Part shown: positions 1-64,000 of the stretch, in pieces
Position numbering within the stretch: the stretch's first letter is position 1
Layout of the letters: the number at the start of each line of letters is the position of its first letter
Assembly: GCF_020991085.1 (NCBI RefSeq)
Contig: NZ_CP087719.1
Span: forward strand, 744,001-808,000
DNA: 64,000 nucleotides
Source: Roseomonas sp. OT10
Lineage (GTDB): Bacteria > Pseudomonadota > Alphaproteobacteria > Acetobacterales > Acetobacteraceae
Direction of reading: 5' to 3'
Notes under the pieces: model-generated
The model's input: the letters and a program-made list of their open reading frames with translations, nothing else
Told to the model about the DNA's origin: nothing
The model's database searches: none
Made by a program: the position numbers and the translations under genes

Positions 1-1
1 G

Positions 2-439
2 GAGGAGGCGGCCTGGCGCACCATCTTCGCCAAGGACCTGGCGATGATGGAATCCTGCCCCGTCGCCATCCTGAACCTCACCCCCTTCCGCGGCGCCTCG
101 GCCGATGCGGGGACGCTGGTGGAGCTGGGCTGGTACCTCGGCCGCAACCGCCCGGTCTTCGGCTACTCCAACTGTGCCAGCCCCTTCGAGGCCCGCAACC
201 GGGCGCAGGTGGCGGCGGTGCCCGACCCCTTGCCGGGCCTGGGGACCGGCGGCTTCGGCCTGCCGGACAACCTGATGATCGCCGGCGCCATCCTGACCGG
301 CGGCCACCCCCTGGTGCTGCCGGAGGATGGGCAGGACCGTCCCTTCGACGCGCTGGACGTGTTCGAGCGCTGCGTGGCCCTGGCCGCAGCGACCCTCAGG
401 GGCGGGGCCGGCCCGGGGGGGCCTGATCGGGATGCCTGA
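2..439 (+). CDS. Nucleoside 2-deoxyribosyltransferase (5' truncated by window edge)
   Basis: The reading frame is already open at the first base, so the true start lies outside the window; an internal ATG at 44 is not the start. The protein carries family hallmarks: a segment reading AKDLAMMESCPVAILNL, then FRGASADAGTLVELGWYLG, which holds the conserved Asp and the Glu expected to act as nucleophile. The family transfers deoxyribose between nucleobases in salvage, or acts as a hydrolase. About 145 residues are visible, close to the usual 150-160, so only a little is missing. It is followed 123 bp later by a Bug receptor with its own ribosome-binding site. Confidence 0.85.
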   Translation, partial: EEAAWRTIFAKDLAMMESCPVAILNLTPFRGASADAGTLVELGWYLGRNRPVFGYSNCASPFEARNRAQVAAVPDPLPGLGTGGFGLPDNLMIAGAILTGGHPLVLPEDGQDRPFDALDVFERCVALAAATLRGGAGPGGPDRDA

Positions 440-562
440 TCGGGTCCGTCCGATCGGGCCGGTCGATTTCCCCGGCATACCCTGGCATCACCTGATCGGC
501 GCCCGCTCCTCGGCGGGCCGACAATCCGGCCGGCAGGCCCGCTACACGGGAGGATCCCACGC

Positions 563-1531
563 ATGAGCCCGACACGACGGCAGCTCCTGGCCGCCAGCCT
601 CTGCACCGCGGCCGCTCCCGCCTTCGCGCAGGGCTATCCGGACCGCCCCGTGCGCATCATCGTCCCGTTCCCGCCGGGCGGCGGCACGGACAGCCTGGCG
701 CGGCTGATGGCGGAGCGGCTGACGGCCACGATAGGCTGGACGATGGTGGTGGAGAACCGGCCGGGCGCCGGCGGCAACCTCGCGCTGGAAGCGACGGCCA
801 GGAGCAGGCCGGACGGCTACACCATGGTGATGGCGCAGACCGACAACGTCGTGCTGAACCCCCTGACCTACCAGCGGCTGCCCTACGACCCCGACCGCGA
901 CCTGATGCCGGTGGTGTTCGTCGCCAGCGGCGCCGCCGTGCTGGTGGTGCGGGCCGACGCGCCCTGGAAGGACCTGGCGGCGTTCACCGCCGCCGCCCGC
1001 GCGCAGGCCGGGCAGCTCACCTTCGGCTCGCCCGGCATCGGCACGGTGTCGCACCTGATCCTGGAGCTGTGGCAGCGCAGCGCCGACATCCGGCTGAACC
1101 ACATCCCCTATCGCGGCATCGCGCAGTCCCTGCCCGATCTCCTGAACGGGCAGATCGACAGCTACATGGGCTCCATCCCGACCCTGCGCGGGCATATCGA
1201 GGGCGGGCGGGTGCGGGCGCTGGCGGTGAGCTCCGCCCGGCGCTCGGCGGCGCTGCCGGAGGTGCCGACCTTCCGGGAGGCGGGGATCGAGGGGGTGGAG
1301 CTGGCCAGCGACTGGGGCCTGATGGCGCCGGCCGGCATGCCGGCCGAGATCGTCCAGCGGATCAATGCCGCCGTGAACCGGCTGCTGGAGGAGCCGGAGA
1401 CCCGCCGGCGGATCGTGGAGAGCGGGGCCGATGTCCGCGGCGGAACGCCGGAGGACCTCGGCCGGTTCTACGCGGCCGAGCGGGAGCGGCTGGGCCGGGT
1501 GGTGCGCGAGGCCGGCATCCGGATGGAGTAG
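563..1531 (+). CDS. Bug-family tripartite tricarboxylate transporter solute receptor
   Basis: A 322-residue periplasmic binding protein. The N-terminus has a twin-arginine-like signal (TRRQLLAAS, hydrophobic stretch, cleavage near AFA-QG at about residue 23). The mature part opens with the family signature YPDRPVRIIVPFPPGGGTD and continues with GAGGNLALE and RPDGYT motifs. Bug proteins capture carboxylates or other small organics for TctAB membrane partners, but no tctA or tctB lies nearby, as is common for expanded Bug sets. A GGGAGGA ribosome-binding site sits 8 bases before the ATG. Being next to a ring-opening amidohydrolase and a monooxygenase suggests its ligand could be a substrate of those enzymes; that is inference. 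Confidence 0.93.
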   Translation: MSPTRRQLLAASLCTAAAPAFAQGYPDRPVRIIVPFPPGGGTDSLARLMAERLTATIGWTMVVENRPGAGGNLALEATARSRPDGYTMVMAQTDNVVLNPLTYQRLPYDPDRDLMPVVFVASGAAVLVVRADAPWKDLAAFTAAARAQAGQLTFGSPGIGTVSHLILELWQRSADIRLNHIPYRGIAQSLPDLLNGQIDSYMGSIPTLRGHIEGGRVRALAVSSARRSAALPEVPTFREAGIEGVELASDWGLMAPAGMPAEIVQRINAAVNRLLEEPETRRRIVESGADVRGGTPEDLGRFYAAERERLGRVVREAGIRME

Positions 1532-1641
1532 GGGCCGGCCGCCGCCTCCCCTGGCCCGGCATTTGCCTGCCGGGCGGGCGTGCCGGCGGCCCGTCTTGGT
1601 GGCCTGTCTCGGCGGCCCGTATCGACCTGCTGGATCGCCGT

Positions 1642-2694
1642 ATGCCCCGCCTCGTCCTCCATCGCCTGTCCATGGCGCATCCCGGCGACGTCTCCGCGCT
1701 GGCCGGGCTGCTCGGCTCCGGGGCGCTCGACGCCCGCGACGTGCGCGCGGTGATCGGCAAGACCGAGGGCAATGGCGGGCTGAACGACTTCACCCGCGGC
1801 TTCTTTGCCCAGTCGCTGCTGCTCCTGCTCTCCCGCTGCACCGGCGAGGCGATGGAGGCGCTGGCGGGTCGCATCCCCTGCGTGCTCTCCGGCGGGACGG
1901 AGGGCGTGCTCTCCCCGCACTACGTCGTCTTCGCGGTGCAGGCCGCGCCGGATGCGGTGGGGGAGGGGCTGGCACTGGGCACCGCCTTCGGCCCGGTGGT
2001 CGCCCCCGGCGATGTCGGCAACGACGCGCAGATCGCCCGCGTCGCCGCGGCCACCCGCGCGGCGATGCGCGACGCCGGGATCGACGATCCCGCCCGGGTG
2101 GCGCTGGTGCAGGTGAAGTCCCCTGCCGGAGGGCCGGGGCTGCTGCTGCGCTCGGTGGCCGGCGGGGCCATGGGCGCGGCGCTGGCGCTGGGGGACGTGC
2201 CCGCGGGGGCCGCCAGGGGGGCGGCGCTGCTGGAGGACCTGTCGCTCTGGTCCGGCCGGGTCAGCGCCTCGGCGGGGGTGGAGGTGACGCGCGACGAGGT
2301 GGTGGTGCTGGGCCGTGCCCCGGGCTGGTCGGGCGGCTGGCGCATGGCGGTGCGGCCGATGGCCGATGCGCTGGACCTGGCGGCGGTGCAGGACGCCTTC
2401 CGCGGGGCAGGGTTGGACGCCGTGCCGGACGTGCCGGAGGAGCAGCGCGGCCGTATCGCCGCCGTGCTGGCCAAGGCGGAGCCGGACCGGCGGGGCACGG
2501 TGCGCGGCCAGCGCCACACGATGCTGGGCGATACCGACATCGACGCGCAGCGCCACCTGCGCTGCGCGGCCGGCGCAGTGATCGCGGCCGTCGCGGGGGA
2601 TGGGCGCGTCTTCGTTTCCGGCGGCGCGGCGCATCAGGGGCCGCCGGGGGGCGGGCTGGTCGCGGTGATCGCGCGCGAGGCGCAGGAGGGGTGA
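1642..2694 (+). CDS. Ring-opening amidohydrolase (cyanuric acid amidohydrolase/barbiturase family)
   Basis: 350 residues, the usual length for the AtzD/TrzD/barbiturase family, which hydrolytically opens cyclic imide rings such as cyanuric or barbituric acid. The three-fold repeated architecture is visible as three Lys/Ser pairs: GKTEGNG (K40) with SGGTEG (S83), VQVKSP (K159) with SASAGVE (S210), and LAKAE (K278) with VSGGAAHQGP (S326). All catalytic Ser/Lys residues therefore appear intact. The ATG at 1642 gives the family-typical N-terminus. The stop codon overlaps the start of the following FAD monooxygenase (TGATG), so the two are translationally coupled. The substrate cannot be settled from sequence; an oxidised pyrimidine-like ring is plausible. 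Confidence 0.9.
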   Translation: MPRLVLHRLSMAHPGDVSALAGLLGSGALDARDVRAVIGKTEGNGGLNDFTRGFFAQSLLLLLSRCTGEAMEALAGRIPCVLSGGTEGVLSPHYVVFAVQAAPDAVGEGLALGTAFGPVVAPGDVGNDAQIARVAAATRAAMRDAGIDDPARVALVQVKSPAGGPGLLLRSVAGGAMGAALALGDVPAGAARGAALLEDLSLWSGRVSASAGVEVTRDEVVVLGRAPGWSGGWRMAVRPMADALDLAAVQDAFRGAGLDAVPDVPEEQRGRIAAVLAKAEPDRRGTVRGQRHTMLGDTDIDAQRHLRCAAGAVIAAVAGDGRVFVSGGAAHQGPPGGGLVAVIAREAQEG

Positions 2695-3869
2695 TGCGGA
2701 TCGGGATCATCGGCACGGGCGTGGCCGGCAGCCTGCTGGCGGAGCGGCTTTCCGGCGCGCCGGGCATCGAGGCCGTGGCCTTCGAGCGCGTCCTGCCCGG
2801 CGAGCATGCGGAGGCCGGGACGGGGCTGAACCTGGGGCCGAACGCGCTGAAGGCGCTGCGCCTGCACGCCCGCCCGCGGCACGACGCGCTGCGCGCCGCG
2901 TCGCTGCCCTGGCAGCGCTGGACCGTGGAGCTGACCGACGGCACCTCGCTGCTGGACCTGGACATGCTCTCGGTGGCGGAGGAGCCGGGGGTGCGCATCC
3001 GCTGGTCCGAGCTGTACCGCGTGCTGCGCGCCCCGATCGCCGGGATCACCCGGCACGGCTATGCGCTGGAGGCGCTGGAGGAGGATGCGGCCGGGCGGCT
3101 GGTGCCCGTCTTCCGCGCCGCCAGCGGCAGGCTGGTGCGCGAGGGCGGCTTCGACCTGCTGGTCGGCGGCGACGGGCGCTACAGCCGCCTGCGGGCGCTG
3201 ACCGCGGGCGAGCCGGAGTCCGAGCTGCTGGGCGTGTGCATCTGGCGCCTGCTGGTGCCCGATGGCGGCGGCTGTCCCTTCGACGACTACGGCCAGTGGT
3301 TCCAGGGCCATGCGCGACTGCTGGCGTTCCGCGTGCCGGGGGATGCCGTCTACGTCGCCGGGACCTTCCCCCTGCCGGGCAGTGGCGCCATCCCGCGGGA
3401 GGCGCGGACGGCGGAGTACCAGCGCCGGCTCTTCCTGCCGCCCGGCGCCCCGCCCAGCGCCGCGGTGGCCTGGATGCTGCGGCAGATCGAGCAGCGACTG
3501 CCCGAGATCCACTGGGCCCGCTCGCAGACCGCGCCGATCCTGCGCCATGCCGCGAAGGGGCGGGCGATGTTCCTGGGCGATGCGGCGCAGGCGATGGTGC
3601 CCACCCTGGGGCAGGGCGCGACCTCGGCGGTGGAGGATGGCGTGCTGGCCGCGGCCGTGCTGCGGGCCGGGGGCGGGGTGGAGCAGGTCGCGGCGCTGCG
3701 CGACCCGCGGGTGGCCTTCGTGCGCGACCTCTCCCTTGCCGCCAGCGACACGCTCCTGCCGGGCAGCGACGTGGTCGAGGACACGCGCAGGAAGGGGAGG
3801 GAGCCGTTCCGGTCGGCGCTGCGGCGGCTCTACACCGACGTGCCGGGGCCGGAGGCGATCCGGGTCTAG
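2694..3869 (+). CDS. FAD-dependent monooxygenase (PHBH-like, FAD_binding_3)
   Basis: 391 residues. The N-terminal Rossmann motif is GIIGTGVAG (residues 4-12). A DG-type motif (LLVGGDGRYSRLR) and the second FAD motif (FLGDAAQAMVPTLGQGA) follow in the order of group A flavoprotein aromatic hydroxylases. Its start overlaps the stop of the ring-opening amidohydrolase, so the two are made from one message. A reasonable job is hydroxylation of a heterocycle that the amidohydrolase then opens, or a related step; this is inferred from coupling only. HpxO-like urate or pyrimidine hydroxylases are other possibilities within the family. It ends 32 bp from a convergent SDR gene. Confidence 0.88.
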   Translation: MRIGIIGTGVAGSLLAERLSGAPGIEAVAFERVLPGEHAEAGTGLNLGPNALKALRLHARPRHDALRAASLPWQRWTVELTDGTSLLDLDMLSVAEEPGVRIRWSELYRVLRAPIAGITRHGYALEALEEDAAGRLVPVFRAASGRLVREGGFDLLVGGDGRYSRLRALTAGEPESELLGVCIWRLLVPDGGGCPFDDYGQWFQGHARLLAFRVPGDAVYVAGTFPLPGSGAIPREARTAEYQRRLFLPPGAPPSAAVAWMLRQIEQRLPEIHWARSQTAPILRHAAKGRAMFLGDAAQAMVPTLGQGATSAVEDGVLAAAVLRAGGGVEQVAALRDPRVAFVRDLSLAASDTLLPGSDVVEDTRRKGREPFRSALRRLYTDVPGPEAIRV

Positions 3870-3901
3870 GACCGGGACGGGGGCGCGAAGCCGGCCCGCG
3901 C

Positions 3902-4654
3902 TCAGTTCAGCGCGAAGCCGCCATCGACGATCAGCGTCTGCCCCGTCATGAAGCGCGAATCCTCGGAGAGCAGGAAGGCGACGACGCCGTCCAGATCCTC
4001 CGGCACCTGGTCGCGCTTGAGCAGCCTGCGTTCGGCATAGTCGTCCCAGCGGCTGCGCGGGATGTCCTTCGTCGCCTCGCCGACCGTCAGGCCCGGGGCG
4101 AGGCAGTTCACGCGGATCATGCGCTCGCCCAGCTCGCGGGCGAGCGAGCGGGTCATGCCGGTGATGGCGGACTTGCTGGTCACGTAGTGCAGCAGCCGGG
4201 GGGCGCCCCAGTAGATGCCATCCGAACCCAGGGTGACGACGGAGCCGCCGGGCCGCATCAACGGGCCGATGGCGCGGATGGTCAGCCAGGTGCCCCGCAC
4301 GTTGATGGACATCATCCGGTCCCACGCATCCGGCGGGATCTCGTCATAGAGGCGGCCGCCGACATTGTTGGCCCAGCCGGCATTGGTGACGAGGCCGTGG
4401 ATGCCGTCCACGCCCTCGGCGGCGACCTTCGCCATCGCCGCCACGGATTCCTCGGAGCTGACATCGGTCTGCACGAAGCGTGCGTCGATGCCACGGCCGC
4501 GCAGCTCCGCCTCCGCCCTGGTGCCCAGCTCCGCATCCAGCTCGGCCAGGATGACGCTGGCGCCCTCGGCGCCCAGCCGGGCCGCGAAGGCGAAGCCGAG
4601 GCCCCGTCCGGAGCCGGTGATCACGACGCGCTGACCCTCGAACCGCTTCGACAT
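3902..4654 (-). CDS. SDR-family NAD(P)-dependent oxidoreductase
   Basis: 250 residues, classical short-chain dehydrogenase length. The cofactor motif is TGSGRGLG (13-20), the NAG motif is at 91-93, and the catalytic triad is S144, Y157 and K161 (HYVTSK). The C-terminal MTGQTLIVDGGF is typical. The ATG at 4654 is chosen because the family N-terminus begins a few residues before the glycine motif; upstream in-frame sequence is low-complexity Arg/Pro coding noise. The specific alcohol substrate cannot be told. An AT-rich patch with promoter-like hexamers lies about 180 bp upstream, so the gene probably has its own promoter. Confidence 0.92.
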   Translation of the reverse strand: MSKRFEGQRVVITGSGRGLGFAFAARLGAEGASVILAELDAELGTRAEAELRGRGIDARFVQTDVSSEESVAAMAKVAAEGVDGIHGLVTNAGWANNVGGRLYDEIPPDAWDRMMSINVRGTWLTIRAIGPLMRPGGSVVTLGSDGIYWGAPRLLHYVTSKSAITGMTRSLARELGERMIRVNCLAPGLTVGEATKDIPRSRWDDYAERRLLKRDQVPEDLDGVVAFLLSEDSRFMTGQTLIVDGGFALN

Positions 4655-4832
4655 GCGTATCAGCCCTTGCTTCCGGCGGCGCGCCGGACGGGCAGGCAGC
4701 CAGGACGGGATGCCGCGCCGTGCAGGCGGCGGCCTGTGCAGCATCGCCCCGTCGGCGGCCCTCCAGGCAGCCGGCGTGACGATGCCGCCAGTATGCAGGC
4801 CGGGTCGCGGGCGGGCAATGTGGAATCGGCCG

Positions 4833-4870
4833 AAAATACTAAAACACGAACTTGTCGTTCAAATAAGAAC
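4833..4870 (-). promoter_or_regulatory. AT-rich putative promoter/operator upstream of the SDR gene
   Basis: In the 262-bp gap between the cyclase and SDR genes there is an isolated AT-rich block. Read on the minus strand it gives TTGAAC (4857-4862), an 18-base spacer and TATTTT (4833-4838), resembling -35/-10 boxes. Overlapping it on the plus strand is an alternating set of inverted arms, GAAC-TTGTC-GTTC-AAATAA-GAAC (4848-4870), which could bind a dimeric regulator. The composition contrast with about 70 % GC surroundings is clear; function is inferred. Confidence 0.35.
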
Positions 4871-4916
4871 TATTGGCCGCCGAGTGATGGCATCCTGTCG
4901 CCGCCGGGCGCAGGCC

Positions 4917-5735
4917 CTACGCGCCTCCCCGGGCGCCCGGCGCCGGATCATCCTCCACGAAGCCCACCGCCCGGCACCAGCCGGCGGAGCCGCCCTTCAC
5001 CTTGACCGGAAAGCAGGCGATCTCGAAGCCGGAGGCGGGCAGCGCCTCCAGGTTGTGCAGCTTCTCGATGTGGCAGTAGGCCCGCTCCATCCCGGCGCGG
5101 TGGCCCTCCCAGATCAGGCCGGGATCGCCCGTCGCCAGCCAGCGCTCCCGGGTGTGGACGAAGGGCGCGTCCCAGGACCAGGCATCCGTGCCGCAGACCC
5201 GCACGCCGCGGGCGGTGAGGTAGAGCGTCGCCTCCCGCCCCATGCCGCAGCCGCGCGAGACGTAGTCCGGCCGGCCATAGGCGGCGCCGGCGGCGGTGTT
5301 GACCACGACGATGTCGCCCGGCTCCAGCGCATGGCCGATGCGGGCCAGCTCCGCCTCCACCTCGGCGGCGGTCGCGACATGCCCGTCCGGCAGGTGGCGG
5401 AAGTCCAGCTTCACCCCGGGGCCGAAGCACCAGTCGAGCGGCACTTGGTCGATGGTCAGGCTCGGCCTGCCGCCATCCATGGTGGAATGGAAATGCCAGG
5501 GCGCGTCGAGATGGGTGCCGTTGTGGGTGGACATCCGCACCCATTCGATCCCCCAGCCCTCGCCGCCCGGCAGCTGGTCCTCGCGCATGCCGGGGAAGAA
5601 GGCGGTGACCTCCGCCGCCGTCTGCCGGTGGTGCCGGTACTCGATCTCGGGCGAATAGCCGGGCGGATCGGCCGCCGGGTTGTTCTCCAGCGGCACGGAG
5701 AGGTCGACGATCCGCCGGCGCGGGCGAGGGCTCAT
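4917..5735 (-). CDS. Cyclase-family protein (kynurenine-formamidase-like metal hydrolase)
   Basis: 272 residues. The defining motif [11 protein letters not shown], which binds metal in cyclase-family and KynB-type formamidases, is present, and the protein begins with the typical [13 protein letters not shown]. These enzymes hydrolyse formyl-kynurenine, isatin or other amide/lactam substrates. No other kynurenine genes are nearby, so a general amide or lactone hydrolase is the safer call. It lies 43 bp downstream of an ABC solute-binding protein gene on the same strand and is probably cotranscribed with it, which suggests it acts on the imported compound. Confidence 0.88.
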
Positions 5736-5778
5736 CGCGTCACGCTCCGCGCGTCCGGCCGGGTCGTGTCGCGCGCCC

Positions 5779-7026
5779 TCACCGGGTTGCGCTCCGCAGG
5801 GCGGGGCAGGCGCTCTCCTCGATCGGCTTGAAGGCGCGATCGCCCGGCACCGTCGCCAGCACCTCGTAGAGGTCGTCCGGCCCCTGCGAGGCGCCCGGCT
5901 CCTTCACCCGGAACAGGTAGTAGTCGTGCACCATGCGGCCGTCCGGGCGCAGCCGGGCGTTGCGCACCACCTCGTCCCGGATCGGCAGCTCGTGCATCTT
6001 CGCCACCACCGTCCGTGCCTCGTCGCTGCGGGCGGCCGCGACCGCGCGCAGGTAGTGCAGCGTGCTGGAATAGGCGCCCGCGTGGATCATGCTGGGCTTG
6101 CCCTTGCCATAGGCCGCCTCGAACCGGCGGGAGAAGGCGCGGGTGCCCTCGTCGATGTCCCAGTAGAAGCCCTCGGCCAGCGTCGTGCCCTGCGCCGCCG
6201 GCAGGCCGATGGCGCGGATGTCGGGCAGCATCAGCACGAAGGCCAGCACCTGCTGGCGCGACCGCGCGCCGCCGATCAGCCCGAACTCCCGGGCCTGCTT
6301 CAGGCTGTTCACCGCATCCGTGCCCGCATTGGCGAGCGCCAGCACGTCGGCGCGCGAGGACTGGGCCTGGAGCAGGAAGGAGGAGAAGTCGGTCGTCCCC
6401 GGGAAGGGGTGCCGCACGGCGCCCGCCACCGTCGCGCCCGCGCGCTGCACCAGGGCGGTGGCGTCGGATTGCAGCGCGTGGCCGAAGGCGTAGTCGGCGG
6501 TGACGAAGAACCAGCGCTGCTGCGGCTTCGCGGTCGGCACCACGGCGGCCGCGACCTGGCTGTAGGTGTCCCACATCCACTGCACGCTGTTCTCCGGCGC
6601 GCAATCCTCGTTGGTCAGCCGCGTGGTGCCGCCGGGATAGAGGGCGACGCGGTTCCGCTCCCGCACCAGCTGCTGCACCGCGAGCTGGACGGAGGCGTTC
6701 ACCAGGTCGCCGAAGGCATCCACCTTGTCCTGGTCGATCCAGCGCCGCGCGATGGCGACGGCGGTGTCGGCGCGGTTCTGGTGGTCGGCGGAGATCACCT
6801 CGATCCGCATGCCGGCGCATTCCGCCTTCAGGCAGTCCTCGACCGCCATGCGGGTGGCGACGACGGACCCCTCCCCCGCCAGCGAGGCATAGGGGCCGGC
6901 GAGGTCGGTCAGCACCCCGATCCGCACCACCCCGTCCGAGATCTCCGCCCGCGCGGGCGGGGCGAAGGCGGCCAGGGCGGAAAGCGCGAGCGCAGCGCCC
7001 CAGCGCGGCAGGGTTCGGGCAGCCAT
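5779..7026 (-). CDS. ABC transporter solute-binding protein (branched-chain amino acid type)
   Basis: 415 residues. The signal peptide spans about residues 1-27 (hydrophobic, ending PPARA). The mature protein begins [20 protein letters not shown], the family signature of Leu/Ile/Val-type binding proteins (Peripla_BP_6), and includes the FVTADYAFG segment typical of this fold. A clear GGAGGAG ribosome-binding site precedes the ATG at 7026, and the longer open frame upstream looks non-coding. No permease or ATPase genes accompany it, so it must share components encoded elsewhere. The cyclase-family hydrolase follows in the same direction. Confidence 0.92.
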
Positions 7027-7280
7027 GGTCCATCTCCTCCGGTGTCGAGCCTGTCTTGGTCGATCGTCCAAGGGAATGCTGGCGCGCACCGCGAAGGGAT
7101 GCAAGCGCCTTTCCCGGCCTCTCGGAGTGGATTCCGGCGGTGGTCCGTCGGCGCCGGAAGCCACCCGCGGACAGGCGGGAGCGACTGGCCTCGTCGCATG
7201 GGCGCGGCCCCGTGGCATGGCAGAACGGTGCAGCCCGTGCCGTCGCCGGCGACTTTACCGCCGCCGATCTATTAGGCAGA

Positions 7281-8555
7281 ATGAAAGCGCAACAAATCGC
7301 CGAGACGTTCCCGGAACGACAACCGGGGCGATTGCACCCCATTGAGGTCGTCGCTAGAGAGTACAACCAATTCTGGGGCGCAGACGACTCCGGCATGGCC
7401 GTTTCGGATTCTTGGCGCGTCCCGCACTGGACGTCGGTCCTCGTGCTCGGCTGCGACGACCGCGTGGTGGAAATCACCCGTGCGGCGCTTTCGGATTCCG
7501 GCATGCCCGGGGAGGTGCACCAGGTCGGCACCTCGCGCGAGGCGCTCTCGGCCCTGCTGGCGCCCGGCACGCCGCCATCCCTCCTGATCCTGCCGGACGA
7601 CCTGGATGATCGCGGGCTGCAGGTGCTGCATGCCGCTGCCATCGACCCCTTCGGCCCCACCCGGATGGTGCTGCTGCGCGGCGTGTCGGACGAGCCGTCG
7701 GCCTCGGGGGTGATCCGGGCCGCGTTGCAGCCGCGGCAGCCCTCTCCCGGCCTGGACGATGACGGCGACCGGCTGCGCCAGGGACTGCAGCAGGGCAGCA
7801 TCGTCCTGCGCTACCAGCCCATCGTGCGCATCGCCGACCGCCGGCCGGTCGGGGTGGAGGCGCTGGCGCGCTGGGTGGAGCCGCCCGAGCACCTGACGCC
7901 GGAGCGCTTCGTCCCGCTGGCGGAGCGGGAGGGGCTGGGGCGGGACCTGTCCATGGCCGTCGTCGGCGGCGCCGCCCGCGAGTTCGCCGCCCTGCAGCAT
8001 GAAGGCCAGGCGCCGCCGCGCATGTCGGTGAACCTGCCGCTGTCCGTGCTGCTGGAAGCGGATGCGCGCAGCTGGCTGGCCAGGATCGTGGGCCGGGCCG
8101 GGCTGAAGCCGCGGGACGTGGTGCTGGAGCTGACGGAGACCATGCAGGTGCGTGATCACTCCGTGCTCGGGCGCGCGTTGCGGCGGCTGCAAGGCGCGGG
8201 CTTCGCCGTGGTGCTGGATGACCTGAGCCCGGAGGCCGACCGGGACGAGCAGCTCGACCTGCCCTTCGACGGCTTCAAGCTGGACCGGGGACTGGTGGCC
8301 GCCATGCCGCGCAGCCGCGCCGCGCGGGCGCGGGTGGAGCGGCTGATGGCGCGGGCCGCGCGGATGGGCATGACCGTGACCGCGGAAGGCGTCGCCGATG
8401 CCCGGCTGTGGCGGGCGGTGGAGACCGCCGGCGTGCACTTCGCCCAGGGCTTCGCCATCGGCCGCCCGGTGCCGGCGGATGTCCTGTCGTCCTGGGTGCA
8501 GGCCTGGCGCTCCGCCTGGGTGCAACCACGCAGCCGGCGGGGCTTTCCGGTCTGA
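7281..8555 (+). CDS. EAL-domain protein with N-terminal receiver-like domain
   Basis: About 424 residues. Residues 50-140 look like a CheY-type fold (TSVLVLGCDDRVVEI, then LLILPDDLDD), but the acceptor region is weak, so it may be a pseudo-receiver. An EAL domain fills 165-410: EALARW at 193, SVNL, ELTET, LDD, FKLDR, AEGV and AQGFAIGRP. The loop normally reading DFGTGYS after LDD is replaced by LSPEADRD, and the EGVE glutamate is Ala, so cyclic-di-GMP hydrolysis is doubtful while binding remains possible. The ATG at 7281 follows an AGG-containing AT-rich leader; an ATG at 7395 is an alternative start. Confidence 0.85.
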   Translation: MKAQQIAETFPERQPGRLHPIEVVAREYNQFWGADDSGMAVSDSWRVPHWTSVLVLGCDDRVVEITRAALSDSGMPGEVHQVGTSREALSALLAPGTPPSLLILPDDLDDRGLQVLHAAAIDPFGPTRMVLLRGVSDEPSASGVIRAALQPRQPSPGLDDDGDRLRQGLQQGSIVLRYQPIVRIADRRPVGVEALARWVEPPEHLTPERFVPLAEREGLGRDLSMAVVGGAAREFAALQHEGQAPPRMSVNLPLSVLLEADARSWLARIVGRAGLKPRDVVLELTETMQVRDHSVLGRALRRLQGAGFAVVLDDLSPEADRDEQLDLPFDGFKLDRGLVAAMPRSRAARARVERLMARAARMGMTVTAEGVADARLWRAVETAGVHFAQGFAIGRPVPADVLSSWVQAWRSAWVQPRSRRGFPV

Positions 8556-8664
8556 GCGGGCGCAGGCGCACGCCGGGTGGCATGGACAGGCCGCCGCGCG
8601 TGCGGCGAGCATGGACGGGCCGGGCGACACGCGGGCCACCGGTGGCCGGGTAGGAGTGCGAGGC

Positions 8665-9291
8665 ATGGCATTCGTGGTGGCGGTGGCGAGCCGCAAGGGC
8701 GGCGCGGGCAAGTCCACGGTGGCAGCGAACCTCGCCACCGCGCTGCGCGAGGCGGGCGAAAGCGTGGCGCTGATCGACACCGATCCGCAGGGCACGCTGG
8801 CCCGCTGGGCGGAGGCACGGCCGCAGGCGGCCCCCACGCTGGATTTCGAGGCGCCGTCCGGTTGGCGCGGGCCGCAATCGGTGGACCGCCGCCGCCGCCA
8901 GCCCGGCTTCGTCATCCTGGACACGCCGCCGCATTCGGACACCGATTCCAAGCTCGCGATCCGCGCCGCGGATCTGGTGCTGATCCCGTTGCAGCCCTCG
9001 CTGCCGGATCTGTGGGCGATCGACGCCACGCTGGCCACCGCCGCCGCCGAGCGCCGTCCCGTGGCCCTGCTGCTGAACCGCGTGCCGTCCCAGGGCAGGC
9101 TGCGCGACGAGGTGTCGGCCGCGCTGGCCGGGCGGAACCTGCCGGTGCTGCCCGCGCCGCTGGGCAACCGCACCGCCTATGCCAGCGCCTTCGGGCGCGG
9201 GCTGGGCGTGGTGGAGGACGCGCCGCGCAGCCAGGCCGCCGTCGAGGCCCGGGCCCTGGCCGAGGCGATCCTGCGCGAGGCCAGCCCTTGA
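8665..9291 (+). CDS. Orphan ParA/MinD-family ATPase
   Basis: 208 residues. It starts MAFVVAVASRKGGAGKST, a deviant Walker A with both signature lysines (residues 11-18). Switch regions follow: LIDTDPQGT and FVILDTPPH. It is short, lacks an N-terminal DNA-binding extension, and has no parB neighbour, so it belongs to the small orphan ParA group that positions chromosomes, protein clusters or storage granules. The ATG at 8665 has an AGGAG site 9 bases upstream; an upstream ATG at 8611 would add a low-complexity extension. A 14-base tandem duplication spans its stop codon. The preceding EAL gene points the same way but no functional link can be shown. Confidence 0.9.
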   Translation: MAFVVAVASRKGGAGKSTVAANLATALREAGESVALIDTDPQGTLARWAEARPQAAPTLDFEAPSGWRGPQSVDRRRRQPGFVILDTPPHSDTDSKLAIRAADLVLIPLQPSLPDLWAIDATLATAAAERRPVALLLNRVPSQGRLRDEVSAALAGRNLPVLPAPLGNRTAYASAFGRGLGVVEDAPRSQAAVEARALAEAILREASP

Positions 9292-9314
9292 TGGCCGGCC
9301 CTTGATGGCCGGCC
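9287..9314 (+). repeat. 14-bp perfect tandem repeat across the parA-like stop codon
   Basis: CTTGATGGCCGGCC occurs twice head to tail (9287-9300 and 9301-9314). The first copy contains the TGA stop of the ParA-like gene. It is probably a slippage duplication with no coding effect, since the stop lies in the first unit. Confidence 0.8.
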
Positions 9315-9338
9315 TCTGGCGGCCACGCCCGCCTCGGA

Positions 9339-9968
9339 TCAGCCGAAGCTGCGCTGCAGCTCCGCCACTTCGTCGGTGCCCAGCAGGCGCGTGGGGATGC
9401 CGCGCAGGGTGACGACCAGCTTCGCCGTTTCCTCCAGCTCCTCCGCCGCGTAGACGGTGGCGGCGAGGTCCCGGCCGCTCACCACCGGACCATGATTGGC
9501 CAGGAGCACGGCGGCGTGCCGCCCCTCCAGGGCGCGGATCAGCGCGCCGCCCTGGGCGTCGCCCGGCCGGAAATAGGGCACCAGGCACACCCGCCCGACC
9601 CGCATCACGACATAGGGGGTGAGGGGGGGGATGCAGTCCTCGGGGTCCAGCCCGGCCATGCAGGACAGCGCCGTGGCGTAGGTGGAGTGCAGATGCACCA
9701 CCGCGCCGGTGCCGGGGCGGGTGTCGTAGAAGGCGCGGTGCAGGAACACCTCCTTGGATGGCCGGTCGCCCGAGAGGTGGTTGCCGTGGTGATCCAGCTT
9801 GCTGATCCGCGCCGGGTCGAGGAAGCCGAGGCAGCTGTTGGTCGGCGTGATCAACAGCCCGTCCTCGACGCGCGCGCTGATGTTGCCGGCCGAGCCGACC
9901 GAGAAGCCGCGGTCGAAGAGCGACTTCGACAGCCGGGCCATGTCCTCGCGAAGCCTGGTTTCGTCCAT
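9339..9968 (-). CDS. Class II aldolase/adducin family, OtnC-like (3-oxo-tetronate 4-phosphate decarboxylase)
   Basis: 209 residues. Features of the zinc-dependent class II aldolase fold are GSAGNISAR (phosphate loop), SKEVFLH (catalytic Glu), HLHSTYAT (two metal His) and NHGPV (third metal His). The stretch ITPTNSCLGFLDPARISKLD matches the OtnC subgroup, which decarboxylates 3-oxo-tetronate 4-phosphate in four-carbon sugar-acid catabolism. OtnK or DenD partners are absent from the window. The ATG at 9968 is preferred because an AGGAGG lies 11 bases upstream; a longer start at 10013 is possible. A Bug receptor gene lies upstream on the same strand and may feed it. Confidence 0.85.
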   Translation of the reverse strand: MDETRLREDMARLSKSLFDRGFSVGSAGNISARVEDGLLITPTNSCLGFLDPARISKLDHHGNHLSGDRPSKEVFLHRAFYDTRPGTGAVVHLHSTYATALSCMAGLDPEDCIPPLTPYVVMRVGRVCLVPYFRPGDAQGGALIRALEGRHAAVLLANHGPVVSGRDLAATVYAAEELEETAKLVVTLRGIPTRLLGTDEVAELQRSFG

Positions 9969-10078
9969 AGCCTTGACGTCCTCCTGCGGCGCGGCCGCCA
10001 TCCGCGCCAGCATGCCGCCGGGCCGCCGCGGAGGCGAGGCCGCGCCCCCCGGCCACAGGCGGCCGCGGCCCGCGGCGA

Positions 10079-11089
10079 TCAGGTCGCGGTGATGTTGTTC
10101 GCCTTCACCACTTCGCCCCAGCGGGCATGGTCGCGGCGCACCATGGCGGCGAACTCCTCCATCGTCCCGCTGCCGGGCTCGTCGCCCTGGCTGGTGATGC
10201 GCTCGCGCATCGTCGGGTCCTGCAGCGCGGTGTTCTGCGCGGCGTAGATCTTCTGGACGATCTCGGCCGGCGTGCCCTTGGGCGCGAAGAGGCCGATCCA
10301 GGCGGTAAAGGTGAAGTCCTGCAAGCCCTGCTCCGTCGCCGTCGGGATGTCCGGGAAGGCGGGCGAGCGGTTGGCGCCGGTGACCAGGATGCCGCGCAGC
10401 TGCCCCGCCTTCAGGTAGGGCGCCATCACCGAGGCGCCGTCGAACATCAGGCTGAAGCGCCCGGCGATGAAGTCCTGGATGGCCGGGCCGCTGCCGCGAT
10501 AGGGCACGCTCTCCATCTCCGGCCTGCCGATCCGCTCGCGGAACAGCTCCATGGCGCAGTGGGACAGGCTGCCGGCGGCGGGGGTGCCGTAGTTCACCCC
10601 GTTGCGCTGCGCCTTGATCCAGGCGGTCAGCTCCGCGACGTTGGTCGCCGGCACCGAGGGATGGACGCAGAGGATCAGCGAGCTTTGCAGCGTCAGCCCG
10701 ATCGGGATCAGCTCCAGCGGGTTGATCGTCATGCTCGGGAAGGTGTGCGGGTTGATCGCGATCGGGCTCGAATTGCCGGCCAGCAGGGTGTAGCCGTCGG
10801 GGCGGGCGCGCAGCACCGCCTCGGTGCCGATGTTGCCGCCGGCGCCGCCGCGGTTCTCGATCACGATGGTCTGGCCCAGCGCCGCGCCCAGGCCGGGCTG
10901 CACGATCCGCGCCGCGAAGTCGGTCTGCCCGCCCGGCGGGAAGCCCACCACCACCGTTACCGGCCGGCTCGGCCAGTTGCCCTGCGCCCCGGCGCCGGAC
11001 GGCAGGGCGGCGGCCGCCAGCCCGCCCAGGCCCGCACCCAGCGCCAGCCGACGCGTCAGCGGATGGCCCGCCCCTTCCTCGAACGTCAT
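10079..11089 (-). CDS. Bug-family tripartite tricarboxylate transporter solute receptor
   Basis: 336 residues. The signal region has twin arginines (LTRRLALGAG) followed by a hydrophobic stretch ending GAGAQG. The mature protein begins NWPSRPVTVVVGFPPGGQTD, the Bug signature, with GGAGGNIGTE and RPDGYTL further on. A GGGAG-containing leader precedes the ATG at 11089. As with the receptor at 563-1531 there is no TctAB pair. The OtnC-like aldolase gene follows on the same strand after about 110 bp, suggesting the ligand could be a sugar acid; this is inference from proximity. Confidence 0.93.
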   Translation of the reverse strand: MTFEEGAGHPLTRRLALGAGLGGLAAAALPSGAGAQGNWPSRPVTVVVGFPPGGQTDFAARIVQPGLGAALGQTIVIENRGGAGGNIGTEAVLRARPDGYTLLAGNSSPIAINPHTFPSMTINPLELIPIGLTLQSSLILCVHPSVPATNVAELTAWIKAQRNGVNYGTPAAGSLSHCAMELFRERIGRPEMESVPYRGSGPAIQDFIAGRFSLMFDGASVMAPYLKAGQLRGILVTGANRSPAFPDIPTATEQGLQDFTFTAWIGLFAPKGTPAEIVQKIYAAQNTALQDPTMRERITSQGDEPGSGTMEEFAAMVRRDHARWGEVVKANNITAT

Positions 11090-11192
11090 GTCCCCGGTCT
11101 CCCTGGCTTGGGCCGCGGCGTTCCCGCTGGCCTGCCGTCCCGCAGGCGGCTCGCCGGCATTACCATTCCGCCGGGCGGCGCCATACCGGGCG

Positions 11193-12530
11193 CTACTTCC
11201 CGATGCAGAACTCCCCGAACACAAGATCGAGCACCTGCTCCACCCCCACCTCCCCGGTGAGGCGCCCCAGCGCGCGGAGGGCGAGGCGCAGCGCCTCCGA
11301 CGCCAGCTCCGGCACCGGGGCGGGCGGCACCTCCGCCAGGGCGCGCAGGCATTCCGCCAGCGCGGCGCGGTGGCGCGGCCGGGTCAGCAGCCCGGCGCCG
11401 CCCGCCTGCCGCGCCGCCTCGGCCGCCAGCCGCCCGCGCAGCGCCGCGAGCCCCTCGCCGGTGCGCGCGGAGACGGCGAGCGCCGCCTGCCCGGCATAGG
11501 CCGCGGGCGGGGCGGCGAGGTCGCAGCGGTTGGCCACCACCACCGCCTCGCGCCGTTCCAGCAGCGCCAGCGTCTCCGCATCCGGCGGCGCGTCGGCGGC
11601 GAAGACGGCGAGCACGATGTCCGCCGCCTCGCCCCGGTGCCGGGCGCGGCGGATGCCCTCGGCCTCGATCTCCTCCGCCGCCTCGCGCAGCCCCGCGGTA
11701 TCGGCCAGCGTCACCGGCAGCCCGTCCAGCTCGATCCGGGCCTCGACCACGTCGCGCGTGGTGCCGGGGCGGGCGGAGACGATCGCCGCCTCCCGCCCCA
11801 GCAGCGCGTTGAGCAGGGAGGACTTGCCCACGTTCGGCGCGCCGAGGATCGCCACCTCCAGCCCCTCGCGCAGGCGCTCCGCCGCGCCGCCATCCGACAG
11901 TTGCGCCGCGATCTCCGCCGCCAGCCCCGCCGCGCCCTCCCGCACGCGCTCCTCCAGGTCCGACGGCAGCCCCTCCTCCGCGAACTCGATCGCCGCCTCC
12001 TGCTGCGCCAGCAGCCACGCCAGCCGCGCCGACCAGTCCCGCACCGGCCGGGCCAGCGCGCCTTCCGCCTGGCGCAGGGCCTGGCGGCGCTGCGCCTCGC
12101 TCTCCGCCCCGATCAGGTCGGCGATGCCCTCGGCGGCGGTCAGGTCCAGCTTGCCATGCAGGAAGGCGCGGCGCGTGAACTCACCCGGCTCGGCGGGGCG
12201 CAGGCCAAGGACGACCAGCGCGGCGGAGACGGCGGCGACCACCGCCCGGCCGCCATGCAGGTGCAGCTCCGCCGAATCCTCGCCCGTGTAGGAGGCGGGG
12301 CCGGGGAACCAGAGGGTCAGCGCCCGGTCGAGCACGGTGCCGTCCGGTGCCCGCAGCCGGCGCAGCAGCGCCCGGCGCGGCTCCCCCCGTCCGCCCGCCA
12401 GCGCATCGAGCGCCGGGCCGGCGCCGGGGCCGGAGAGTCGCAGCACCGCGACGGCCGCGCGCCCCGCCCCGGAGGCGAGGGCGAAGATGGTGTCGGCCGT
12501 GGCGACCGGGGTGGCTGCCGTCTCCGTCAT
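11193..12530 (-). CDS. mnmE: tRNA uridine-5-carboxymethylaminomethyl modification GTPase MnmE
   Basis: 445 residues. The N-terminal folate-binding domain ([11 protein letters not shown] at 11-21, then [14 protein letters not shown] at 81-94) leads into helical domains and an inserted G domain: G1 GAPNVGKS (230-237), G2 GTTRD and G3 DTAGL. The protein ends with the invariant CIGK whose Cys is catalytic. With MnmG it makes the cmnm5 group on U34 of several tRNAs. In many alphaproteobacteria mnmE sits beside mnmG and parAB, but here those neighbours are missing. The ATG at 12530 gives the family N-terminus. It is divergent from the YyaL-like gene. Confidence 0.97.
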
Positions 12531-12610
12531 GCCCGTGCTCTGTGCGGCCGGGCGCGGCTTGTCCAGCCCGCCGCCCGGCCGCGATCCCGGGATCGGGATT
12601 GAGACGTCAG

Positions 12611-12620
12611 GAAACGTTTC
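12611..12620. promoter_or_regulatory. 10-bp perfect palindrome in the mnmE / yyaL divergent gap
   Basis: GAAACGTTTC is its own reverse complement and lies in a locally AT-richer part of the 136-bp divergent spacer, just before a TATTAT (12632-12637). It could be an operator or chance; no matching -35 box at a normal distance was found. Confidence 0.25.
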
Positions 12621-12666
12621 ACGGTTCCGTCTATTATTCCTGTCATTCCTTCCACAGGTTCCTGTC

Positions 12667-14724
<2,058 letters not shown>

Positions 14725-14860
14725 CCCGGCGCGGCGGCCGGCCGGGGGAGGCGGGCCTCCTCACCTCGCGGCGGCCATGCGCGGTCGTCATTGCCCGCCC
14801 CGGCGGCCTGACGCATCGTGCGCGCACCTGCCCGCCGCCCGCCACCGAGGTGCCCCGCCG

Positions 14861-16189
14861 ATGAACGAGATCCGCGTGCCGCGTCCGAACGACCTCGACG
14901 CCTTCTGGATGCCCTTTTCCGACAACCGCTACTTCAAGTCGAACCCGCGCCTGCTCGCGCGGGCAGAGGGCATGTCCTACTTCACCCCGGACGGGCGCGA
15001 GATCCTGGACGGCACCGCGGGGCTGTGGTGCTCCAACGCCGGGCACGGCCGGCGCGAGATCGTCGAGGCCATCCAGAAGCAGGCGGCGATCCTGGACTTC
15101 GCCCCGACCTTCCAGCTCGGCCACCCCATCGCCTTCGAGGCGGCGGCACGGGTCGCGGAGCTGACGCCGGCGGGGATGGACCGGGTCTTCTTCACCAATT
15201 CCGGCAGCGAGAGCGCGGATACGGCGCTGAAGATCGCGCTGGCCTATCACAAGGCACGCGGCCAGTCGCAGCGCGTGCGCCTGATCGGCCGCGAGCGCGG
15301 CTATCACGGCGTGGGCTTCGGCGGCATGTCGGTGGGCGGCATCGGCGGCAACCGCAAGCAGTTCGGCGCCATGCTGCCCTATGTCGACCACCTGCCGCAT
15401 ACGCACCTGCCGGCGCAGAACGCCTTCAGCAAGGGCCAGCCGGAGCACGGCGCGAACCTCGCCGACGTGCTGGAGAACCTGGTCGCCCTGCACGGCGACA
15501 CCATCGCGGCGGTGATGGTCGAGCCGGTGGCGGGCTCCACCGGCGTGCTGGTGCCGCCTGTGGGCTACCTGGAGCGCCTGCGCGAGCTGTGCACGAAGCA
15601 CGGCATCCTGCTGATCTTCGACGAGGTGATCACCGGGTTCGGCCGCCTCGGCACGCCCTTCGGCTCCGAGCGGCTGGGCGTCACGCCCGACATCATCACC
15701 ATGGCCAAGGGGCTGACCAACGCCGCCGTGCCCATGGGCGCCGTCGCCACCAGCGAGGAGATCTACCGCGCCATCGTCGAGGGCAGCCCGGCGGGGATCG
15801 AGCTGTTCCACGGCTACACTTATTCCGGCCATCCGCTGGCGGCCGCGGCGGCGATCGCCACGCTGGACCTGCACCGGGAGGAGGACCTGCCCGGCCGGGC
15901 CCGTGCCATCGAGCCCTATTGGGAGGAGCAGGTGCACCAGTTGCGCGGCACGCCGGGCGTGGTGGACCTGCGCAACTTCGGCCTGATCGCGGGCATCGAG
16001 CTGGCGCCGCGCCAGGGGGCGCCGGGCGCCCGGGCGATGGACGTCTTCCGGCGCTGCTTCGATTCCGGCGTGCTGGTCCGGGTGACCGGCGACATCGTCG
16101 CCCTGTCGCCGCCGCTGATCGTGGAGAAGCCCCAGGTGGACCGCCTGCTGAACACCTTGGACGAGGCGATCCGCGCCGAGGCAGCCTGA
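14861..16189 (+). CDS. Class III omega-amino acid:pyruvate aminotransferase (beta-alanine:pyruvate type)
   Basis: 442 residues. PLP enzyme motifs are FFTNSGSESADTALK (phosphate-binding turn), FDEVITGFGRLG (D254 pairs with the pyridine nitrogen) and TMAKGLTNAAVPMG (K283, Schiff-base lysine). The N-terminal FWMPFSDNRYFK and GLWCSNAGHG are characteristic of the beta-alanine:pyruvate transaminase group, which converts beta-alanine or other omega-amines to semialdehydes. That would fit pyrimidine or polyamine catabolism, but no neighbouring dehydrogenase is present. A GAGGTG precedes the ATG by about 10 bases. Confidence 0.92.
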   Translation: MNEIRVPRPNDLDAFWMPFSDNRYFKSNPRLLARAEGMSYFTPDGREILDGTAGLWCSNAGHGRREIVEAIQKQAAILDFAPTFQLGHPIAFEAAARVAELTPAGMDRVFFTNSGSESADTALKIALAYHKARGQSQRVRLIGRERGYHGVGFGGMSVGGIGGNRKQFGAMLPYVDHLPHTHLPAQNAFSKGQPEHGANLADVLENLVALHGDTIAAVMVEPVAGSTGVLVPPVGYLERLRELCTKHGILLIFDEVITGFGRLGTPFGSERLGVTPDIITMAKGLTNAAVPMGAVATSEEIYRAIVEGSPAGIELFHGYTYSGHPLAAAAAIATLDLHREEDLPGRARAIEPYWEEQVHQLRGTPGVVDLRNFGLIAGIELAPRQGAPGARAMDVFRRCFDSGVLVRVTGDIVALSPPLIVEKPQVDRLLNTLDEAIRAEAA

Positions 16190-16196
16190 GCGGGCC

Positions 16197-16226
16197 GGCC
16201 TGTCGCCTCCGTGAGGGCGACAGGCC
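16197..16226. terminator. Perfect 11-bp GC hairpin between convergent genes
   Basis: GGCCTGTCGCC pairs with GGCGACAGGCC across an 8-base loop, 8 bp after the aminotransferase stop. There is no T-run. It sits between genes that converge, so it could end transcription from both sides. Confidence 0.6.
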
Positions 16227-16308
16227 GCCGCCCTGTCGAAGAAGAGGTGCGACCCACCCCTCGCCGGCCGGCAACGGAAGGCCGGCCAGCGTCCCGTTCA
16301 GGGTCGTC

Positions 16309-16671
16309 TCAATGCTTGGTGGCGTTCTCGCGCCGGGTCGCCGCCGCCTTGCGAGCGGAGGCGGAGCGTTCCTCCGGCGTCCGCCGGGCGGCGGCCTTCT
16401 TGGCGGAGGCCGACCGGGCGCTGGCAGGCCGTGCCGCCGACGACGCACCGCCCAGCCGGCCACCCTTGCGCGACGGCTCGTGGGAGACGGCGTGACCACG
16501 GCCGGACCCGCTCTTCTTGCCGCCGCCATCCTGCTTGTTCACCGTCGCCCAGGCGCGCGCCTCGGCTTCGTCCTCCGGGACGCCCCGGGCTTCGTAGCCC
16601 TCCTCGATATGCTGCGCCTGACGCTTCTGCTTGTCCGTATAGGCGTCCTTGCTGCCGCGGCCCTGTGCCAT
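16309..16671 (-). CDS. Small basic protein, 'plasmid stabilization protein'-like with histone-H1-like tail
   Basis: 120 residues. The first half, including AYTDKQKRQAQHIEEGYE and ARAWATVNKQDGGGKKSG, matches a small domain found in proteins annotated as plasmid stabilization proteins. The second half is low-complexity Ala/Lys/Arg/Ser with a near-repeat (ARSASAKKAAARR, then ERSASARKAAATRR), like bacterial H1-type DNA-binding tails. The protein is very basic and may bind nucleic acid. The ATG at 16671 is chosen because GGGGAGG lies 5 bases upstream; a GTG at 16677 is too close to that site. No plasmid partition genes are nearby, so the annotation name should not be taken literally. Confidence 0.75.
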   Translation of the reverse strand: MAQGRGSKDAYTDKQKRQAQHIEEGYEARGVPEDEAEARAWATVNKQDGGGKKSGSGRGHAVSHEPSRKGGRLGGASSAARPASARSASAKKAAARRTPEERSASARKAAATRRENATKH

Positions 16672-16967
16672 CCGCACCTCCCCGCCTGATCCGCCCGGCG
16701 AGGCATGTCGAGGCCCCGCCCTGCCCTATGCCGGCCTGCTCCGACGGCACGCCCACCGGAATGCCGGCTCCCACGGGAACGCCCTTCCGCGCCGGGCGGT
16801 TGCCCTGCCCGCGGCGTCGGAGCGCGTCGTGCCGGACACGGGTCGACAAGTTTACGCTGCATTGCAGCAAAGGCGGTTCCACCCCCGGGCGGGACGGGCT
16901 ATGGTCCGGGCGACGCCGCGCAGCCCCGGACTGCACGGGCGGCCGTGCAGGACAGGTTCGACACATC

Positions 16968-18497
16968 ATGGCGGAGCCGAAGCCCGAATCCATGCCCGCC
17001 CCGCCGCCGGGCGGGGGCCGCTCCTCGGCAGCCTTCAAGGGCGTCTTCTGGTCGGCCATCAACATCCTGGTGCCGACGGCGGCGAACCTGCTGGTCTTCG
17101 TCGTCACCTCCCGCCTGCTGACGCCGAACGACTTCGGCCAGGTCGCCCTGGCCGCGAGCCTGGCCGCCTTCGCCTCCGCCCTGGTGCCGGCCGGCTTCGG
17201 CGAGGCGCTGGTGCAGCGCAAGGACATGCGCCCGGAGCACATGGACGGCGTGTTCTGGCTCTGCCTGCTCTCCGGCCTCGTCACCTATGCGGCGCTCGCG
17301 TTTGCCTCGCCGGCCCTGGCGCGCTTCTTCGGCGCGCCCTCGCTCGCGCTGCTGCTGCCCGTGCTGGGGCTGCGCGTCATCTCCGACGTGGCCGCGGTGG
17401 TGCCGCAGGCGGTCGTGCTGCGCGCCCTGTCCTTCCACCTCGTCGCGCTGCGGACCATGGTCGCGACGCTGGTCGCCTCCATCGTCTCGGTGGCGCTGGT
17501 GCTGGCGGGTTTCGGGCTCTGGGCGCTGGTCTTCGCCCAACTCGCCAACTCCGTCGTGGCCACCATCAGCCTGTTCTGGACCGCCGGCTGGCGGCCGCGC
17601 TGGTCCTTCCGCGGCACCGCCCTGCGCGAGCTGACGGCCTATGGCGCCTATGCCTCCGGCACGCGGGCGCTGCAGTTCCTGATGAACCAGGCGGACCAGG
17701 CGGTGGTCGGCTTCGTGCTCGGCACGGTGCAGCTCGGCCTCTACAACTTCGCCCGCCGCGTCTTCGCCATCCTGAACGACGTCACCAGCGGCGCGCTGAG
17801 CGCCGTGGCACATCCGCTCTTCTCCGGCATCCAGGACGACCTGGACCGCGTGCGGCGCGGCTTCCTGACGGCGACGCTGCTGTCCAGCATCGTCGCCTTC
17901 CCCCTCTTCGTCGGGCTGGCGCTGGTGGCGGACCGTGCGGTGCCGCTGCTCTTCGGTGCGCAATGGGTCGAGGCGGTGTGGCCGATCCGCATCCTCTGCG
18001 GGCTCGGCATCATCACCTGCATCGGCATGCTGCAGGCGGGGCTGATCAACAGCCTGGGCCGCGCCAACTGGTGGTTCTGGTACCAGCTCTTCTCGGGCGT
18101 GACGAACTTCGCGATCGTCTTCGCCTTCGCCTCCCAGGGCACCACGGTCATGCTCGCCGTCATGGTGGCGAAGACCTACCTGTTCTGGCCCGTGCCCGTG
18201 GGCATGACGCTGCGCCTGCTGGCGATGCGGCCGGGCACCTATGCCACGCAGTTCGCCGCCCCGCTCGCCGCGTCCGCACTGATGGCCGCGGCGGTGCTGG
18301 CCGGGCGCGCGGCCCTGCCGGAATTGGACGCCCTGGCCGGCCTGGCCGTGGATGTGGCGCTCGGCGCACTCGTCTACGGGGCCGCGCTGGCGCTGCTCGC
18401 GCGGCGGCGCCTGCGTGACCTGGTGCAGGTGCTGCGCGGCGCAGCGAAGCGCAAGCGCCGGCCGGCCGAGGTTCCTGCGCCGGACGGCGTGGCCTGA
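16968..18497 (+). CDS. Polysaccharide flippase (Wzx/MATE-like, lipopolysaccharide biosynthesis)
   Basis: 509 residues with about 12 to 14 hydrophobic segments. The N-terminus reads FKGVFWSAINILVPTAANL and then RLLTPNDFGQVALA, the usual opening of the Polysacc_synt/Wzx family that moves lipid-linked oligosaccharides across the inner membrane. The ATG at 16968 begins just before the first membrane helix. It stands alone, about 43 kb from the surface-polysaccharide cluster that has its own flippase, so it likely serves another glycan. Its TGA stop lies within the first bases of the 425-bp repeat, which fills the gap to glpK. Confidence 0.88.
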   Translation: MAEPKPESMPAPPPGGGRSSAAFKGVFWSAINILVPTAANLLVFVVTSRLLTPNDFGQVALAASLAAFASALVPAGFGEALVQRKDMRPEHMDGVFWLCLLSGLVTYAALAFASPALARFFGAPSLALLLPVLGLRVISDVAAVVPQAVVLRALSFHLVALRTMVATLVASIVSVALVLAGFGLWALVFAQLANSVVATISLFWTAGWRPRWSFRGTALRELTAYGAYASGTRALQFLMNQADQAVVGFVLGTVQLGLYNFARRVFAILNDVTSGALSAVAHPLFSGIQDDLDRVRRGFLTATLLSSIVAFPLFVGLALVADRAVPLLFGAQWVEAVWPIRILCGLGIITCIGMLQAGLINSLGRANWWFWYQLFSGVTNFAIVFAFASQGTTVMLAVMVAKTYLFWPVPVGMTLRLLAMRPGTYATQFAAPLAASALMAAAVLAGRAALPELDALAGLAVDVALGALVYGAALALLARRRLRDLVQVLRGAAKRKRRPAEVPAPDGVA

Positions 18498-18916
18498 TCC
18501 CGACAGCGGGATGACCTGACCCGTCGTGCTGCGGTGTTCCGGTGGCGGACCGGGAGGGGACGCCGTCCCCTCCCAGACCCTCCCCTGCCGGGGCCACAAG
18601 CGGGCCCCGGACCCCGCTGGGAGTTGGCTCGGAGCGGTGGGCGTCAGCCTACGGGCTGAACCCTGACGGAACTCGGGCAGGCGGGACTCTGAAAAAGCTT
18701 CAGAAGGCGTCAGCGAGGACTGCGGCCTTACCCGCCGAGGAGCCAAGCTCCTCGGCGCCTCGACCCCGTATCCGGCTGTCCCGCGGCAGCGCTGATCGGG
18801 TCCAGGGCCCGCAGGGTCCTGGCGGAGTGGGGGTACGGGGGCGAGGCAGAGCCTTGCCCCCGGCCACGGGCCGCACCCCGCGCTGGCATGGACCGGCGCG
18901 TCCCGCCGTCTGTATG
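18494..18916 (+). repeat. Dispersed structured intergenic repeat, copy A
   Basis: 423 bp matching 53304-53729 in the same orientation. Two blocks are identical between the copies: 79 nt (18546-18624) and 52 nt (18798-18849). It contains hairpins at 18552-18574 (10 bp, loop GCC), 18588-18610 (8 bp), 18733-18757 (11 bp, loop CAA), 18802-18822 (8 bp with one G-T) and 18836-18862 (12 bp with one G-T). It occupies the whole space between the flippase (+) and glpK (-), and includes the flippase stop codon. Open frames inside it are not conserved as proteins in an obvious way, so it is treated as non-coding. Confidence 0.88.
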
Positions 18917-18929
18917 GGGCGGGCCGCCC

Positions 18930-20423
18930 TCAGCGCAGCACCCGTCCTACCGCCTCCCTCCAGCCGTCATAGCGTTCTTCCGCCTCCGTTCGTGCCATGC
19001 GGGGGGCAAAGCGGCGATCCAGGCGCCAGTGGGTCGGGGCGCCTTCGCCCGGGGCGGGGCAGAGCCCGGCCTGCAGGCCGGCGAGGTAGGCGGCGCCCAG
19101 CGCCGTGGTTTCCGCCACCTCCGGCACGTCCACCGGGGCGCCGAGCGCGTCCGCCAGGAACTGCATGGTCCAGTCGCTGCCGGTCATGCCGCCATCGACC
19201 CGCAGCACCGTTTCCGACAGGGCGGGCCAGTCCGCGCGCATCGCCTCCAGCAGGTCGCGGGTCTGCCAGGCGACGCTTTCCAGCGCGGCGCGGGCGATCT
19301 CGGCCGGGCCGGTGCCGCGGGTGAGGCCCAGGATGGCGCCGCGCGCCGCCGCATCCCAGTGCGGCGCGCCCAGGCCGACGAAGGCGGGGACGAAGTGGAC
19401 GCGCTGCGCCGGGTCGGCGCGGGCGGCGAGGGGACCGCTCTCGGCGGCGGAGGCGATCAGCCCCAGCCCGTCGCGCAGCCACTGCACCACGGCGCCGGCG
19501 ACGAAGATCGCGCCCTCCAGCGCATAGGCGCGCCGCCCGCCGAGCTGCCACGCGATGGTGGTCAGCAGGCGGTGGGCGGAGCGCACCGGCGCATCGCCCG
19601 TCACCAGCAGCGCGAAGCAGCCCGTGCCGTAGGTGGCCTTCACCATCCCCGGGGCGAAGCAGGCCTGCCCCAGCGTCGCCGCCTGCTGGTCCCCGGCCAT
19701 GCCGCGGATCGGCACCGCCGCGCCCAGGATGCCCGGATCGGTCGTGCCGAACTCGCCGGCGCAGTCGCGCACCTGCGGCAGCACGGCGCGGGGGATGCGG
19801 AGGTGGCGGAGGAGGTCGTCGTCCCAGTCGCCGCGCCGGATGTCGAACAGCATGGTGCGCGCGGCGTTGGTCGCGTCCGTCGCGTGCGCCGCGCCGCCGG
19901 TGAGGTGCCAGAGCAGGAAGCTGTCGACCGTGCCGAAGGCGAGCCGGCCGCGCTCCGCCGCCTCCCGCGCGCCGGGGACCTCCTCCAGGATCCAGGCGAG
20001 CTTGGTGGCGGAGAAATAGGGATCGGCGAGCAGGCCGGTGCGCTCGGCGATCGTCTCCTCCAGCCCTTCCGCCCGGAGGCGGTCGCAGAGCGGGGCGGTG
20101 CGGCGGTCCTGCCAGACGATGGCGCGGTGCACCGCCTGGCCCGTGGCGCGGTCCCAGAGCAGGGTGGTCTCGCGCTGGTTGGTGATGCCGATGCCCGCGA
20201 CCTGCCGCGCCCCGGCGCCGCTCGCCGCCAGGGCTTCGCGCAGGCAGGCGACGCTGTGGGCCAGCAGGTCCTCGGGCGCGTGCTCCACCCAGCCGGGGGA
20301 GGGGAAGTGCTGCGGCAGCTCCCGCTGGGCGGCCGCGCGGGGGCGCAGGTCGGCGCCGAAGGCGATGGCGCGGGTCGAGGTCGTCCCCTGGTCGAGCGCG
20401 AGCAGAACCGTCCCGTCCGCCAT
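18930..20423 (-). CDS. glpK: Glycerol kinase
   Basis: 497 residues, the standard length. FGGY-kinase motifs are [14 protein letters not shown] at the N-terminus, [16 protein letters not shown], the IVWQDRRT substrate loop, [13 protein letters not shown] and the C-terminal [16 protein letters not shown] and [11 protein letters not shown]. It phosphorylates glycerol to glycerol-3-phosphate with ATP in the cytosol. GGGAGGAAGGGG lies directly before the ATG at 20423. No glpF, glpD or glpR lies nearby. Its 3' end abuts repeat copy A, and its start is divergent from a GST gene with a 102-bp spacer. Confidence 0.97.
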
Positions 20424-20525
20424 CCCCTTCCTCCCTGGCCTTTGCTTGTCCGGCATAGAGGGCCAGCATAGGGGGAGGGAGGCGGCGGCGGGAACCGCCG
20501 GCCCGGCGCGAGGGAGAGCGATCGC

Positions 20526-21227
20526 ATGGCCATCCGGATGCACGACCTGTGCGGCAGCGACCCGGCCCGGCGCTTCAGCCCCTATTGCTGGCGGGTCCGC
20601 ATGGCGTTGGCGCACAAGGGGCTGGCGGTGGAGACGATCCCCTGGCGCTTCTCCGACAAGGCGGCGATCGCCGATGCGGGGGTGGAGAAGGTGCCGGTGC
20701 TGCGCGACGGCGACCGGGCGCTGGGCGAGTCCTGGGACATCCTGGAATACCTGGAGGATACCTATCCGGAGCCATCGCTGTTCCAGGGACCGGGAGGCCG
20801 GGCGCTGGCGCGCTTCATGAACGCCTGGGCGGATTCGGTGCTGGCCGCCGGCATGGCGCGGCTGGTCGTCTCTGACATCCCGCGCTGGCTGGGGCCAGCG
20901 GACCGGGAGTACTTCGTCCGCTCGCGCGAGGCGCGCTTCGGCTGCACGCTGGAGGCGCTGAACGCCGATCGCGACCGGCAGGTGGAGGCCTTCCGGCGCG
21001 AGATCCATCCGCTGCGCATGATCCTGCGCGAGCGCCCGTTCCTGCACGGGGACGCACCGGCCGCGGCGGACTACATCGCCTTCGGCCCCTTCCAGTGGGC
21101 CCGCGTGGTCAGCGCCTTCCCGGTGCTGACCCCGGACGACCCGGTCTTCGCCTGGCGTGGGCGGCTGCTGGACGCCTTCGGCGGGCTGGCGCGGCAGGGT
21201 CCGGCCGAGGACACCGCGGCCGCCTGA
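20526..21227 (+). CDS. Glutathione S-transferase family protein
   Basis: 233 residues. The thioredoxin-like N-terminal domain contains [16 protein letters not shown] (Ser/Cys active-site region), [18 protein letters not shown] with the cis-Pro loop, and [10 protein letters not shown]. The C-terminal half is helical. The residue SPYC could act like an omega-class Cys or serve only as a glutathione contact. An AGGGAGAG site is located 8 bases before the ATG. Substrate is unknown. It is divergent from glpK. Confidence 0.87.
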
Positions 21228-21394
21228 TCCTCCGCCCTGTCCGGAGAGTGTCGACCGGAGCCTGACGGCTGCCGGCGGTTTCATCACGCCCGCCCTCCGG
21301 TGATCGCGAGAAGGGCAGTCCGTGATCCGCGGGAGCGATTCCCGCATGCCCTCCGACCGGAAACGCTTGCTGCCGGCGCGACAGGGGAGCTAGC

Positions 21395-21432
21395 GTTGCG
21401 GTTACAGCAACATTCGTTCCATTTTTCGGAAC
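21395..21432 (+). promoter_or_regulatory. Two inverted repeats with 7-base spacers before iclR
   Basis: GTTGC-GGTTACA-GCAAC (21395-21411) and GTTCC-ATTTTTC-GGAAC (21416-21432) lie in tandem, the second ending 2 bases before the regulator's ATG. IclR proteins bind short palindromes and often repress themselves, so these are candidate operators for the whole downstream operon. Both have equal arm and spacer lengths, which argues against pure chance but is not proof. Confidence 0.4.
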
Positions 21433-21434
21433 TC

Positions 21435-22214
21435 ATGACCACCCTGCTCAACGCCGCCGAAGTCCTGCGCTGCTTCTCCGCCCAGCGGCTGGAGCTGTCG
21501 GTGACCGAGGTCTCCTCCCTCCTGGCCATGCCGAAGAGCACGGTCTCGCGCCTGCTCCGCGCCATGCTGGGCGCGGGCTTCCTGGAGTCCGTGCCGGGGA
21601 GCAGCCGCTACCGCCCCGGGCTGCTGATGTTCGAGCTGGGCCACACCTACCGCCGTGGCTCCACCCTTCTGGCCCAGGCGCGCGCGGCGATGGAGCGCGT
21701 GTCGCGACGCTGCGGCCATACCGGCTATGTCAGCATCCTCGACGGCGGCGACGTGCTGGGCATCGCCGCCCATGAGGGGACGAAGGTGCTGCGCGCCGGC
21801 ACGCCGCCGGGCATCCGCCTGCGCGCCTTCGCCACCGCCACCGGCCGCAGCCTGCTGGCGCGCCGCGACGACGCGGCGGTGCGCGCCCTCTACCCCGCGC
21901 CGCTGCAGCCGACCAGCGCGCATTCCCCCGCCGACATGGAGGCGCTGCTGCGCCACCTCGCCGCCATCCGCCACGAGGGCTTCGCGCTGTCCCAGCACGA
22001 GGCGAACGAGGGCGCGGAATCCCTGGCCGTCGCCGTCGGCGATCCGGTGACGGGCGAGGAGCTGAGCCTCTGCATCGTCTACCCGACCAGCATGGTCGAG
22101 GCGCCGGAGCGCGACACGATCCGCGACGCGCTGCTGGCCGAGTCGCGCGACATCGCCGTGCGCACCGGCGACCCCCTGTTCCCCGCCGGGCGCGCCGCCG
22201 CCCGCGCCGCCTGA
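21435..22214 (+). CDS. IclR-family transcriptional regulator
   Basis: 259 residues. The winged helix occupies about 1-65 (LNAAEVLRCFS, then PKSTVSRLLRAMLGAGFLE), and the C-terminal effector domain follows (GHTGYVSILDGGDVLGIA and LRAFATATGRSLLA). IclR regulators respond to small organic effectors and usually control adjacent catabolic genes. The ATG at 21435 is used because the family N-terminus starts here and upstream residues are unrelated. It is the first gene of a ten-gene run: the HyuAB fusion begins 12 bp after its stop. It therefore likely senses the operon's substrate or an intermediate. Confidence 0.92.
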   Translation: MTTLLNAAEVLRCFSAQRLELSVTEVSSLLAMPKSTVSRLLRAMLGAGFLESVPGSSRYRPGLLMFELGHTYRRGSTLLAQARAAMERVSRRCGHTGYVSILDGGDVLGIAAHEGTKVLRAGTPPGIRLRAFATATGRSLLARRDDAAVRALYPAPLQPTSAHSPADMEALLRHLAAIRHEGFALSQHEANEGAESLAVAVGDPVTGEELSLCIVYPTSMVEAPERDTIRDALLAESRDIAVRTGDPLFPAGRAAARAA

Positions 22215-22226
22215 CGGAAGCCCCGC

Positions 22227-25200
22227 ATGAACACGACCAACACCCGCTGGCGCATCGGCTTCGACATCGGCGGCACCTTCACCGACTTCATCCTCTACGA
22301 CGCGGCAGAGGGCACGGTGCGGCTGCACAAGCGGCTGACCACCCCGCACGACCCGTCGGAGGCGGCGCTGATCGGGCTGGAGGAGCTGGTCGCCATGGCC
22401 GGCATCACCCCGGCGGATGCGGGCGAGATCATCCACGGCACCACGCTGGTCACGAACACCGTCATCGAGCGGACGGGCGCGAAGCTCGGCCTGATCACCA
22501 CGCGCGGCTTCCGCGACCTGCTGGAGATGGGCACCGAGCAGCGCTACGACATCTACGACCTGTTCCTGGGCTTCCCCCAGCCGCTGGTGCCGCGCGACCG
22601 CCGGCTCGAGGTCGCGGAGCGGATGGACCGCGACGGCCGCGTCGTCGAGGTGCTAGACGAGGAGGCCGTGCGCGCCGCCTTCCGCGCGCTGCTGGCGGAC
22701 GGGGTGGAGGCGGTGGGCGTCTGCTTCCTGCATTCCTACCGCAACCCGGCGCACGAGCAGGCGGTGGGCCGCATCGCCCGCGAGGAGTTCCCCGAGCTCG
22801 CCGTCTCCCTCTCCGCCGAGGTGGTGGCGGAGATGTGGGAGTACCAGCGCTGCGTCACCACCTGCGCCAATGCCTATGTCCAGCCGCTGATGGATCGCTA
22901 CCTGAAGCGCCTCGAACGCGAGCTGGCGGCGCGTGGCTTCGCCGGCGCGCTGCGGCTGATGCACTCCGCGGGCGGCCTCGTCTCCCCCGCCACGGCGCGC
23001 GCCTTCCCGATCCGGCTGCTGGAATCCGGCCCGGCCGGCGGCGGGCTGGCCACGGCGCTGTTCGGCGATCTGGCGGGCCAGAAGGACGTCATCTCCTTCG
23101 ACATGGGCGGCACCACCGCCAAGGCCTGCATGGTCGAGGACGGGCGCGTCGAGATCGCCCCGATGCTGGAAGCCGGGCGCGTGCACCGCTTCAGCAAGGG
23201 CTCCGGCCTGCCGATCAAGGCGCCCGTGATCGACATGATCGAGATCGGCGCCGGCGGCGGCTCCATCGCCGGCATCGACGAGGTCGGGCTGCTGAAAGTC
23301 GGCCCGCATTCCGCCGGCTCCGACCCCGGCCCGGCCTGCTACGGCATGGGCGGCACCAAGCCCACCGTGACGGATGCCAACCTCGTCCTCGGCTACTACG
23401 ATCCGGGCTTCTTCCTCGGCGGCCGCATGGCGCTGGACAAGGGTGCCGCGGAACGCGCGGTGGCGAGCGTGGCGGCGCCGCTGGGCCTCGGCGTGACGGA
23501 GGCCGCCTGGGGCATCCACAAGGTCGTGGTAGAGAGCATGGCCGCCGCCGCCCGCGTGCATCTGGTGGAGAAGGGCAAGGACCCGCGCGCCTATGCCATG
23601 GTGGGCTTCGGCGGCGCCGGCCCGGCCCATGCGGCGGACGTGGCCCGCGCGCTGGGCGTGCGCGAGGTGATCATCCCGCCCGCCTCCGGCGCCGCCTCCG
23701 CGCTGGGCTTCCTCGCCGCCCCGCTCTCCTTCGAGCTGGTGCGCTCCCTGCCGCTGGAGCTGTCGGAGGGCTTCGACGCGCCGCGCCTGAACGCCTTGCT
23801 GGCGGAGCTGGAGGCGGAGGGCCGCGCGCGGCTGGCGGAGGCGGGCGTCGCCCCGGAGGCCGTCCGCGTCGAGCGTTCCGCCGACATGCGGCTGGTCGGG
23901 CAGATGCACGACATCGCCGTGGCGCTGCCGGCGGGCGAGATCGGTCCGGGCAGCCTGGACGCCATCCGCGACGCGTTCACCCGCGTCTATGCCGCGCGCT
24001 TCACCTCCGTCTACGAGGGCGCGCGGATGGAGGCGATCAACTTCCGCGTCCGCTGCATCGGGCCGGAGCCGAAGCTGTCGCTGACCGGCGCGGTCGGCGG
24101 CGGCGACACGGCCCAGGCGGTGAAGGGCACGCGCCGCGCCTGGTTCGAGGGCGGCTGGCAGGACGCCACCGTCTACGACCGCTACGCCCTGGCCGAGGGC
24201 GACGAGATCGCAGGTCCTGCCATCATCGAGGAGCGCGAGGCCACCACCATCGTCCCGCCCGGCGACGCGGTGCGCGTGGACGCGACGCTGAACCTGCGCA
24301 TCGCCATCGCCGCCCCTGCCATGGCGGGCGAGCTGGTGACGGCGGAGATGCCGCTGGCCGAGGCCATGGCGCGGATCGAGGCGGACCCGATCGCGCTGGA
24401 GATCATGTGGTCGCGGCTGGTGAACGTGGTCGAGGAGATGTGGCTGACGGTGGTGCGCACCGCCTTCTCCCTCATCGTCTCCGAGAGCCAGGACTTCGCC
24501 TGCGAGCTGCTGGACCCCACGGGCGAGACGCTGGCGCATTCCCCGCGTGCCATGCCCGTCTTCAACCTGACCCTGCCGCGCGCGGTGAAGGCGCTGCTCG
24601 CGAAGTATCCGGCGGAGACGATGAAGCCGGGCGACGTGCTGATCACCAACGACCCGTGGCTCTGCGCCGGGCACCTGTTCGACATCGCCGTCGTCACGCC
24701 CGTCTTCCGGGAGGGTAAGGTGGTCGGGCTGATGGGCACGGTGGGCCATGTCTCCGATATCGGCGGCACCAAGGATTCCCTGAAGGCGCGCGAGATCTTC
24801 GAGGAGGGGCTGCAGATCCCGCCGATGAAGCTGTTCGACGGCGGCGTGCCGAACGAGGGCTTCTTCGCCCTGTTCCGCGAGAACGTGCGCAACCCCGACC
24901 AGGTGCTGGGCGACCTGCATTCCTTCGTCGCGGCCAACGCGCTGGGCGGCGAGCGCCTTCTCGCCTTCATGCGCGACTACGGGATGAGCGACCTGCGCGC
25001 GCTGGCGGCGGTGGTGCAGGGCCGGTCGGAGAAGGCGATGCGCGACGCCATTTCTGCCCTGCCCGACGGCGACTATTTCGGCGAGATCCGCAACAACCCG
25101 ATGGGGCAGGAGCTGCGCTACCCGCTCAGGCTGACCGTCGCGGGGGATGCCATCCACCTCGACTTCGACGGCGCGCCGCCGCAGCTTCCCCAGGGCGGGC

Positions 25201-26057
25201 TGAACTCCACGCTGAACTACACCGCGGCGCACGCGACCTATCCGCTGAAATGCATGCTGACGCCCAACGTGCGCGGCAATGCCGGCTGCTACCGTCCCTT
25301 CACCGTGGAGGCGCCGGAGGGCTCCATCCTCAACCCCCGTCGCCCGGCGGCGGTGAACATGCGCACCCGCACCGGCTGGTACCTGGCGCCGAACATCTTC
25401 CGCGCCCTGTCCGACGCGGCGCCGGGGCTGGTGCAGGCGAATACCGGCCTGCCGGTGGCGACCAACGTCTATGGCCAGGATGCCTCGGGCCGCTACTACT
25501 CCGACCACCTGTTCATCGGCGGCGGCCAGGGCGCCTCCTCGCGCGGCGACGGCAAGTCCGGCCTGCTCTGGCCGACCTCCGCCTCCAACACCTCGATCGA
25601 GTTGTTCGAGACGCGGGCGCCGGTGCTGGTGGTGGAGAAGAGCTATGTCGCCGATACCGGTGGCGCCGGGCAGCATCGCGGCGGGCTCGGGCAGCGGGTG
25701 CGGATGCGCAAGCTGCTGGAGGACGGCCGGCCCGCGCTCTTCTCCGTCTATCCGGAGGGCGTGACCAACCCGATCGACGGGCTGTTCGGCGGCTGCCCCG
25801 GCTCCGGCGCGCGCGGCCGTGTGCTCGACCTCGACGGCAACGAGGTGCACGACTGCGGCAATGGCGAGATGGTCGAGACCACCGGCCCGCACGAGGTGGT
25901 GGAGGTCGTGGTCAATGGCGGCTCCGGCTACGGCGACCCCGCCGCGCGCGACCCCGCTGCCATCGAACGCGACCTGCGCCTGGGCCTGATCACCGAGGCG
26001 GCCGCCCAGCGCGACTACGGCTGGCAGCCCGCCCGCACCGAGGAGACCGCCCAGTGA
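22227..26057 (+). CDS. Fused hydantoinase/oxoprolinase (HyuA-HyuB fusion)
   Basis: 1276 residues, equal to HyuA plus HyuB in one chain as in 5-oxoprolinases. Residues 1-700 are HyuA: FDIGGTFTDFILYD at the start, ESGPAGGGLATALFG and SFDMGGTTAKACMVEDG mark the actin-like ATPase fold. From about 715 on it is HyuB: ADPIALEIMWSRLVNVVEE opens the domain. Such enzymes hydrolyse five-membered cyclic amides such as 5-oxoproline or N-methylhydantoin, normally using ATP. The exact substrate is unknown. It is preceded by iclR, and its TGA overlaps the GTG of the cupin gene, so expression is coupled with the importer genes. Confidence 0.93.
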   Translation: MNTTNTRWRIGFDIGGTFTDFILYDAAEGTVRLHKRLTTPHDPSEAALIGLEELVAMAGITPADAGEIIHGTTLVTNTVIERTGAKLGLITTRGFRDLLEMGTEQRYDIYDLFLGFPQPLVPRDRRLEVAERMDRDGRVVEVLDEEAVRAAFRALLADGVEAVGVCFLHSYRNPAHEQAVGRIAREEFPELAVSLSAEVVAEMWEYQRCVTTCANAYVQPLMDRYLKRLERELAARGFAGALRLMHSAGGLVSPATARAFPIRLLESGPAGGGLATALFGDLAGQKDVISFDMGGTTAKACMVEDGRVEIAPMLEAGRVHRFSKGSGLPIKAPVIDMIEIGAGGGSIAGIDEVGLLKVGPHSAGSDPGPACYGMGGTKPTVTDANLVLGYYDPGFFLGGRMALDKGAAERAVASVAAPLGLGVTEAAWGIHKVVVESMAAAARVHLVEKGKDPRAYAMVGFGGAGPAHAADVARALGVREVIIPPASGAASALGFLAAPLSFELVRSLPLELSEGFDAPRLNALLAELEAEGRARLAEAGVAPEAVRVERSADMRLVGQMHDIAVALPAGEIGPGSLDAIRDAFTRVYAARFTSVYEGARMEAINFRVRCIGPEPKLSLTGAVGGGDTAQAVKGTRRAWFEGGWQDATVYDRYALAEGDEIAGPAIIEEREATTIVPPGDAVRVDATLNLRIAIAAPAMAGELVTAEMPLAEAMARIEADPIALEIMWSRLVNVVEEMWLTVVRTAFSLIVSESQDFACELLDPTGETLAHSPRAMPVFNLTLPRAVKALLAKYPAETMKPGDVLITNDPWLCAGHLFDIAVVTPVFREGKVVGLMGTVGHVSDIGGTKDSLKAREIFEEGLQIPPMKLFDGGVPNEGFFALFRENVRNPDQVLGDLHSFVAANALGGERLLAFMRDYGMSDLRALAAVVQGRSEKAMRDAISALPDGDYFGEIRNNPMGQELRYPLRLTVAGDAIHLDFDGAPPQLPQGGLNSTLNYTAAHATYPLKCMLTPNVRGNAGCYRPFTVEAPEGSILNPRRPAAVNMRTRTGWYLAPNIFRALSDAAPGLVQANTGLPVATNVYGQDASGRYYSDHLFIGGGQGASSRGDGKSGLLWPTSASNTSIELFETRAPVLVVEKSYVADTGGAGQHRGGLGQRVRMRKLLEDGRPALFSVYPEGVTNPIDGLFGGCPGSGARGRVLDLDGNEVHDCGNGEMVETTGPHEVVEVVVNGGSGYGDPAARDPAAIERDLRLGLITEAAAQRDYGWQPARTEETAQ

Positions 26058-26386
26058 AGCTTCCGCCCCTCCCCTTCACCGCCGTCCACTGGGACGCCCT
26101 GCCGGCCACCGAGCACAAGGGCGAGACGGGCACGGCGGTCTGGCGCACGCTGAACAACGGCGACGTGCGGATGCGGGTGGTGGAGTATTCGCCCGGCTAC
26201 CTGGCGGACCATTGGTGCGACCGCGGCCACGTCATCTACGTGCTGGAGGGCACGCTGGTCTCCGAGCTGAAGGACGGGCGGCGCTTCACCCTCACCGCCG
26301 GGCACGGCTACACCGTCTCCGATTTCGGCGACAGCCCGCACCGCTCCTCGACCGAGACGGGCGCGCGTCTCTTCATCGTGGACTGA
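26054..26386 (+). CDS. Small cupin protein of the DHCW-motif type
   Basis: 110 residues. A single cupin barrel is recognised by ADHWCDRGHVIYVLEG (metal-binding His/Cys/His region) and the second half RRFTLTAGHGYTVSDFGD. The LADHWCDRGH segment corresponds to the motif that gives the DHCW cupin group its name. The start is GTG at 26054, overlapping the HyuAB stop (GTGA), with GGAG about 9 bases upstream; no ATG is available at this end. It may bind metal and act as an isomerase, dioxygenase or accessory protein for the pathway; no specific reaction can be given. Confidence 0.82.
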   Translation: MKLPPLPFTAVHWDALPATEHKGETGTAVWRTLNNGDVRMRVVEYSPGYLADHWCDRGHVIYVLEGTLVSELKDGRRFTLTAGHGYTVSDFGDSPHRSSTETGARLFIVD

Positions 26387-26390
26387 GCGG

Positions 26391-27272
26391 ATGGCCGCCA
26401 CCGCCGCGCATGGCGCGCCCAGCGTCTCCCGCCCCGCCGCCTGGCTCATGCTGGCGCCGGCGCTGGCGGTGTTCCTGCTGTTCTTCGCCGTGCCCTTCGT
26501 CACCATGGCGACCATGTCCGTGATGAGCGGCAATCCGCTGGTCAGCCCGACCGCCGGCTTCACCACCCGGCACTTCGACCGGATGCTGGAGGACACCTAC
26601 TACCTCGAGACCCTGTGGGCGACGCTGCGCCTGGGGCTGCTGACCACGGCGGCGACGCTGCTGATCGGCTATCCGCCCGCGCTGTGGATCGCCCGCGCGC
26701 CGAGCCGCGGCACGCGCACACTGCTGATGATGGCGGTCCTCGCGCCCATGATGATGGGCCTCGTCGTGCGCACCTATGCCTGGCTCGCGATGTACTCCAA
26801 CCGGGGCGTGATCAACGGCACGCTGGTGGGGCTGGGCATCCTGGACGAGCCGATCCCCATCCTGGGCAGCGAGGCGGCGGTGGTGGTGTCGCTCGCGCAC
26901 ATCTACGTCCCCTACATGATCCTGACGCTGACCGGCGTGCTGGCGCGCATCGACGTGCGGCAGGAGGAGGCGGCGCGCGGCCTGGGCGCCAGCCGCTTCC
27001 GCGCCTTCCTGGAGGTGACGCTGCCGCTCTCCGTGCCGGGGATCGTGGCGGGGTCGCTGCTGGTCTTCGCGCTGGCGATCAGCGCCTATGTGACGCCGAT
27101 CGTGATCGGCAACTACGAGATCCAGACCCTGCCGATCCTGATCTACCAGCAGATCTCCTCCTCCTTCAATTTGGGCTTCGCCGCGGCACTGGGCGTGGTG
27201 CTGCTGGCGGTCGCGCTGGTGCTGGTCGCCGCCTACAACCGGGCGATGGCCCGCGCGGCGGGGGCGGCGTGA
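26391..27272 (+). CDS. ABC transporter permease, PotB-like
   Basis: 293 residues with about six membrane segments. The EAA-loop region reads QEEAARGLGASRFRAF, which contacts the ATPase. The layout resembles PotB/YdcU-type permeases for polyamines, quaternary amines and other small cations or opines. It starts 4 bp after the cupin stop and ends 1 bp before the partner permease. Together with the genes that follow it makes a complete importer. Ligand identity is not evident from the permease. Confidence 0.92.
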   Translation: MAATAAHGAPSVSRPAAWLMLAPALAVFLLFFAVPFVTMATMSVMSGNPLVSPTAGFTTRHFDRMLEDTYYLETLWATLRLGLLTTAATLLIGYPPALWIARAPSRGTRTLLMMAVLAPMMMGLVVRTYAWLAMYSNRGVINGTLVGLGILDEPIPILGSEAAVVVSLAHIYVPYMILTLTGVLARIDVRQEEAARGLGASRFRAFLEVTLPLSVPGIVAGSLLVFALAISAYVTPIVIGNYEIQTLPILIYQQISSSFNLGFAAALGVVLLAVALVLVAAYNRAMARAAGAA

Positions 27273-27273
27273 G

Positions 27274-28053
27274 ATGAGCCGCCTCTTCCTCGCCGCCAAC
27301 ATCGCGATCCTGGCCTTCCTGCTGCTACCGGTCGCGATCGTCCTCCTCTTCGCGCTGAACCCGGAGCCCTTCATCGCCTTCCCGCCCAGCGGCTTCTCCC
27401 TGCGCTGGTACGCGAAGTTCCTGACCAGCCGCGACTTCATGGGCGCCTTCGGCCTCTCCCTCGGCCTGGGCGTGGCCACCGTGATCCTGGCGGGCAGCAT
27501 CGGCACCCTGGCGGCGCTGGCCATCGCGCGCGGCAACCTGCCGGGGCGGCACGCGCTGACGGCCGTCTTCCTCTCGCCGCTGGTGCTGCCCGGGCTGCTG
27601 ACGGGCTTTGCCATGTTCCAGCTCGTCATGGTGCTGGGGGTGGGGCGCAACACCTGGGTGCTGCTGGCCGGCCATACGGTGGTCGCCATCCCCTATGTGA
27701 TGCGCACGGTGCTGGCCGTGCTGGCGAATGCCGACCGCTCGATCGAGGAGGCGGCGCGCGGCCTCGGCGCGACGCCCTCGGTGGTGTTCCGCGAGGTGAC
27801 GCTGCCGCTGATCCGGCCCGGGGTGATCGCGGGCGGCCTCTTCGCCTTCATCACCAGCTTCGACCAGTTCCCGGTCAGCCTCTTCCTGGTGGCGCCGGGC
27901 AGCGAGACCCTGCCCATCACCATGTTCAACTACCTGCGCTTCGACTTCGACGGCACCATCGCCGCGGCCAGCACCGTCTCCGTGGCGCTGGCCGTCCTGC
28001 TGGTGCTGGCGATCGAACGCACGGTCGGCCTGCAAACCTCCTCGAAGTTGTGA
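27274..28053 (+). CDS. ABC transporter permease, PotC-like
   Basis: 259 residues with about six membrane segments (first helix AANIAILAFLLLPVAIVLLF). The EAA loop is SIEEAARGLGATPSVVF. It resembles PotC/YdcV. It begins 1 bp after the stop of the PotB-like gene and is followed at 11 bp by the solute-binding protein gene, giving the usual permease pair for a heterodimeric membrane domain. Confidence 0.92.
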   Translation: MSRLFLAANIAILAFLLLPVAIVLLFALNPEPFIAFPPSGFSLRWYAKFLTSRDFMGAFGLSLGLGVATVILAGSIGTLAALAIARGNLPGRHALTAVFLSPLVLPGLLTGFAMFQLVMVLGVGRNTWVLLAGHTVVAIPYVMRTVLAVLANADRSIEEAARGLGATPSVVFREVTLPLIRPGVIAGGLFAFITSFDQFPVSLFLVAPGSETLPITMFNYLRFDFDGTIAAASTVSVALAVLLVLAIERTVGLQTSSKL

Positions 28054-28064
28054 AAGGGACCACG

Positions 28065-29093
28065 ATGCTGAACCGTCGCGTCTTCCTGGGGGCCGCCGCC
28101 GGCACCCTGGCCATGCCTGCCCTGGTGGGCGCGCAGGCCGCCAACACGCTGCGCATCACCGGCTGGGGCGGGCTCTGGGGCGAGACCATGCGCGCCAACG
28201 TGATCCCCGCCTTCGAGAAGGCGCACAACTGCACGGTCGAGGTGGACACCGCCTTCCCCTTCGTGCCGAAGCTGCTGGCCAGTCCGCGCGGCCGCCCGAT
28301 CTACGACGTGCTGCACACCAACACCAACGAGCAGTGGTCGGTCTTCGAGCAGGGGCTGGTGGAGCGCCGGCCGGACCTGTCGAAGATCCCCAACGCCGCG
28401 AACATCCACGCCTACGCCACCTCCGACCACATGGTGGGCGTCGCGATCTTCACCTCCGCCATCGGCATCGCCTGGCGCAAGGACCGCATCCAGGCCCCGC
28501 CGGTGGGCTGGGCCGATTTCTGGAAGCCGGAATTCGCCGGCAAGCGCGCCAGCTACGTCATCCCGGCGAACTCGCTGGGCCAGTCGCTGTTCATGATGGC
28601 GGGCCGGGTCTTCGGCAAGGGCTACCAGGACCTCGACGCCTCCTTCAAGGCGATGGAGCGGCTGCGCCCGGTGCGACTGTTCGACTTCACGGGCGGGGCG
28701 GAGAACGCGATCCTGGCCGGCGAGATCGACATCTGCGTCCTCCACGACACGGCCGTCTACCGCAACCAGGACAAGGTCCCGGCCGAGTTCACCGCGCCGA
28801 CCGAGGGGGTGATGGCGCTGGAGCAGGTGCTCTCCACCACCAAGGGCACGCAGAAGACCGAGCTGGCGAACGCCTGGATCAACCACATGCTCAGCCTCGA
28901 GGTCCAGAAGCTGATGGCGGAGAAGGTGTGGTACAGCCCCGTCCGCAAGGACATCGACCTGGACGCGAAGTACCGCGGCAAGCTGCTGACCACGCCGGCC
29001 GAGGTCGCCACGCTGATCCAGCTCCCCTGGCGCTGGTACAACGAGAACAAGGACCGGATCGACGACCGCGTGAACCGCATCTTCCGGGGCTGA
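28065..29093 (+). CDS. ABC transporter solute-binding protein, PotD-like
   Basis: 342 residues. The N-terminal MLNRRVFLGAAAGTLA is a twin-arginine-type signal with likely cleavage after VGAQA. The mature start NTLRITGWGGLWGE and the later CVLHDTAVYRNQDK fit the spermidine/putrescine- or opine-type binding proteins (SBP_bac_8 group). The ATG at 28065 follows AAGGGA; a GTG 15 bases upstream overlapping the previous stop is less likely. It would deliver the cyclic-amide-like or amine ligand to the permease pair. The ligand cannot be read from sequence. Confidence 0.9.
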   Translation: MLNRRVFLGAAAGTLAMPALVGAQAANTLRITGWGGLWGETMRANVIPAFEKAHNCTVEVDTAFPFVPKLLASPRGRPIYDVLHTNTNEQWSVFEQGLVERRPDLSKIPNAANIHAYATSDHMVGVAIFTSAIGIAWRKDRIQAPPVGWADFWKPEFAGKRASYVIPANSLGQSLFMMAGRVFGKGYQDLDASFKAMERLRPVRLFDFTGGAENAILAGEIDICVLHDTAVYRNQDKVPAEFTAPTEGVMALEQVLSTTKGTQKTELANAWINHMLSLEVQKLMAEKVWYSPVRKDIDLDAKYRGKLLTTPAEVATLIQLPWRWYNENKDRIDDRVNRIFRG

Positions 29094-29100
29094 TCCGGAC

Positions 29101-30168
29101 ATGAGCGGAACGGGCCGCGAGGGGCCGCGTCCCCTCGCGCTGGATGGGCTGCGCAAGGGCTTCGGCACCGGCGCGCCCGCTGTGGACGGGGTGAGCATGC
29201 GGATCGAGGAGGGGGAGTTCTTCTCCCTCCTCGGCCCCTCCGGCTGCGGCAAGACCACCACGCTGCGCATGATCGCGGGGTTCGAGCTGCCGGATGCGGG
29301 CCGCATCCTGCTGGGATCGGAGGACATCACCCCCCTGCCGCCGGAGCGGCGCGACATGGGGATGGTGTTCCAGAACTACGCCCTCTTCCCGCACCGGACC
29401 ATCGCGGAGAACGTCGCCTTCGGGCTGCGGATGCGCGGCCTGCCGAAGGCGGAGATCGCCTCCCGCGTCGCCGAGGCCCTGGCCCTGGTCCGCCTGACCG
29501 GCTTCGGGGAGCGGCGCCCGTCGCAGCTCTCCGGCGGGCAGCAGCAGCGCGTCGCGCTGGCGCGGGCCATCGTCATCCGCCCCACCGTGCTGCTCTGCGA
29601 CGAGCCGCTGGGCGCGCTGGACAAGAAGCTGCGCCGCGAGATGCAGTTCGAGCTGAAGCAGCTCCATCGCCGCCTCGGCCTCACCATGGTCTACGTCACC
29701 CACGACCAGGAGGAGGCGCTGACCATGTCCGACCGGATGGCGGTGATGCATGCCGGCCGGGTCGCGCAGCTCGGCCCGCCGGGCGAGATCTACGACCGTC
29801 CCGTCACCCGCTTCGTGGCCGACTTCATCGGCGACACGAACATCCTGGAGGGCGAGGCTTCTGGCGCCGGGCTGGCCATGCCCGGGGGCTGGCACCTGCC
29901 GCTTCCCGTTCCCCCGGCCGGCCGCACCGCCGTCGCCCTGCGCCCCGAGCGGGTGCGGCTGGATGCGCCCGGCCAGGGGCTGGTGGACGCGGCGGTGGAG
30001 GAGGCCAACTTCCTCGGCGATTCCGTGCTGCTCAAGCTGGCCCTTCCGGGCGGCACCCCAATGCTCGCCCGCGCGCCCCGGCACACCGAGGCGCCCTTCC
30101 TGCAACCCGGCGGCCAGGTCAGCCTGGCCTGGCTGCCCGAAGACCCGGTGGTGCTGGCCGATGCTTGA
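29101..30168 (+). CDS. ABC transporter ATP-binding protein, PotA-like
   Basis: 355 residues. Walker A GPSGCGKTT, Q-loop FQNYALFPH, signature LSGGQQQRVALARA, Walker B LLCDEPLGALD and the switch His in VTHDQEEA are all intact. A C-terminal TOBE region (about 260-350; VALRPERVRLD) is typical of the PotA/MalK group. It begins 7 bp after the binding-protein gene, completing an importer encoded permease, permease, receptor, ATPase. Its end overlaps the AroM gene by 8 bases. Confidence 0.95.
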   Translation: MSGTGREGPRPLALDGLRKGFGTGAPAVDGVSMRIEEGEFFSLLGPSGCGKTTTLRMIAGFELPDAGRILLGSEDITPLPPERRDMGMVFQNYALFPHRTIAENVAFGLRMRGLPKAEIASRVAEALALVRLTGFGERRPSQLSGGQQQRVALARAIVIRPTVLLCDEPLGALDKKLRREMQFELKQLHRRLGLTMVYVTHDQEEALTMSDRMAVMHAGRVAQLGPPGEIYDRPVTRFVADFIGDTNILEGEASGAGLAMPGGWHLPLPVPPAGRTAVALRPERVRLDAPGQGLVDAAVEEANFLGDSVLLKLALPGGTPMLARAPRHTEAPFLQPGGQVSLAWLPEDPVVLADA

Positions 30169-30844
30169 TGCTCCGACGACGAACACGACCGCGACGCTGC
30201 GCGTGCTGGTGATCGGCCAGTCGCCGCGCCCGGAGATCGAGGAGCAGTTCGCCCTCGCCGTGCCGGGGATGCGCATTGCCGTCGAGGGCGCGCTGGACGG
30301 CATGACGCGCGAGGAGATCGCGCGCGACGCCGCGCCGCGTTCCGATGCGGACACGCTCTTCACCGTGCTGCCCTCGGGCGAGACGACGAAGATCTCCAAG
30401 GCGGTGGTGACGGAGAAGCTGGTGGGCAAGCTGGGCGTGCCCGGCCCGACGCTGCTCAACTGCACCGGCGCCTTCAAGGGCCTGCCGGAGCGCGCCGACC
30501 TGGTCCAGCCCTCCGCGGTGCTGGAGGGGCTGACGGCGGCGCTGCTGCCGAAGGGCCGGCTCGGCCTCCTCGTGCCCGTGCCGGAGCAGGTGGAGAGCCT
30601 GACCGCCAAGCGTGCCCGCCCGGGGCTGGAGGTGGTGGCGATGCCGCTGCAGCCGCTCTCCGACGAGGCCACAATCGAGGCCGCCGGCCGCGCCATGGCG
30701 GCGCACAAGCCCGACCTGCTGGTGCTGGACTGCATGTCCTACACCGCCGCCGACAAGGCGATCCTGGGGCCGATCGTCGGCTGCCCCGTGCTGGTCTCCA
30801 TCGAGGTCGCGGCCCGTGCCGCCGCCTGCCTGCTGCCGGCCTGA
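30161..30844 (+). CDS. AroM-family protein (possible racemase-like enzyme)
   Basis: 227 residues. The conserved start LRVLVIGQSPRPEIEEQF and the segment VEGALDGMTREEI identify the AroM family, whose biochemical role is not established. Two cysteines lie in turns: LLNCTGAFKGL (C101) and VLDCMSYTAAD (C191). Their placement resembles the two catalytic Cys of Asp/Glu/hydantoin racemases. In classical hydantoin operons a racemase accompanies the hydrolases, so AroM could fill that slot here; this is inference. The ATG at 30161 overlaps the ATPase stop. The DUF917 gene follows 3 bp after its stop. Confidence 0.85.
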   Translation: MLDAPTTNTTATLRVLVIGQSPRPEIEEQFALAVPGMRIAVEGALDGMTREEIARDAAPRSDADTLFTVLPSGETTKISKAVVTEKLVGKLGVPGPTLLNCTGAFKGLPERADLVQPSAVLEGLTAALLPKGRLGLLVPVPEQVESLTAKRARPGLEVVAMPLQPLSDEATIEAAGRAMAAHKPDLLVLDCMSYTAADKAILGPIVGCPVLVSIEVAARAAACLLPA

Positions 30845-30847
30845 TCC

Positions 30848-31924
30848 ATGCGGGAGCTGAGCCTGGAGGATGTGGAGGCGCTGTCCGTCGGCGCCTGGGT
30901 GCTGGGGACGGGCGGCGGCGGCTCTCCCTATCACGCCCTGCTGAACGTGCGCCGGGCCTATGCGGCGGGGAAGCGCGTCTCGCTGATGCAGCCGGAGGAG
31001 CTGGCCGACGACGACTGGGTCGCCGTCATCTCCGGCATGGGCGCGCCGCTGGTGAGCCAGGAGCGGCTGCCGGACAATGAGAGCATCGCCCGCGCCATCC
31101 GGCTGATGGAGGAGTATGCGGGCATCCGCTTCCGCGCGGTGATGAGCATCGAGATCGGCGGCAACAACGGCGTCAAGCCGCTGATGGCCGCGACCGAGCT
31201 GGGTATCCCCGTGCTGGACGCCGATGCCATGGGCCGCGCCTACCCGGAGGCGCAGATGACCAGCTTCGCGGTGGGCGACCTGCGCCCCTGGCCGCTCGCC
31301 ATGGTCGATCCGCGCGGCATCGAGGGCATCGTCGCCAAGGTCCCGTCCTGGAAGTGGATGGAGCGCATGGCGCGCAAGATGTGCGTCGAGCTGGGCTCCA
31401 CCGTCGCCAACTGCAAGGCGCCGCGCACGGGGGCGGAGGTGAAGCGCTGGGGCATCCTGCACACCACCACCCAGGCCATCGACCTCGGCAACGCCGTGCG
31501 CCGGGCGCAGCGCGAGCACAGCGACCCGATCGAGGCGGTGCTGCGCCAGCAGAAGGGCGTGAAGCTGTTCCGCGGCAAGGTGAAGGACGTCGCCCGCCGC
31601 ACCACCGAGGGCTTCCTGCGCGGGACCTTGCAGGTGGAGGGGCTGGACGAGGACCGCGACAGCCGCTTCGAGCTGGCCTTCCAGAACGAATGGGCGGTGG
31701 GCTGGCAGGATGGCGTGCCGCGGGTGATGACGCCGGACCTGATCTGCGTGCTCGACACCGCCTCGGGCGAGGCGATCGGCACGGAGACCATCCGCTACGG
31801 CCAGCGCGTCACCGTCATCGCCCTGCCGGCGCCGCCGGTCTTCCTCACCCCCCGGGGGCTGGAGTTCGTGGGCCCGCGCGCCTTCGGCTACGACCTCGAC
31901 TTCACCTCGGTGTTCCCGTCATGA
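30848..31924 (+). CDS. DUF917-domain protein (S-methyl-thiohydantoin desulfurase-like)
   Basis: 358 residues, the full family length. It begins RELSLEDVEALSVGAWVLGT followed by GGGGSPYHALLNVRRA, the DUF917 signature, with EIGGNNGVKPLM and PVLDADAMGRAYPE further on. The family has been renamed after an S-methyl thiohydantoin desulfurase, so at least one member acts on a sulfur-bearing hydantoin. DUF917 genes often travel with a short HyuA gene, as here: its TGA overlaps the ATG of the next gene (ATGA). This supports a role in (thio)hydantoin-type ring chemistry. Confidence 0.9.
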   Translation: MRELSLEDVEALSVGAWVLGTGGGGSPYHALLNVRRAYAAGKRVSLMQPEELADDDWVAVISGMGAPLVSQERLPDNESIARAIRLMEEYAGIRFRAVMSIEIGGNNGVKPLMAATELGIPVLDADAMGRAYPEAQMTSFAVGDLRPWPLAMVDPRGIEGIVAKVPSWKWMERMARKMCVELGSTVANCKAPRTGAEVKRWGILHTTTQAIDLGNAVRRAQREHSDPIEAVLRQQKGVKLFRGKVKDVARRTTEGFLRGTLQVEGLDEDRDSRFELAFQNEWAVGWQDGVPRVMTPDLICVLDTASGEAIGTETIRYGQRVTVIALPAPPVFLTPRGLEFVGPRAFGYDLDFTSVFPS

Positions 31925-33516
31925 GACGTATCGGCATCGATGTCGGCGGCACCAACACGGATGCCGTGCTGCTGGACGGCGATCGCATCGCCGCCGCGGT
32001 CAAGACGCCCACCACGGCGGACGTGCTCTCCGGCGTGCGCCAGGCGCTGCGGGAGGTGACGGCCTCGGCCGTCACCTCCGGACAACAACCGACGGCCTCG
32101 GCCGTCACCCCCGGACAACAGCCGACGGCCGCCGCCGGTACCACGGCGGTGCAGGCGGTGATGATCGGCACCACGCATTTCGTGAACGCCGTGGTGCAGC
32201 GGCGGGATCTGGAGAAGGTGGGCGCGATCCGGCTGGGCATGCCCGCCGCCGCCTCCCTGCCGCCCTTCTGCGACTGGCCCGCCGACCTGGCGCCGCTGGT
32301 GGAGGGCGCGGTGCACATGGTCGAGGGCGGCTACGACTATGACGGCCGGCCGATCATGCCGCTGGACGAGCGCGGCGTCGCCCGGGCCGCGCGCGCGATC
32401 CGCGAGGCCGGCCTGTCCTGCATTGCCATCAGCGGCATCTTCTCGCCGCTCGATCCCTCGATGGAGGTGCGGGCCGAGGCGATCGTGCGGCAGGAGCATC
32501 CGGAGGCCAGCATCACCCTCTCGCACCAGCTCGGCCGCATCGGCCTGCTGGCGCGCGAGAACGTGGCGCTGATGAACGCCTCCCTCACCCCGCTCGCGCG
32601 CCACACCATCCGCGCCTTCGAGGCGGCGCTGCGCGATGCGGGGATCGACGCCCCGCTCTACGTCACCCAGAACGACGGCACGGTGATCCGCGCGGCCATG
32701 GCGGAGCGCTTCCCCGTCCTGTCCTTCGCCTCCGGCCCGACCAACTCCATGCGCGGCGCCGCCTTCCTGACGGGGCTGAAGGACGCGCTGGTCGTCGATG
32801 TCGGCGGCACCACCAGCGACGTGGGCGCGCTGCGCGCCGGCTTCCCGCGCGAGGCCAATTCCGTCGTCGAGGTCGGGGGCGTCCGCACCCTGTTCCGCAT
32901 GCCCGACCTGCTCTCCATCGGGCTGGGCGGCGGCTCGCACGTCTCCCTCGATCCGCTCTCCATCGGGCCGCGCAGCGTCGGCTTCCGCCTGCTCTCCGAG
33001 GCGCGGGTCTTCGGCGGCGCCACCCTCACCACCACGGATGTCGCGGTGGCGGGCGGGCGGCTGGCGCTGGGCGACGCCGCCCGCGTGGCCGACCTCTCCG
33101 CCGCCCAGGTCGAGGCGGTCTTCGCCCGGGCGGCGCGGATGCTGGAGGATGCGGTGGACCGGATGAAGACCGAGGCCGCGGACGTCCCGCTGCTCGCGGT
33201 CGGCGGCGGCGCCTTCCTGGTGCCGGACCGGCTCGCCGGCTGCTCCGCCGTGCTGCGGCCGGAGAACGGGCACGTCGCCAATGCGGTCGGCGCCGCCATC
33301 GCCCAGGTCTCGGGCGAGGTGGACCAGGTCTTCCAGGGCCTCTCCCGCACCGAGGCGATGGCCGAGGCCGAACGCCTCGCCCGTTCCCGCGCGGTGGAGG
33401 CGGGCGGCGCCGAGGCCAGCCTGTCGCTGGTGGATATCGAGGACCTGCCGCTCGCCTACATGCCCGGCGGCGCGCTGCGGGTGCGGGCGCGGGTGGTGGG
33501 CGACATCGCCGCGTGA
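31921..33516 (+). CDS. Hydantoinase/oxoprolinase family protein, short HyuA
   Basis: 531 residues, the short HyuA form that usually pairs with DUF917 rather than HyuB. Actin-like ATPase motifs are RRIGIDVGGTNTDAVLLDG, VVDVGGTTSDVGALRAG and SIGLGGGSHVSLD. After residue 45 there is an unusual insert in which 11 residues (TASAVTSGQQP and TASAVTPGQQP) are repeated, encoded by a 33-nt tandem duplication at 32058-32123. The frame stays open, so the gene is probably functional. It is the last gene of the operon; a strong hairpin follows 11 bp after the stop. Confidence 0.9.
   Translation: MRRIGIDVGGTNTDAVLLDGDRIAAAVKTPTTADVLSGVRQALREVTASAVTSGQQPTASAVTPGQQPTAAAGTTAVQAVMIGTTHFVNAVVQRRDLEKVGAIRLGMPAAASLPPFCDWPADLAPLVEGAVHMVEGGYDYDGRPIMPLDERGVARAARAIREAGLSCIAISGIFSPLDPSMEVRAEAIVRQEHPEASITLSHQLGRIGLLARENVALMNASLTPLARHTIRAFEAALRDAGIDAPLYVTQNDGTVIRAAMAERFPVLSFASGPTNSMRGAAFLTGLKDALVVDVGGTTSDVGALRAGFPREANSVVEVGGVRTLFRMPDLLSIGLGGGSHVSLDPLSIGPRSVGFRLLSEARVFGGATLTTTDVAVAGGRLALGDAARVADLSAAQVEAVFARAARMLEDAVDRMKTEAADVPLLAVGGGAFLVPDRLAGCSAVLRPENGHVANAVGAAIAQVSGEVDQVFQGLSRTEAMAEAERLARSRAVEAGGAEASLSLVDIEDLPLAYMPGGALRVRARVVGDIAA
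32058..32123 (+). repeat. 33-nt in-frame tandem duplication inside the short hyuA
   Basis: Two 33-nt units (32058-32090, 32091-32123) differ at two positions (a T/C and an A/G). Each encodes 11 residues, so the frame is kept. The duplicated stretch is Thr/Ala/Gln-rich and probably forms a surface loop between early strands of the ATPase fold. Confidence 0.9.
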
Positions 33517-33527
33517 CGGCCGCCTGA

Positions 33528-33563
33528 CCGGCCCCCGCGCTCCGCTGCCGGGGCGGGGGCCGG
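33528..33563. terminator. Perfect 11-bp GC hairpin after the hyu operon
   Basis: CCGGCCCCCGC pairs with GCGGGGGCCGG around a 14-base loop, between the convergent short hyuA and glgX. No T-run follows on either strand. It is a likely shared end point for both transcripts. Confidence 0.6.
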
Positions 33564-33566
33564 GCG

Positions 33567-35891
<2,325 letters not shown>

Positions 35892-36206
35892 GCGGGGAGG
35901 GGGCCTCGAAAGCGATGTTCGTCCAGAACCCCGTCCCCCGGGGGCCGGTTGCGGCCGGCGGCCCATCCTTGTGCGATGCGGCATCGCTGTGGCCGCCGGG
36001 TCACGCCGCCCTGGCCATGGCGCCACCCGGCGCGGACGCGGAACGATACTGCCTTGCAACAGGGTGGACCCGCCCTACCTCCCGGAGGTTGGACGACCCG
36101 GCCTGCGTGGCGTGGTCTCTCGCCGACGTGGCTGCCTCCAGGCGGGCCTTCCATGGCATCGCAGCATCCCGCCCGGCCCCGGGCGGCAGGGAGGGAGGCA
36201 GACCTT
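35892..36206. other. Divergent spacer glgX / DUF2189 gene
   Basis: 315 bp between two divergent starts. The only recognisable signal is the purine-rich GGGAGGGAGG ribosome-binding site of the right-hand gene near 36190. No convincing promoter hexamers, small genes or structured RNA were seen, although promoters for both genes must lie here. Confidence 0.5.
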
Positions 36207-36998
36207 ATGGCCAGCGTCTGGACCATGGACCGCATGGCCGATCCGGCCGCGCCCGCCATCCGCCGGATCGGCAACAGGGATGTCTGGGCGGCACTGGCGC
36301 AGGGTTGGCAGGATTTCCGCGAGACGCCGACGCAACTGGTCTTCCTGGCCCTGCTCTATCCGATCCTGGGCCTGGTCCTGGCGCGGGCGACCTACAGCGG
36401 CGCGCTGATGCCGCTGCTCTGGCCGCTGGTGTCCGGCTTCGCGCTGCTCGGGCCGGTGGCGGCGCTGGGCATCTACGAGCTGAGCCGGCGGCGCGAACAG
36501 GGGCTGCCCACCTCCTGGGCCAATGCCCTCGACGTGCTGCGCTCTCCGGCCATGCCCTCCATCCTGGCCCTGGCGGTGCTGCTGCTGGCGCTCTTCGTCG
36601 CCTGGCTGGGGACCGCGCGGCTGATCTACGACGCCACGGTCGGCGGCTTCGCCCCCGCCAGCCTGGGCGGCTTCCTGCGGCATGTCTTCGAGTCGCCCCA
36701 GGGCTGGCACCTCCTGCTGGTCGGCAATGCGACCGGCGCCGCCTTCGCCCTGGTGGTGCTCACCCTGACGGTGGTGTCCTTCCCGATGCTGCTGGACCGC
36801 AATCCCGGCGCCGGGGCGGCGGTGCTGACCTCCATGCGGGCGGTCATGGCCAATCCTGGCCCCATGCTGCTCTGGGGCATCATCGTCGGGGCGTTGCTGG
36901 TCCTGGGCTCGATCCCGCTCTTCGTCGGCCTGGCGGTCGTCCTGCCCGTGCTGGGCCATGCGACCTGGCACCTGTACCGGCGCATGGTCGCCTCCTGA
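36207..36998 (+). CDS. DUF2189 integral membrane protein
   Basis: 263 residues with about six hydrophobic helices. The N-terminal IRRIGNRDVWAALAQGWQDF and then QLVFLALLYPILGLVLA, together with VSFPMLLDRNPGAGAAVLTS in the second half, fit the DUF2189 family, often near cytochrome oxidase or energy genes. Function is unknown. The ATG at 36207 has GGGAGGGAGG upstream. It is divergent from glgX and ends 125 bp from the convergent aspartate dehydrogenase gene, with a hairpin between. Confidence 0.85.
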   Translation: MASVWTMDRMADPAAPAIRRIGNRDVWAALAQGWQDFRETPTQLVFLALLYPILGLVLARATYSGALMPLLWPLVSGFALLGPVAALGIYELSRRREQGLPTSWANALDVLRSPAMPSILALAVLLLALFVAWLGTARLIYDATVGGFAPASLGGFLRHVFESPQGWHLLLVGNATGAAFALVVLTLTVVSFPMLLDRNPGAGAAVLTSMRAVMANPGPMLLWGIIVGALLVLGSIPLFVGLAVVLPVLGHATWHLYRRMVAS

Positions 36999-37032
36999 CC
37001 CGGGGGGCGGGAGGCTCAGGCACGGCGGCGAC

Positions 37033-37062
37033 GCCCGGGGCCAGACGGTGCCTGCCCCGGGC
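37033..37062. terminator. 9-bp GC hairpin between convergent genes
   Basis: GCCCGGGGC pairs with GCCCCGGGC across a 12-base loop, between the DUF2189 gene and the aspartate dehydrogenase gene. There is no T-run. Confidence 0.5.
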
Positions 37063-37123
37063 CGGGGGACTGGCGAAGCGAGCCGCCCGCGTGGCCGGCC
37101 GTCACGCCTGCCCTGGGAGGATG

Positions 37124-37933
37124 TCAGGTGCCGACGCGGAGGGGCGCGACCAGGCCCTTCAGGCAGGCCAGCAGCGACAGCGGGGTGATCCGGCCGGTGC
37201 GCGGGTTCTCCTCGCTGGGCACGTTCTCGATGGTCATGGTCAACCGCGCGGCGGCCGCCTCGACGCGGATGGTGTGGGTGTTCCGGGTCACGCCGGGATC
37301 GGCCCAGATCTCGACCCTGGTCCGCTCCGGGCCGATGCCCGCCAGGGCGAGGGCGGCCGCCACGTTCACATTCGCGGGGAAGCCCTGCGCGGCGTCGAAG
37401 GCATTGCCGGCGAAGACCCGCAACGGCCCGGTCAGGCCCGTGACGGCGATCCCGTGCTCGACCAGGTAGGGCGCGCCCTCCAGCCCGCGCGGCGGCTTGC
37501 GGGTTTCCAGCGTGACGCTCTCCACCGGGCCCTCGGCCGCGGCGCGCACGGCATCCAGCCCCAGCAGGGCGCCGGTGGGCACCACGATCCGGGCGCCGCT
37601 GCGCCGCGCCTCCTCCACCAGATGCATCCGGGGCAACAGCGCCCCCACCGAGGCCGGGACGAAGATCCGCCCCCGCGCGATGGCGGAGCGGGCGAGGGCT
37701 TCGAAGACGCTGGCCGGGGCCGCCTCGACCACGATCTCCGCCTGTTCCGCCAGCGCTTCCAGGGGCACCACGCGGGGCGGGTCGCGGAAGCCGGCCAGCT
37801 TGGCCGTGGCGCGCTCGGGGTTCCGCGCGGCGACGGCCGTCAGGCGCAGGCCTTCCACCCCGGCATCCAGCGAACGGGCCAGGGGCAGGCCGATGGCACC
37901 CAGCCCGGCGATGGCGACGGTCCTTGGGGACAT
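37124..37933 (-). CDS. Aspartate dehydrogenase (NadX-like)
   Basis: 269 residues. An N-terminal Rossmann motif (VAIAGLGAIGLPLA) and the C-terminal DUF108-type domain with NAFDAAQGFPANVNVAAALALAG and NTHTIRVEAAAARLTMTIEN identify the L-aspartate dehydrogenase family. It oxidises aspartate to iminoaspartate or oxaloacetate with NAD(P). In NAD synthesis it would work with NadA and NadC, but neither is nearby, so a catabolic or amination role is equally possible. The ATG at 37933 starts directly before the dinucleotide motif. A tRNA-His lies upstream on the same strand. Confidence 0.88.
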   Translation of the reverse strand: MSPRTVAIAGLGAIGLPLARSLDAGVEGLRLTAVAARNPERATAKLAGFRDPPRVVPLEALAEQAEIVVEAAPASVFEALARSAIARGRIFVPASVGALLPRMHLVEEARRSGARIVVPTGALLGLDAVRAAAEGPVESVTLETRKPPRGLEGAPYLVEHGIAVTGLTGPLRVFAGNAFDAAQGFPANVNVAAALALAGIGPERTRVEIWADPGVTRNTHTIRVEAAAARLTMTIENVPSEENPRTGRITPLSLLACLKGLVAPLRVGT

Positions 37934-38134
37934 GCGAAGAGTCCTCGTCCGAGCCGGGTGCCGGCGGCACCCCTGGCGGCGCAGGTGCCGCACCGTCCCC
38001 CTGTCCTCTCCCGGTCGTGGAGGCAAGGCCAGGGCGAAGGCCCGACGGCCCGTCCGGGCCGGCCCGCGGGACCCTCCGGCCGGACCCCCGGACGCCGGGG
38101 ACGGACCAGGCGGGCGGATGGCGGGAGGGGAGGC

Positions 38135-38211
38135 TGGGGCGACCTACGGGATTCGAACCCGTGACATCCAAGACCACAACCTGGCGCTCTACCAACTGAG
38201 CTAAGGCCGCC
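38135..38211 (-). tRNA. tRNA-His (GTG)
   Basis: Read on the minus strand this folds into a complete cloverleaf. The acceptor stem GCGGCCT pairs with AGGTCGC (one G-T). The D arm contains AGCTCAGTTGGTAGAGC. The anticodon loop TTGTGGT gives anticodon GTG (38175-38177), and the T loop is TTCGAAT between ACGGG and CCCGT. The extra 5' G (position -1, at 38211) faces C73, the hallmark identity pair of tRNA-His, and the CCA end is encoded (38135-38137). Confidence 0.97.
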
Positions 38212-38308
38212 ACACAGCGGGCGGGGTTTACGGCCGCGACCGGGATCGCGTCAACCGGCGGCGGAGAAGGGCGGGGGGATCTCCCGCCGCCCCCGGCCCC
38301 CCCGGCGC

Positions 38309-39502
38309 TCAGCCCGTCGCGCGCGCCTCGCCGGCGTTGCGCGCCTGCTTCCAGGCCGCCAGCCGTGCGATCGCCTCGTCCAGCACCGTCTCCCGCTTGC
38401 AGAAGGCGAAGCGGGCGTAGTGCGTCGGGGCGTCCGGCCCGTCGTAGAAGGCGCTGACCGGGATGGCCGTGACCTTCGCCGCCTCGGTGATGTGCCGGCA
38501 GAAGGCGACGTCGTCCCCGGCGAAGCCCAGCGGGCGGAAGTCCGCGGTGATGAAGTAGGAGCCCTGGGCCGGCAGCACGCCGAAGCCGAGGCCCGTCAGC
38601 CCGGCGGCCAGCCGGTCGCGCTTGGCCTGCAGCGAGGCGGAGAGGCCCTCGTAGTAGTCGTCGCCCCTGGCCAGCCCGACCGCCACCGCCCGTTGCAGGT
38701 TGGGCGCGGTGGTGAAGGTCAGGTTCTGGTGCGCCTTGGCGACGTTGGGGGCGATGGAGCGGTCGCAGGTGACGTAGCCCACCTTCCAGCCGGTCAGGCT
38801 GAAGGTCTTGCCGGCCGAGCCGATTCGCAGGCAGCGCTCCCGCATGCCCGGCAGGGTCATCAGCGGGATGTGCTTCCAGCCGTCGAAGGTCAGGTGCTCG
38901 TATACCTCGTCGCAGACGGCATAGGCGTCGTGGCGCTGCACCAGCTCCGCGACGAAGGCCAGCTCGGCGGCGGTGAAGACCTTGCCGGAGGGGTTCATCG
39001 GGCTGTTGAGCAGGATCGCCTTGGTCTTCGGGCCGAAGGCGGCGGCCAGCTCGGCGCGCGGCAGCTCCCACCTCGGCGGCGTCAGGCGGACGAGGCGCGG
39101 CACGGCGCCCAGCAGCCGCACCACCGGCAGATAGGTGTCGTAGAGCGGCTCGATCAGCACCACCTCGTCGCCCGGGTTGAGCAGGGCCATGAGGCTCGCC
39201 GTGATCGCCTCGGTCGCGCCGGAGGTGACGACCACCTCCGCCGCCGGGTCGATCTCCAGCCCGTAGAAGCGGCGGTTGGCCGCGGCCACGGCCTCGCGCA
39301 GCTCCGGCACGCCGGTCAGGGGCGGGTACTGGTTGCGGTTGTCCAGCAGCGCGTCGGCGGCGGCGCGGACCACGTCCTGCGGACCCTCCTGGTCGGGGAA
39401 GCCCTGGCCCAGGTTGATAGCGCCGTGCTGCACCGCCAGCGCCGACATCACGGTGAAGACGGTGGTGCCGGTGTTGGACAGCAGCGTGTTCTGCGGCTTC
39501 AT
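38309..39502 (-). CDS. Class I/II PLP aminotransferase (kynurenine/methionine-type)
   Basis: 397 residues. Motifs of fold-type I aminotransferases are INLGQGFPDQEGP, NQYPPLTGVPELREAVA, SPMNPSGKVF, CDEVYEHLTFDG and SAGKTFSLTGWKVGY, which holds the PLP lysine. The set resembles YbdL and kynurenine aminotransferase-like enzymes that use methionine, glutamine or aromatic amino acids. The ATG at 39502 is used: AGGGAGG lies 11 bases upstream. An ATG at 39526 is an alternative. It is divergent from glnB across 372 bp. Confidence 0.92.
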   Translation of the reverse strand: MKPQNTLLSNTGTTVFTVMSALAVQHGAINLGQGFPDQEGPQDVVRAAADALLDNRNQYPPLTGVPELREAVAAANRRFYGLEIDPAAEVVVTSGATEAITASLMALLNPGDEVVLIEPLYDTYLPVVRLLGAVPRLVRLTPPRWELPRAELAAAFGPKTKAILLNSPMNPSGKVFTAAELAFVAELVQRHDAYAVCDEVYEHLTFDGWKHIPLMTLPGMRERCLRIGSAGKTFSLTGWKVGYVTCDRSIAPNVAKAHQNLTFTTAPNLQRAVAVGLARGDDYYEGLSASLQAKRDRLAAGLTGLGFGVLPAQGSYFITADFRPLGFAGDDVAFCRHITEAAKVTAIPVSAFYDGPDAPTHYARFAFCKRETVLDEAIARLAAWKQARNAGEARATG

Positions 39503-40213
<711 letters not shown>

Positions 40214-40317
40214 GCGAGCGAGATTCCGGCAGCCCGCCGGCTGGCCCCGAGGGGCCGGCGCGCGGGGGCCGGCGCCTGCGGGGCGACCCGCTGAGTAACG
40301 GGCGGGGGGGACCCGCC

Positions 40318-40333
40318 TTGGCCAAACATCTGC
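40318..40333 (+). promoter_or_regulatory. Candidate sigma-54 promoter of glnA
   Basis: TTGGCCAAACATCTGC has GG (40320-40321) and GC (40332-40333) in the 12-base phase required by RpoN, with flanking TTGG and TGC matches. A start site near 40344 would leave about 30 bases before the ATG. glnA control by NtrC and RpoN is well known in relatives, which supports the reading. Confidence 0.45.
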
Positions 40334-40373
40334 GGCCCCCGGTCGCAGCTTGAGGGGAACAGGACAGAGCACG

Positions 40374-41822
40374 ATGGCGAAGAAGCCCGCAGCACCCGCA
40401 GCGCCGGCGATGCCGGAAGGCGTCTCCAGGGTCATGGACATGATCCGGGAGAACAGCGTCGAGTACGTCGACTTCCGGTTCACCGACCCGAAGGGCAAGT
40501 GGCAGCATACCGCCCAGCATGTCTCGACCATCGAGCCTGAGGTCTTCCAGGACGGCATCATGTTCGACGGCTCGTCGATCGCCGGCTGGAAGGCGATCAA
40601 CGAGTCCGACATGATCCTGATGCCGGACACGCTGAACGCCTGCATGGATCCCTTCTCGGCCAAGCCGCAGCTGATCCTGTTCTGCGACATCGTCGAACCC
40701 TCGACCGGCCAGCTCTACTCGCGCGACCCGCGCGGCACGGCGAAGAAGGCCGAGGCCTATCTGCGGTCCTCCGGCATCGGCGACACCGCCTTCTTCGGCC
40801 CCGAGGCCGAGTTCTTCGTGTTCGACGACGTGAAGTTCGGCACGGGCGGCAACTTCGGCCACTACAAGCTGGAGAGCATCGAGGGCCCCGGGGCCAACAT
40901 GAAGGACTACCCCGAGGGCAACATGGGTCACCGCCCGCTGGTCAAGGGCGGCTACTTCCCGGTCAACCCGGTGGATTCCGAGGTCGACCTGCGCGCCGAG
41001 ATGCTCTCCACGATGATGGAGATGGGCGTGGCAGGCGAGAAGCACCACCACGAGGTGGCGCAGTCGCAGCACGAGCTGGGCACCAAGTTCGGCCCGCTGG
41101 TGACCCAGGCCGACCACATGCAGATCTACAAGTACGTGATCCACAACGTGGCGCATTCCTACGGGAAGACCGCGACGTTCATGCCCAAGCCGATCTACGG
41201 CGACAACGGCTCTGGCATGCACGTGCACCAGTCGATCTGGAAGGACGGCAAGCCGCTCTTCGCCGGCAACGGCTATGCGGACCTGTCCGACTACGCCCTG
41301 TGGTACATCGGCGGCATCATCAAGCACGCCAAGGCGCTGAACGCCTTCACCAACCCGTCGACCAACTCCTACAAGCGCCTGATCCCGGGCTTCGAGGCTC
41401 CCGTGCTGCTGGCCTACTCGGCCCGCAACCGCTCCGCCTCCTGCCGCATCCCCTACGCGACCAGCCCGAAGGCCAAGCGCGTGGAGGTCCGCTTCCCCGA
41501 CCCGACCGCCAACCCCTACCTCGCCTTCGCGGCGATGCTGATGGCCGGTCTCGATGGCATCAAGAACAAGATCCATCCGGGCGAGGCGATGGACAAGGAC
41601 CTGTACGACCTGCCGCCGGAGGAGCTGAAGGGCATCCCGACGGTCTGCGGCTCGCTGCGCGAGGCGCTGGGCGCGCTCGAGGCCGATCACGAGTTCCTGC
41701 TGGCCGGCGACGTGTTCGGCAAGGACCAGATCGACAGCTACATCGAGCTGAAGTGGCAGGACGTGTACCGCTTCGAGCACACGCCGCACCCGGTCGAGTT
41801 CGAGATGTACTACTCCGTCTGA
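40374..41822 (+). CDS. glnA: Glutamine synthetase type I
   Basis: 482 residues; about 12 N-terminal residues ([15 protein letters not shown]) form a short Lys/Pro/Ala extension before the usual start. GSI motifs are [21 protein letters not shown] (metal ligands), [12 protein letters not shown], and the substrate and ATP region [10 protein letters not shown]. The adenylylation tyrosine Y411 lies in [12 protein letters not shown], so GlnE control is expected. It condenses glutamate and ammonia to glutamine. The ATG at 40374 follows AGGACAGAGC. A strong terminator follows 27 bp after the stop. Confidence 0.98.
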
Positions 41823-41848
41823 GACGGCCCGTCCGGGCGCGTTTCGGG

Positions 41849-41880
41849 AAAGGGGGGCGCCGCAGGGCGCTCCCCTTTTT
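41849..41880 (+). terminator. Rho-independent terminator of glnA
   Basis: A 13-bp stem (AAAGGGGGGCGCC with GGCGCTCCCCTTT, one G-T) closes a GCAG loop and runs into TTTTT. It is the only textbook terminator with a T-run seen in the window. Confidence 0.9.
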
Positions 41881-41961
41881 CACGACGGCACACGCGGTTG
41901 CGAACGGCGCGCCGCTGGCCAAACGGGGAGGCATGCCGGAGGATCGGCGGCTATCGCCCGT

Positions 41962-42597
41962 ATGAACGCCATGCCCGCTCCCGTCCTGTCCGCGCTGCGG
42001 GCCGCCACCGAAACCCTCCATGCCCGGCTCGAGGAACGCTTCGACCTCGACCGCTGCCTCGCCTCGCGGGCGGATTACGCCGCGATGCTGGGTACCCTGC
42101 TGGGCGTCATCGCCCCGCTCGAGGCCGCCCTCGGCCGCTTCGACTGGCTCGCCGCCGGCCTCGATCCGGAGGTGGCCTGCTGGCGAACCCCGCGCATCGA
42201 GGACGACCTGGGGGCGCTGGGCCTCGGCCGGCCGGAGATCGAGGCCCTGCCGCGCTGCGCGGCTTTGCCCGGCCTGCCCTCGCCCGATGCCGGCTTCGGC
42301 GCCCTCTACGTCCTGGAGGGCTCCGCCCTGGGGGGCCAGCTGATCCTCCGCCGGGCCCGCGAGGCGCTGGGGGTCTCTCCCGGGGACGGCGCCTCCTTCC
42401 ACGCCGCCCTCGGCCGGCCGCCGGTCGGGGAGGGGTGGCGCGCCTTCCGGGCCGCCCTGGAAGCCCATTGCACCGATATCCCGGCCGCGGCCGCGGCCGC
42501 GGCCACGACCTTCCAGCTGATGGAAGGCTGGGCAGCGGCGCGGGCGGCGGCGGCCTGCGACCGTCGGACGCTGTCCATGGCGATGGCCGCCCCGTGA
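41962..42597 (+). CDS. Biliverdin-producing heme oxygenase
   Basis: 211 residues. The proximal heme ligand His is in ATETLHARLEERFDL, and the distal region is GALYVLEGSALGGQLILRR, which holds the GxxxG-like flexible helix. It converts heme to biliverdin, CO and iron. A (CCGCGG)-type hexanucleotide run at about 42484-42505 encodes seven alanines. Its TGA is overlapped by a GTG in the phytochrome frame, so it belongs to a bphO-bphP operon making the chromophore for the adjacent photoreceptor. An in-frame ATG at 41971 is an alternative start. Confidence 0.92.
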   Translation: MNAMPAPVLSALRAATETLHARLEERFDLDRCLASRADYAAMLGTLLGVIAPLEAALGRFDWLAAGLDPEVACWRTPRIEDDLGALGLGRPEIEALPRCAALPGLPSPDAGFGALYVLEGSALGGQLILRRAREALGVSPGDGASFHAALGRPPVGEGWRAFRAALEAHCTDIPAAAAAAATTFQLMEGWAAARAAAACDRRTLSMAMAAP

Positions 42598-42623
42598 CGG
42601 GCGTGGGGTCCGGGCAACCCGCC

Positions 42624-45203
42624 ATGTCCTTTGCCGGCAAGGTCGACCTGACCAATTGCGACCGCGAGCCGATCCATGTCCCGGGCTCGATCCAGCCGCA
42701 CGGCCTCCTGCTGGTGGTCGACCCGGACGAGCTGCGCGTGCTGCAGTTCGCCGGCGACACCCAACGCCTGCTCGGCCGTGCCCCCGGGAGCCTGCCGGGC
42801 GCCAGCGTGGCGGAGCTGCTGGGCGAGGGGCTGGCCGCCGGCCTGCGCGGTGGCTGGGTCAAGCCGGCGCCCGGCACCGCCGCCCATCCCATGACCTTCG
42901 AGGCGGCCGAGCTCGCCCCGGGCCGGCGCTTCGACGTGGTGGTGCGGGAGAACCCGGCCGGGCTGCTGCTCGAGCTGGAGCCGCTGTCCGATCTGGGCCC
43001 CTCGCATCGTCCCCAGGCGCTGCCCCTGGTGCGCGCCATGATGCTGCGGCTGCAGGGCGCCGCGCGGGCGCAGGACTTCCTGCAGGAGGCGGCCGACGAG
43101 GTCCGGCGCGTCACCGGCTTCGACCGGGTGATGATCTACCGCTTCCTCGGCGACGACAGCGGCGCCGTCATCGCCGAGGCGCGCGATCCGGGGATCGGGG
43201 CCTATCTCGACCTGCATTACCCGGCCGCGGACATCCCGAAGCAGGCACGGGCGCTCTATGTCCGCAACTGGGTGCGGCTGATTCCCGATGCCGGCTACGC
43301 GCCCCTGCCGCTGCAGCCCCAGATCAGCCCGCGCACCGGGCAGCCGCTGGACATGAGCGACTGCGCCCTGCGCAGCGTGTCCCCCATCCATCTGGAGTAC
43401 CTGCGCAACATGGGGGTGGTCGCCTCCATGTCGCTCTCCATCATCCGCGGCGGGCAGCTCTGGGGGCTGATTGCCTGCCACCACCGGACGCCCTGGCACC
43501 TTCCGCCCATGCTGCGCAGCGCCTGCGAGCTCTTCGCGCAGATGGTCTCGCTGCAGCTCGAGGCGCTGGAGCAGCAGGCCGCCCATGCCGAGAGCGCCCG
43601 GATGCGCCGGGTCTACGAGCAGCTGGTGCAGGTGATGACGCGGGAGGAGGATCTGGCCGAGGGGCTGATCCGCTACCGCCCCAACCTGCTCGACTACCTT
43701 CCCTCGGCCGGCGTCGCGCTGCTGATCGACGGGCGCTACGCGAGCACCGGGGTGGTGCCGCAGGAGGCGCAGGTGCGGGCCCTCGCCGGTTGGCTGGCCG
43801 AGCGGGCGGGCGATGGCGTCACCGCCCTGGACCGGTTGCCCGAAGCCTATCCGCCGGCGCTGGAATTCGCCGACATCGCCAGCGGTGTGCTCGCGATGTC
43901 GATCAGCCGTGCGCCGAACGCCTTCATCCTGTGGTTCCGGCCGGAGCTGGTGAAGACCGTCACCTGGGCCGGCAACCCGAACAAGCCGACCGAGCCCGGC
44001 CCCTCCGGGCACATCGCCCCCCGCAGCTCCTTCGCCGCCTGGCAGGAGGAGGTGCGGCACCGCGCCGAACCCTGGAAGCCCTGGGAGATCGAGGCGGCGC
44101 AGGCGCTGCACGTCAGCCTGCTGGAGGTGGTGCTGCGCCGGCTGGACCAGGTGGCGCAGGAGCGCAGCCGCGCCCGGGCGCAGCAGGACCTGCTGATGGC
44201 GGAGCTGGACCACCGGGTGAAGAACACCCTGGCCAACATCCAGGCCCTGGTGCGCCACACCCGCAGCGGCGCCGGCAGCCTGGAAGGCTTCGTCCACGAT
44301 TTCGACCGCCGCATCCGGGCCATGGCGGTCGCCCACAGCCTGCTGACCACCAGCCGCTGGGAGGGGGCGGACCTCCGCGCGCTGGTCGAGGAGGAGCTGC
44401 GCCCCTATCGCGGGACCGTCGGCAGCAACACCGACCGGGCCTCGATCATCGGGCCGGAGCTGCGGCTGCGGCCCAAGGCGGCGCTCGCCCTGAGCCTGGC
44501 CCTGCACGAGCTGGCGACCAATGCCGCCAAGTACGGCGCGCTGTCGATTCCCGGGGGGCATGTCACCGTCTCCTGGACCGTGCACGAGGAGGAGGCGGCG
44601 TTGGACTGGGTGGAGAGCGGCGGGCCGCCCGTCTCGCCCCCCAAGCGCCGCGGCTTCGGCTCCACGGTGGTGGAGCGCGGCCTGTCCTACGAGCTGGGCG
44701 GCCGTTCCACCCTGAACTTCGACCCCGCCGGCCTGCGCTGCATCGTCACCATCCCGCTGCAGCAGCTGGTGGACACGGCGGGCAGTGCCGCGCCGGCGCC
44801 GGCGCCCGCCGACCCCGAACCACCGCAGGCCTCGCTGGCCGGGATCCGGGTGCTGGTGGTGGAGGATGGGGCGCTGGTGGCGATGGAGGTGCGCGATGCG
44901 CTGGCGCGGAACGGCGCCGTGCCGCTCGGCCCCGCCGGCACCCTGCCGGCCGCGATCCATCTCGTGGTCACCGCCGCGCCGGATGCGGCGGTGCTGGATG
45001 TCGACCTGGACGGGGAGGCCGTCTACCCGGTGGCCGACCTGCTGGTGGCCCAGGGCCGTCCCTTCCTCTTCACCACCGGCTACGACGCCCCCACGGTGAT
45101 CCCGGAGCGCTTCCGCGCCATGGCAGTGGTGAGCAAGCCCTATACCGGCGAGGAGGTGGCGGAGGCCCTGGCCCGGGTGATGGCGAAGTCCGGCCGCGGC
45201 TGA
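42624..45203 (+). CDS. Bacteriophytochrome hybrid HWE histidine kinase with C-terminal receiver
   Basis: 859 residues. The order is PAS2 (about 1-105), GAF (135-300), PHY (320-490), HWE kinase (525-725) and receiver (740-855). The biliverdin-attaching Cys is C11 in DLTNCDREPIHVPG. The GAF motif is YPAADIPKQAR. The kinase H-box is ELDHRVKNTLANIQ (H530), the N-box is ALHELATNAAKYG, and LDWVESGGP is HWE-type. The receiver acceptor is D792 (VLDVDLDGE) with SKPY. It is a red/far-red sensor. The ATG at 42624 is preferred; a GTG at 42594 overlapping the heme oxygenase stop is possible. Confidence 0.95.
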   Translation: MSFAGKVDLTNCDREPIHVPGSIQPHGLLLVVDPDELRVLQFAGDTQRLLGRAPGSLPGASVAELLGEGLAAGLRGGWVKPAPGTAAHPMTFEAAELAPGRRFDVVVRENPAGLLLELEPLSDLGPSHRPQALPLVRAMMLRLQGAARAQDFLQEAADEVRRVTGFDRVMIYRFLGDDSGAVIAEARDPGIGAYLDLHYPAADIPKQARALYVRNWVRLIPDAGYAPLPLQPQISPRTGQPLDMSDCALRSVSPIHLEYLRNMGVVASMSLSIIRGGQLWGLIACHHRTPWHLPPMLRSACELFAQMVSLQLEALEQQAAHAESARMRRVYEQLVQVMTREEDLAEGLIRYRPNLLDYLPSAGVALLIDGRYASTGVVPQEAQVRALAGWLAERAGDGVTALDRLPEAYPPALEFADIASGVLAMSISRAPNAFILWFRPELVKTVTWAGNPNKPTEPGPSGHIAPRSSFAAWQEEVRHRAEPWKPWEIEAAQALHVSLLEVVLRRLDQVAQERSRARAQQDLLMAELDHRVKNTLANIQALVRHTRSGAGSLEGFVHDFDRRIRAMAVAHSLLTTSRWEGADLRALVEEELRPYRGTVGSNTDRASIIGPELRLRPKAALALSLALHELATNAAKYGALSIPGGHVTVSWTVHEEEAALDWVESGGPPVSPPKRRGFGSTVVERGLSYELGGRSTLNFDPAGLRCIVTIPLQQLVDTAGSAAPAPAPADPEPPQASLAGIRVLVVEDGALVAMEVRDALARNGAVPLGPAGTLPAAIHLVVTAAPDAAVLDVDLDGEAVYPVADLLVAQGRPFLFTTGYDAPTVIPERFRAMAVVSKPYTGEEVAEALARVMAKSGRG

Positions 45204-45297
45204 CCCCGCCGCCGCCGGGGCCAAGCGGCCCCGGGCTTGCTTGCCCCCCTGTGACGCACTGTTACCGTGGCAGTGACTTGCATGGGGGACCTGCACA

Positions 45298-46587
45298 GTG
45301 GAATCGCTCTTCCGACTGCGCGAGCACGGCACGACGCCGCGCACGGAGATCATGGCCGGCCTCGCGACCTTCATGACGATGGCCTACATCGTCGTGGTCA
45401 ACCCCGGCATCATGGCTGCCGCCGGCATCGACCACGGCGCGGCCTTCGCCGCCACCTGCATCGCGGCCGCCATCGGCTCGGCGCTGATGGGGCTGCTGGC
45501 CAACTACCCGATCGCATTGGCGCCGGGGATGGGGCTGAACGCCTACTTCGCCTTCGCCGTGGTGGGGGGGATGGGCATCCCCTGGCAGGTGGCGCTGGGA
45601 GCGGTGTTCCTCTCGGGCGTCATCTTCCTGGCCGTCTCGCTGGCGGGCTTCCGGGAATGGCTGATCAACTCCATCCCGCTCTCGCTCAAGCTCGGCATCG
45701 CCGCCGGCATCGGCTTCTTCCTGGGCTTCATCGGGCTCCAGGGCATGGGGCTGGTGGTGGACCACCCGGCGACGCTGGTCGCCATGGGCAAGCTGGGCAG
45801 CGCCAAGGTGATCCTTTCCTGCGCCGGCTTCCTGCTGATCGCGGGGCTGGTCGCGCGCAAGGTGCCGGGCGCCATCATCCTGGGCATCCTGGTCATCGCC
45901 TTCGCCGGCGTGCCCTTCGGGCTGACCACCTTCAACGGGGTCTTCTCCCTGCCGCCCTCGCTGGCGCCGACCTTCCTCCAGCTCGACATCCCCGGCGCCA
46001 TCGGGCTGGGGGTCGCGGGCATCGTCTTCACCTTCTTCCTGGTGGATCTGCTGGACAATGCCGGCACGCTGATCGGCACCACCCACCGGGCGGGGCTGAT
46101 GAACCGCGACGGCTCCATCCCCCGGCTGGGCAAGGCGCTGGTGGCCGACAGCGGCGGGGCGATCATCGGCTCCGTCCTCGGCACCTCCACCACCACCAGC
46201 TACATCGAGAGCGCGGCCGGCATCCAGCAGGGCGGCCGGACCGGGCTGACGGCGCTGACCGTGGCGGTGCTGTTCCTGCTGACCCTGTTCCTGGCGCCGC
46301 TGGCCACCGCCATCCCCGGCTACGCCACCGCGCCGGCGCTGGTCTACGTCGCCTGCCTGATGGCCAAGTCGCTGGAATCGCTGAACTGGGCGGAGGAGAC
46401 GGAGTACCTGCCGGCCATCGTCACCGCGATCGCCATGCCGCTGACCTTCTCCATCGCCACGGGAATCGGCCTGGGCTTCATCACCTACGCCGCGGTCAAG
46501 ACCCTGGCCGGCAAGGCGGGCGAGGTCGGCGGTGCGGTGTGGCTGATCGCCGCTCTCTGCGTCGTGAAGTTCGCCATGGCCGGGTAG
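45298..46587 (+). CDS. NCS2-family purine permease (AzgA-like)
   Basis: 429 residues with about 12 to 14 membrane segments. AzgA-type motifs are GLATFMTMAYIVVVNP, LAPGMGLNAYF, FFLVDLLDNAGTLIGT and TSTTTSYIESAAG followed by GGRTGLTA. The group imports adenine, guanine or hypoxanthine by proton symport. The start is GTG at 45298 with GGGGGA upstream; there is no nearby ATG that preserves the conserved N-terminus. It is convergent with the PHA depolymerase gene, and a long hairpin lies in the 63-bp gap. Confidence 0.93.
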   Translation: MESLFRLREHGTTPRTEIMAGLATFMTMAYIVVVNPGIMAAAGIDHGAAFAATCIAAAIGSALMGLLANYPIALAPGMGLNAYFAFAVVGGMGIPWQVALGAVFLSGVIFLAVSLAGFREWLINSIPLSLKLGIAAGIGFFLGFIGLQGMGLVVDHPATLVAMGKLGSAKVILSCAGFLLIAGLVARKVPGAIILGILVIAFAGVPFGLTTFNGVFSLPPSLAPTFLQLDIPGAIGLGVAGIVFTFFLVDLLDNAGTLIGTTHRAGLMNRDGSIPRLGKALVADSGGAIIGSVLGTSTTTSYIESAAGIQQGGRTGLTALTVAVLFLLTLFLAPLATAIPGYATAPALVYVACLMAKSLESLNWAEETEYLPAIVTAIAMPLTFSIATGIGLGFITYAAVKTLAGKAGEVGGAVWLIAALCVVKFAMAG

Positions 46588-46593
46588 CGGGAC

Positions 46594-46645
46594 GGCCGCC
46601 GGGGTGGGGCGGTTCGCGGGGCGGTTCCTCCCCGCCCCGGCGGCC
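46594..46645. terminator. 16-bp GC hairpin between convergent genes
   Basis: GGCCGCCGGGGTGGGG pairs with CCCCGCCCCGGCGGCC (one T-G) over a 20-base loop, filling almost all of the gap between the NCS2 permease and the PHA depolymerase genes. No T-run is present. Confidence 0.65.
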
Positions 46646-46650
46646 CCGCA

Positions 46651-47871
46651 TCACTGGCTGGTCTGGATGACCTCGCGCACGAGCGGGTAGATCTCGTTGG
46701 CCCAGCGGTGGCCGTTGAACACGCCGTAATGGCCGACGCCCGTCTGCAGGTGGTGGCGCTTCATGGTCGGGCGCAGGCCGCGGCACAGGTCGAGCGCGGC
46801 GCCGGTCTGGCCGATGGAGCAGATGTCGTCCCGCTCCGCCTCCACCGTCAGCAGGCTGGTGCGCCGGATCGCCTCCGGCCGCACGAGGCGGTTGCGCCAG
46901 GTCAGCCTGCCCTCCGGCAGGGAGTGGTCCTGGAAGATGGTCTTCACCGTCTCCAGGTAGAATTCCGCCGGCAGGTCCATCACCGCCAGGTACTCATCGT
47001 AGAAGCGGCGATGAGCCTCGGCCTTGCCCGTGTCGCCGGTCACCAGGTTGCGGAACTGTTCCGCATAGGCGCGCTGGTGCCGCTCCAGGTTCATGCTCAT
47101 GAAGGCCGCGACCTGCACGGCGCCCGGGTAGACCTTGCGCCCGGCCCCGGCGTAGCGCCACGGCACCTCGCTGATCAGGTTCTTCTCGAACCATTCGATG
47201 GGGCGGGAGGTGGCGAGCTGGTCGACGCGCGTCGGATTGACCCGGGTGTCGATCGGTCCGGCCATCAGGGTCAGGCTGCGCGGGGTGGCGGGGTTGTTGT
47301 CCTCGGACATCAGGGCGGTGGCCGCCAGCACGATCGGCGCCGGCTGGCAGACCGCGACGACATGGGTGTCGTCGCCCATCGCCTCGAGGAAGCGCATCAC
47401 GTGCTCGATGCATTCGTCGAAGCCGAAGCGCCCCGCGGAGGCGGGAACGTCCCGGGCATTGTGCCAGTCGGTGATGTAGACGTCGTGCTCGGGCAGCATG
47501 ACCGCCACGGTGCCGCGCAGCAGCGTGGCGAAGTGTCCCGACATGGGCGCGACCACCAGCACCTTCGGCTGCGGGATGTCCGTATCCTTGCGGAAATGCA
47601 GCAACGTGCCGAAGGGGGTGGTGAGGGCGGCCTCCTCCTGGACGGCGACGATCCGGTTGCCCACCGCGACGCTGTCGAAGCCGAAGGGCGGGCGCTTGTG
47701 GGTGGTCCGGGCCTCCCCGAAGATCTCCAGCGCGGCGGTGACGCGGCGAAGCTGGAACACGTCCGGCACGGTGCCGTGGAGTTGCCGGAGAAAGCTGCCG
47801 GCATTGCGGGCGAAGTCCTGGAACGGTCCGACGAGGTCCTGCTGCGCCTGGTAGGCTTGGTAGATCGTCAT
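46651..47871 (-). CDS. phaZ: Intracellular polyhydroxyalkanoate depolymerase
   Basis: 406 residues, typical of intracellular PHB depolymerases. The active-site nucleophile is Cys rather than Ser: VVAVCQPAPIVLAA (C175). A catalytic Asp lies in EAERDDIC and the His in GVGHYGVFNG. It mobilises stored polyester granules in the cytosol. The ATG at 47871 matches the family start TIYQAYQ; a GTG 21 bases upstream is possible. No phaC or phaP genes lie in the window. Confidence 0.94.
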   Translation of the reverse strand: MTIYQAYQAQQDLVGPFQDFARNAGSFLRQLHGTVPDVFQLRRVTAALEIFGEARTTHKRPPFGFDSVAVGNRIVAVQEEAALTTPFGTLLHFRKDTDIPQPKVLVVAPMSGHFATLLRGTVAVMLPEHDVYITDWHNARDVPASAGRFGFDECIEHVMRFLEAMGDDTHVVAVCQPAPIVLAATALMSEDNNPATPRSLTLMAGPIDTRVNPTRVDQLATSRPIEWFEKNLISEVPWRYAGAGRKVYPGAVQVAAFMSMNLERHQRAYAEQFRNLVTGDTGKAEAHRRFYDEYLAVMDLPAEFYLETVKTIFQDHSLPEGRLTWRNRLVRPEAIRRTSLLTVEAERDDICSIGQTGAALDLCRGLRPTMKRHHLQTGVGHYGVFNGHRWANEIYPLVREVIQTSQ

Positions 47872-48076
47872 CAAGACCTGTTTCCCCACCACGGCCCCGC
47901 GAACAGCTCGCCGGCCCCGGCCCGTTCATGCCATCACCGTCTCTAACGTGGGGTTTCCGGAAGGGTTAGGGCAAGCCCGCGTGATGAGACGGTTTCCAGA
48001 AACCTGCCAGGGAGCGGTTCCCCCTGGCATGGCTCCTGCTAGACTGGGATCGGGAACGCCGGAACGGAGCCGCCCG

Positions 48077-48739
48077 ATGGCCGAGGCGAAGCTGCTCATC
48101 AGCAGTCGGAACTATTCCTCCTGGTCCTTGCGGGGCTGGCTGCTGCTCCGCCTGTCGGGCCTGCCCTTCGTGGAGGAGGTGGTCTCGACGGACGATCCCA
48201 CCGCGCGGGCGGAACTGCTGCTCCAGGCCTCCTCGATCCGGGTGCCCTGCCTGATCCACGACGGGCTGGAGATCTGGGACACCCTGGCCATCGCCGAGTA
48301 CCTGCACGAGCTCCAGCCCGAGGCGGGGATGTACCCGGCCGAACGGGCCGCCCGCGCCCTGTGCCGTTCGATCGCCGGCGAGATGCATTCGGGCTTCGCC
48401 GCCCTCCGCTCCTCCCTGCCGCAGAACCTCCGGGCCCGGGTGCCCGGCTTCCGGGTCTGGTCCTCGGCCCAGGCGGATATCGACCGCATCACCGCGATCT
48501 GGCGCGAATGCCTGGAGCGTTCCGGCGGCCCCTACCTGTTCGGCGACCGGCTGACCGTGGCCGATGCGATGTACGCCCCGGTGGTCATGCGCTTCGTCAC
48601 CTACGACGTGGCGCTGCACCGCGACGTCCAGGGCTATGGCCGCGCCATCCGGGAATGGCCGGACCTGATGCGCTGGGTCGAGGAGGCCCGGCGCGAGCCG
48701 GAGACCATCAGCGAGCTCGAGCTCGCCTCCGACTTCTGA
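48077..48739 (+). CDS. Glutathione S-transferase
   Basis: 220 residues. The N-terminal thioredoxin-like domain reads LLISSRNYSSWSLRGWLLL (Ser-rich active-site turn), RVPCLIHDGLEIWDTLAIAEY carries the cis-Pro and the glutathione-contacting Asp/Thr, and the C-terminal domain is helical with PYLFGDRLTVADAMYAPV. It is close to zeta or theta-like bacterial GSTs. The ATG at 48077 follows a GGAG-containing leader. Substrate is unknown, and neighbours give no clue. Confidence 0.9.
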   Translation: MAEAKLLISSRNYSSWSLRGWLLLRLSGLPFVEEVVSTDDPTARAELLLQASSIRVPCLIHDGLEIWDTLAIAEYLHELQPEAGMYPAERAARALCRSIAGEMHSGFAALRSSLPQNLRARVPGFRVWSSAQADIDRITAIWRECLERSGGPYLFGDRLTVADAMYAPVVMRFVTYDVALHRDVQGYGRAIREWPDLMRWVEEARREPETISELELASDF

Positions 48740-48900
48740 GGCGGGCCGCCCCGCCTCCGGCAGAGTGTGGCCAGGAGCGGGCGTAGCTGGCATGACGGTC
48801 GGTGCAGGGAGGGGTGCGCGTGCCCGGTTGGGGCACGGCGCCATGGCACGGGCCGCGTGGCCCGGCGCCTCCCGGCCTAGCCGACGATACCGGGAGTCCC

Positions 48901-50493
48901 ATGCCACTTCCCGCCGCCTTCGTTCCGCTGCGTCATCCGGCGTTCCGCCTGCTCTGGTGCGCGACCCTGGTCAGCAACCTGGGCGGCTGGGTGCAGAACA
49001 CCGGGGCGGGTTGGCTGATGACCTCCCTGGACGGGCGGCCGCTGATGGTCTCGCTGGTCCAGGCGGCCAGCCTGCTGCCGGTCTTCCTGCTGGCCCTGCC
49101 GGCCGGGGCGCTGGCCGACATCGTGGACCGGCGGCGCTTCCTGATCGGCGCGCAGCTCTGGATGTCGGCGGTGGCGCTGACCCTCTGCCTGCTCACCGCC
49201 GCCGGGCTGGTGGGGGCCTGGGGGTTGCTGGGGCTGACCTTCGCCCTGGCGATCGGCGCCGCCATCAACTTCCCCGCCTTCGCCGCGGTGGCGCCGGAGC
49301 TGCTGCCGCGCCAGGACCTGGCGCAGGGCATCGTGCTGAACGGCATCGGCTTCAACCTGGCCCGGGCGCTGGGGCCCGCGCTGGGCGGGCTGCTGATCGG
49401 CGTCGCGGGGGTGCAGGCGGCCTTCGCCCTGAACGCGCTCTGCGTGCTGGTGCTGGTGGTGGCGCTGTTCCTGTGGCGGCGGGAGGAGCGGGACCACCCC
49501 CTGCCCAACGAGCATTTCCTCTCCGCCATCCGGGCGGGGCTGCGGTATGTCCGTGCCAGCCCGGTGCTGCGGGGCACGATCGCGCGCGCCATGGTCGCCT
49601 TCTTCGCGGGGGCCGCCGTCTGGGGTCTGCTGCCGCTGCTGGTGCGGCAGCGACTCGGGCTGGGGCCGGAGGCCTATGGGCTGATGCTGGCCGCCATGGG
49701 CGCCGGCGCGGTGGGGGGCGGATTCCTGCTGCCGCGGATGCGGCAGCGCTTCGACAACTCGTCCATGGTGGTGCTGGGCTCCGTGGCGCTGGGCGTGGCG
49801 CTGGCCGTGCTCGGCCTCTCCACCCACTGGCTGCCGGCGGGGCTGGCCATGCTGGCCTATGGCGCCTCCTGGATCACGGTCGCCAGCACGCTGAGCGCGG
49901 CGGCGCAGCTCTCCTCTCCCTCCTGGGTCCGGGCGCGGTCGATGGGGTTGTTCCAGGTGGCCACCTTCGGCGCGATGGCGGTCGGCGCCACCCTGTCCGG
50001 CGTGCTCGGCGGGCTCATCGGCATCCCGGCGGCGCTGACCGGCTTCGGGGTCGCGGGGGCCCTGGGGGGCTGGCTGCTGCGCCGCATGCCGATGGAGGCC
50101 ATGGCAGCCCCGGCCGCGGGCAACGGCGCCGCCGCGGCGCTGCCGGAGGCGCCGTCGCCGGAGCTTGCGCCGCTGCTGCACCAGGGGTCGGGCCAGCTGA
50201 TGGAGTCCGTGCACTACCTGATCGACCCGGCCGACCGTGCCGCCTTCCTGGAGGTGATGCGGGAGGTGCGGAGGGTCCGGCAACGCTCCGGTGCCGTCGC
50301 TTGGCGGCTGGCCGAGGACATCGCCCATCCCGAGCGCTTCGTGGAGGTCTGGACCATGGAATCCTGGACGGACCACCTGCGCGAGGGGGAGAGGCTCACC
50401 CCGGACGACGCCGCCATCCTGTCCCGGGCCGCCGCCATGCACCGCGCGCAGGGCGGCCCGGAAGCAGGCCGCTACCTGAATGTGGAGCCGTGA
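48901..50493 (+). CDS. MFS transporter fused to a C-terminal ABM-like domain
   Basis: 530 residues. Residues 1-405 form an MFS transporter with 11 to 12 helices of the EntS-like MFS_3 type (LWCATLVSNLGGWVQNTGAG, then GALADIVDRRRFLIG as the loop 2-3 motif). After a linker (EAMAAPAAGNGAAAALPEA) residues 430-528 form an antibiotic-biosynthesis-monooxygenase-like barrel: MESVHYLIDPADRAAFLEVM, then VEVWTMESWTDHLREGER. The soluble domain may sense, bind or modify a small molecule. GGGAG precedes the ATG at 48901. It is a probable exporter with unknown substrate. Confidence 0.9.
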   Translation: MPLPAAFVPLRHPAFRLLWCATLVSNLGGWVQNTGAGWLMTSLDGRPLMVSLVQAASLLPVFLLALPAGALADIVDRRRFLIGAQLWMSAVALTLCLLTAAGLVGAWGLLGLTFALAIGAAINFPAFAAVAPELLPRQDLAQGIVLNGIGFNLARALGPALGGLLIGVAGVQAAFALNALCVLVLVVALFLWRREERDHPLPNEHFLSAIRAGLRYVRASPVLRGTIARAMVAFFAGAAVWGLLPLLVRQRLGLGPEAYGLMLAAMGAGAVGGGFLLPRMRQRFDNSSMVVLGSVALGVALAVLGLSTHWLPAGLAMLAYGASWITVASTLSAAAQLSSPSWVRARSMGLFQVATFGAMAVGATLSGVLGGLIGIPAALTGFGVAGALGGWLLRRMPMEAMAAPAAGNGAAAALPEAPSPELAPLLHQGSGQLMESVHYLIDPADRAAFLEVMREVRRVRQRSGAVAWRLAEDIAHPERFVEVWTMESWTDHLREGERLTPDDAAILSRAAAMHRAQGGPEAGRYLNVEP

Positions 50494-50609
50494 AACCATC
50501 CTCTGTGGCGCGGCGCTCCGAGGCTGGACGATGGGCAAGTGCGACCCGTGCCCCGTAGGCTGGAAGGGCCGCCTGATCCGGCGGCAAGAGCAGGAAGGAA
50601 GTTGATCTG

Positions 50610-51140
50610 ATGGCCAAGACCAAGGCGGATGCGACAAGCGGCACGCGCTGGTCCACCCGCAACAGTGTCGGCGAGAACGCCAAGAACGTCTCCCTGACCA
50701 CGCTGCAGGCGCTGCTGGTCGATTCGATCGACCTCTACAACGCGACCCGCATGGCGCACTGGAACCTGAAGGGCAGCAACTTCATCGGCGTCCACGAGAT
50801 GCTGGAGAAGTTCTACGACGCGCTGAACGAGCAGACGGACATGCTCGCCGAGCGGGCCGTGCTGCTGGGCGGCGTGCCCAACGGCACCAGCCAGAACGTC
50901 GCCGGCTCCTCCCGCCTGGCGCCCTATCCGGCCGACCTGCTGGACAGCATGGAGCACCTGCGCGAGCTGGCCGACCGCTATGCCCAGGTGGGCAAGGCGC
51001 TGCGCGACGGCATCGACGAGACGGACGATGCGGGCGACGCCGACACCTCCGACCTGCTGACGGAGCTGTCGCGGGCGATCGACAAGAACCTGTGGATGAT
51101 CGAGGCGCATCTGCACGGCCACGGCTCCGGCGGGCGCTGA
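50610..51140 (+). CDS. dps: DNA-protecting ferritin-like protein Dps
   Basis: 176 residues. Ferroxidase residues match Dps spacing: H50 (MAHWNLKG), H62 (VHEMLEKFYDAL), D77 and E81 (EQTDMLAERA). The N-terminus is short and Lys-containing, compatible with DNA binding. It forms dodecamers that oxidise and store iron, protecting DNA in stress and stationary phase. AGGAAGGA precedes the ATG. No OxyR-like gene adjoins it. Confidence 0.95.
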   Translation: MAKTKADATSGTRWSTRNSVGENAKNVSLTTLQALLVDSIDLYNATRMAHWNLKGSNFIGVHEMLEKFYDALNEQTDMLAERAVLLGGVPNGTSQNVAGSSRLAPYPADLLDSMEHLRELADRYAQVGKALRDGIDETDDAGDADTSDLLTELSRAIDKNLWMIEAHLHGHGSGGR

Positions 51141-51238
51141 GGCCCGGCCGCTCCCCCCGCCCCGCCGGGGCGGGGTGGGCAAAGGTTGCGATTCCACCCC
51201 GGGCGGGGTAGCTTCCGCCCAGGGGACCGGAACACAAC

Positions 51239-53212
51239 ATGAACGACTTGTTCGGCGGCCGAGCCCCCAAGGCAGCCGCCAACCAAAGCTACTCCGCGGC
51301 CGACATCGAGGTGCTGGAGGGGCTGGAGCCCGTCCGGCGCCGCCCCGGCATGTATGTCGGCGGCACCGACGAGAACGCGCTGCACCACCTTGCGGCCGAG
51401 ATCATCGACAATGCGATGGACGAGGCGGTGGCGGGCCATGCCGACCGCATCGAGGTGACGCTGGAGCCGGGCAACTGGCTGACCGTGCGCGACAACGGCC
51501 GCGGCATCCCGGTCGATCCGCACCCGAAATTCCCCAAGCTGTCGGCGCTGGAGGTGATCTTCACGACCCTGCATTCGGGGGGGAAGTTCTCCGGCAAGGC
51601 CTATGACACCTCGGGCGGGCTGCACGGGGTGGGGTCGTCGGTGGTGAACGCCCTGTCGGAGCGGCTGGAGGTGGAGGTCGCCCGCGACCGCACCCTCTTC
51701 ACCCAGGCCTATGAGCGCGGCCGGCCCGTCGCGAAGCTGAAGAACGCCGGTTCCGTGCACAACCGCCGCGGCACGCAGATCCGCTTCCTCCCGGACCCGG
51801 AGATCTTCGGCAGGCAGCTCTTCTCCGCTACGCGGCTGTACCGGCTTTGCCGGTCCAAGGCGTATCTGTACCGCGGCGTCGAGATCCGCTGGGCCTGCGA
51901 CCCGTCGCTCGCCGTCGAGGGCACCCCCGCCCAGGCCACGCTGCACTTCCCGGGCGGGCTGTCGGACTTCCTCTCCGCCGCCATCGAGGGCCGCTCGCCC
52001 GTCGTTCCCGCCCCCTGGGCCGGGGAGGTGAGCTTCCCCGATGGCCAGGGCCGCGCCGAATGGGCCGTCACCTGGCTGGAGCAGGGCGACGGCTTCCTGA
52101 ACACCTATGCCAACACCATCCCGACGCCGCAGGGCGGCACGCACGAGGCGGGGCTGCGGGCGGTGCTGGTGAAGGGGCTGCGCGCCTATGGCGAGCTGAA
52201 GAAGGAGAAGCGCGCTGCCACCATCACCGCCGAGGACCTGTTCGGCAGCATGGCGGCGATGCTCTCCGTCTTCATCCGCGAGCCGCAGTTCCAGGGCCAG
52301 ACCAAGGACAAGCTGACCTCCCCCGAGGCCGCACGTCTGGTCGAGGGGGCGCTGCGCGACCATTTCGACCACTGGCTGACCGGCGACACGCGCAACGCGG
52401 ACAACCTCCTCGCCTGGGCGATCGAGCGGGCGGAAGACCGGCTGCGCCGGCGCGAGCTGAAGGACACGGCGCGCAAGTCCGCCACCCGCCGCCTGCGCCT
52501 GCCGGGCAAGCTGACCGACTGTACGCTGGAGAATGCCGAGGCGACGGAGCTGTTCCTGGTGGAGGGCGATTCCGCCGGCGGCTCGGCCAAGCAGGCGCGC
52601 GACCGCCAGACCCAGGCGGTGCTGCCGCTGCGCGGCAAGATCCTGAACGTCGCCAGCGCCTCCGCCGACAAGCTGCGGCAGAACCAGGAGCTGAAGGACC
52701 TGATCGAGGCGCTGGGCTGCGGCGCGGGCGACCGCTTCGACGCCGCCCGCCTGCGCTACGGCCGCATCGTCATCATGACGGACGCGGATGTGGACGGCGC
52801 CCATATCGCCGCCCTGCTGATGACCTTCTTCTACAAGGAGCTGCCGGAGCTGGTGCGCCAGGGGCGGGTCTTCCTGGCGCAGCCGCCGCTCTACCGCCTC
52901 CAGTCCGGCAGCACCTCCGTCTATGCCCGCGACGACGCGGATCTGGAGAAGGTGCGCAGGAAGCACTTCAAGCCGAGCCAGAAGGTCGAGGTCAGCCGCT
53001 TCAAGGGCCTGGGCGAGATGCCCCCGGCTTCGCTGAAGGAAACCACCATGGACCCGCGCAAGCGGACCCTCCTCAAGGTGGTGCTGCCGCCCGAGGAGCG
53101 GGCCCGCACGGCGGAACTGCTGGAAGCGCTGATGGGCCGCCGCCCGGAACTGCGCTTCCGATTCATCCAGGAGAATGCGGCCAGCCTCGACGCGGCAGCG
53201 GTGGACGCCTGA
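51239..53212 (+). CDS. parE: DNA topoisomerase IV subunit B
   Basis: 657 residues. The GHKL ATPase domain contains EIIDNAMDEAVAG, VRDNGRGIPVD and GGLHGVGSSVVNALS. The Toprim region contains LFLVEGDSAGGSAKQARDR, LPLRGKILNVASAS and IMTDADVDGAHI. Length and the PHPKFPKLSALEVIF stretch indicate ParE rather than GyrB, which is longer. It pairs with ParC to decatenate chromosomes. parC is not adjacent. The gene is 98 bp after dps, with GGGGACC-type purines before its ATG, and its 3' end faces repeat copy B. Confidence 0.95.
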   Translation: MNDLFGGRAPKAAANQSYSAADIEVLEGLEPVRRRPGMYVGGTDENALHHLAAEIIDNAMDEAVAGHADRIEVTLEPGNWLTVRDNGRGIPVDPHPKFPKLSALEVIFTTLHSGGKFSGKAYDTSGGLHGVGSSVVNALSERLEVEVARDRTLFTQAYERGRPVAKLKNAGSVHNRRGTQIRFLPDPEIFGRQLFSATRLYRLCRSKAYLYRGVEIRWACDPSLAVEGTPAQATLHFPGGLSDFLSAAIEGRSPVVPAPWAGEVSFPDGQGRAEWAVTWLEQGDGFLNTYANTIPTPQGGTHEAGLRAVLVKGLRAYGELKKEKRAATITAEDLFGSMAAMLSVFIREPQFQGQTKDKLTSPEAARLVEGALRDHFDHWLTGDTRNADNLLAWAIERAEDRLRRRELKDTARKSATRRLRLPGKLTDCTLENAEATELFLVEGDSAGGSAKQARDRQTQAVLPLRGKILNVASASADKLRQNQELKDLIEALGCGAGDRFDAARLRYGRIVIMTDADVDGAHIAALLMTFFYKELPELVRQGRVFLAQPPLYRLQSGSTSVYARDDADLEKVRRKHFKPSQKVEVSRFKGLGEMPPASLKETTMDPRKRTLLKVVLPPEERARTAELLEALMGRRPELRFRFIQENAASLDAAAVDA

Positions 53213-53303
53213 TCTCCGCCCAAGCCCGATCCGGCGCCCGGCCAGGATCGCCTGCCGGAGGCACGTCGCCCGGTCTCGGCGCGGGGATGGTGCCGGGTAG
53301 GAT

Positions 53304-53729
53304 CTGATCCCGACGGCGGGATGAACTGACCTGTCGCGCTGTGGTGTTCGGGCCGTCGGACCGGGAGGGGACGCCGTCCCCTCCCAGACCCTCCCCTGCC
53401 GGGGCCACAAGCGGGCCCCGGACCCCGCTGGGAGTCTGGTGCTTCCGGTAGGCGTCAGCCTGCGGGCTGCACCCTGACGGAGCTCGGACAGGCGGGACTC
53501 CGAAAAAAGCTTCAGAGGGCGTCAGCGCGGGCTGAGGCCGTACCCGCCGAGGAGCCATGCTCCTCGGCGTCTCGACCCCGTCGCAGGCTGTCCCGCGGCA
53601 GCACCCATTGGGTCCAGGGCCCGCAGGGTCCTGGCGGAGTGGGGGTACGGGGGCGAGGCAGCGCCTTGCCCCCGGGCCACGGGCCGCACCTCGAGTTGGC
53701 ACGGATCGAGGCATCGCGCCGCCTGCATG
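53304..53729 (+). repeat. Dispersed structured intergenic repeat, copy B
   Basis: 426 bp matching 18494-18916 in the same orientation. Identical blocks are 53357-53435 (79 nt) and 53610-53661 (52 nt). Conserved hairpins include 53363-53385 (10 bp), 53545-53569 (11 bp, loop CAT instead of CAA) and 53648-53674 (12 bp with one G-T, loop AGC instead of AGA). As with copy A it fills the gap between two convergent genes, parE (+) and a methyltransferase (-). About 90 bp of ordinary spacer precede it. Confidence 0.88.
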
Positions 53730-53761
53730 ATCCGGCCCGCGGCCGTGGGGAGGCGTGGTCC

Positions 53762-54592
53762 TTAGGCTGGCTCGTCAGCCGCCGGACGTTCGAGCGTCAC
53801 CACGCCCCAGTAGGATTGCGAGCGCAGGAAGGGCAGGCGGTGCACTGTCGCGTCCACTGCCGAAAGCAGTTGCTGGGCAGGACGCTTGTGCAGTGGCGGC
53901 ACGTAGCTGAGCATGCGGAACATCAGCGTGCTGGGATAGTGGAATCGCACGCTGTCGCCGAAGCTGCGGCGCAGCAGCGCCTCCGCGGCGGAGGCGAGGG
54001 GGGCCTCGTCGTCGCTGCTGGCCTTCTCGATGCCGAGCCGGCCGGGCAGCATCCGGCGCGCCGTCATCAGCAGCGCGCTGTGGCCGCAGGTCTCGATGAA
54101 GGCGGCCCGCCCGCCGGGGCGCAGCACGCGGCGCAGCTCCGGCGCCGCCGTCGCCAGGTCCAGGTGGTGCAGGACGAAGGCGCCGCAGAGGGCGTCGAAG
54201 CTGGCATCGGGGAAGCCCAGCGCCTCGGCCGGCATCACGTGGAAGCGGATGCGGTCGGCCACGCCGCTGATTTCGGCGCGGTGGCGGGCGATCGCGACCG
54301 AGGCCGGGGAGATGTCGAGGGCATCCACCTCCGCACCCTGGGCCGCCAGCAGCGAGGCAAGGAACCCGGTGCCGCAGCCGAGGTCGAGCACCCGTCGGCC
54401 CTTCAGCTCGCCCAGATGGTCGAGCACCGTCTGCACCTGCTCGCGGAAGCCCAGATAGGGCAGCCAGGGCACGCTGCGGTCATCGCGGTCGCTGGCCGAG
54501 ACGCGGTAGAGCGCCGGGTCCAGCGACCCGGTTTCCGTCTGCTTCGCGTCCCAGAACTGGCTTTCCCGTTCCAGCTTCGACTGCGCGGTCAT
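53762..54592 (-). CDS. Class I SAM-dependent methyltransferase
   Basis: 276 residues. SAM-binding motif I is VLDLGCGTGFLASLL, followed by VDALDISPASVAIAR and DALCGAFVLHHLDL, as in UbiE/Methyltransf_11 proteins. The C-terminal part ends with PFLRSQSYWGVVTLERP. It is the last gene of the polysaccharide cluster, 46 bp after a glycosyltransferase, so it may cap or decorate the glycan; this is inference. GGAGG lies just before the ATG at 54592. Confidence 0.9.
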   Translation of the reverse strand: MTAQSKLERESQFWDAKQTETGSLDPALYRVSASDRDDRSVPWLPYLGFREQVQTVLDHLGELKGRRVLDLGCGTGFLASLLAAQGAEVDALDISPASVAIARHRAEISGVADRIRFHVMPAEALGFPDASFDALCGAFVLHHLDLATAAPELRRVLRPGGRAAFIETCGHSALLMTARRMLPGRLGIEKASSDDEAPLASAAEALLRRSFGDSVRFHYPSTLMFRMLSYVPPLHKRPAQQLLSAVDATVHRLPFLRSQSYWGVVTLERPAADEPA

Positions 54593-54638
54593 CGCTCCGC
54601 CTCCATGCCCGGGGTTGCCGGCAGCGTTCTTCCCTATA

Positions 54639-55439
54639 CTATTTCGTATTCGCAATGTCAGTCGCGAAGTAGCGGATGGCGCTGCCCACGTGCCAGCGCC
54701 ACGTCTGGCTGAAGGGTCTGGCAGCGCTGCTGCGCTGGTGCTCGTGCCGGAAGATGAGGCCGGGATAGAGCTGGACGGACAATCCCTTCCGCCGCAGCCG
54801 CCGCGCCAGGTCCACATCCTCGTAGTACAGGCGGTAGGCAGCGTCGAAGCCGCCGACTTCCTGGAAGAGCGCGCGGCGCAGCAGCAGGAAGGCGCCGAAG
54901 GCCCAGTCCACCGTGCAAGGCTGCTGCGCCGTCATCACCGAAGTCCCCGGCTCCCGCATCAGGCCGCGCCGGTAGAAGCCGGGCTGCCAGCGCCAGCGGT
55001 CGCCGCCGAGGCCGCGCACCAGCAGGAAGAGCGGGCTGGGAAAGCGCCGCGTGTTCTGCTGCACCGTGCCGTCCGGGTTCAGCAGGCGGCAGGTCAGCAT
55101 CCCCGTCCCGGGCTGGCCGTCCAGGTAGCGGATCGCCTCGGCCAGCCGGCCGGCCTGGTGCTCGGTATCGGGGTTCAGCACCAGCAGGTGGCGGCCCGTC
55201 GCCGCGGCGGCGCCCCTGTTGACGTTGGCGGCGAAGCCCAGCCGGCGGGTGTTCTCCAGCACCGTCACCGGCCGGCCGCGCATCGCCGCGGCGACGCCGC
55301 CGGCCTGGAGGTTGTCCACCAGGATGATCTCGGCCCGCAGCCCCTCCAGCGCCGGCGCCAGGGAGTCGGCGCAGCGCGGCAGCATCGCCTCGTGCCCATG
55401 GCTGACGATGACGATGGAGAGGTCGGGCGCCTCGCTCAT
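54639..55439 (-). CDS. Glycosyltransferase family 2 (rhamnosyltransferase-like)
   Basis: 266 residues. It opens LSIVIVSHGHEAMLPRCADS, then has ENTRRLGFAANVNRG and LLVLNPDTE for nucleotide and metal contacts, and LYYEDVDLARRLRRKG with the acidic ED residues typical of WcaA/rhamnosyltransferase-type GT2 proteins. The ATG at 55439 overlaps the stop of the upstream GT4 gene (ATGA). It would add a sugar to the lipid-linked glycan. The 3' end and the next spacer are AT-rich relative to the cluster. Confidence 0.92.
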   Translation of the reverse strand: MSEAPDLSIVIVSHGHEAMLPRCADSLAPALEGLRAEIILVDNLQAGGVAAAMRGRPVTVLENTRRLGFAANVNRGAAAATGRHLLVLNPDTEHQAGRLAEAIRYLDGQPGTGMLTCRLLNPDGTVQQNTRRFPSPLFLLVRGLGGDRWRWQPGFYRRGLMREPGTSVMTAQQPCTVDWAFGAFLLLRRALFQEVGGFDAAYRLYYEDVDLARRLRRKGLSVQLYPGLIFRHEHQRSSAARPFSQTWRWHVGSAIRYFATDIANTK

Positions 55440-56647
55440 GCCGCGCGCGCCGCGCCGCCCACCGCCCCGTCCCCCGCTCCCCCTGGCATCTGCGCGTAGA
55501 GTGCGGCGATGCTGCGGCGGAAGGCGGGGAGCGAGTACTCCTCCTCCACCCGGGCGCGGCCGCCGGCGGCGATGGCGCGGCGCTTCTCCGGATCGGTCAG
55601 GAGGCTGGTGACGGCCTCGGCCAGCGCCCTGGCGTCGCGCGGCGGGGTGAGCAGCCCGCTGACGCCGTCGCGGATGATCTCCATCGGGCCGCCGGCGCGG
55701 GCGGCGATGGCGGCGCAACCCATCGACATCGCCTCGATGATGACGAGGCCGAAGGGTTCCGGCTGCGACGAGCTGGTGTGGCAGAACACGTCCAGGCTCG
55801 CCATCAGCGCCGGGATGTCATCCATGCGGTAGCGCCAGCCGAGGAAGCGCACGCTCTCCCCCAGGCCCAGCGAGCGCGCCCGCTCCTGCATCGCGTCGCG
55901 ATAGGGCTCGAAGCCCGCGGGCGCGTCGCCGGAGACGAGGAAGACCGCCTCCGGCACGCGCTGCCGCACCTGCGCCGCGGCATCGAGGAAGACGTCCAGC
56001 CCCTTCCAGGGATCGAGCCGCGCGACGAAGCCGACCACCGGCGTTCCCGCCGCGATGCCCAGCTCGTCGCGGATGGAGCGGTGGACGTGCTCGCGCGACC
56101 AGGTGCCGAGGTCCAGCCCCTCGGAGAGGTAGCGGATCTTCGCGTGCTCCGGCCCCGGGCCGAACAGCCCGTCGGTGCAGGCGCGGGTCATGCACAGCAC
56201 GATGTCGGACAGCGACAGCACCATCCGTGCCAGGGCGGGCCGCGCCACGGGGATGTTCGGGGGGATCTCGCGGACGTGCCACAGGTGCGGAACCTTCGCG
56301 ACCCGCGCGGCGAAGGCGCCGTAGAGGCAGTAGAGCGAGTTGCTGTGGACGAAGTCGATCCGCTCCTCGCGGATCAGCCGCGCGATCGCGCGCACCGTCG
56401 GCCAGATGCGCGCCAGGTAGCGCGCCTGGTAGCCGGGCGAGGGGAGGGTGCGAAGCTGCATCATCGGGACGAGGTGCAGCGCCGCCCCGGCCGCGCGCAG
56501 CCGCGGGGCCAGCGGCCCTTCCTTCGGCAGCAGCACGACGGGCTCGTAGCGCGTGCGGTCCAGCGCCTCGACGAAGCGCAGCAGGGCGAGATCGGAGCCG
56601 CCGACCTCGCTGTTCGGCTGGACGAAGAGGACCCTACGCCGCGGCAC
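55436..56647 (-). CDS. Glycosyltransferase family 4
   Basis: 403 residues. The N-terminal domain begins RRRVLFVQPNSEVGGSDLAL and the C-terminal GT-B domain has GFVARLDPWKGLDVFL and SQPEPFGLVIIEAMSMG, the E-x7-E motif of retaining GT4 enzymes. The start is a GTG at 56647 overlapping the upstream gene's stop by 14 bases; no suitable ATG is available. It acts on the cytosolic face in surface-glycan assembly. Its TGA overlaps the next gene's ATG. Confidence 0.92.
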   Translation of the reverse strand: MPRRRVLFVQPNSEVGGSDLALLRFVEALDRTRYEPVVLLPKEGPLAPRLRAAGAALHLVPMMQLRTLPSPGYQARYLARIWPTVRAIARLIREERIDFVHSNSLYCLYGAFAARVAKVPHLWHVREIPPNIPVARPALARMVLSLSDIVLCMTRACTDGLFGPGPEHAKIRYLSEGLDLGTWSREHVHRSIRDELGIAAGTPVVGFVARLDPWKGLDVFLDAAAQVRQRVPEAVFLVSGDAPAGFEPYRDAMQERARSLGLGESVRFLGWRYRMDDIPALMASLDVFCHTSSSQPEPFGLVIIEAMSMGCAAIAARAGGPMEIIRDGVSGLLTPPRDARALAEAVTSLLTDPEKRRAIAAGGRARVEEEYSLPAFRRSIAALYAQMPGGAGDGAVGGAARAA

Positions 56648-57788
56648 GGACCATCCCCTCCTTCTCCGCCAGCAGCGTGTCGCAGAAGCCCTCGAGCTGG
56701 CGCAGCATCGCCGCCGGGCTGTAGCGCGCCGCCAGCGTCTGCCGCCCCGCCGCCGCCAGCCGTGCCGCCAGCGCCGGATCGGCGATCAGCCGGGCGATCG
56801 CAGCCTCCAGCGCCTCGGCCGAGCCGACCTCGACCAGCAGCCCGTTCTCCCCGTCGCGGAAGGCCAGCGGCAGGTCGCCGGCGCGGGAGGCCACCACCGG
56901 GCGGGTCACGCTCATCGCCTCCATGGCGGTCAGCGGCAGGCTGTCCTTCAGCGAGGGGACGCAGACGATGTCCATGGCGCAGAGATACGGCAGCTTGTCC
57001 GGCACCAGCCCGGCGAAGACCACCGCCTCCGCCACGCCCAGCTCCGCGGCCAGCGCACGGTACTCCGCCTCCGCCGGTCCCTCGCCGACCAGAAGGGCGC
57101 AGGCGTCGTGGCCCTTGCGCCGCAGCTCCGCCAGGGCGCGGATCAGCAGCGCGTGGCCCTTGCCCGGATGCAGGCGCCCCAGCAGCCCCAGCACCGTGCC
57201 GCCCGGCCCGACGGGCAGGCCGGAGCGCAGCGCCGCGGCCTCGGCGGCATGGGCGGCGGGATCGGCCAGGGGGACGCCGTTGGTGACGATGCCCACGCGC
57301 CTCGCCCCGGCGATGCGCGCCTCCTCGGCCATCGCCTCCGAGCCGACCAGCACCAGGTCCGCGCCGCGCACCAGCATCCGGTCGATGTCCTCGTAGACCT
57401 TGTGCTTCCCCGAATGGGTGTGGCGCAGCCAGCCGTGGACATGCGCGATCCAGGGCACCCGGCGCACCCGGGTCAGCAGGAAGCCCAGCAGGTCGGCGCG
57501 CATGTCGTTGGTGTGCAGCACCGCGCCGGGGCGGTCGCGCAGCAGCCGGTCCAGCGCCCGCACCGCGCCGGCCGTGCTGCCCAGCCCGGTCCAGGGCAGG
57601 CGGGTGGAGGGCAGGCTCGCCGCCACCTCCGCCAACACGGGCGGCAGTTCGGCGCCGGGGCGGGCCAGCAGCGCCAGCAGCGGGCGATAGCGCTCGCGGT
57701 CCAGCTCCGCCGCGATCATCTGCAGCAGGGTCTCCGGGCCGCCCGCCTTGTCGTAGGCGCCCTTCACCATGACGATGTCCCGGCTCAT
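56634..57788 (-). CDS. Glycosyltransferase family 4
   Basis: 384 residues. The N-terminal domain reads RDIVMVKGAYDKAGGPETLLQ; HTNDMRADLLGFLLTR and HVHGWLRHTHSGKHK lie in the acceptor half. The donor half has LGLLGRLHPGKGHALLIRAL and VPSLKDSLPLTAMEAMSV with the E-x7-E-type pair. Start and stop both overlap neighbours, so it is translationally coupled in the polysaccharide operon. Sugar specificity is unknown. Confidence 0.92.
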   Translation of the reverse strand: MSRDIVMVKGAYDKAGGPETLLQMIAAELDRERYRPLLALLARPGAELPPVLAEVAASLPSTRLPWTGLGSTAGAVRALDRLLRDRPGAVLHTNDMRADLLGFLLTRVRRVPWIAHVHGWLRHTHSGKHKVYEDIDRMLVRGADLVLVGSEAMAEEARIAGARRVGIVTNGVPLADPAAHAAEAAALRSGLPVGPGGTVLGLLGRLHPGKGHALLIRALAELRRKGHDACALLVGEGPAEAEYRALAAELGVAEAVVFAGLVPDKLPYLCAMDIVCVPSLKDSLPLTAMEAMSVTRPVVASRAGDLPLAFRDGENGLLVEVGSAEALEAAIARLIADPALAARLAAAGRQTLAARYSPAAMLRQLEGFCDTLLAEKEGMVRAAA

Positions 57789-58780
57789 CCACCTTCCTCC
57801 AGCGCCGGGGCCAGCAGCGGCGCGGCCCCTCGCCGCAGCACCTTCCACAGCGCCATGGCCAGAAGCACGAAGCCGGCGAGGGTGGTGATCCCGGCGATCA
57901 CCAGGTTGGTCGGCCACACCAGCCCGGCGGCGTTCAGCCCGGAATAGGTGCCGGTGGCGACCAGCGGCATCGCCGCCAGGGCGGGCAGGTTCCGCCGCCG
58001 CACCGGCGCGCCCATCCGGTCCAGCAGGTCGCCGCCGCCCGCTTCGCCGCGCGCGCGCGCGCGGTTGCGCCGCCCGGCCCAGGCCAGCAGCAGCGCCAGC
58101 GGCAGCAGCACCAGCGGTGCGATGGGGATGGCGGGGGTGGTGACCAGCCCGAGGAAGGCGAGGACGAGCGCCACCGCCGGCACCACGCCCCAGCGCGAGG
58201 GGTCGAAGCCCTGCGGCCGCCCGGCCGTGATGGCGCCCTGTGCCAGGGCCAGCAGCGCCGTCGCGGCCGCGGCATGGGCCAGGAACTCGCCCGGCGTGGC
58301 CAGGATGGGCGGCGTCTCCAGCGCCCAGGCCACCGCCCAGATGCCCCAGAACAGGCCGAAGCCGCAGGAGGCGGCCAGCGCCGGCCCGATCCCCGGCGCC
58401 TGGAGCGCCCGGCGCAGCCCGTACCAGCCCAGCACCACGGTGATCGGGGCGTGCCAGGCCAGCGCCGTCCAGGAGATGGTCAGCGGGAAGGGGATGCCGG
58501 GATAGCCGAACAGCGTCATGGCGTAGACGCCTTCGCCCAGCCAGCCGAAGAAGGCCCCGGCCAGGAAGAGCGACCAGAGGTCGCCCACCCGGAAGAAGCG
58601 GATGGCGGCGAGCAGCAGGTAGCCGAAGAAGCTGTAGAGCAGCCAGCCGCCGAGCATCGCCGGCCACGCGTCCCCCGGGCGCCAGAGCGACCAGAACACG
58701 CGCTCGGAGAAGAAGAACAGCACGTAGCCGCTGCCCAGCAGCAGCGCGGCGCCGCGCAGGATCCGGCGCAGCCGGGTCAT
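57785..58780 (-). CDS. Polytopic membrane protein of unknown function in the polysaccharide cluster
   Basis: 331 residues with about eight or nine hydrophobic segments, several rich in Trp and Phe (GYVLFFFSERVFWSLWRPG, then GWLGEGVYAMTLFGYPGIPF). I do not recognise a family. Position between an O-antigen-ligase-like gene and a GT4 gene, with 4-bp overlaps on both sides, indicates a role in glycan assembly, export or acyl/lipid handling. A run of alternating CG at about 58049-58063 encodes the basic stretch RNRARARG in a cytosolic loop. Confidence 0.75.
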   Translation of the reverse strand: MTRLRRILRGAALLLGSGYVLFFFSERVFWSLWRPGDAWPAMLGGWLLYSFFGYLLLAAIRFFRVGDLWSLFLAGAFFGWLGEGVYAMTLFGYPGIPFPLTISWTALAWHAPITVVLGWYGLRRALQAPGIGPALAASCGFGLFWGIWAVAWALETPPILATPGEFLAHAAAATALLALAQGAITAGRPQGFDPSRWGVVPAVALVLAFLGLVTTPAIPIAPLVLLPLALLLAWAGRRNRARARGEAGGGDLLDRMGAPVRRRNLPALAAMPLVATGTYSGLNAAGLVWPTNLVIAGITTLAGFVLLAMALWKVLRRGAAPLLAPALEEGG

Positions 58781-60264
58781 CGTGGCGCCGGCCGCAGCAC
58801 GGGGAGCGCCTCCGGCAGCGGGTTCCCGCGGGTCAGCGCCACGCGGCGCAGCGCGGCCGCCAGGCCGCCCAGGATCCAGATGCTCTTCAGGAAGGCGAGG
58901 TGGCCGAACAGGGCGCAGACCAGGAAGCCCCATGTGCTGGCCAGCAGGCAATCCGCCAGCTCCGCCTGCGAGGCGGTGCCGTGGCGCCGCGCGGTGGCGA
59001 GGTCGCGCAGGATGAACCACACGAAGGCGCAGAAGGGGATGAAGCCGAGCAGCCCGTACTCCACCCAGATCTGCACCACCGTGTTGTGGGGCATCACGTA
59101 TTCCTCGCGCTCCTCGTCGTTGTCGACGCGCTTGCGCAGCTCCCTCGCCCAGTCGTCCACGGATTCCGAGACGTTGTGCTGGTGGTCCAGCCAGCGGAAG
59201 AAGTTGGGCCCGTACTGGCCGTAGCCGTAGCCGGCCAGGGGCTGCGCCAGCATCAGGTCCTTGCCGCCCAGCAGCAGGTAGGTGCGGACCGGGGTGCTGC
59301 CCTCCCGCGCGTATTCCGGCGAGAAGATCCGCTGCAGCCCGGGCGGGTTCCAGGCCAGGATCCCGGCGGAGCCGATCACGGCCGCCAGGACGAAGGGCAT
59401 CACCGGCAGGCGGCGGCGCCAGAGCAGGATCAGCACGGAGACGGCGAGCGCGATCAGCGCGGAGCGGGTGTAGGACAGCACCACGCCCATGCTCTGCAGC
59501 GCGGCCGCGGCCAGGATGAAGCCCCGCATCGCCGGCCCCTGGTAGCGGCGCAGCAGGTAGAGGTTCAGCGGCAGCGCGGCGACGAGCGTGTAGGCGAACC
59601 AGTTGGAATCCGACAGCCCGCCGGTGATGCGCCGGATCTCCACCCCCTCGAAGGAATCGCGGTCGATGATGGCGCCGACATTGCCCTGCTCCAGGCTGGG
59701 ATCGTCGGATTCCAGCGCCAGCGAGGGCAGCAGGAACTCCGCCATCCCGATCAGCGAGGAGACCAGCATCGAGCCGGTGAAGGCGAGGCAGGCGAGATCC
59801 AGCGGCGTCTCGCCCTCGCCCGCGATGTTGGCGATCATGAAGAACAGCAGGAAGAGCTGCACGTAGCGGAACAGCCCGTCCCGGGCCATCAGCGGGTCGG
59901 GCGCCCAGGCGGTGGAGAGCAGCAGCACGGCCGCGAAGACGGCCAGCGCCGGCAGCTGCGGCGACCAGGTCAGCGGCTTGCGCAGCAGCAGCGAGCGCGC
60001 CGCCCAGGCCAGCAGCGTGGCCGCCCCCGCCGCCTTGCCCAGGCTGGTCGGCAGGCCGGTCAGGTGTTCGCTGCCCAGCACCTGCAGCGCCGTGCCGGCC
60101 AGGATCATCAGCGCGACGCCGATGACGGGCAGGGCGAGGATCGCCGCCAGCAGCGCCACGCCCATGACCGCGCCGGCCGCCAGCGTCGCCCCGGCCCCCG
60201 CGCCCAGCAGGCCCAGCAGCGCCAGGATGCCCCCCAGCGCCAGCAGGTCGTCGCGCCGGATCAT
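58777..60264 (-). CDS. O-antigen ligase/polymerase-like membrane protein (Wzy_C)
   Basis: 495 residues with about 11 or 12 membrane helices and a large periplasmic loop (roughly 310-400). PHNTVVQIWVEYGLLGFIPF at the end of the loop is the His/Glu-containing signature of the WaaL/Wzy_C superfamily. It would ligate or polymerise glycan repeat units in the periplasm. GLSDSNWFAYTLVAALPLNLYLL is the other conserved element. It overlaps both neighbours by 4 bases. Confidence 0.9.
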   Translation of the reverse strand: MIRRDDLLALGGILALLGLLGAGAGATLAAGAVMGVALLAAILALPVIGVALMILAGTALQVLGSEHLTGLPTSLGKAAGAATLLAWAARSLLLRKPLTWSPQLPALAVFAAVLLLSTAWAPDPLMARDGLFRYVQLFLLFFMIANIAGEGETPLDLACLAFTGSMLVSSLIGMAEFLLPSLALESDDPSLEQGNVGAIIDRDSFEGVEIRRITGGLSDSNWFAYTLVAALPLNLYLLRRYQGPAMRGFILAAAALQSMGVVLSYTRSALIALAVSVLILLWRRRLPVMPFVLAAVIGSAGILAWNPPGLQRIFSPEYAREGSTPVRTYLLLGGKDLMLAQPLAGYGYGQYGPNFFRWLDHQHNVSESVDDWARELRKRVDNDEEREEYVMPHNTVVQIWVEYGLLGFIPFCAFVWFILRDLATARRHGTASQAELADCLLASTWGFLVCALFGHLAFLKSIWILGGLAAALRRVALTRGNPLPEALPVLRPAPR

Positions 60265-61574
60265 CGCAGCGGCACCGCCCGGGGCGGCACGGCATCCTCA
60301 GCCGGGGCCACCATCGGGGCCACCATCCGCCGCGCCAGCAGCAGCACCAGCAGCGCGACGCTGGCCCGCATGACGAAGACCGCCTGCGCCATGCCGACCA
60401 GCCCGAGCCGGGGCAGCAGCAGAAGCCCGCCCGCGAGCACGATGCCGGACTGCACCACGGTCAGCAGCGCCAGCCGCCGTGGCGCCTGCACCGCCACCAG
60501 GGTCAGCGGCAGCGGCGTGACGGCGAGCCAGAACAGCGTCCCCGCCAGCAGCCAGTGGAAGGCGGGCAGGGCAGGGAGGTAGCGCGGCCCCAGCACCCAG
60601 CCGATCACCGGGCCGGAGACCGCGAGCGCCACCACGAAGCCCAGCGCGCAGACGGGCAGCGAGGCCATCAGGAAGCGGCGCAACTGGACGGGGAAGCGCC
60701 CGCCGGACTGCATCGCCACGATGCGCGGCTGGAGCAGGGTGGAGAGGCAGCCGGCGATGATGTCGGGCACCAGCGCCAGGGTGATCATCGCGCCATAGAG
60801 CCCCGCCTCGTCGGGGCCGCGGAACAGGGTGACGAGGAAGATGTCCAGCCGCTCGTTCAGCGCCGCCAGCACCATCGCCGGCACCACCCATTTCAGGTAG
60901 TGGACGAGGTCGAGCAGGTCGTCCCGGCGCACCCGCCACCCGCGCAGCAGCGGCCGCGGCAGCGCCAGCATCCCGGCCGCCGCCGCCAGCCAGGGGATGG
61001 CGGCGTAGAAGGCCAGCACCCGCGCCACGTCCATGCCGCCGGCCGCCCAGAGCAGCAGGATCGAGACGAAGCGGCCGAGCTGCAGCAGCGCCTCGACCAT
61101 CACGAAGCGGCGGAAGCGCTCCTGCGCCTGCAGCACCACCAGCACGGCGCGGAACACCGCATCCCCCAGCGCCGCCAGCGCGGCGAGGCGCAGCACCGGC
61201 GCGGCGGCCGGGTCGTGCAGCACCAGCTCGGCAAGCCAGGGCGCCAGCGCCGCGCCCGTGGCGGCCATCACCGCGACGGCCGCGAAGCGCAGGCCGAAGG
61301 CGGCGCGCAGCACCTCCCAGGCGCGCTCCGGCGCCTCGCGCAGCAGGGGCGGGACGCGGCGCATCACCGCCAGGTCCAGCGGATCGGAGACGACGCCGGA
61401 GGCGATCTTCACCGCCGCGATCGCCACCGCGAACTGCCCCGCCTGGGCCAGCCCCTCCGGGCCCTGCCCCAGGCCGCGATAGACCAGCATGACGGCAACG
61501 AACCAGAAGCCGACGAAGGCGATCCGTCCGCCGGTGACCAGCAGGGCCTCCAGCGCGGCGGGACGGCGGATCAC
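60261..61574 (-). CDS. Oligosaccharide flippase (Wzx-like)
   Basis: 437 residues with about 12 to 14 membrane segments. ALLVTGGRIAFVGFWFVAVML at the N-terminus, DPLDLAVMRRVPPLL and LNERLDIFLVTLFRGPDEAGLYG fit Polysacc_synt-type flippases. The start is a GTG at 61574, placed 2 bases after the stop of the upstream GT2 gene; no ATG exists before the first helix. It would flip the lipid-linked repeat unit made by the neighbouring transferases. Confidence 0.88.
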   Translation of the reverse strand: MIRRPAALEALLVTGGRIAFVGFWFVAVMLVYRGLGQGPEGLAQAGQFAVAIAAVKIASGVVSDPLDLAVMRRVPPLLREAPERAWEVLRAAFGLRFAAVAVMAATGAALAPWLAELVLHDPAAAPVLRLAALAALGDAVFRAVLVVLQAQERFRRFVMVEALLQLGRFVSILLLWAAGGMDVARVLAFYAAIPWLAAAAGMLALPRPLLRGWRVRRDDLLDLVHYLKWVVPAMVLAALNERLDIFLVTLFRGPDEAGLYGAMITLALVPDIIAGCLSTLLQPRIVAMQSGGRFPVQLRRFLMASLPVCALGFVVALAVSGPVIGWVLGPRYLPALPAFHWLLAGTLFWLAVTPLPLTLVAVQAPRRLALLTVVQSGIVLAGGLLLLPRLGLVGMAQAVFVMRASVALLVLLLARRMVAPMVAPAEDAVPPRAVPLR

Positions 61575-61576
61575 GG

Positions 61577-62587
61577 TCAGCGGCCCTGCTCGTCCACGGC
61601 GCGGGCGACGGAGCGGCGGTGCCGCACCTGCTGCAGCCGGCGCATGGCCCCGGCCGGCAGCATCCCGAAGCCGATCCGGGCCCAGCTGCGGGGCTTCAGC
61701 AGCACCTCCGGCACGGCGCGCGACACCTCGCCCAGGTTGCGCAGGTAGCGCAGGCGGCCGTCGGCGCGGCTGAGGTGCATCACCTCCAGCGCGATGCGGG
61801 CGATGTGGCGCTCCGCCGCGCGGCGGTAGCCGGCGGCCCCGATCGCCACCGCCTCCGGCCAGGCGAAGCATTCCCGCGCCGCCGTCATCTGCCGCCGGAA
61901 CATCAGGTTCTGCCGGTACATGGGCATGGACATGGCCTCGGCATGCACCCGGTACTCCACCAGCACGCGGGCGAGGTAGCCGATGTCGCCGACGAGGCAC
62001 ATGCGCAGGAACAGCCAGAGGTCGATCACCTCCTGCCAGCGCTGGTCGAAGGCCCCGGTGGCGCGGATCGCCGCCGTGCGCATCAGCATGGTGGAGAAGC
62101 AGAAGCCGCTGCCGAAGGCGCCCAGCATGGCGCGGGGCCCCGGCGTCAGCCGCGGCCAGGCGTGGCCGGTGCCGCCGAAGCGCCGCCCGTCGCGGTCGAT
62201 CCAGGCGGCGGGGCCGTGCACCAGGGACACCCGCGGCTCGGCGTCGAGGAAGGCCACCGCCTCCTTCAGGAAGTCCGGCTCCCAGCGGTCGTCGGCGCCG
62301 AGGAAGACGATGTACTCGCCCCGCGCCAGGCTGCAGCCGCGGTTCACGTTGCCGGCCAGGCCGAGATTGGCCTCGTTGCGTCGATACGCCAGGCGCGGGT
62401 CGCCGTAGCGCGCCATCACCGCCGGCGTGTCGTCGGTGGAGACGTTGTCCAGCACCAGCAGCTCGTAATCCGTGAAGGACTGGGCCAGCACGCTCTCCAC
62501 GGCCGCCGGCAGGTACTCGGCCATGTTGTGGGTCGGGATGGCGACCGTGACCCTGGGGGCAGGCGCCCCGGGAGCGAGCGGGCTCAC
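61577..62587 (-). CDS. Glycosyltransferase family 2
   Basis: 336 residues. GT-A fold motifs are RVTVAIPTHNMAEYLPAAV, LLVLDNVSTDDTP, ANLGLAGNVNRG and FLGADDRWEPDFL (DxD-like acidic pair). The start is GTG at 62587, overlapping the rfbG stop as GTGA; the first ATG (Met of HNMAEYL) would delete the first beta strand and is rejected. C-terminal residues 230-330 are helical and basic and probably touch the membrane. Confidence 0.9.
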   Translation of the reverse strand: MSPLAPGAPAPRVTVAIPTHNMAEYLPAAVESVLAQSFTDYELLVLDNVSTDDTPAVMARYGDPRLAYRRNEANLGLAGNVNRGCSLARGEYIVFLGADDRWEPDFLKEAVAFLDAEPRVSLVHGPAAWIDRDGRRFGGTGHAWPRLTPGPRAMLGAFGSGFCFSTMLMRTAAIRATGAFDQRWQEVIDLWLFLRMCLVGDIGYLARVLVEYRVHAEAMSMPMYRQNLMFRRQMTAARECFAWPEAVAIGAAGYRRAAERHIARIALEVMHLSRADGRLRYLRNLGEVSRAVPEVLLKPRSWARIGFGMLPAGAMRRLQQVRHRRSVARAVDEQGR

Positions 62588-63714
62588 GCCACGGCCCACC
62601 CGGCGCCCGCCGCGCGCGCGGCGGCGGTGTAGCCGGCGATCTGCGCGATCGAGAAGTCCCGCATCTCCGTCCCTCCCGCCAGATGGGCCCGGTACCAGTC
62701 GATGGTGGCGCCCAGCGCCGCCTCCGCCTCCCAGGCGGAGCGCCAGCCGAGGCGGTGGACCGCCTTGCTGGAATCGACGCGCAGCACCTGCGCCTCCTTC
62801 CCGGCCGGGTCGCGGCGGATCACCAGCCGCGTGGAATGGCCGGGCCAGCGATCCAGCACCAGCCGCACCAGCGCCGCCGCCGGCAGGGGCACCAGCTCGC
62901 GCGGGCCGAAGTTCCAGCCCTCCTCGGCGGTGCCGGGCTCGGTCAGCAGCCGGGCGCCGAGGTGCAGGTAGCCGGAGAGGCAGTCCAGCACGTGCTGCCA
63001 GGGCCGCGTCGCCTCGGGGTTGCGCACGACGATCTCCTCGCCGGCGGCGATGGCGCGCACGATGTCGGGCACCAGCCGGTCCGCCGCCCAGTCGCCGCCG
63101 CCGATCACGTTGCCGGCGCGGGCGGAGGCGACGGCGAAGCCGCGCGGGGCTTCCGCGTGGCGCTGGAAGCGTTCGTCGCGGTAGACCTCCGCCACCAGCT
63201 CGGCGCAGGCCTTGCTGCCGGCATAGGGCTCGTGCCCGCCCAGCGGGTCGGTCTCCCGATAGGCCCATTCCCAGCCGACGTTGCGGTAGCACTTGTCGCT
63301 GGTGGCGACGAGCGCGGCCCGCACCGAGGGGGTGCGGCGGGCCGCCTCCAGCACGTTGACCGTGCCCATCACGTTGACCTCGAAGGTCTCCCGCGGGTCG
63401 ACGAAGGCGCGCCGGACCAGCGGCTGGGCGGCGAGGTGGAAGACCATCTCCGGCGCCTCCGCCGCGAGGATGCCGGCGAGGCGCGCGTAGTCCCGCACGT
63501 CGCAGCGCAGGTCCGCCAGCTGCCCCGCCATGCCGCAGGCGGCGTAGTGGCTCGGCGTCGTGGGCGGGTCGAGGGAGACGCCGATCACCTCCGCCCCCAG
63601 CTGGCGCAGCCAGAGCGAGAGCCAGGAGCCCTTGAAGCCGGTATGGCCGGTGACGAGCACCCGCCGCCCGGCATAGGCCCCGAAGAAGTCGGCGCCGGAG
63701 AGCGGGGCGCTCAT
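62584..63714 (-). CDS. rfbG: CDP-glucose 4,6-dehydratase
   Basis: 376 residues. The NAD motif is VLVTGHTGFKGSWLSLWL; FHLAAQPLVRRAFVDP and VATSDKCYRN follow. The extended SDR YxxxK element is GGHEPYAGSKACAELV. These match RfbG and separate it from GDP- or dTDP-sugar dehydratases. It makes CDP-4-keto-6-deoxyglucose, precursor of 3,6-dideoxyhexoses or related sugars. The partner rfbF and rfbH genes would be expected past the right edge. The ATG overlaps the stop of the upstream epimerase. Confidence 0.93.
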   Translation of the reverse strand: MSAPLSGADFFGAYAGRRVLVTGHTGFKGSWLSLWLRQLGAEVIGVSLDPPTTPSHYAACGMAGQLADLRCDVRDYARLAGILAAEAPEMVFHLAAQPLVRRAFVDPRETFEVNVMGTVNVLEAARRTPSVRAALVATSDKCYRNVGWEWAYRETDPLGGHEPYAGSKACAELVAEVYRDERFQRHAEAPRGFAVASARAGNVIGGGDWAADRLVPDIVRAIAAGEEIVVRNPEATRPWQHVLDCLSGYLHLGARLLTEPGTAEEGWNFGPRELVPLPAAALVRLVLDRWPGHSTRLVIRRDPAGKEAQVLRVDSSKAVHRLGWRSAWEAEAALGATIDWYRAHLAGGTEMRDFSIAQIAGYTAAARAAGAGWAVA

Positions 63715-64000
63715 GCCACGGCCTCCGCCGGCAGGCCCATGCGGTGGCGCTGCCAGGCGATGGTGCGCCGCAGCCCTTCCTCCAGCCCGGTGGTCGCGTG
63801 CCAGCCCAGCACCCGCGCCGCCTTGGCGGCGGAGGCGCGCTTGATCGAGATCTCCCCCGGCGTGCTGCGCCCCAGGGCCGGCGCCAGGTCCGGGCGCCCG
63901 GCCAGGGTGAGGACGCGTTCGACGATCTCCAGCACGGTATGGGCCGCCTCATCGCAGAAGTTGAAGGCCTGGCCCGCGATGCCGGGCCGGTCCAGCGCCT
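63711..64000 (-). CDS. NAD-dependent epimerase/dehydratase, C-terminal part (truncated by window edge)
   Basis: About 96 C-terminal residues are visible; the start is beyond the window. The fragment GQAFNFCDEAAHTVLEIVE followed by ISIKRASAAKAARVLGWHAT is the typical C-terminal substrate lobe of extended SDR sugar-nucleotide epimerases and dehydratases. Given rfbG directly downstream with a 4-bp overlap, it may act on a CDP-sugar, but this cannot be confirmed from the fragment. Confidence 0.8.
   Translation of the reverse strand, partial: ALDRPGIAGQAFNFCDEAAHTVLEIVERVLTLAGRPDLAPALGRSTPGEISIKRASAAKAARVLGWHATTGLEEGLRRTIAWQRHRMGLPAEAVA

What the first reader, a model, noticed from the sequence alone, without database searches (positions are those of the whole stretch)
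18494..18916. A ~425-bp structured repeat fills two convergent gene gaps
Seen: 18494-18916 and 53304-53729 align end to end in the same orientation, with identical blocks of 79 and 52 nt. Three hairpins have invariant stems (10, 11 and 12 bp) while two of their loops differ (CAA/CAT, AGA/AGC). Both copies sit between a plus-strand and a minus-strand gene, and copy A even supplies the stop codon of its left neighbour. Inference: a dispersed, selected nucleic-acid structure, possibly a bidirectional transcription end, RNA-stability element or nucleoid-protein site, rather than a protein gene.
Basis: partly seen in the sequence, partly recalled or inferred. Interest (0 to 1): 0.72.

Follow-up and report, generated by a model that had tools for sequence, protein, structure and literature searches.

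The report
Mobile palindromic repeat at gene ends
A roughly 420-letter non-coding DNA repeat, present in an estimated few hundred copies in this bacterium, looks like a jumping element that often lands on the stop signals of genes without breaking them and fills more than a third of the examined gaps between genes that face each other.

Summary
In detail: 18494-18916 and 53304-53729 align end to end with identical blocks of 79 and 52 nt. They are two of about 300 copies (72 in 1.14 Mb; total extrapolated). No Rfam family fits. Intact copies have inverted terminal repeats (TSATACSGACGGCGGGATG) and a 3-bp TSA target duplication. In 26 of 35 intact-end copies that triplet is a neighbour's stop codon, so insertion restores the stop. 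The body is unusual: two inverted two-hairpin units 'U' around a centre. Units were found in 14 of 60 genomes of the family and in 0 of 113 from other families, their stems covary strongly, and inverted neighbours always converge (96 pairs). Composites lie in 54 of 142 convergent gaps and 1 of 141 divergent ones. The terminal repeats are abundant only in this genome. No RAYT gene was found in 9 genomes, and no IS sharing the terminal repeats in 30 loci. Stem pairs are nearly all Watson-Crick, which favours a DNA palindrome over an RNA structure. Function at gene ends is inferred, not shown.

The parts
18495..18917 (+). Copy A, whole element with its flanking triplets
   Evidence: alignment; profile hit; ends
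18495..18497 (+). Left target triplet TGA of copy A, which is also the stop codon of the flippase-like gene 16968-18497
18498..18512 (+). Left terminal inverted repeat of copy A
18549..18617 (+). Unit U1 of copy A (two hairpins X and Y joined by a C-rich linker)
   Evidence: covariance model R1, (L039:2549-2617)
18733..18757 (.). Central hairpin of copy A (loop CAA; the loop varies between copies)
18795..18863 (-). Unit U2 of copy A, inverted relative to U1
   Evidence: covariance model R1, (L039:2795-2863)
18900..18914 (-). Right terminal inverted repeat of copy A
18915..18917 (.). Right target triplet of copy A (TGG; presumably decayed from TGA)
53305..53730 (+). Copy B, whole element with its flanking triplets
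   Evidence: alignment; profile hit; ends
53305..53307 (+). Left target triplet TGA of copy B (92 nt after the parE stop, so not on a stop codon)
53360..53428 (+). Unit U1 of copy B
   Evidence: covariance model R1, (L040:17360-17428)
53545..53569 (.). Central hairpin of copy B (loop CAT)
53607..53675 (-). Unit U2 of copy B, inverted relative to U1
   Evidence: covariance model R1, (L040:17607-17675)
53728..53730 (.). Right target triplet TGA of copy B

Best explanation
The two copies belong to a large family of non-autonomous, MITE-like DNA elements. SHOWN by sequence: terminal inverted repeats, a 3-bp TNA-type target duplication, a weak preference for a target close to CTSAG, location between genes, and frequent exact coincidence of the duplicated triplet with stop codons. 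INFERRED: a DDE transposase acting in trans moved them. Because the duplicated triplet is TGA (or TCA, TTA), insertion into a TGA or TAA stop codon leaves a stop on the gene side, so stop codons are self-repairing safe harbours. The cargo is a composite that is probably older than the mobile form: two inverted copies of a two-hairpin unit U around a centre. Related composites without these terminal repeats fill convergent and tandem gaps in other genomes of the bacterial family. INFERRED function: a symmetric gene-end module that gives each of two facing genes the same palindromic block behind its stop codon and so insulates them from read-through, antisense RNA or colliding polymerases. How the stems stay matched is open; the near absence of G-U pairs suggests that selection or templated correction acts on DNA palindromes.
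For: TIR pattern (up to 2 mismatches): 131 in the genome against 0 for the reversed control; a longer TIR pattern: 167 here (control 0) against 0-3 in each of 149 other family genomes, whose controls give 0-2, that is chance level. TSD: in 35 of 61 full copies with both ends recognisable, 22 have identical triplets (permutation mean 13.0, maximum 20 in 2000) and the middle base agrees in 30 (C/C 18, G/G 12) against G/C 2 and 3 others (Fisher on the C and G cells p 4e-7). In a second set of 35 intact-end copies (looser ends, chromosome stretches only) 26 sit exactly on a called stop codon; one has TTA at both ends. In tandem gaps 10 of 12 strong copies sit on the upstream gene's stop codon (counted from the list). 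Context: 53 of 74 elements convergent and 1 divergent, against 142 and 141 of 1015 adjacent pairs (p 4e-29, or 1e-16 by intergenic length; divergent p 1e-7). A resident 956-bp IS5-family IS shows TNA duplications in 12 of 12 copies (flanks read by eye; family). Composite architecture: neighbouring units 67 '+-', 1 '++', 1 '--', 0 '-+' here and 29 '+-', 2 '++', 0 '-+' in other genomes. Covariation. Units diverge far less than terminal repeats and linkers.
Against: No autonomous partner was found: of 34 DDE_Tnp_1 matches 30 loci were inspected; one of them, L121, has two facing but weak sites (3 mismatches each, 2.7 kb apart, no TNA triplet), which I take as chance (11 such sites in the 30 loci against 3 for the reversed pattern); the resident IS5-type IS has different TIRs. 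No empty site was found for the TIR form: none of 58 gene pairs conserved with G012 or G003 carries an element here. The target consensus is weak: 12 of 26 stop-inserted copies have both C before and G after, against 22% of TGA stops in general (p 0.006). In a simple MITE the terminal repeats should be the best-kept part, but they diverge much more than U. Private mutations of single copies are about half as frequent in U (36 over 132 sites against 145 over 287), so most of the constraint lies in the lineages that spread. In both covariation tests the number of further pair types is not above shuffles (17 against 18.9; 26 against 26.0). No RNA data exist for any function.
Confidence: 0.6

Rival explanations
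1. A selected RNA element (bidirectional terminator or mRNA 3'-end stabiliser) kept in each gene's 3' UTR; the mobile ends are incidental.
For: Sits behind stop codons and avoids divergent gaps; stems strongly covary; each facing gene reads a unit in the same orientation; canonical hairpin-plus-T terminators are rare in convergent gaps (5 of 54 with and 3 of 88 without a composite).
Against: Paired positions are almost purely Watson-Crick: in A2 425 WC, 9 GU, 17 AC, 17 other; in the best 88 of 142 rows of A3 1125 WC, 1 GU, 4 AC, 7 other; in all A3 rows G-U in 9 of 1571 cells. A3 is fitted to the model and leans towards pairs. An RNA stem should tolerate G-U. Presence of a composite does not go with absence of canonical terminators (p 0.26).
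Confidence: 0.3
2. A giant REPIN/BIME: a selfish inverted doublet of palindromic units moved by a transposase that recognises the units; their conservation reflects replication of the element, not a host function.
For: Inverted doublet around a centre that in 10 of 29 composites of other genomes is a long inverted repeat, gene-end location, high copy number; REPINs and REPs show the same traits (PMC3116915 and PMC3733652, passages only). Units are better conserved than spacers.
Against: No Y1 transposase (PF01797): 0 of 9 genomes carrying the units, while the same search rings in 5 of 14 control genomes. Units are about 67 nt with two hairpins, not 20-40 bp. The form seen here has target duplications outside the units.
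Confidence: 0.25
3. The matched stems are a mutational by-product: replication template switching at hairpins copies one arm onto the other, so palindromes perfect themselves without selection.
For: Nearly no G-U intermediates; 10 of 29 centres in other genomes are long inverted repeats whose sequences differ by eye; the central loop occurs as ATG in 30 and as its reverse complement CAT in 13 of 61 copies.
Against: In the young family mutated stem pairs are single-sided (21 broken, 7 G-U, 0 changed on both sides in the four stems). X-hairpin loops do not appear in both orientations in A2 (read by eye). Most centres of G096 and those of G003 and G004 are no more self-complementary than shuffles.
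Confidence: 0.2
4. Stop-codon placement is purely the result of purging: any TSA-targeting element survives only outside genes.
For: Non-coding CTSAG sites are stop codons in 181 of 244 cases (74%), the same fraction as observed (26 of 35; p 0.58).
Against: If only TSA is required, 36% is expected (p 4e-6); only 12 of 26 stop insertions match the full CTSAG.
Confidence: 0.5

Closest known systems
MITEs of IS5-family (TNA-duplicating) insertion sequences
   Same: Short, non-coding, high-copy, terminal inverted repeats, 3-bp TNA duplication like the resident IS5-type IS
   Different: Terminal repeats match no IS found here; the body is a conserved palindromic composite better kept than the ends
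REPINs / BIMEs (REP doublets moved by RAYTs)
   Same: Inverted doublet of palindromic units around a centre that can form a hairpin; extragenic; gene ends
   Different: No RAYT gene in 9 genomes; larger two-hairpin units; target duplications; stems almost without G-U pairs
GTAG- and CGTC-tagged REPs (PMC3733652, passages read)
   Same: Convergent and unidirectional gaps preferred; GTAG REP ends often supply stop codons, as that paper says
   Different: There the stop is part of the repeat tag; here it is the duplicated target. That paper reports CGTC repeats missing in Acetobacteraceae

Membership tests
MITE | Terminal inverted repeats | tested here: met
MITE | Target-site duplication | tested here: met
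   22 of 35 identical triplets, middle base agrees in 30 of 35
MITE | No coding capacity | tested here: met
   at most 9 of 61 copies open in any one frame; 114 of 117 deletions out of frame
MITE | Shares terminal repeats with an autonomous element | tested here: inconclusive
   no convincing pair among 30 of 34 DDE_Tnp_1 loci; other transposase families not searched for this; partner may be lost
REPIN / BIME | Inverted doublet of palindromic units | tested here: met
   67 '+-', 1 '++', 1 '--', 0 '-+'; 29 '+-', 2 '++' elsewhere
REPIN / BIME | RAYT (Y1 transposase) in the genome | tested here: not met
   PF01797: 0 of 9 genomes, 5 of 14 controls ring
GTAG/CGTC-tagged REP | GTAG or CGTC tag beside a 20-40 bp palindrome | not tested
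   read by eye only: each unit hairpin is followed by ACCCC-like letters
Intrinsic terminator | GC-rich hairpin followed by a T-run | tested here: not met
   a hairpin-plus-TTTT site in only 5 of 54 convergent gaps that carry a composite
Any Rfam family | Score above gathering threshold | tested here: not met
   (window: one tRNA only); permissive scans of one copy of each kind gave only hits far below the families' gathering scores

The most novel reading that the evidence does not exclude
A mobile, self-repairing gene-end module: a transposable element whose target duplication turns stop codons into safe harbours and which carries a symmetric, DNA-level palindromic insulator, so that facing genes are fitted with the same 3' boundary across the genome. 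In this species an old, family-wide gap-filling composite acquired transposon ends and spread to more than a third of convergent gene pairs.
Probability: 0.3. Interest if true: 0.82.

Novelty: new variant of a known kind. Interest (0 to 1): 0.6.

Why it matters
If true, it shows how a selfish element can become the common 3' boundary of facing genes by using the stop codon itself as a target that heals on insertion, and it gives a system with hundreds of natural replicates for asking whether bacterial palindromic repeats act as RNA or as DNA. It also describes a repeat class with a patchy spread in one bacterial family whose carriers, as far as searched, lack the RAYT machinery usually invoked.

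Tried and rejected
Protein gene: rejected. Known RNA family: rejected. REP moved by a RAYT: rejected for lack of the gene. Resident IS5-type IS as the direct partner: same duplication but different terminal repeats; 14 stretches of other genomes around weak TIR matches gave no convincing pair (at 4 mismatches chance pairs abound). Copies on sequenced plasmids: no match for the whole element at 1e-5; for a TIR-less copy of contig C2 two short matches, 65 nt at 80% in a Pseudoroseomonas cervicalis plasmid and 39 nt in a Streptomyces plasmid. Outside the family the element's DNA gave two short matches, 44 nt in G036 and 27 nt in G042, which the unit model did not confirm. A close relative for an empty site of copy A: none. 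Orthologous gaps with own elements: 0 of 58. Literature: searches listed no paper that I recognised as describing this repeat; I saw listings and abstract openings only, in an open-access library, so this is no proof of absence. Dropped rows: hits of 80 bits or less before the context count; one short reference of 37 left out of alignment A2 (36 used); only the best 88 of 142 model matches were used and the best 104; 4 units inside called genes and 4 at contig edges are outside the 63 gaps, and one of those 63 is a G012 site held twice (L053 and L273), so 62 are distinct.

Full report
CHECK. The two stretches align end to end in the same orientation, with unbroken identical blocks of 79 and 52 nt; the sequence shows the three hairpins with identical stems and the two loop differences. 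Both lie between facing genes: flippase-like gene and glycerol kinase, parE and a methyltransferase-like gene. They are not alone. A search of the window's own genome scored 40 near-full copies at 87-100% identity; 386 candidates passed the first look and only 40 were scored. In 1.2 Mb that I read completely, a profile built from full copies finds 87 hits, which merge to 74 elements above 80 bits: 72 in 1.14 Mb of the main contig, 62 of them at 240 bits or more. Extrapolation gives about 300 copies, some 2-3% of the chromosome (inference).

ANATOMY OF ONE COPY. The outer edge is a triplet TSA followed by TACSGACGG..., inverted at the other end. In the 35 of 61 distinct full copies in which both ends are recognisable, the triplets are identical in 22 (permutation mean 13.0, maximum 20 of 2000) and the middle base agrees in 30: C with C 18 times, G with G 12 times, G with C twice, 3 others (p 4e-7 on the C and G cells). 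One copy has TTA at both ends. So the triplet is a directly repeated TNA, not part of the inverted repeat. Joining flanks of the 22 gives a target close to C-TSA-G, though only 12 of 26 stop-inserted copies match it fully, against 22% of TGA stops in general (p 0.006). In the window the triplets are 18495-18497 TGA and 18915-18917 TGG for copy A, and 53305-53307 and 53728-53730, both TGA, for copy B.

WHERE IT SITS. Of 74 elements 53 lie between convergent genes, 20 between tandem genes and 1 between divergent genes; adjacent pairs in the chromosome stretches number 142 convergent, 732 tandem and 141 divergent (p 4e-29 by pairs, 1e-16 by intergenic length; 2 of the 74 lie on contig C2, outside that background). 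Gene calls are from a script of my own, compared by eye with the ORFs of four window genes. Of 142 convergent gaps 54 hold a composite, of 732 tandem gaps 26, of 141 divergent gaps 1. In a second set of 35 intact-end copies (chromosome stretches, looser end match than) 26 have the triplet exactly on the stop codon of a neighbour, 13 on the left and 13 on the right. In tandem gaps 10 of 12 strong copies sit on the upstream gene's stop codon (counted from the list). Non-coding CTSAG sites are stop codons in 181 of 244 cases, so target choice plus purging could give the observed 74%; with TSA alone 36% would be expected. Either way a duplicated stop codon keeps the gene whole.

THE CARGO. The body holds two inverted copies of a unit U: hairpin X, a C-rich linker, hairpin Y, then ACCCC. 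A model of U (A2, 36 of 37 diverse references) pairs in 92.7% of cells, with 74 cells changed on both sides against 27 in shuffles and at most 11 when slid; the count of further pair types is not above shuffles. Among 151 units in this genome neighbours within 400 nt are 67 '+-', 1 '++', 1 '--' and 0 '-+'. A second, TIR-less kind of composite is also present (16 shown).

OTHER GENOMES. In the loci examined from other genomes neighbouring units are 29 '+-', 2 '++', 0 '-+', and 62 distinct gaps are 30 convergent, 30 tandem and 2 divergent (one search lists 63; one site was held twice). In 10 of 29 such composites the centre is a long inverted repeat (score 20-34; highest shuffle 16), with sequences that differ by eye; in G096, G003 and G004 it mostly is not. 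On alignment A3 all 13 pairs change on both sides in some sequence, 343 cells against 92 in shuffles (A3 is fitted to the model). The terminal repeats, in contrast, occur 167 times here and 0-3 times in each of 149 other family genomes, which is the level of the reversed control. Among 179 orthologous adjacent gene pairs of G003, G004 and G012, 3 have units in both species, 2 in one only, with gaps of 15 and 10 nt in the other, and 174 in neither. So TIR-less composites are gained or lost as blocks and can persist.

HOW IT EVOLVES. Across 61 copies four stems differ from the consensus at 0.3-1.4% of positions; windows inside the units at 0.4-2% (up to 7% where a window crosses a unit's edge); all other windows at 5-29%, the highest being the end windows, which include the target triplet and a few flanking bases. 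Variant states shared by two or more copies number 14 in the 132 unit sites and 286 in the other 287; private ones 36 and 145 (p 5e-4). The constraint is therefore strong in lineages that spread and about twofold in single copies. Changed stem pairs in this young family are single-sided (21 broken, 7 G-U, none two-sided). Over longer times pairs are almost only Watson-Crick (A2: 425 WC, 9 GU, 17 AC, 17 other; best 88 of 142 rows of A3: 1125 WC, 1 GU, 4 AC, 7 other). I read this as a DNA-level palindrome, by selection or by templated correction. Di Nocera and colleagues used frequent G-T pairs as a sign of RNA function in REPs (PMC3733652, passages); here the sign points the other way.

MOBILISER. 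The duplication is that of the resident 956-bp IS (NCBIfam IS5 family; 83-87% identical over its length to the 15 listed of 47 plasmid records, some named ISEc61), which shows TNA direct repeats in 12 of 12 copies. Its terminal repeats (GAGCCTGAT...) are different. Of 34 DDE_Tnp_1 matches, 30 loci show no convincing pair of the element's repeats; L121 has two weak facing sites without a TNA triplet. No Y1 transposase exists in 9 genomes with units. The mobiliser is unknown or lost. That IS1031-type IS5 elements duplicate TNA is recalled, not from a call.

VERDICT. A MITE-like mobile form, abundant only in this genome among those searched, of an older palindromic composite of the family. Movement by a trans-acting transposase is likely. 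A role as a two-sided gene boundary is plausible and untested. The literature searches (listings of open-access papers) showed no description of it.

Noticed in passing
L273:16343-17850 (G012): A composite in an orthologous convergent gap appears to be split by an insertion of about 1.2 kb; the orthologous G004 copy is unbroken. The insert was not translated or searched.
   Followed up: partly
central hairpin, window 18733-18757 and 53545-53569, and 61 copies: The central hairpin loop occurs as ATG (30), CAT (13) and CAA (12) among 61 copies; ATG and CAT are reverse complements, as if the loop flips.
   Followed up: partly
L136, just after the parE stop (G007): In G007 the parE stop TGA is followed directly by a TIR-like GCGGACGG stretch and, by eye, a U-like inverted unit: perhaps another mobile form at a stop codon in the same genus.
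   Followed up: no
contig C2 of the own genome (L103-L111): Nine of twelve near-identical copies of an IS5-family element lie on the 286-kb second contig, three on the main contig.
   Followed up: no
convergent gaps of the own genome: Hairpin-plus-TTTT terminators are rare: 8 of 142 convergent gaps by my script, so this genome may rely on other termination.
   Followed up: no
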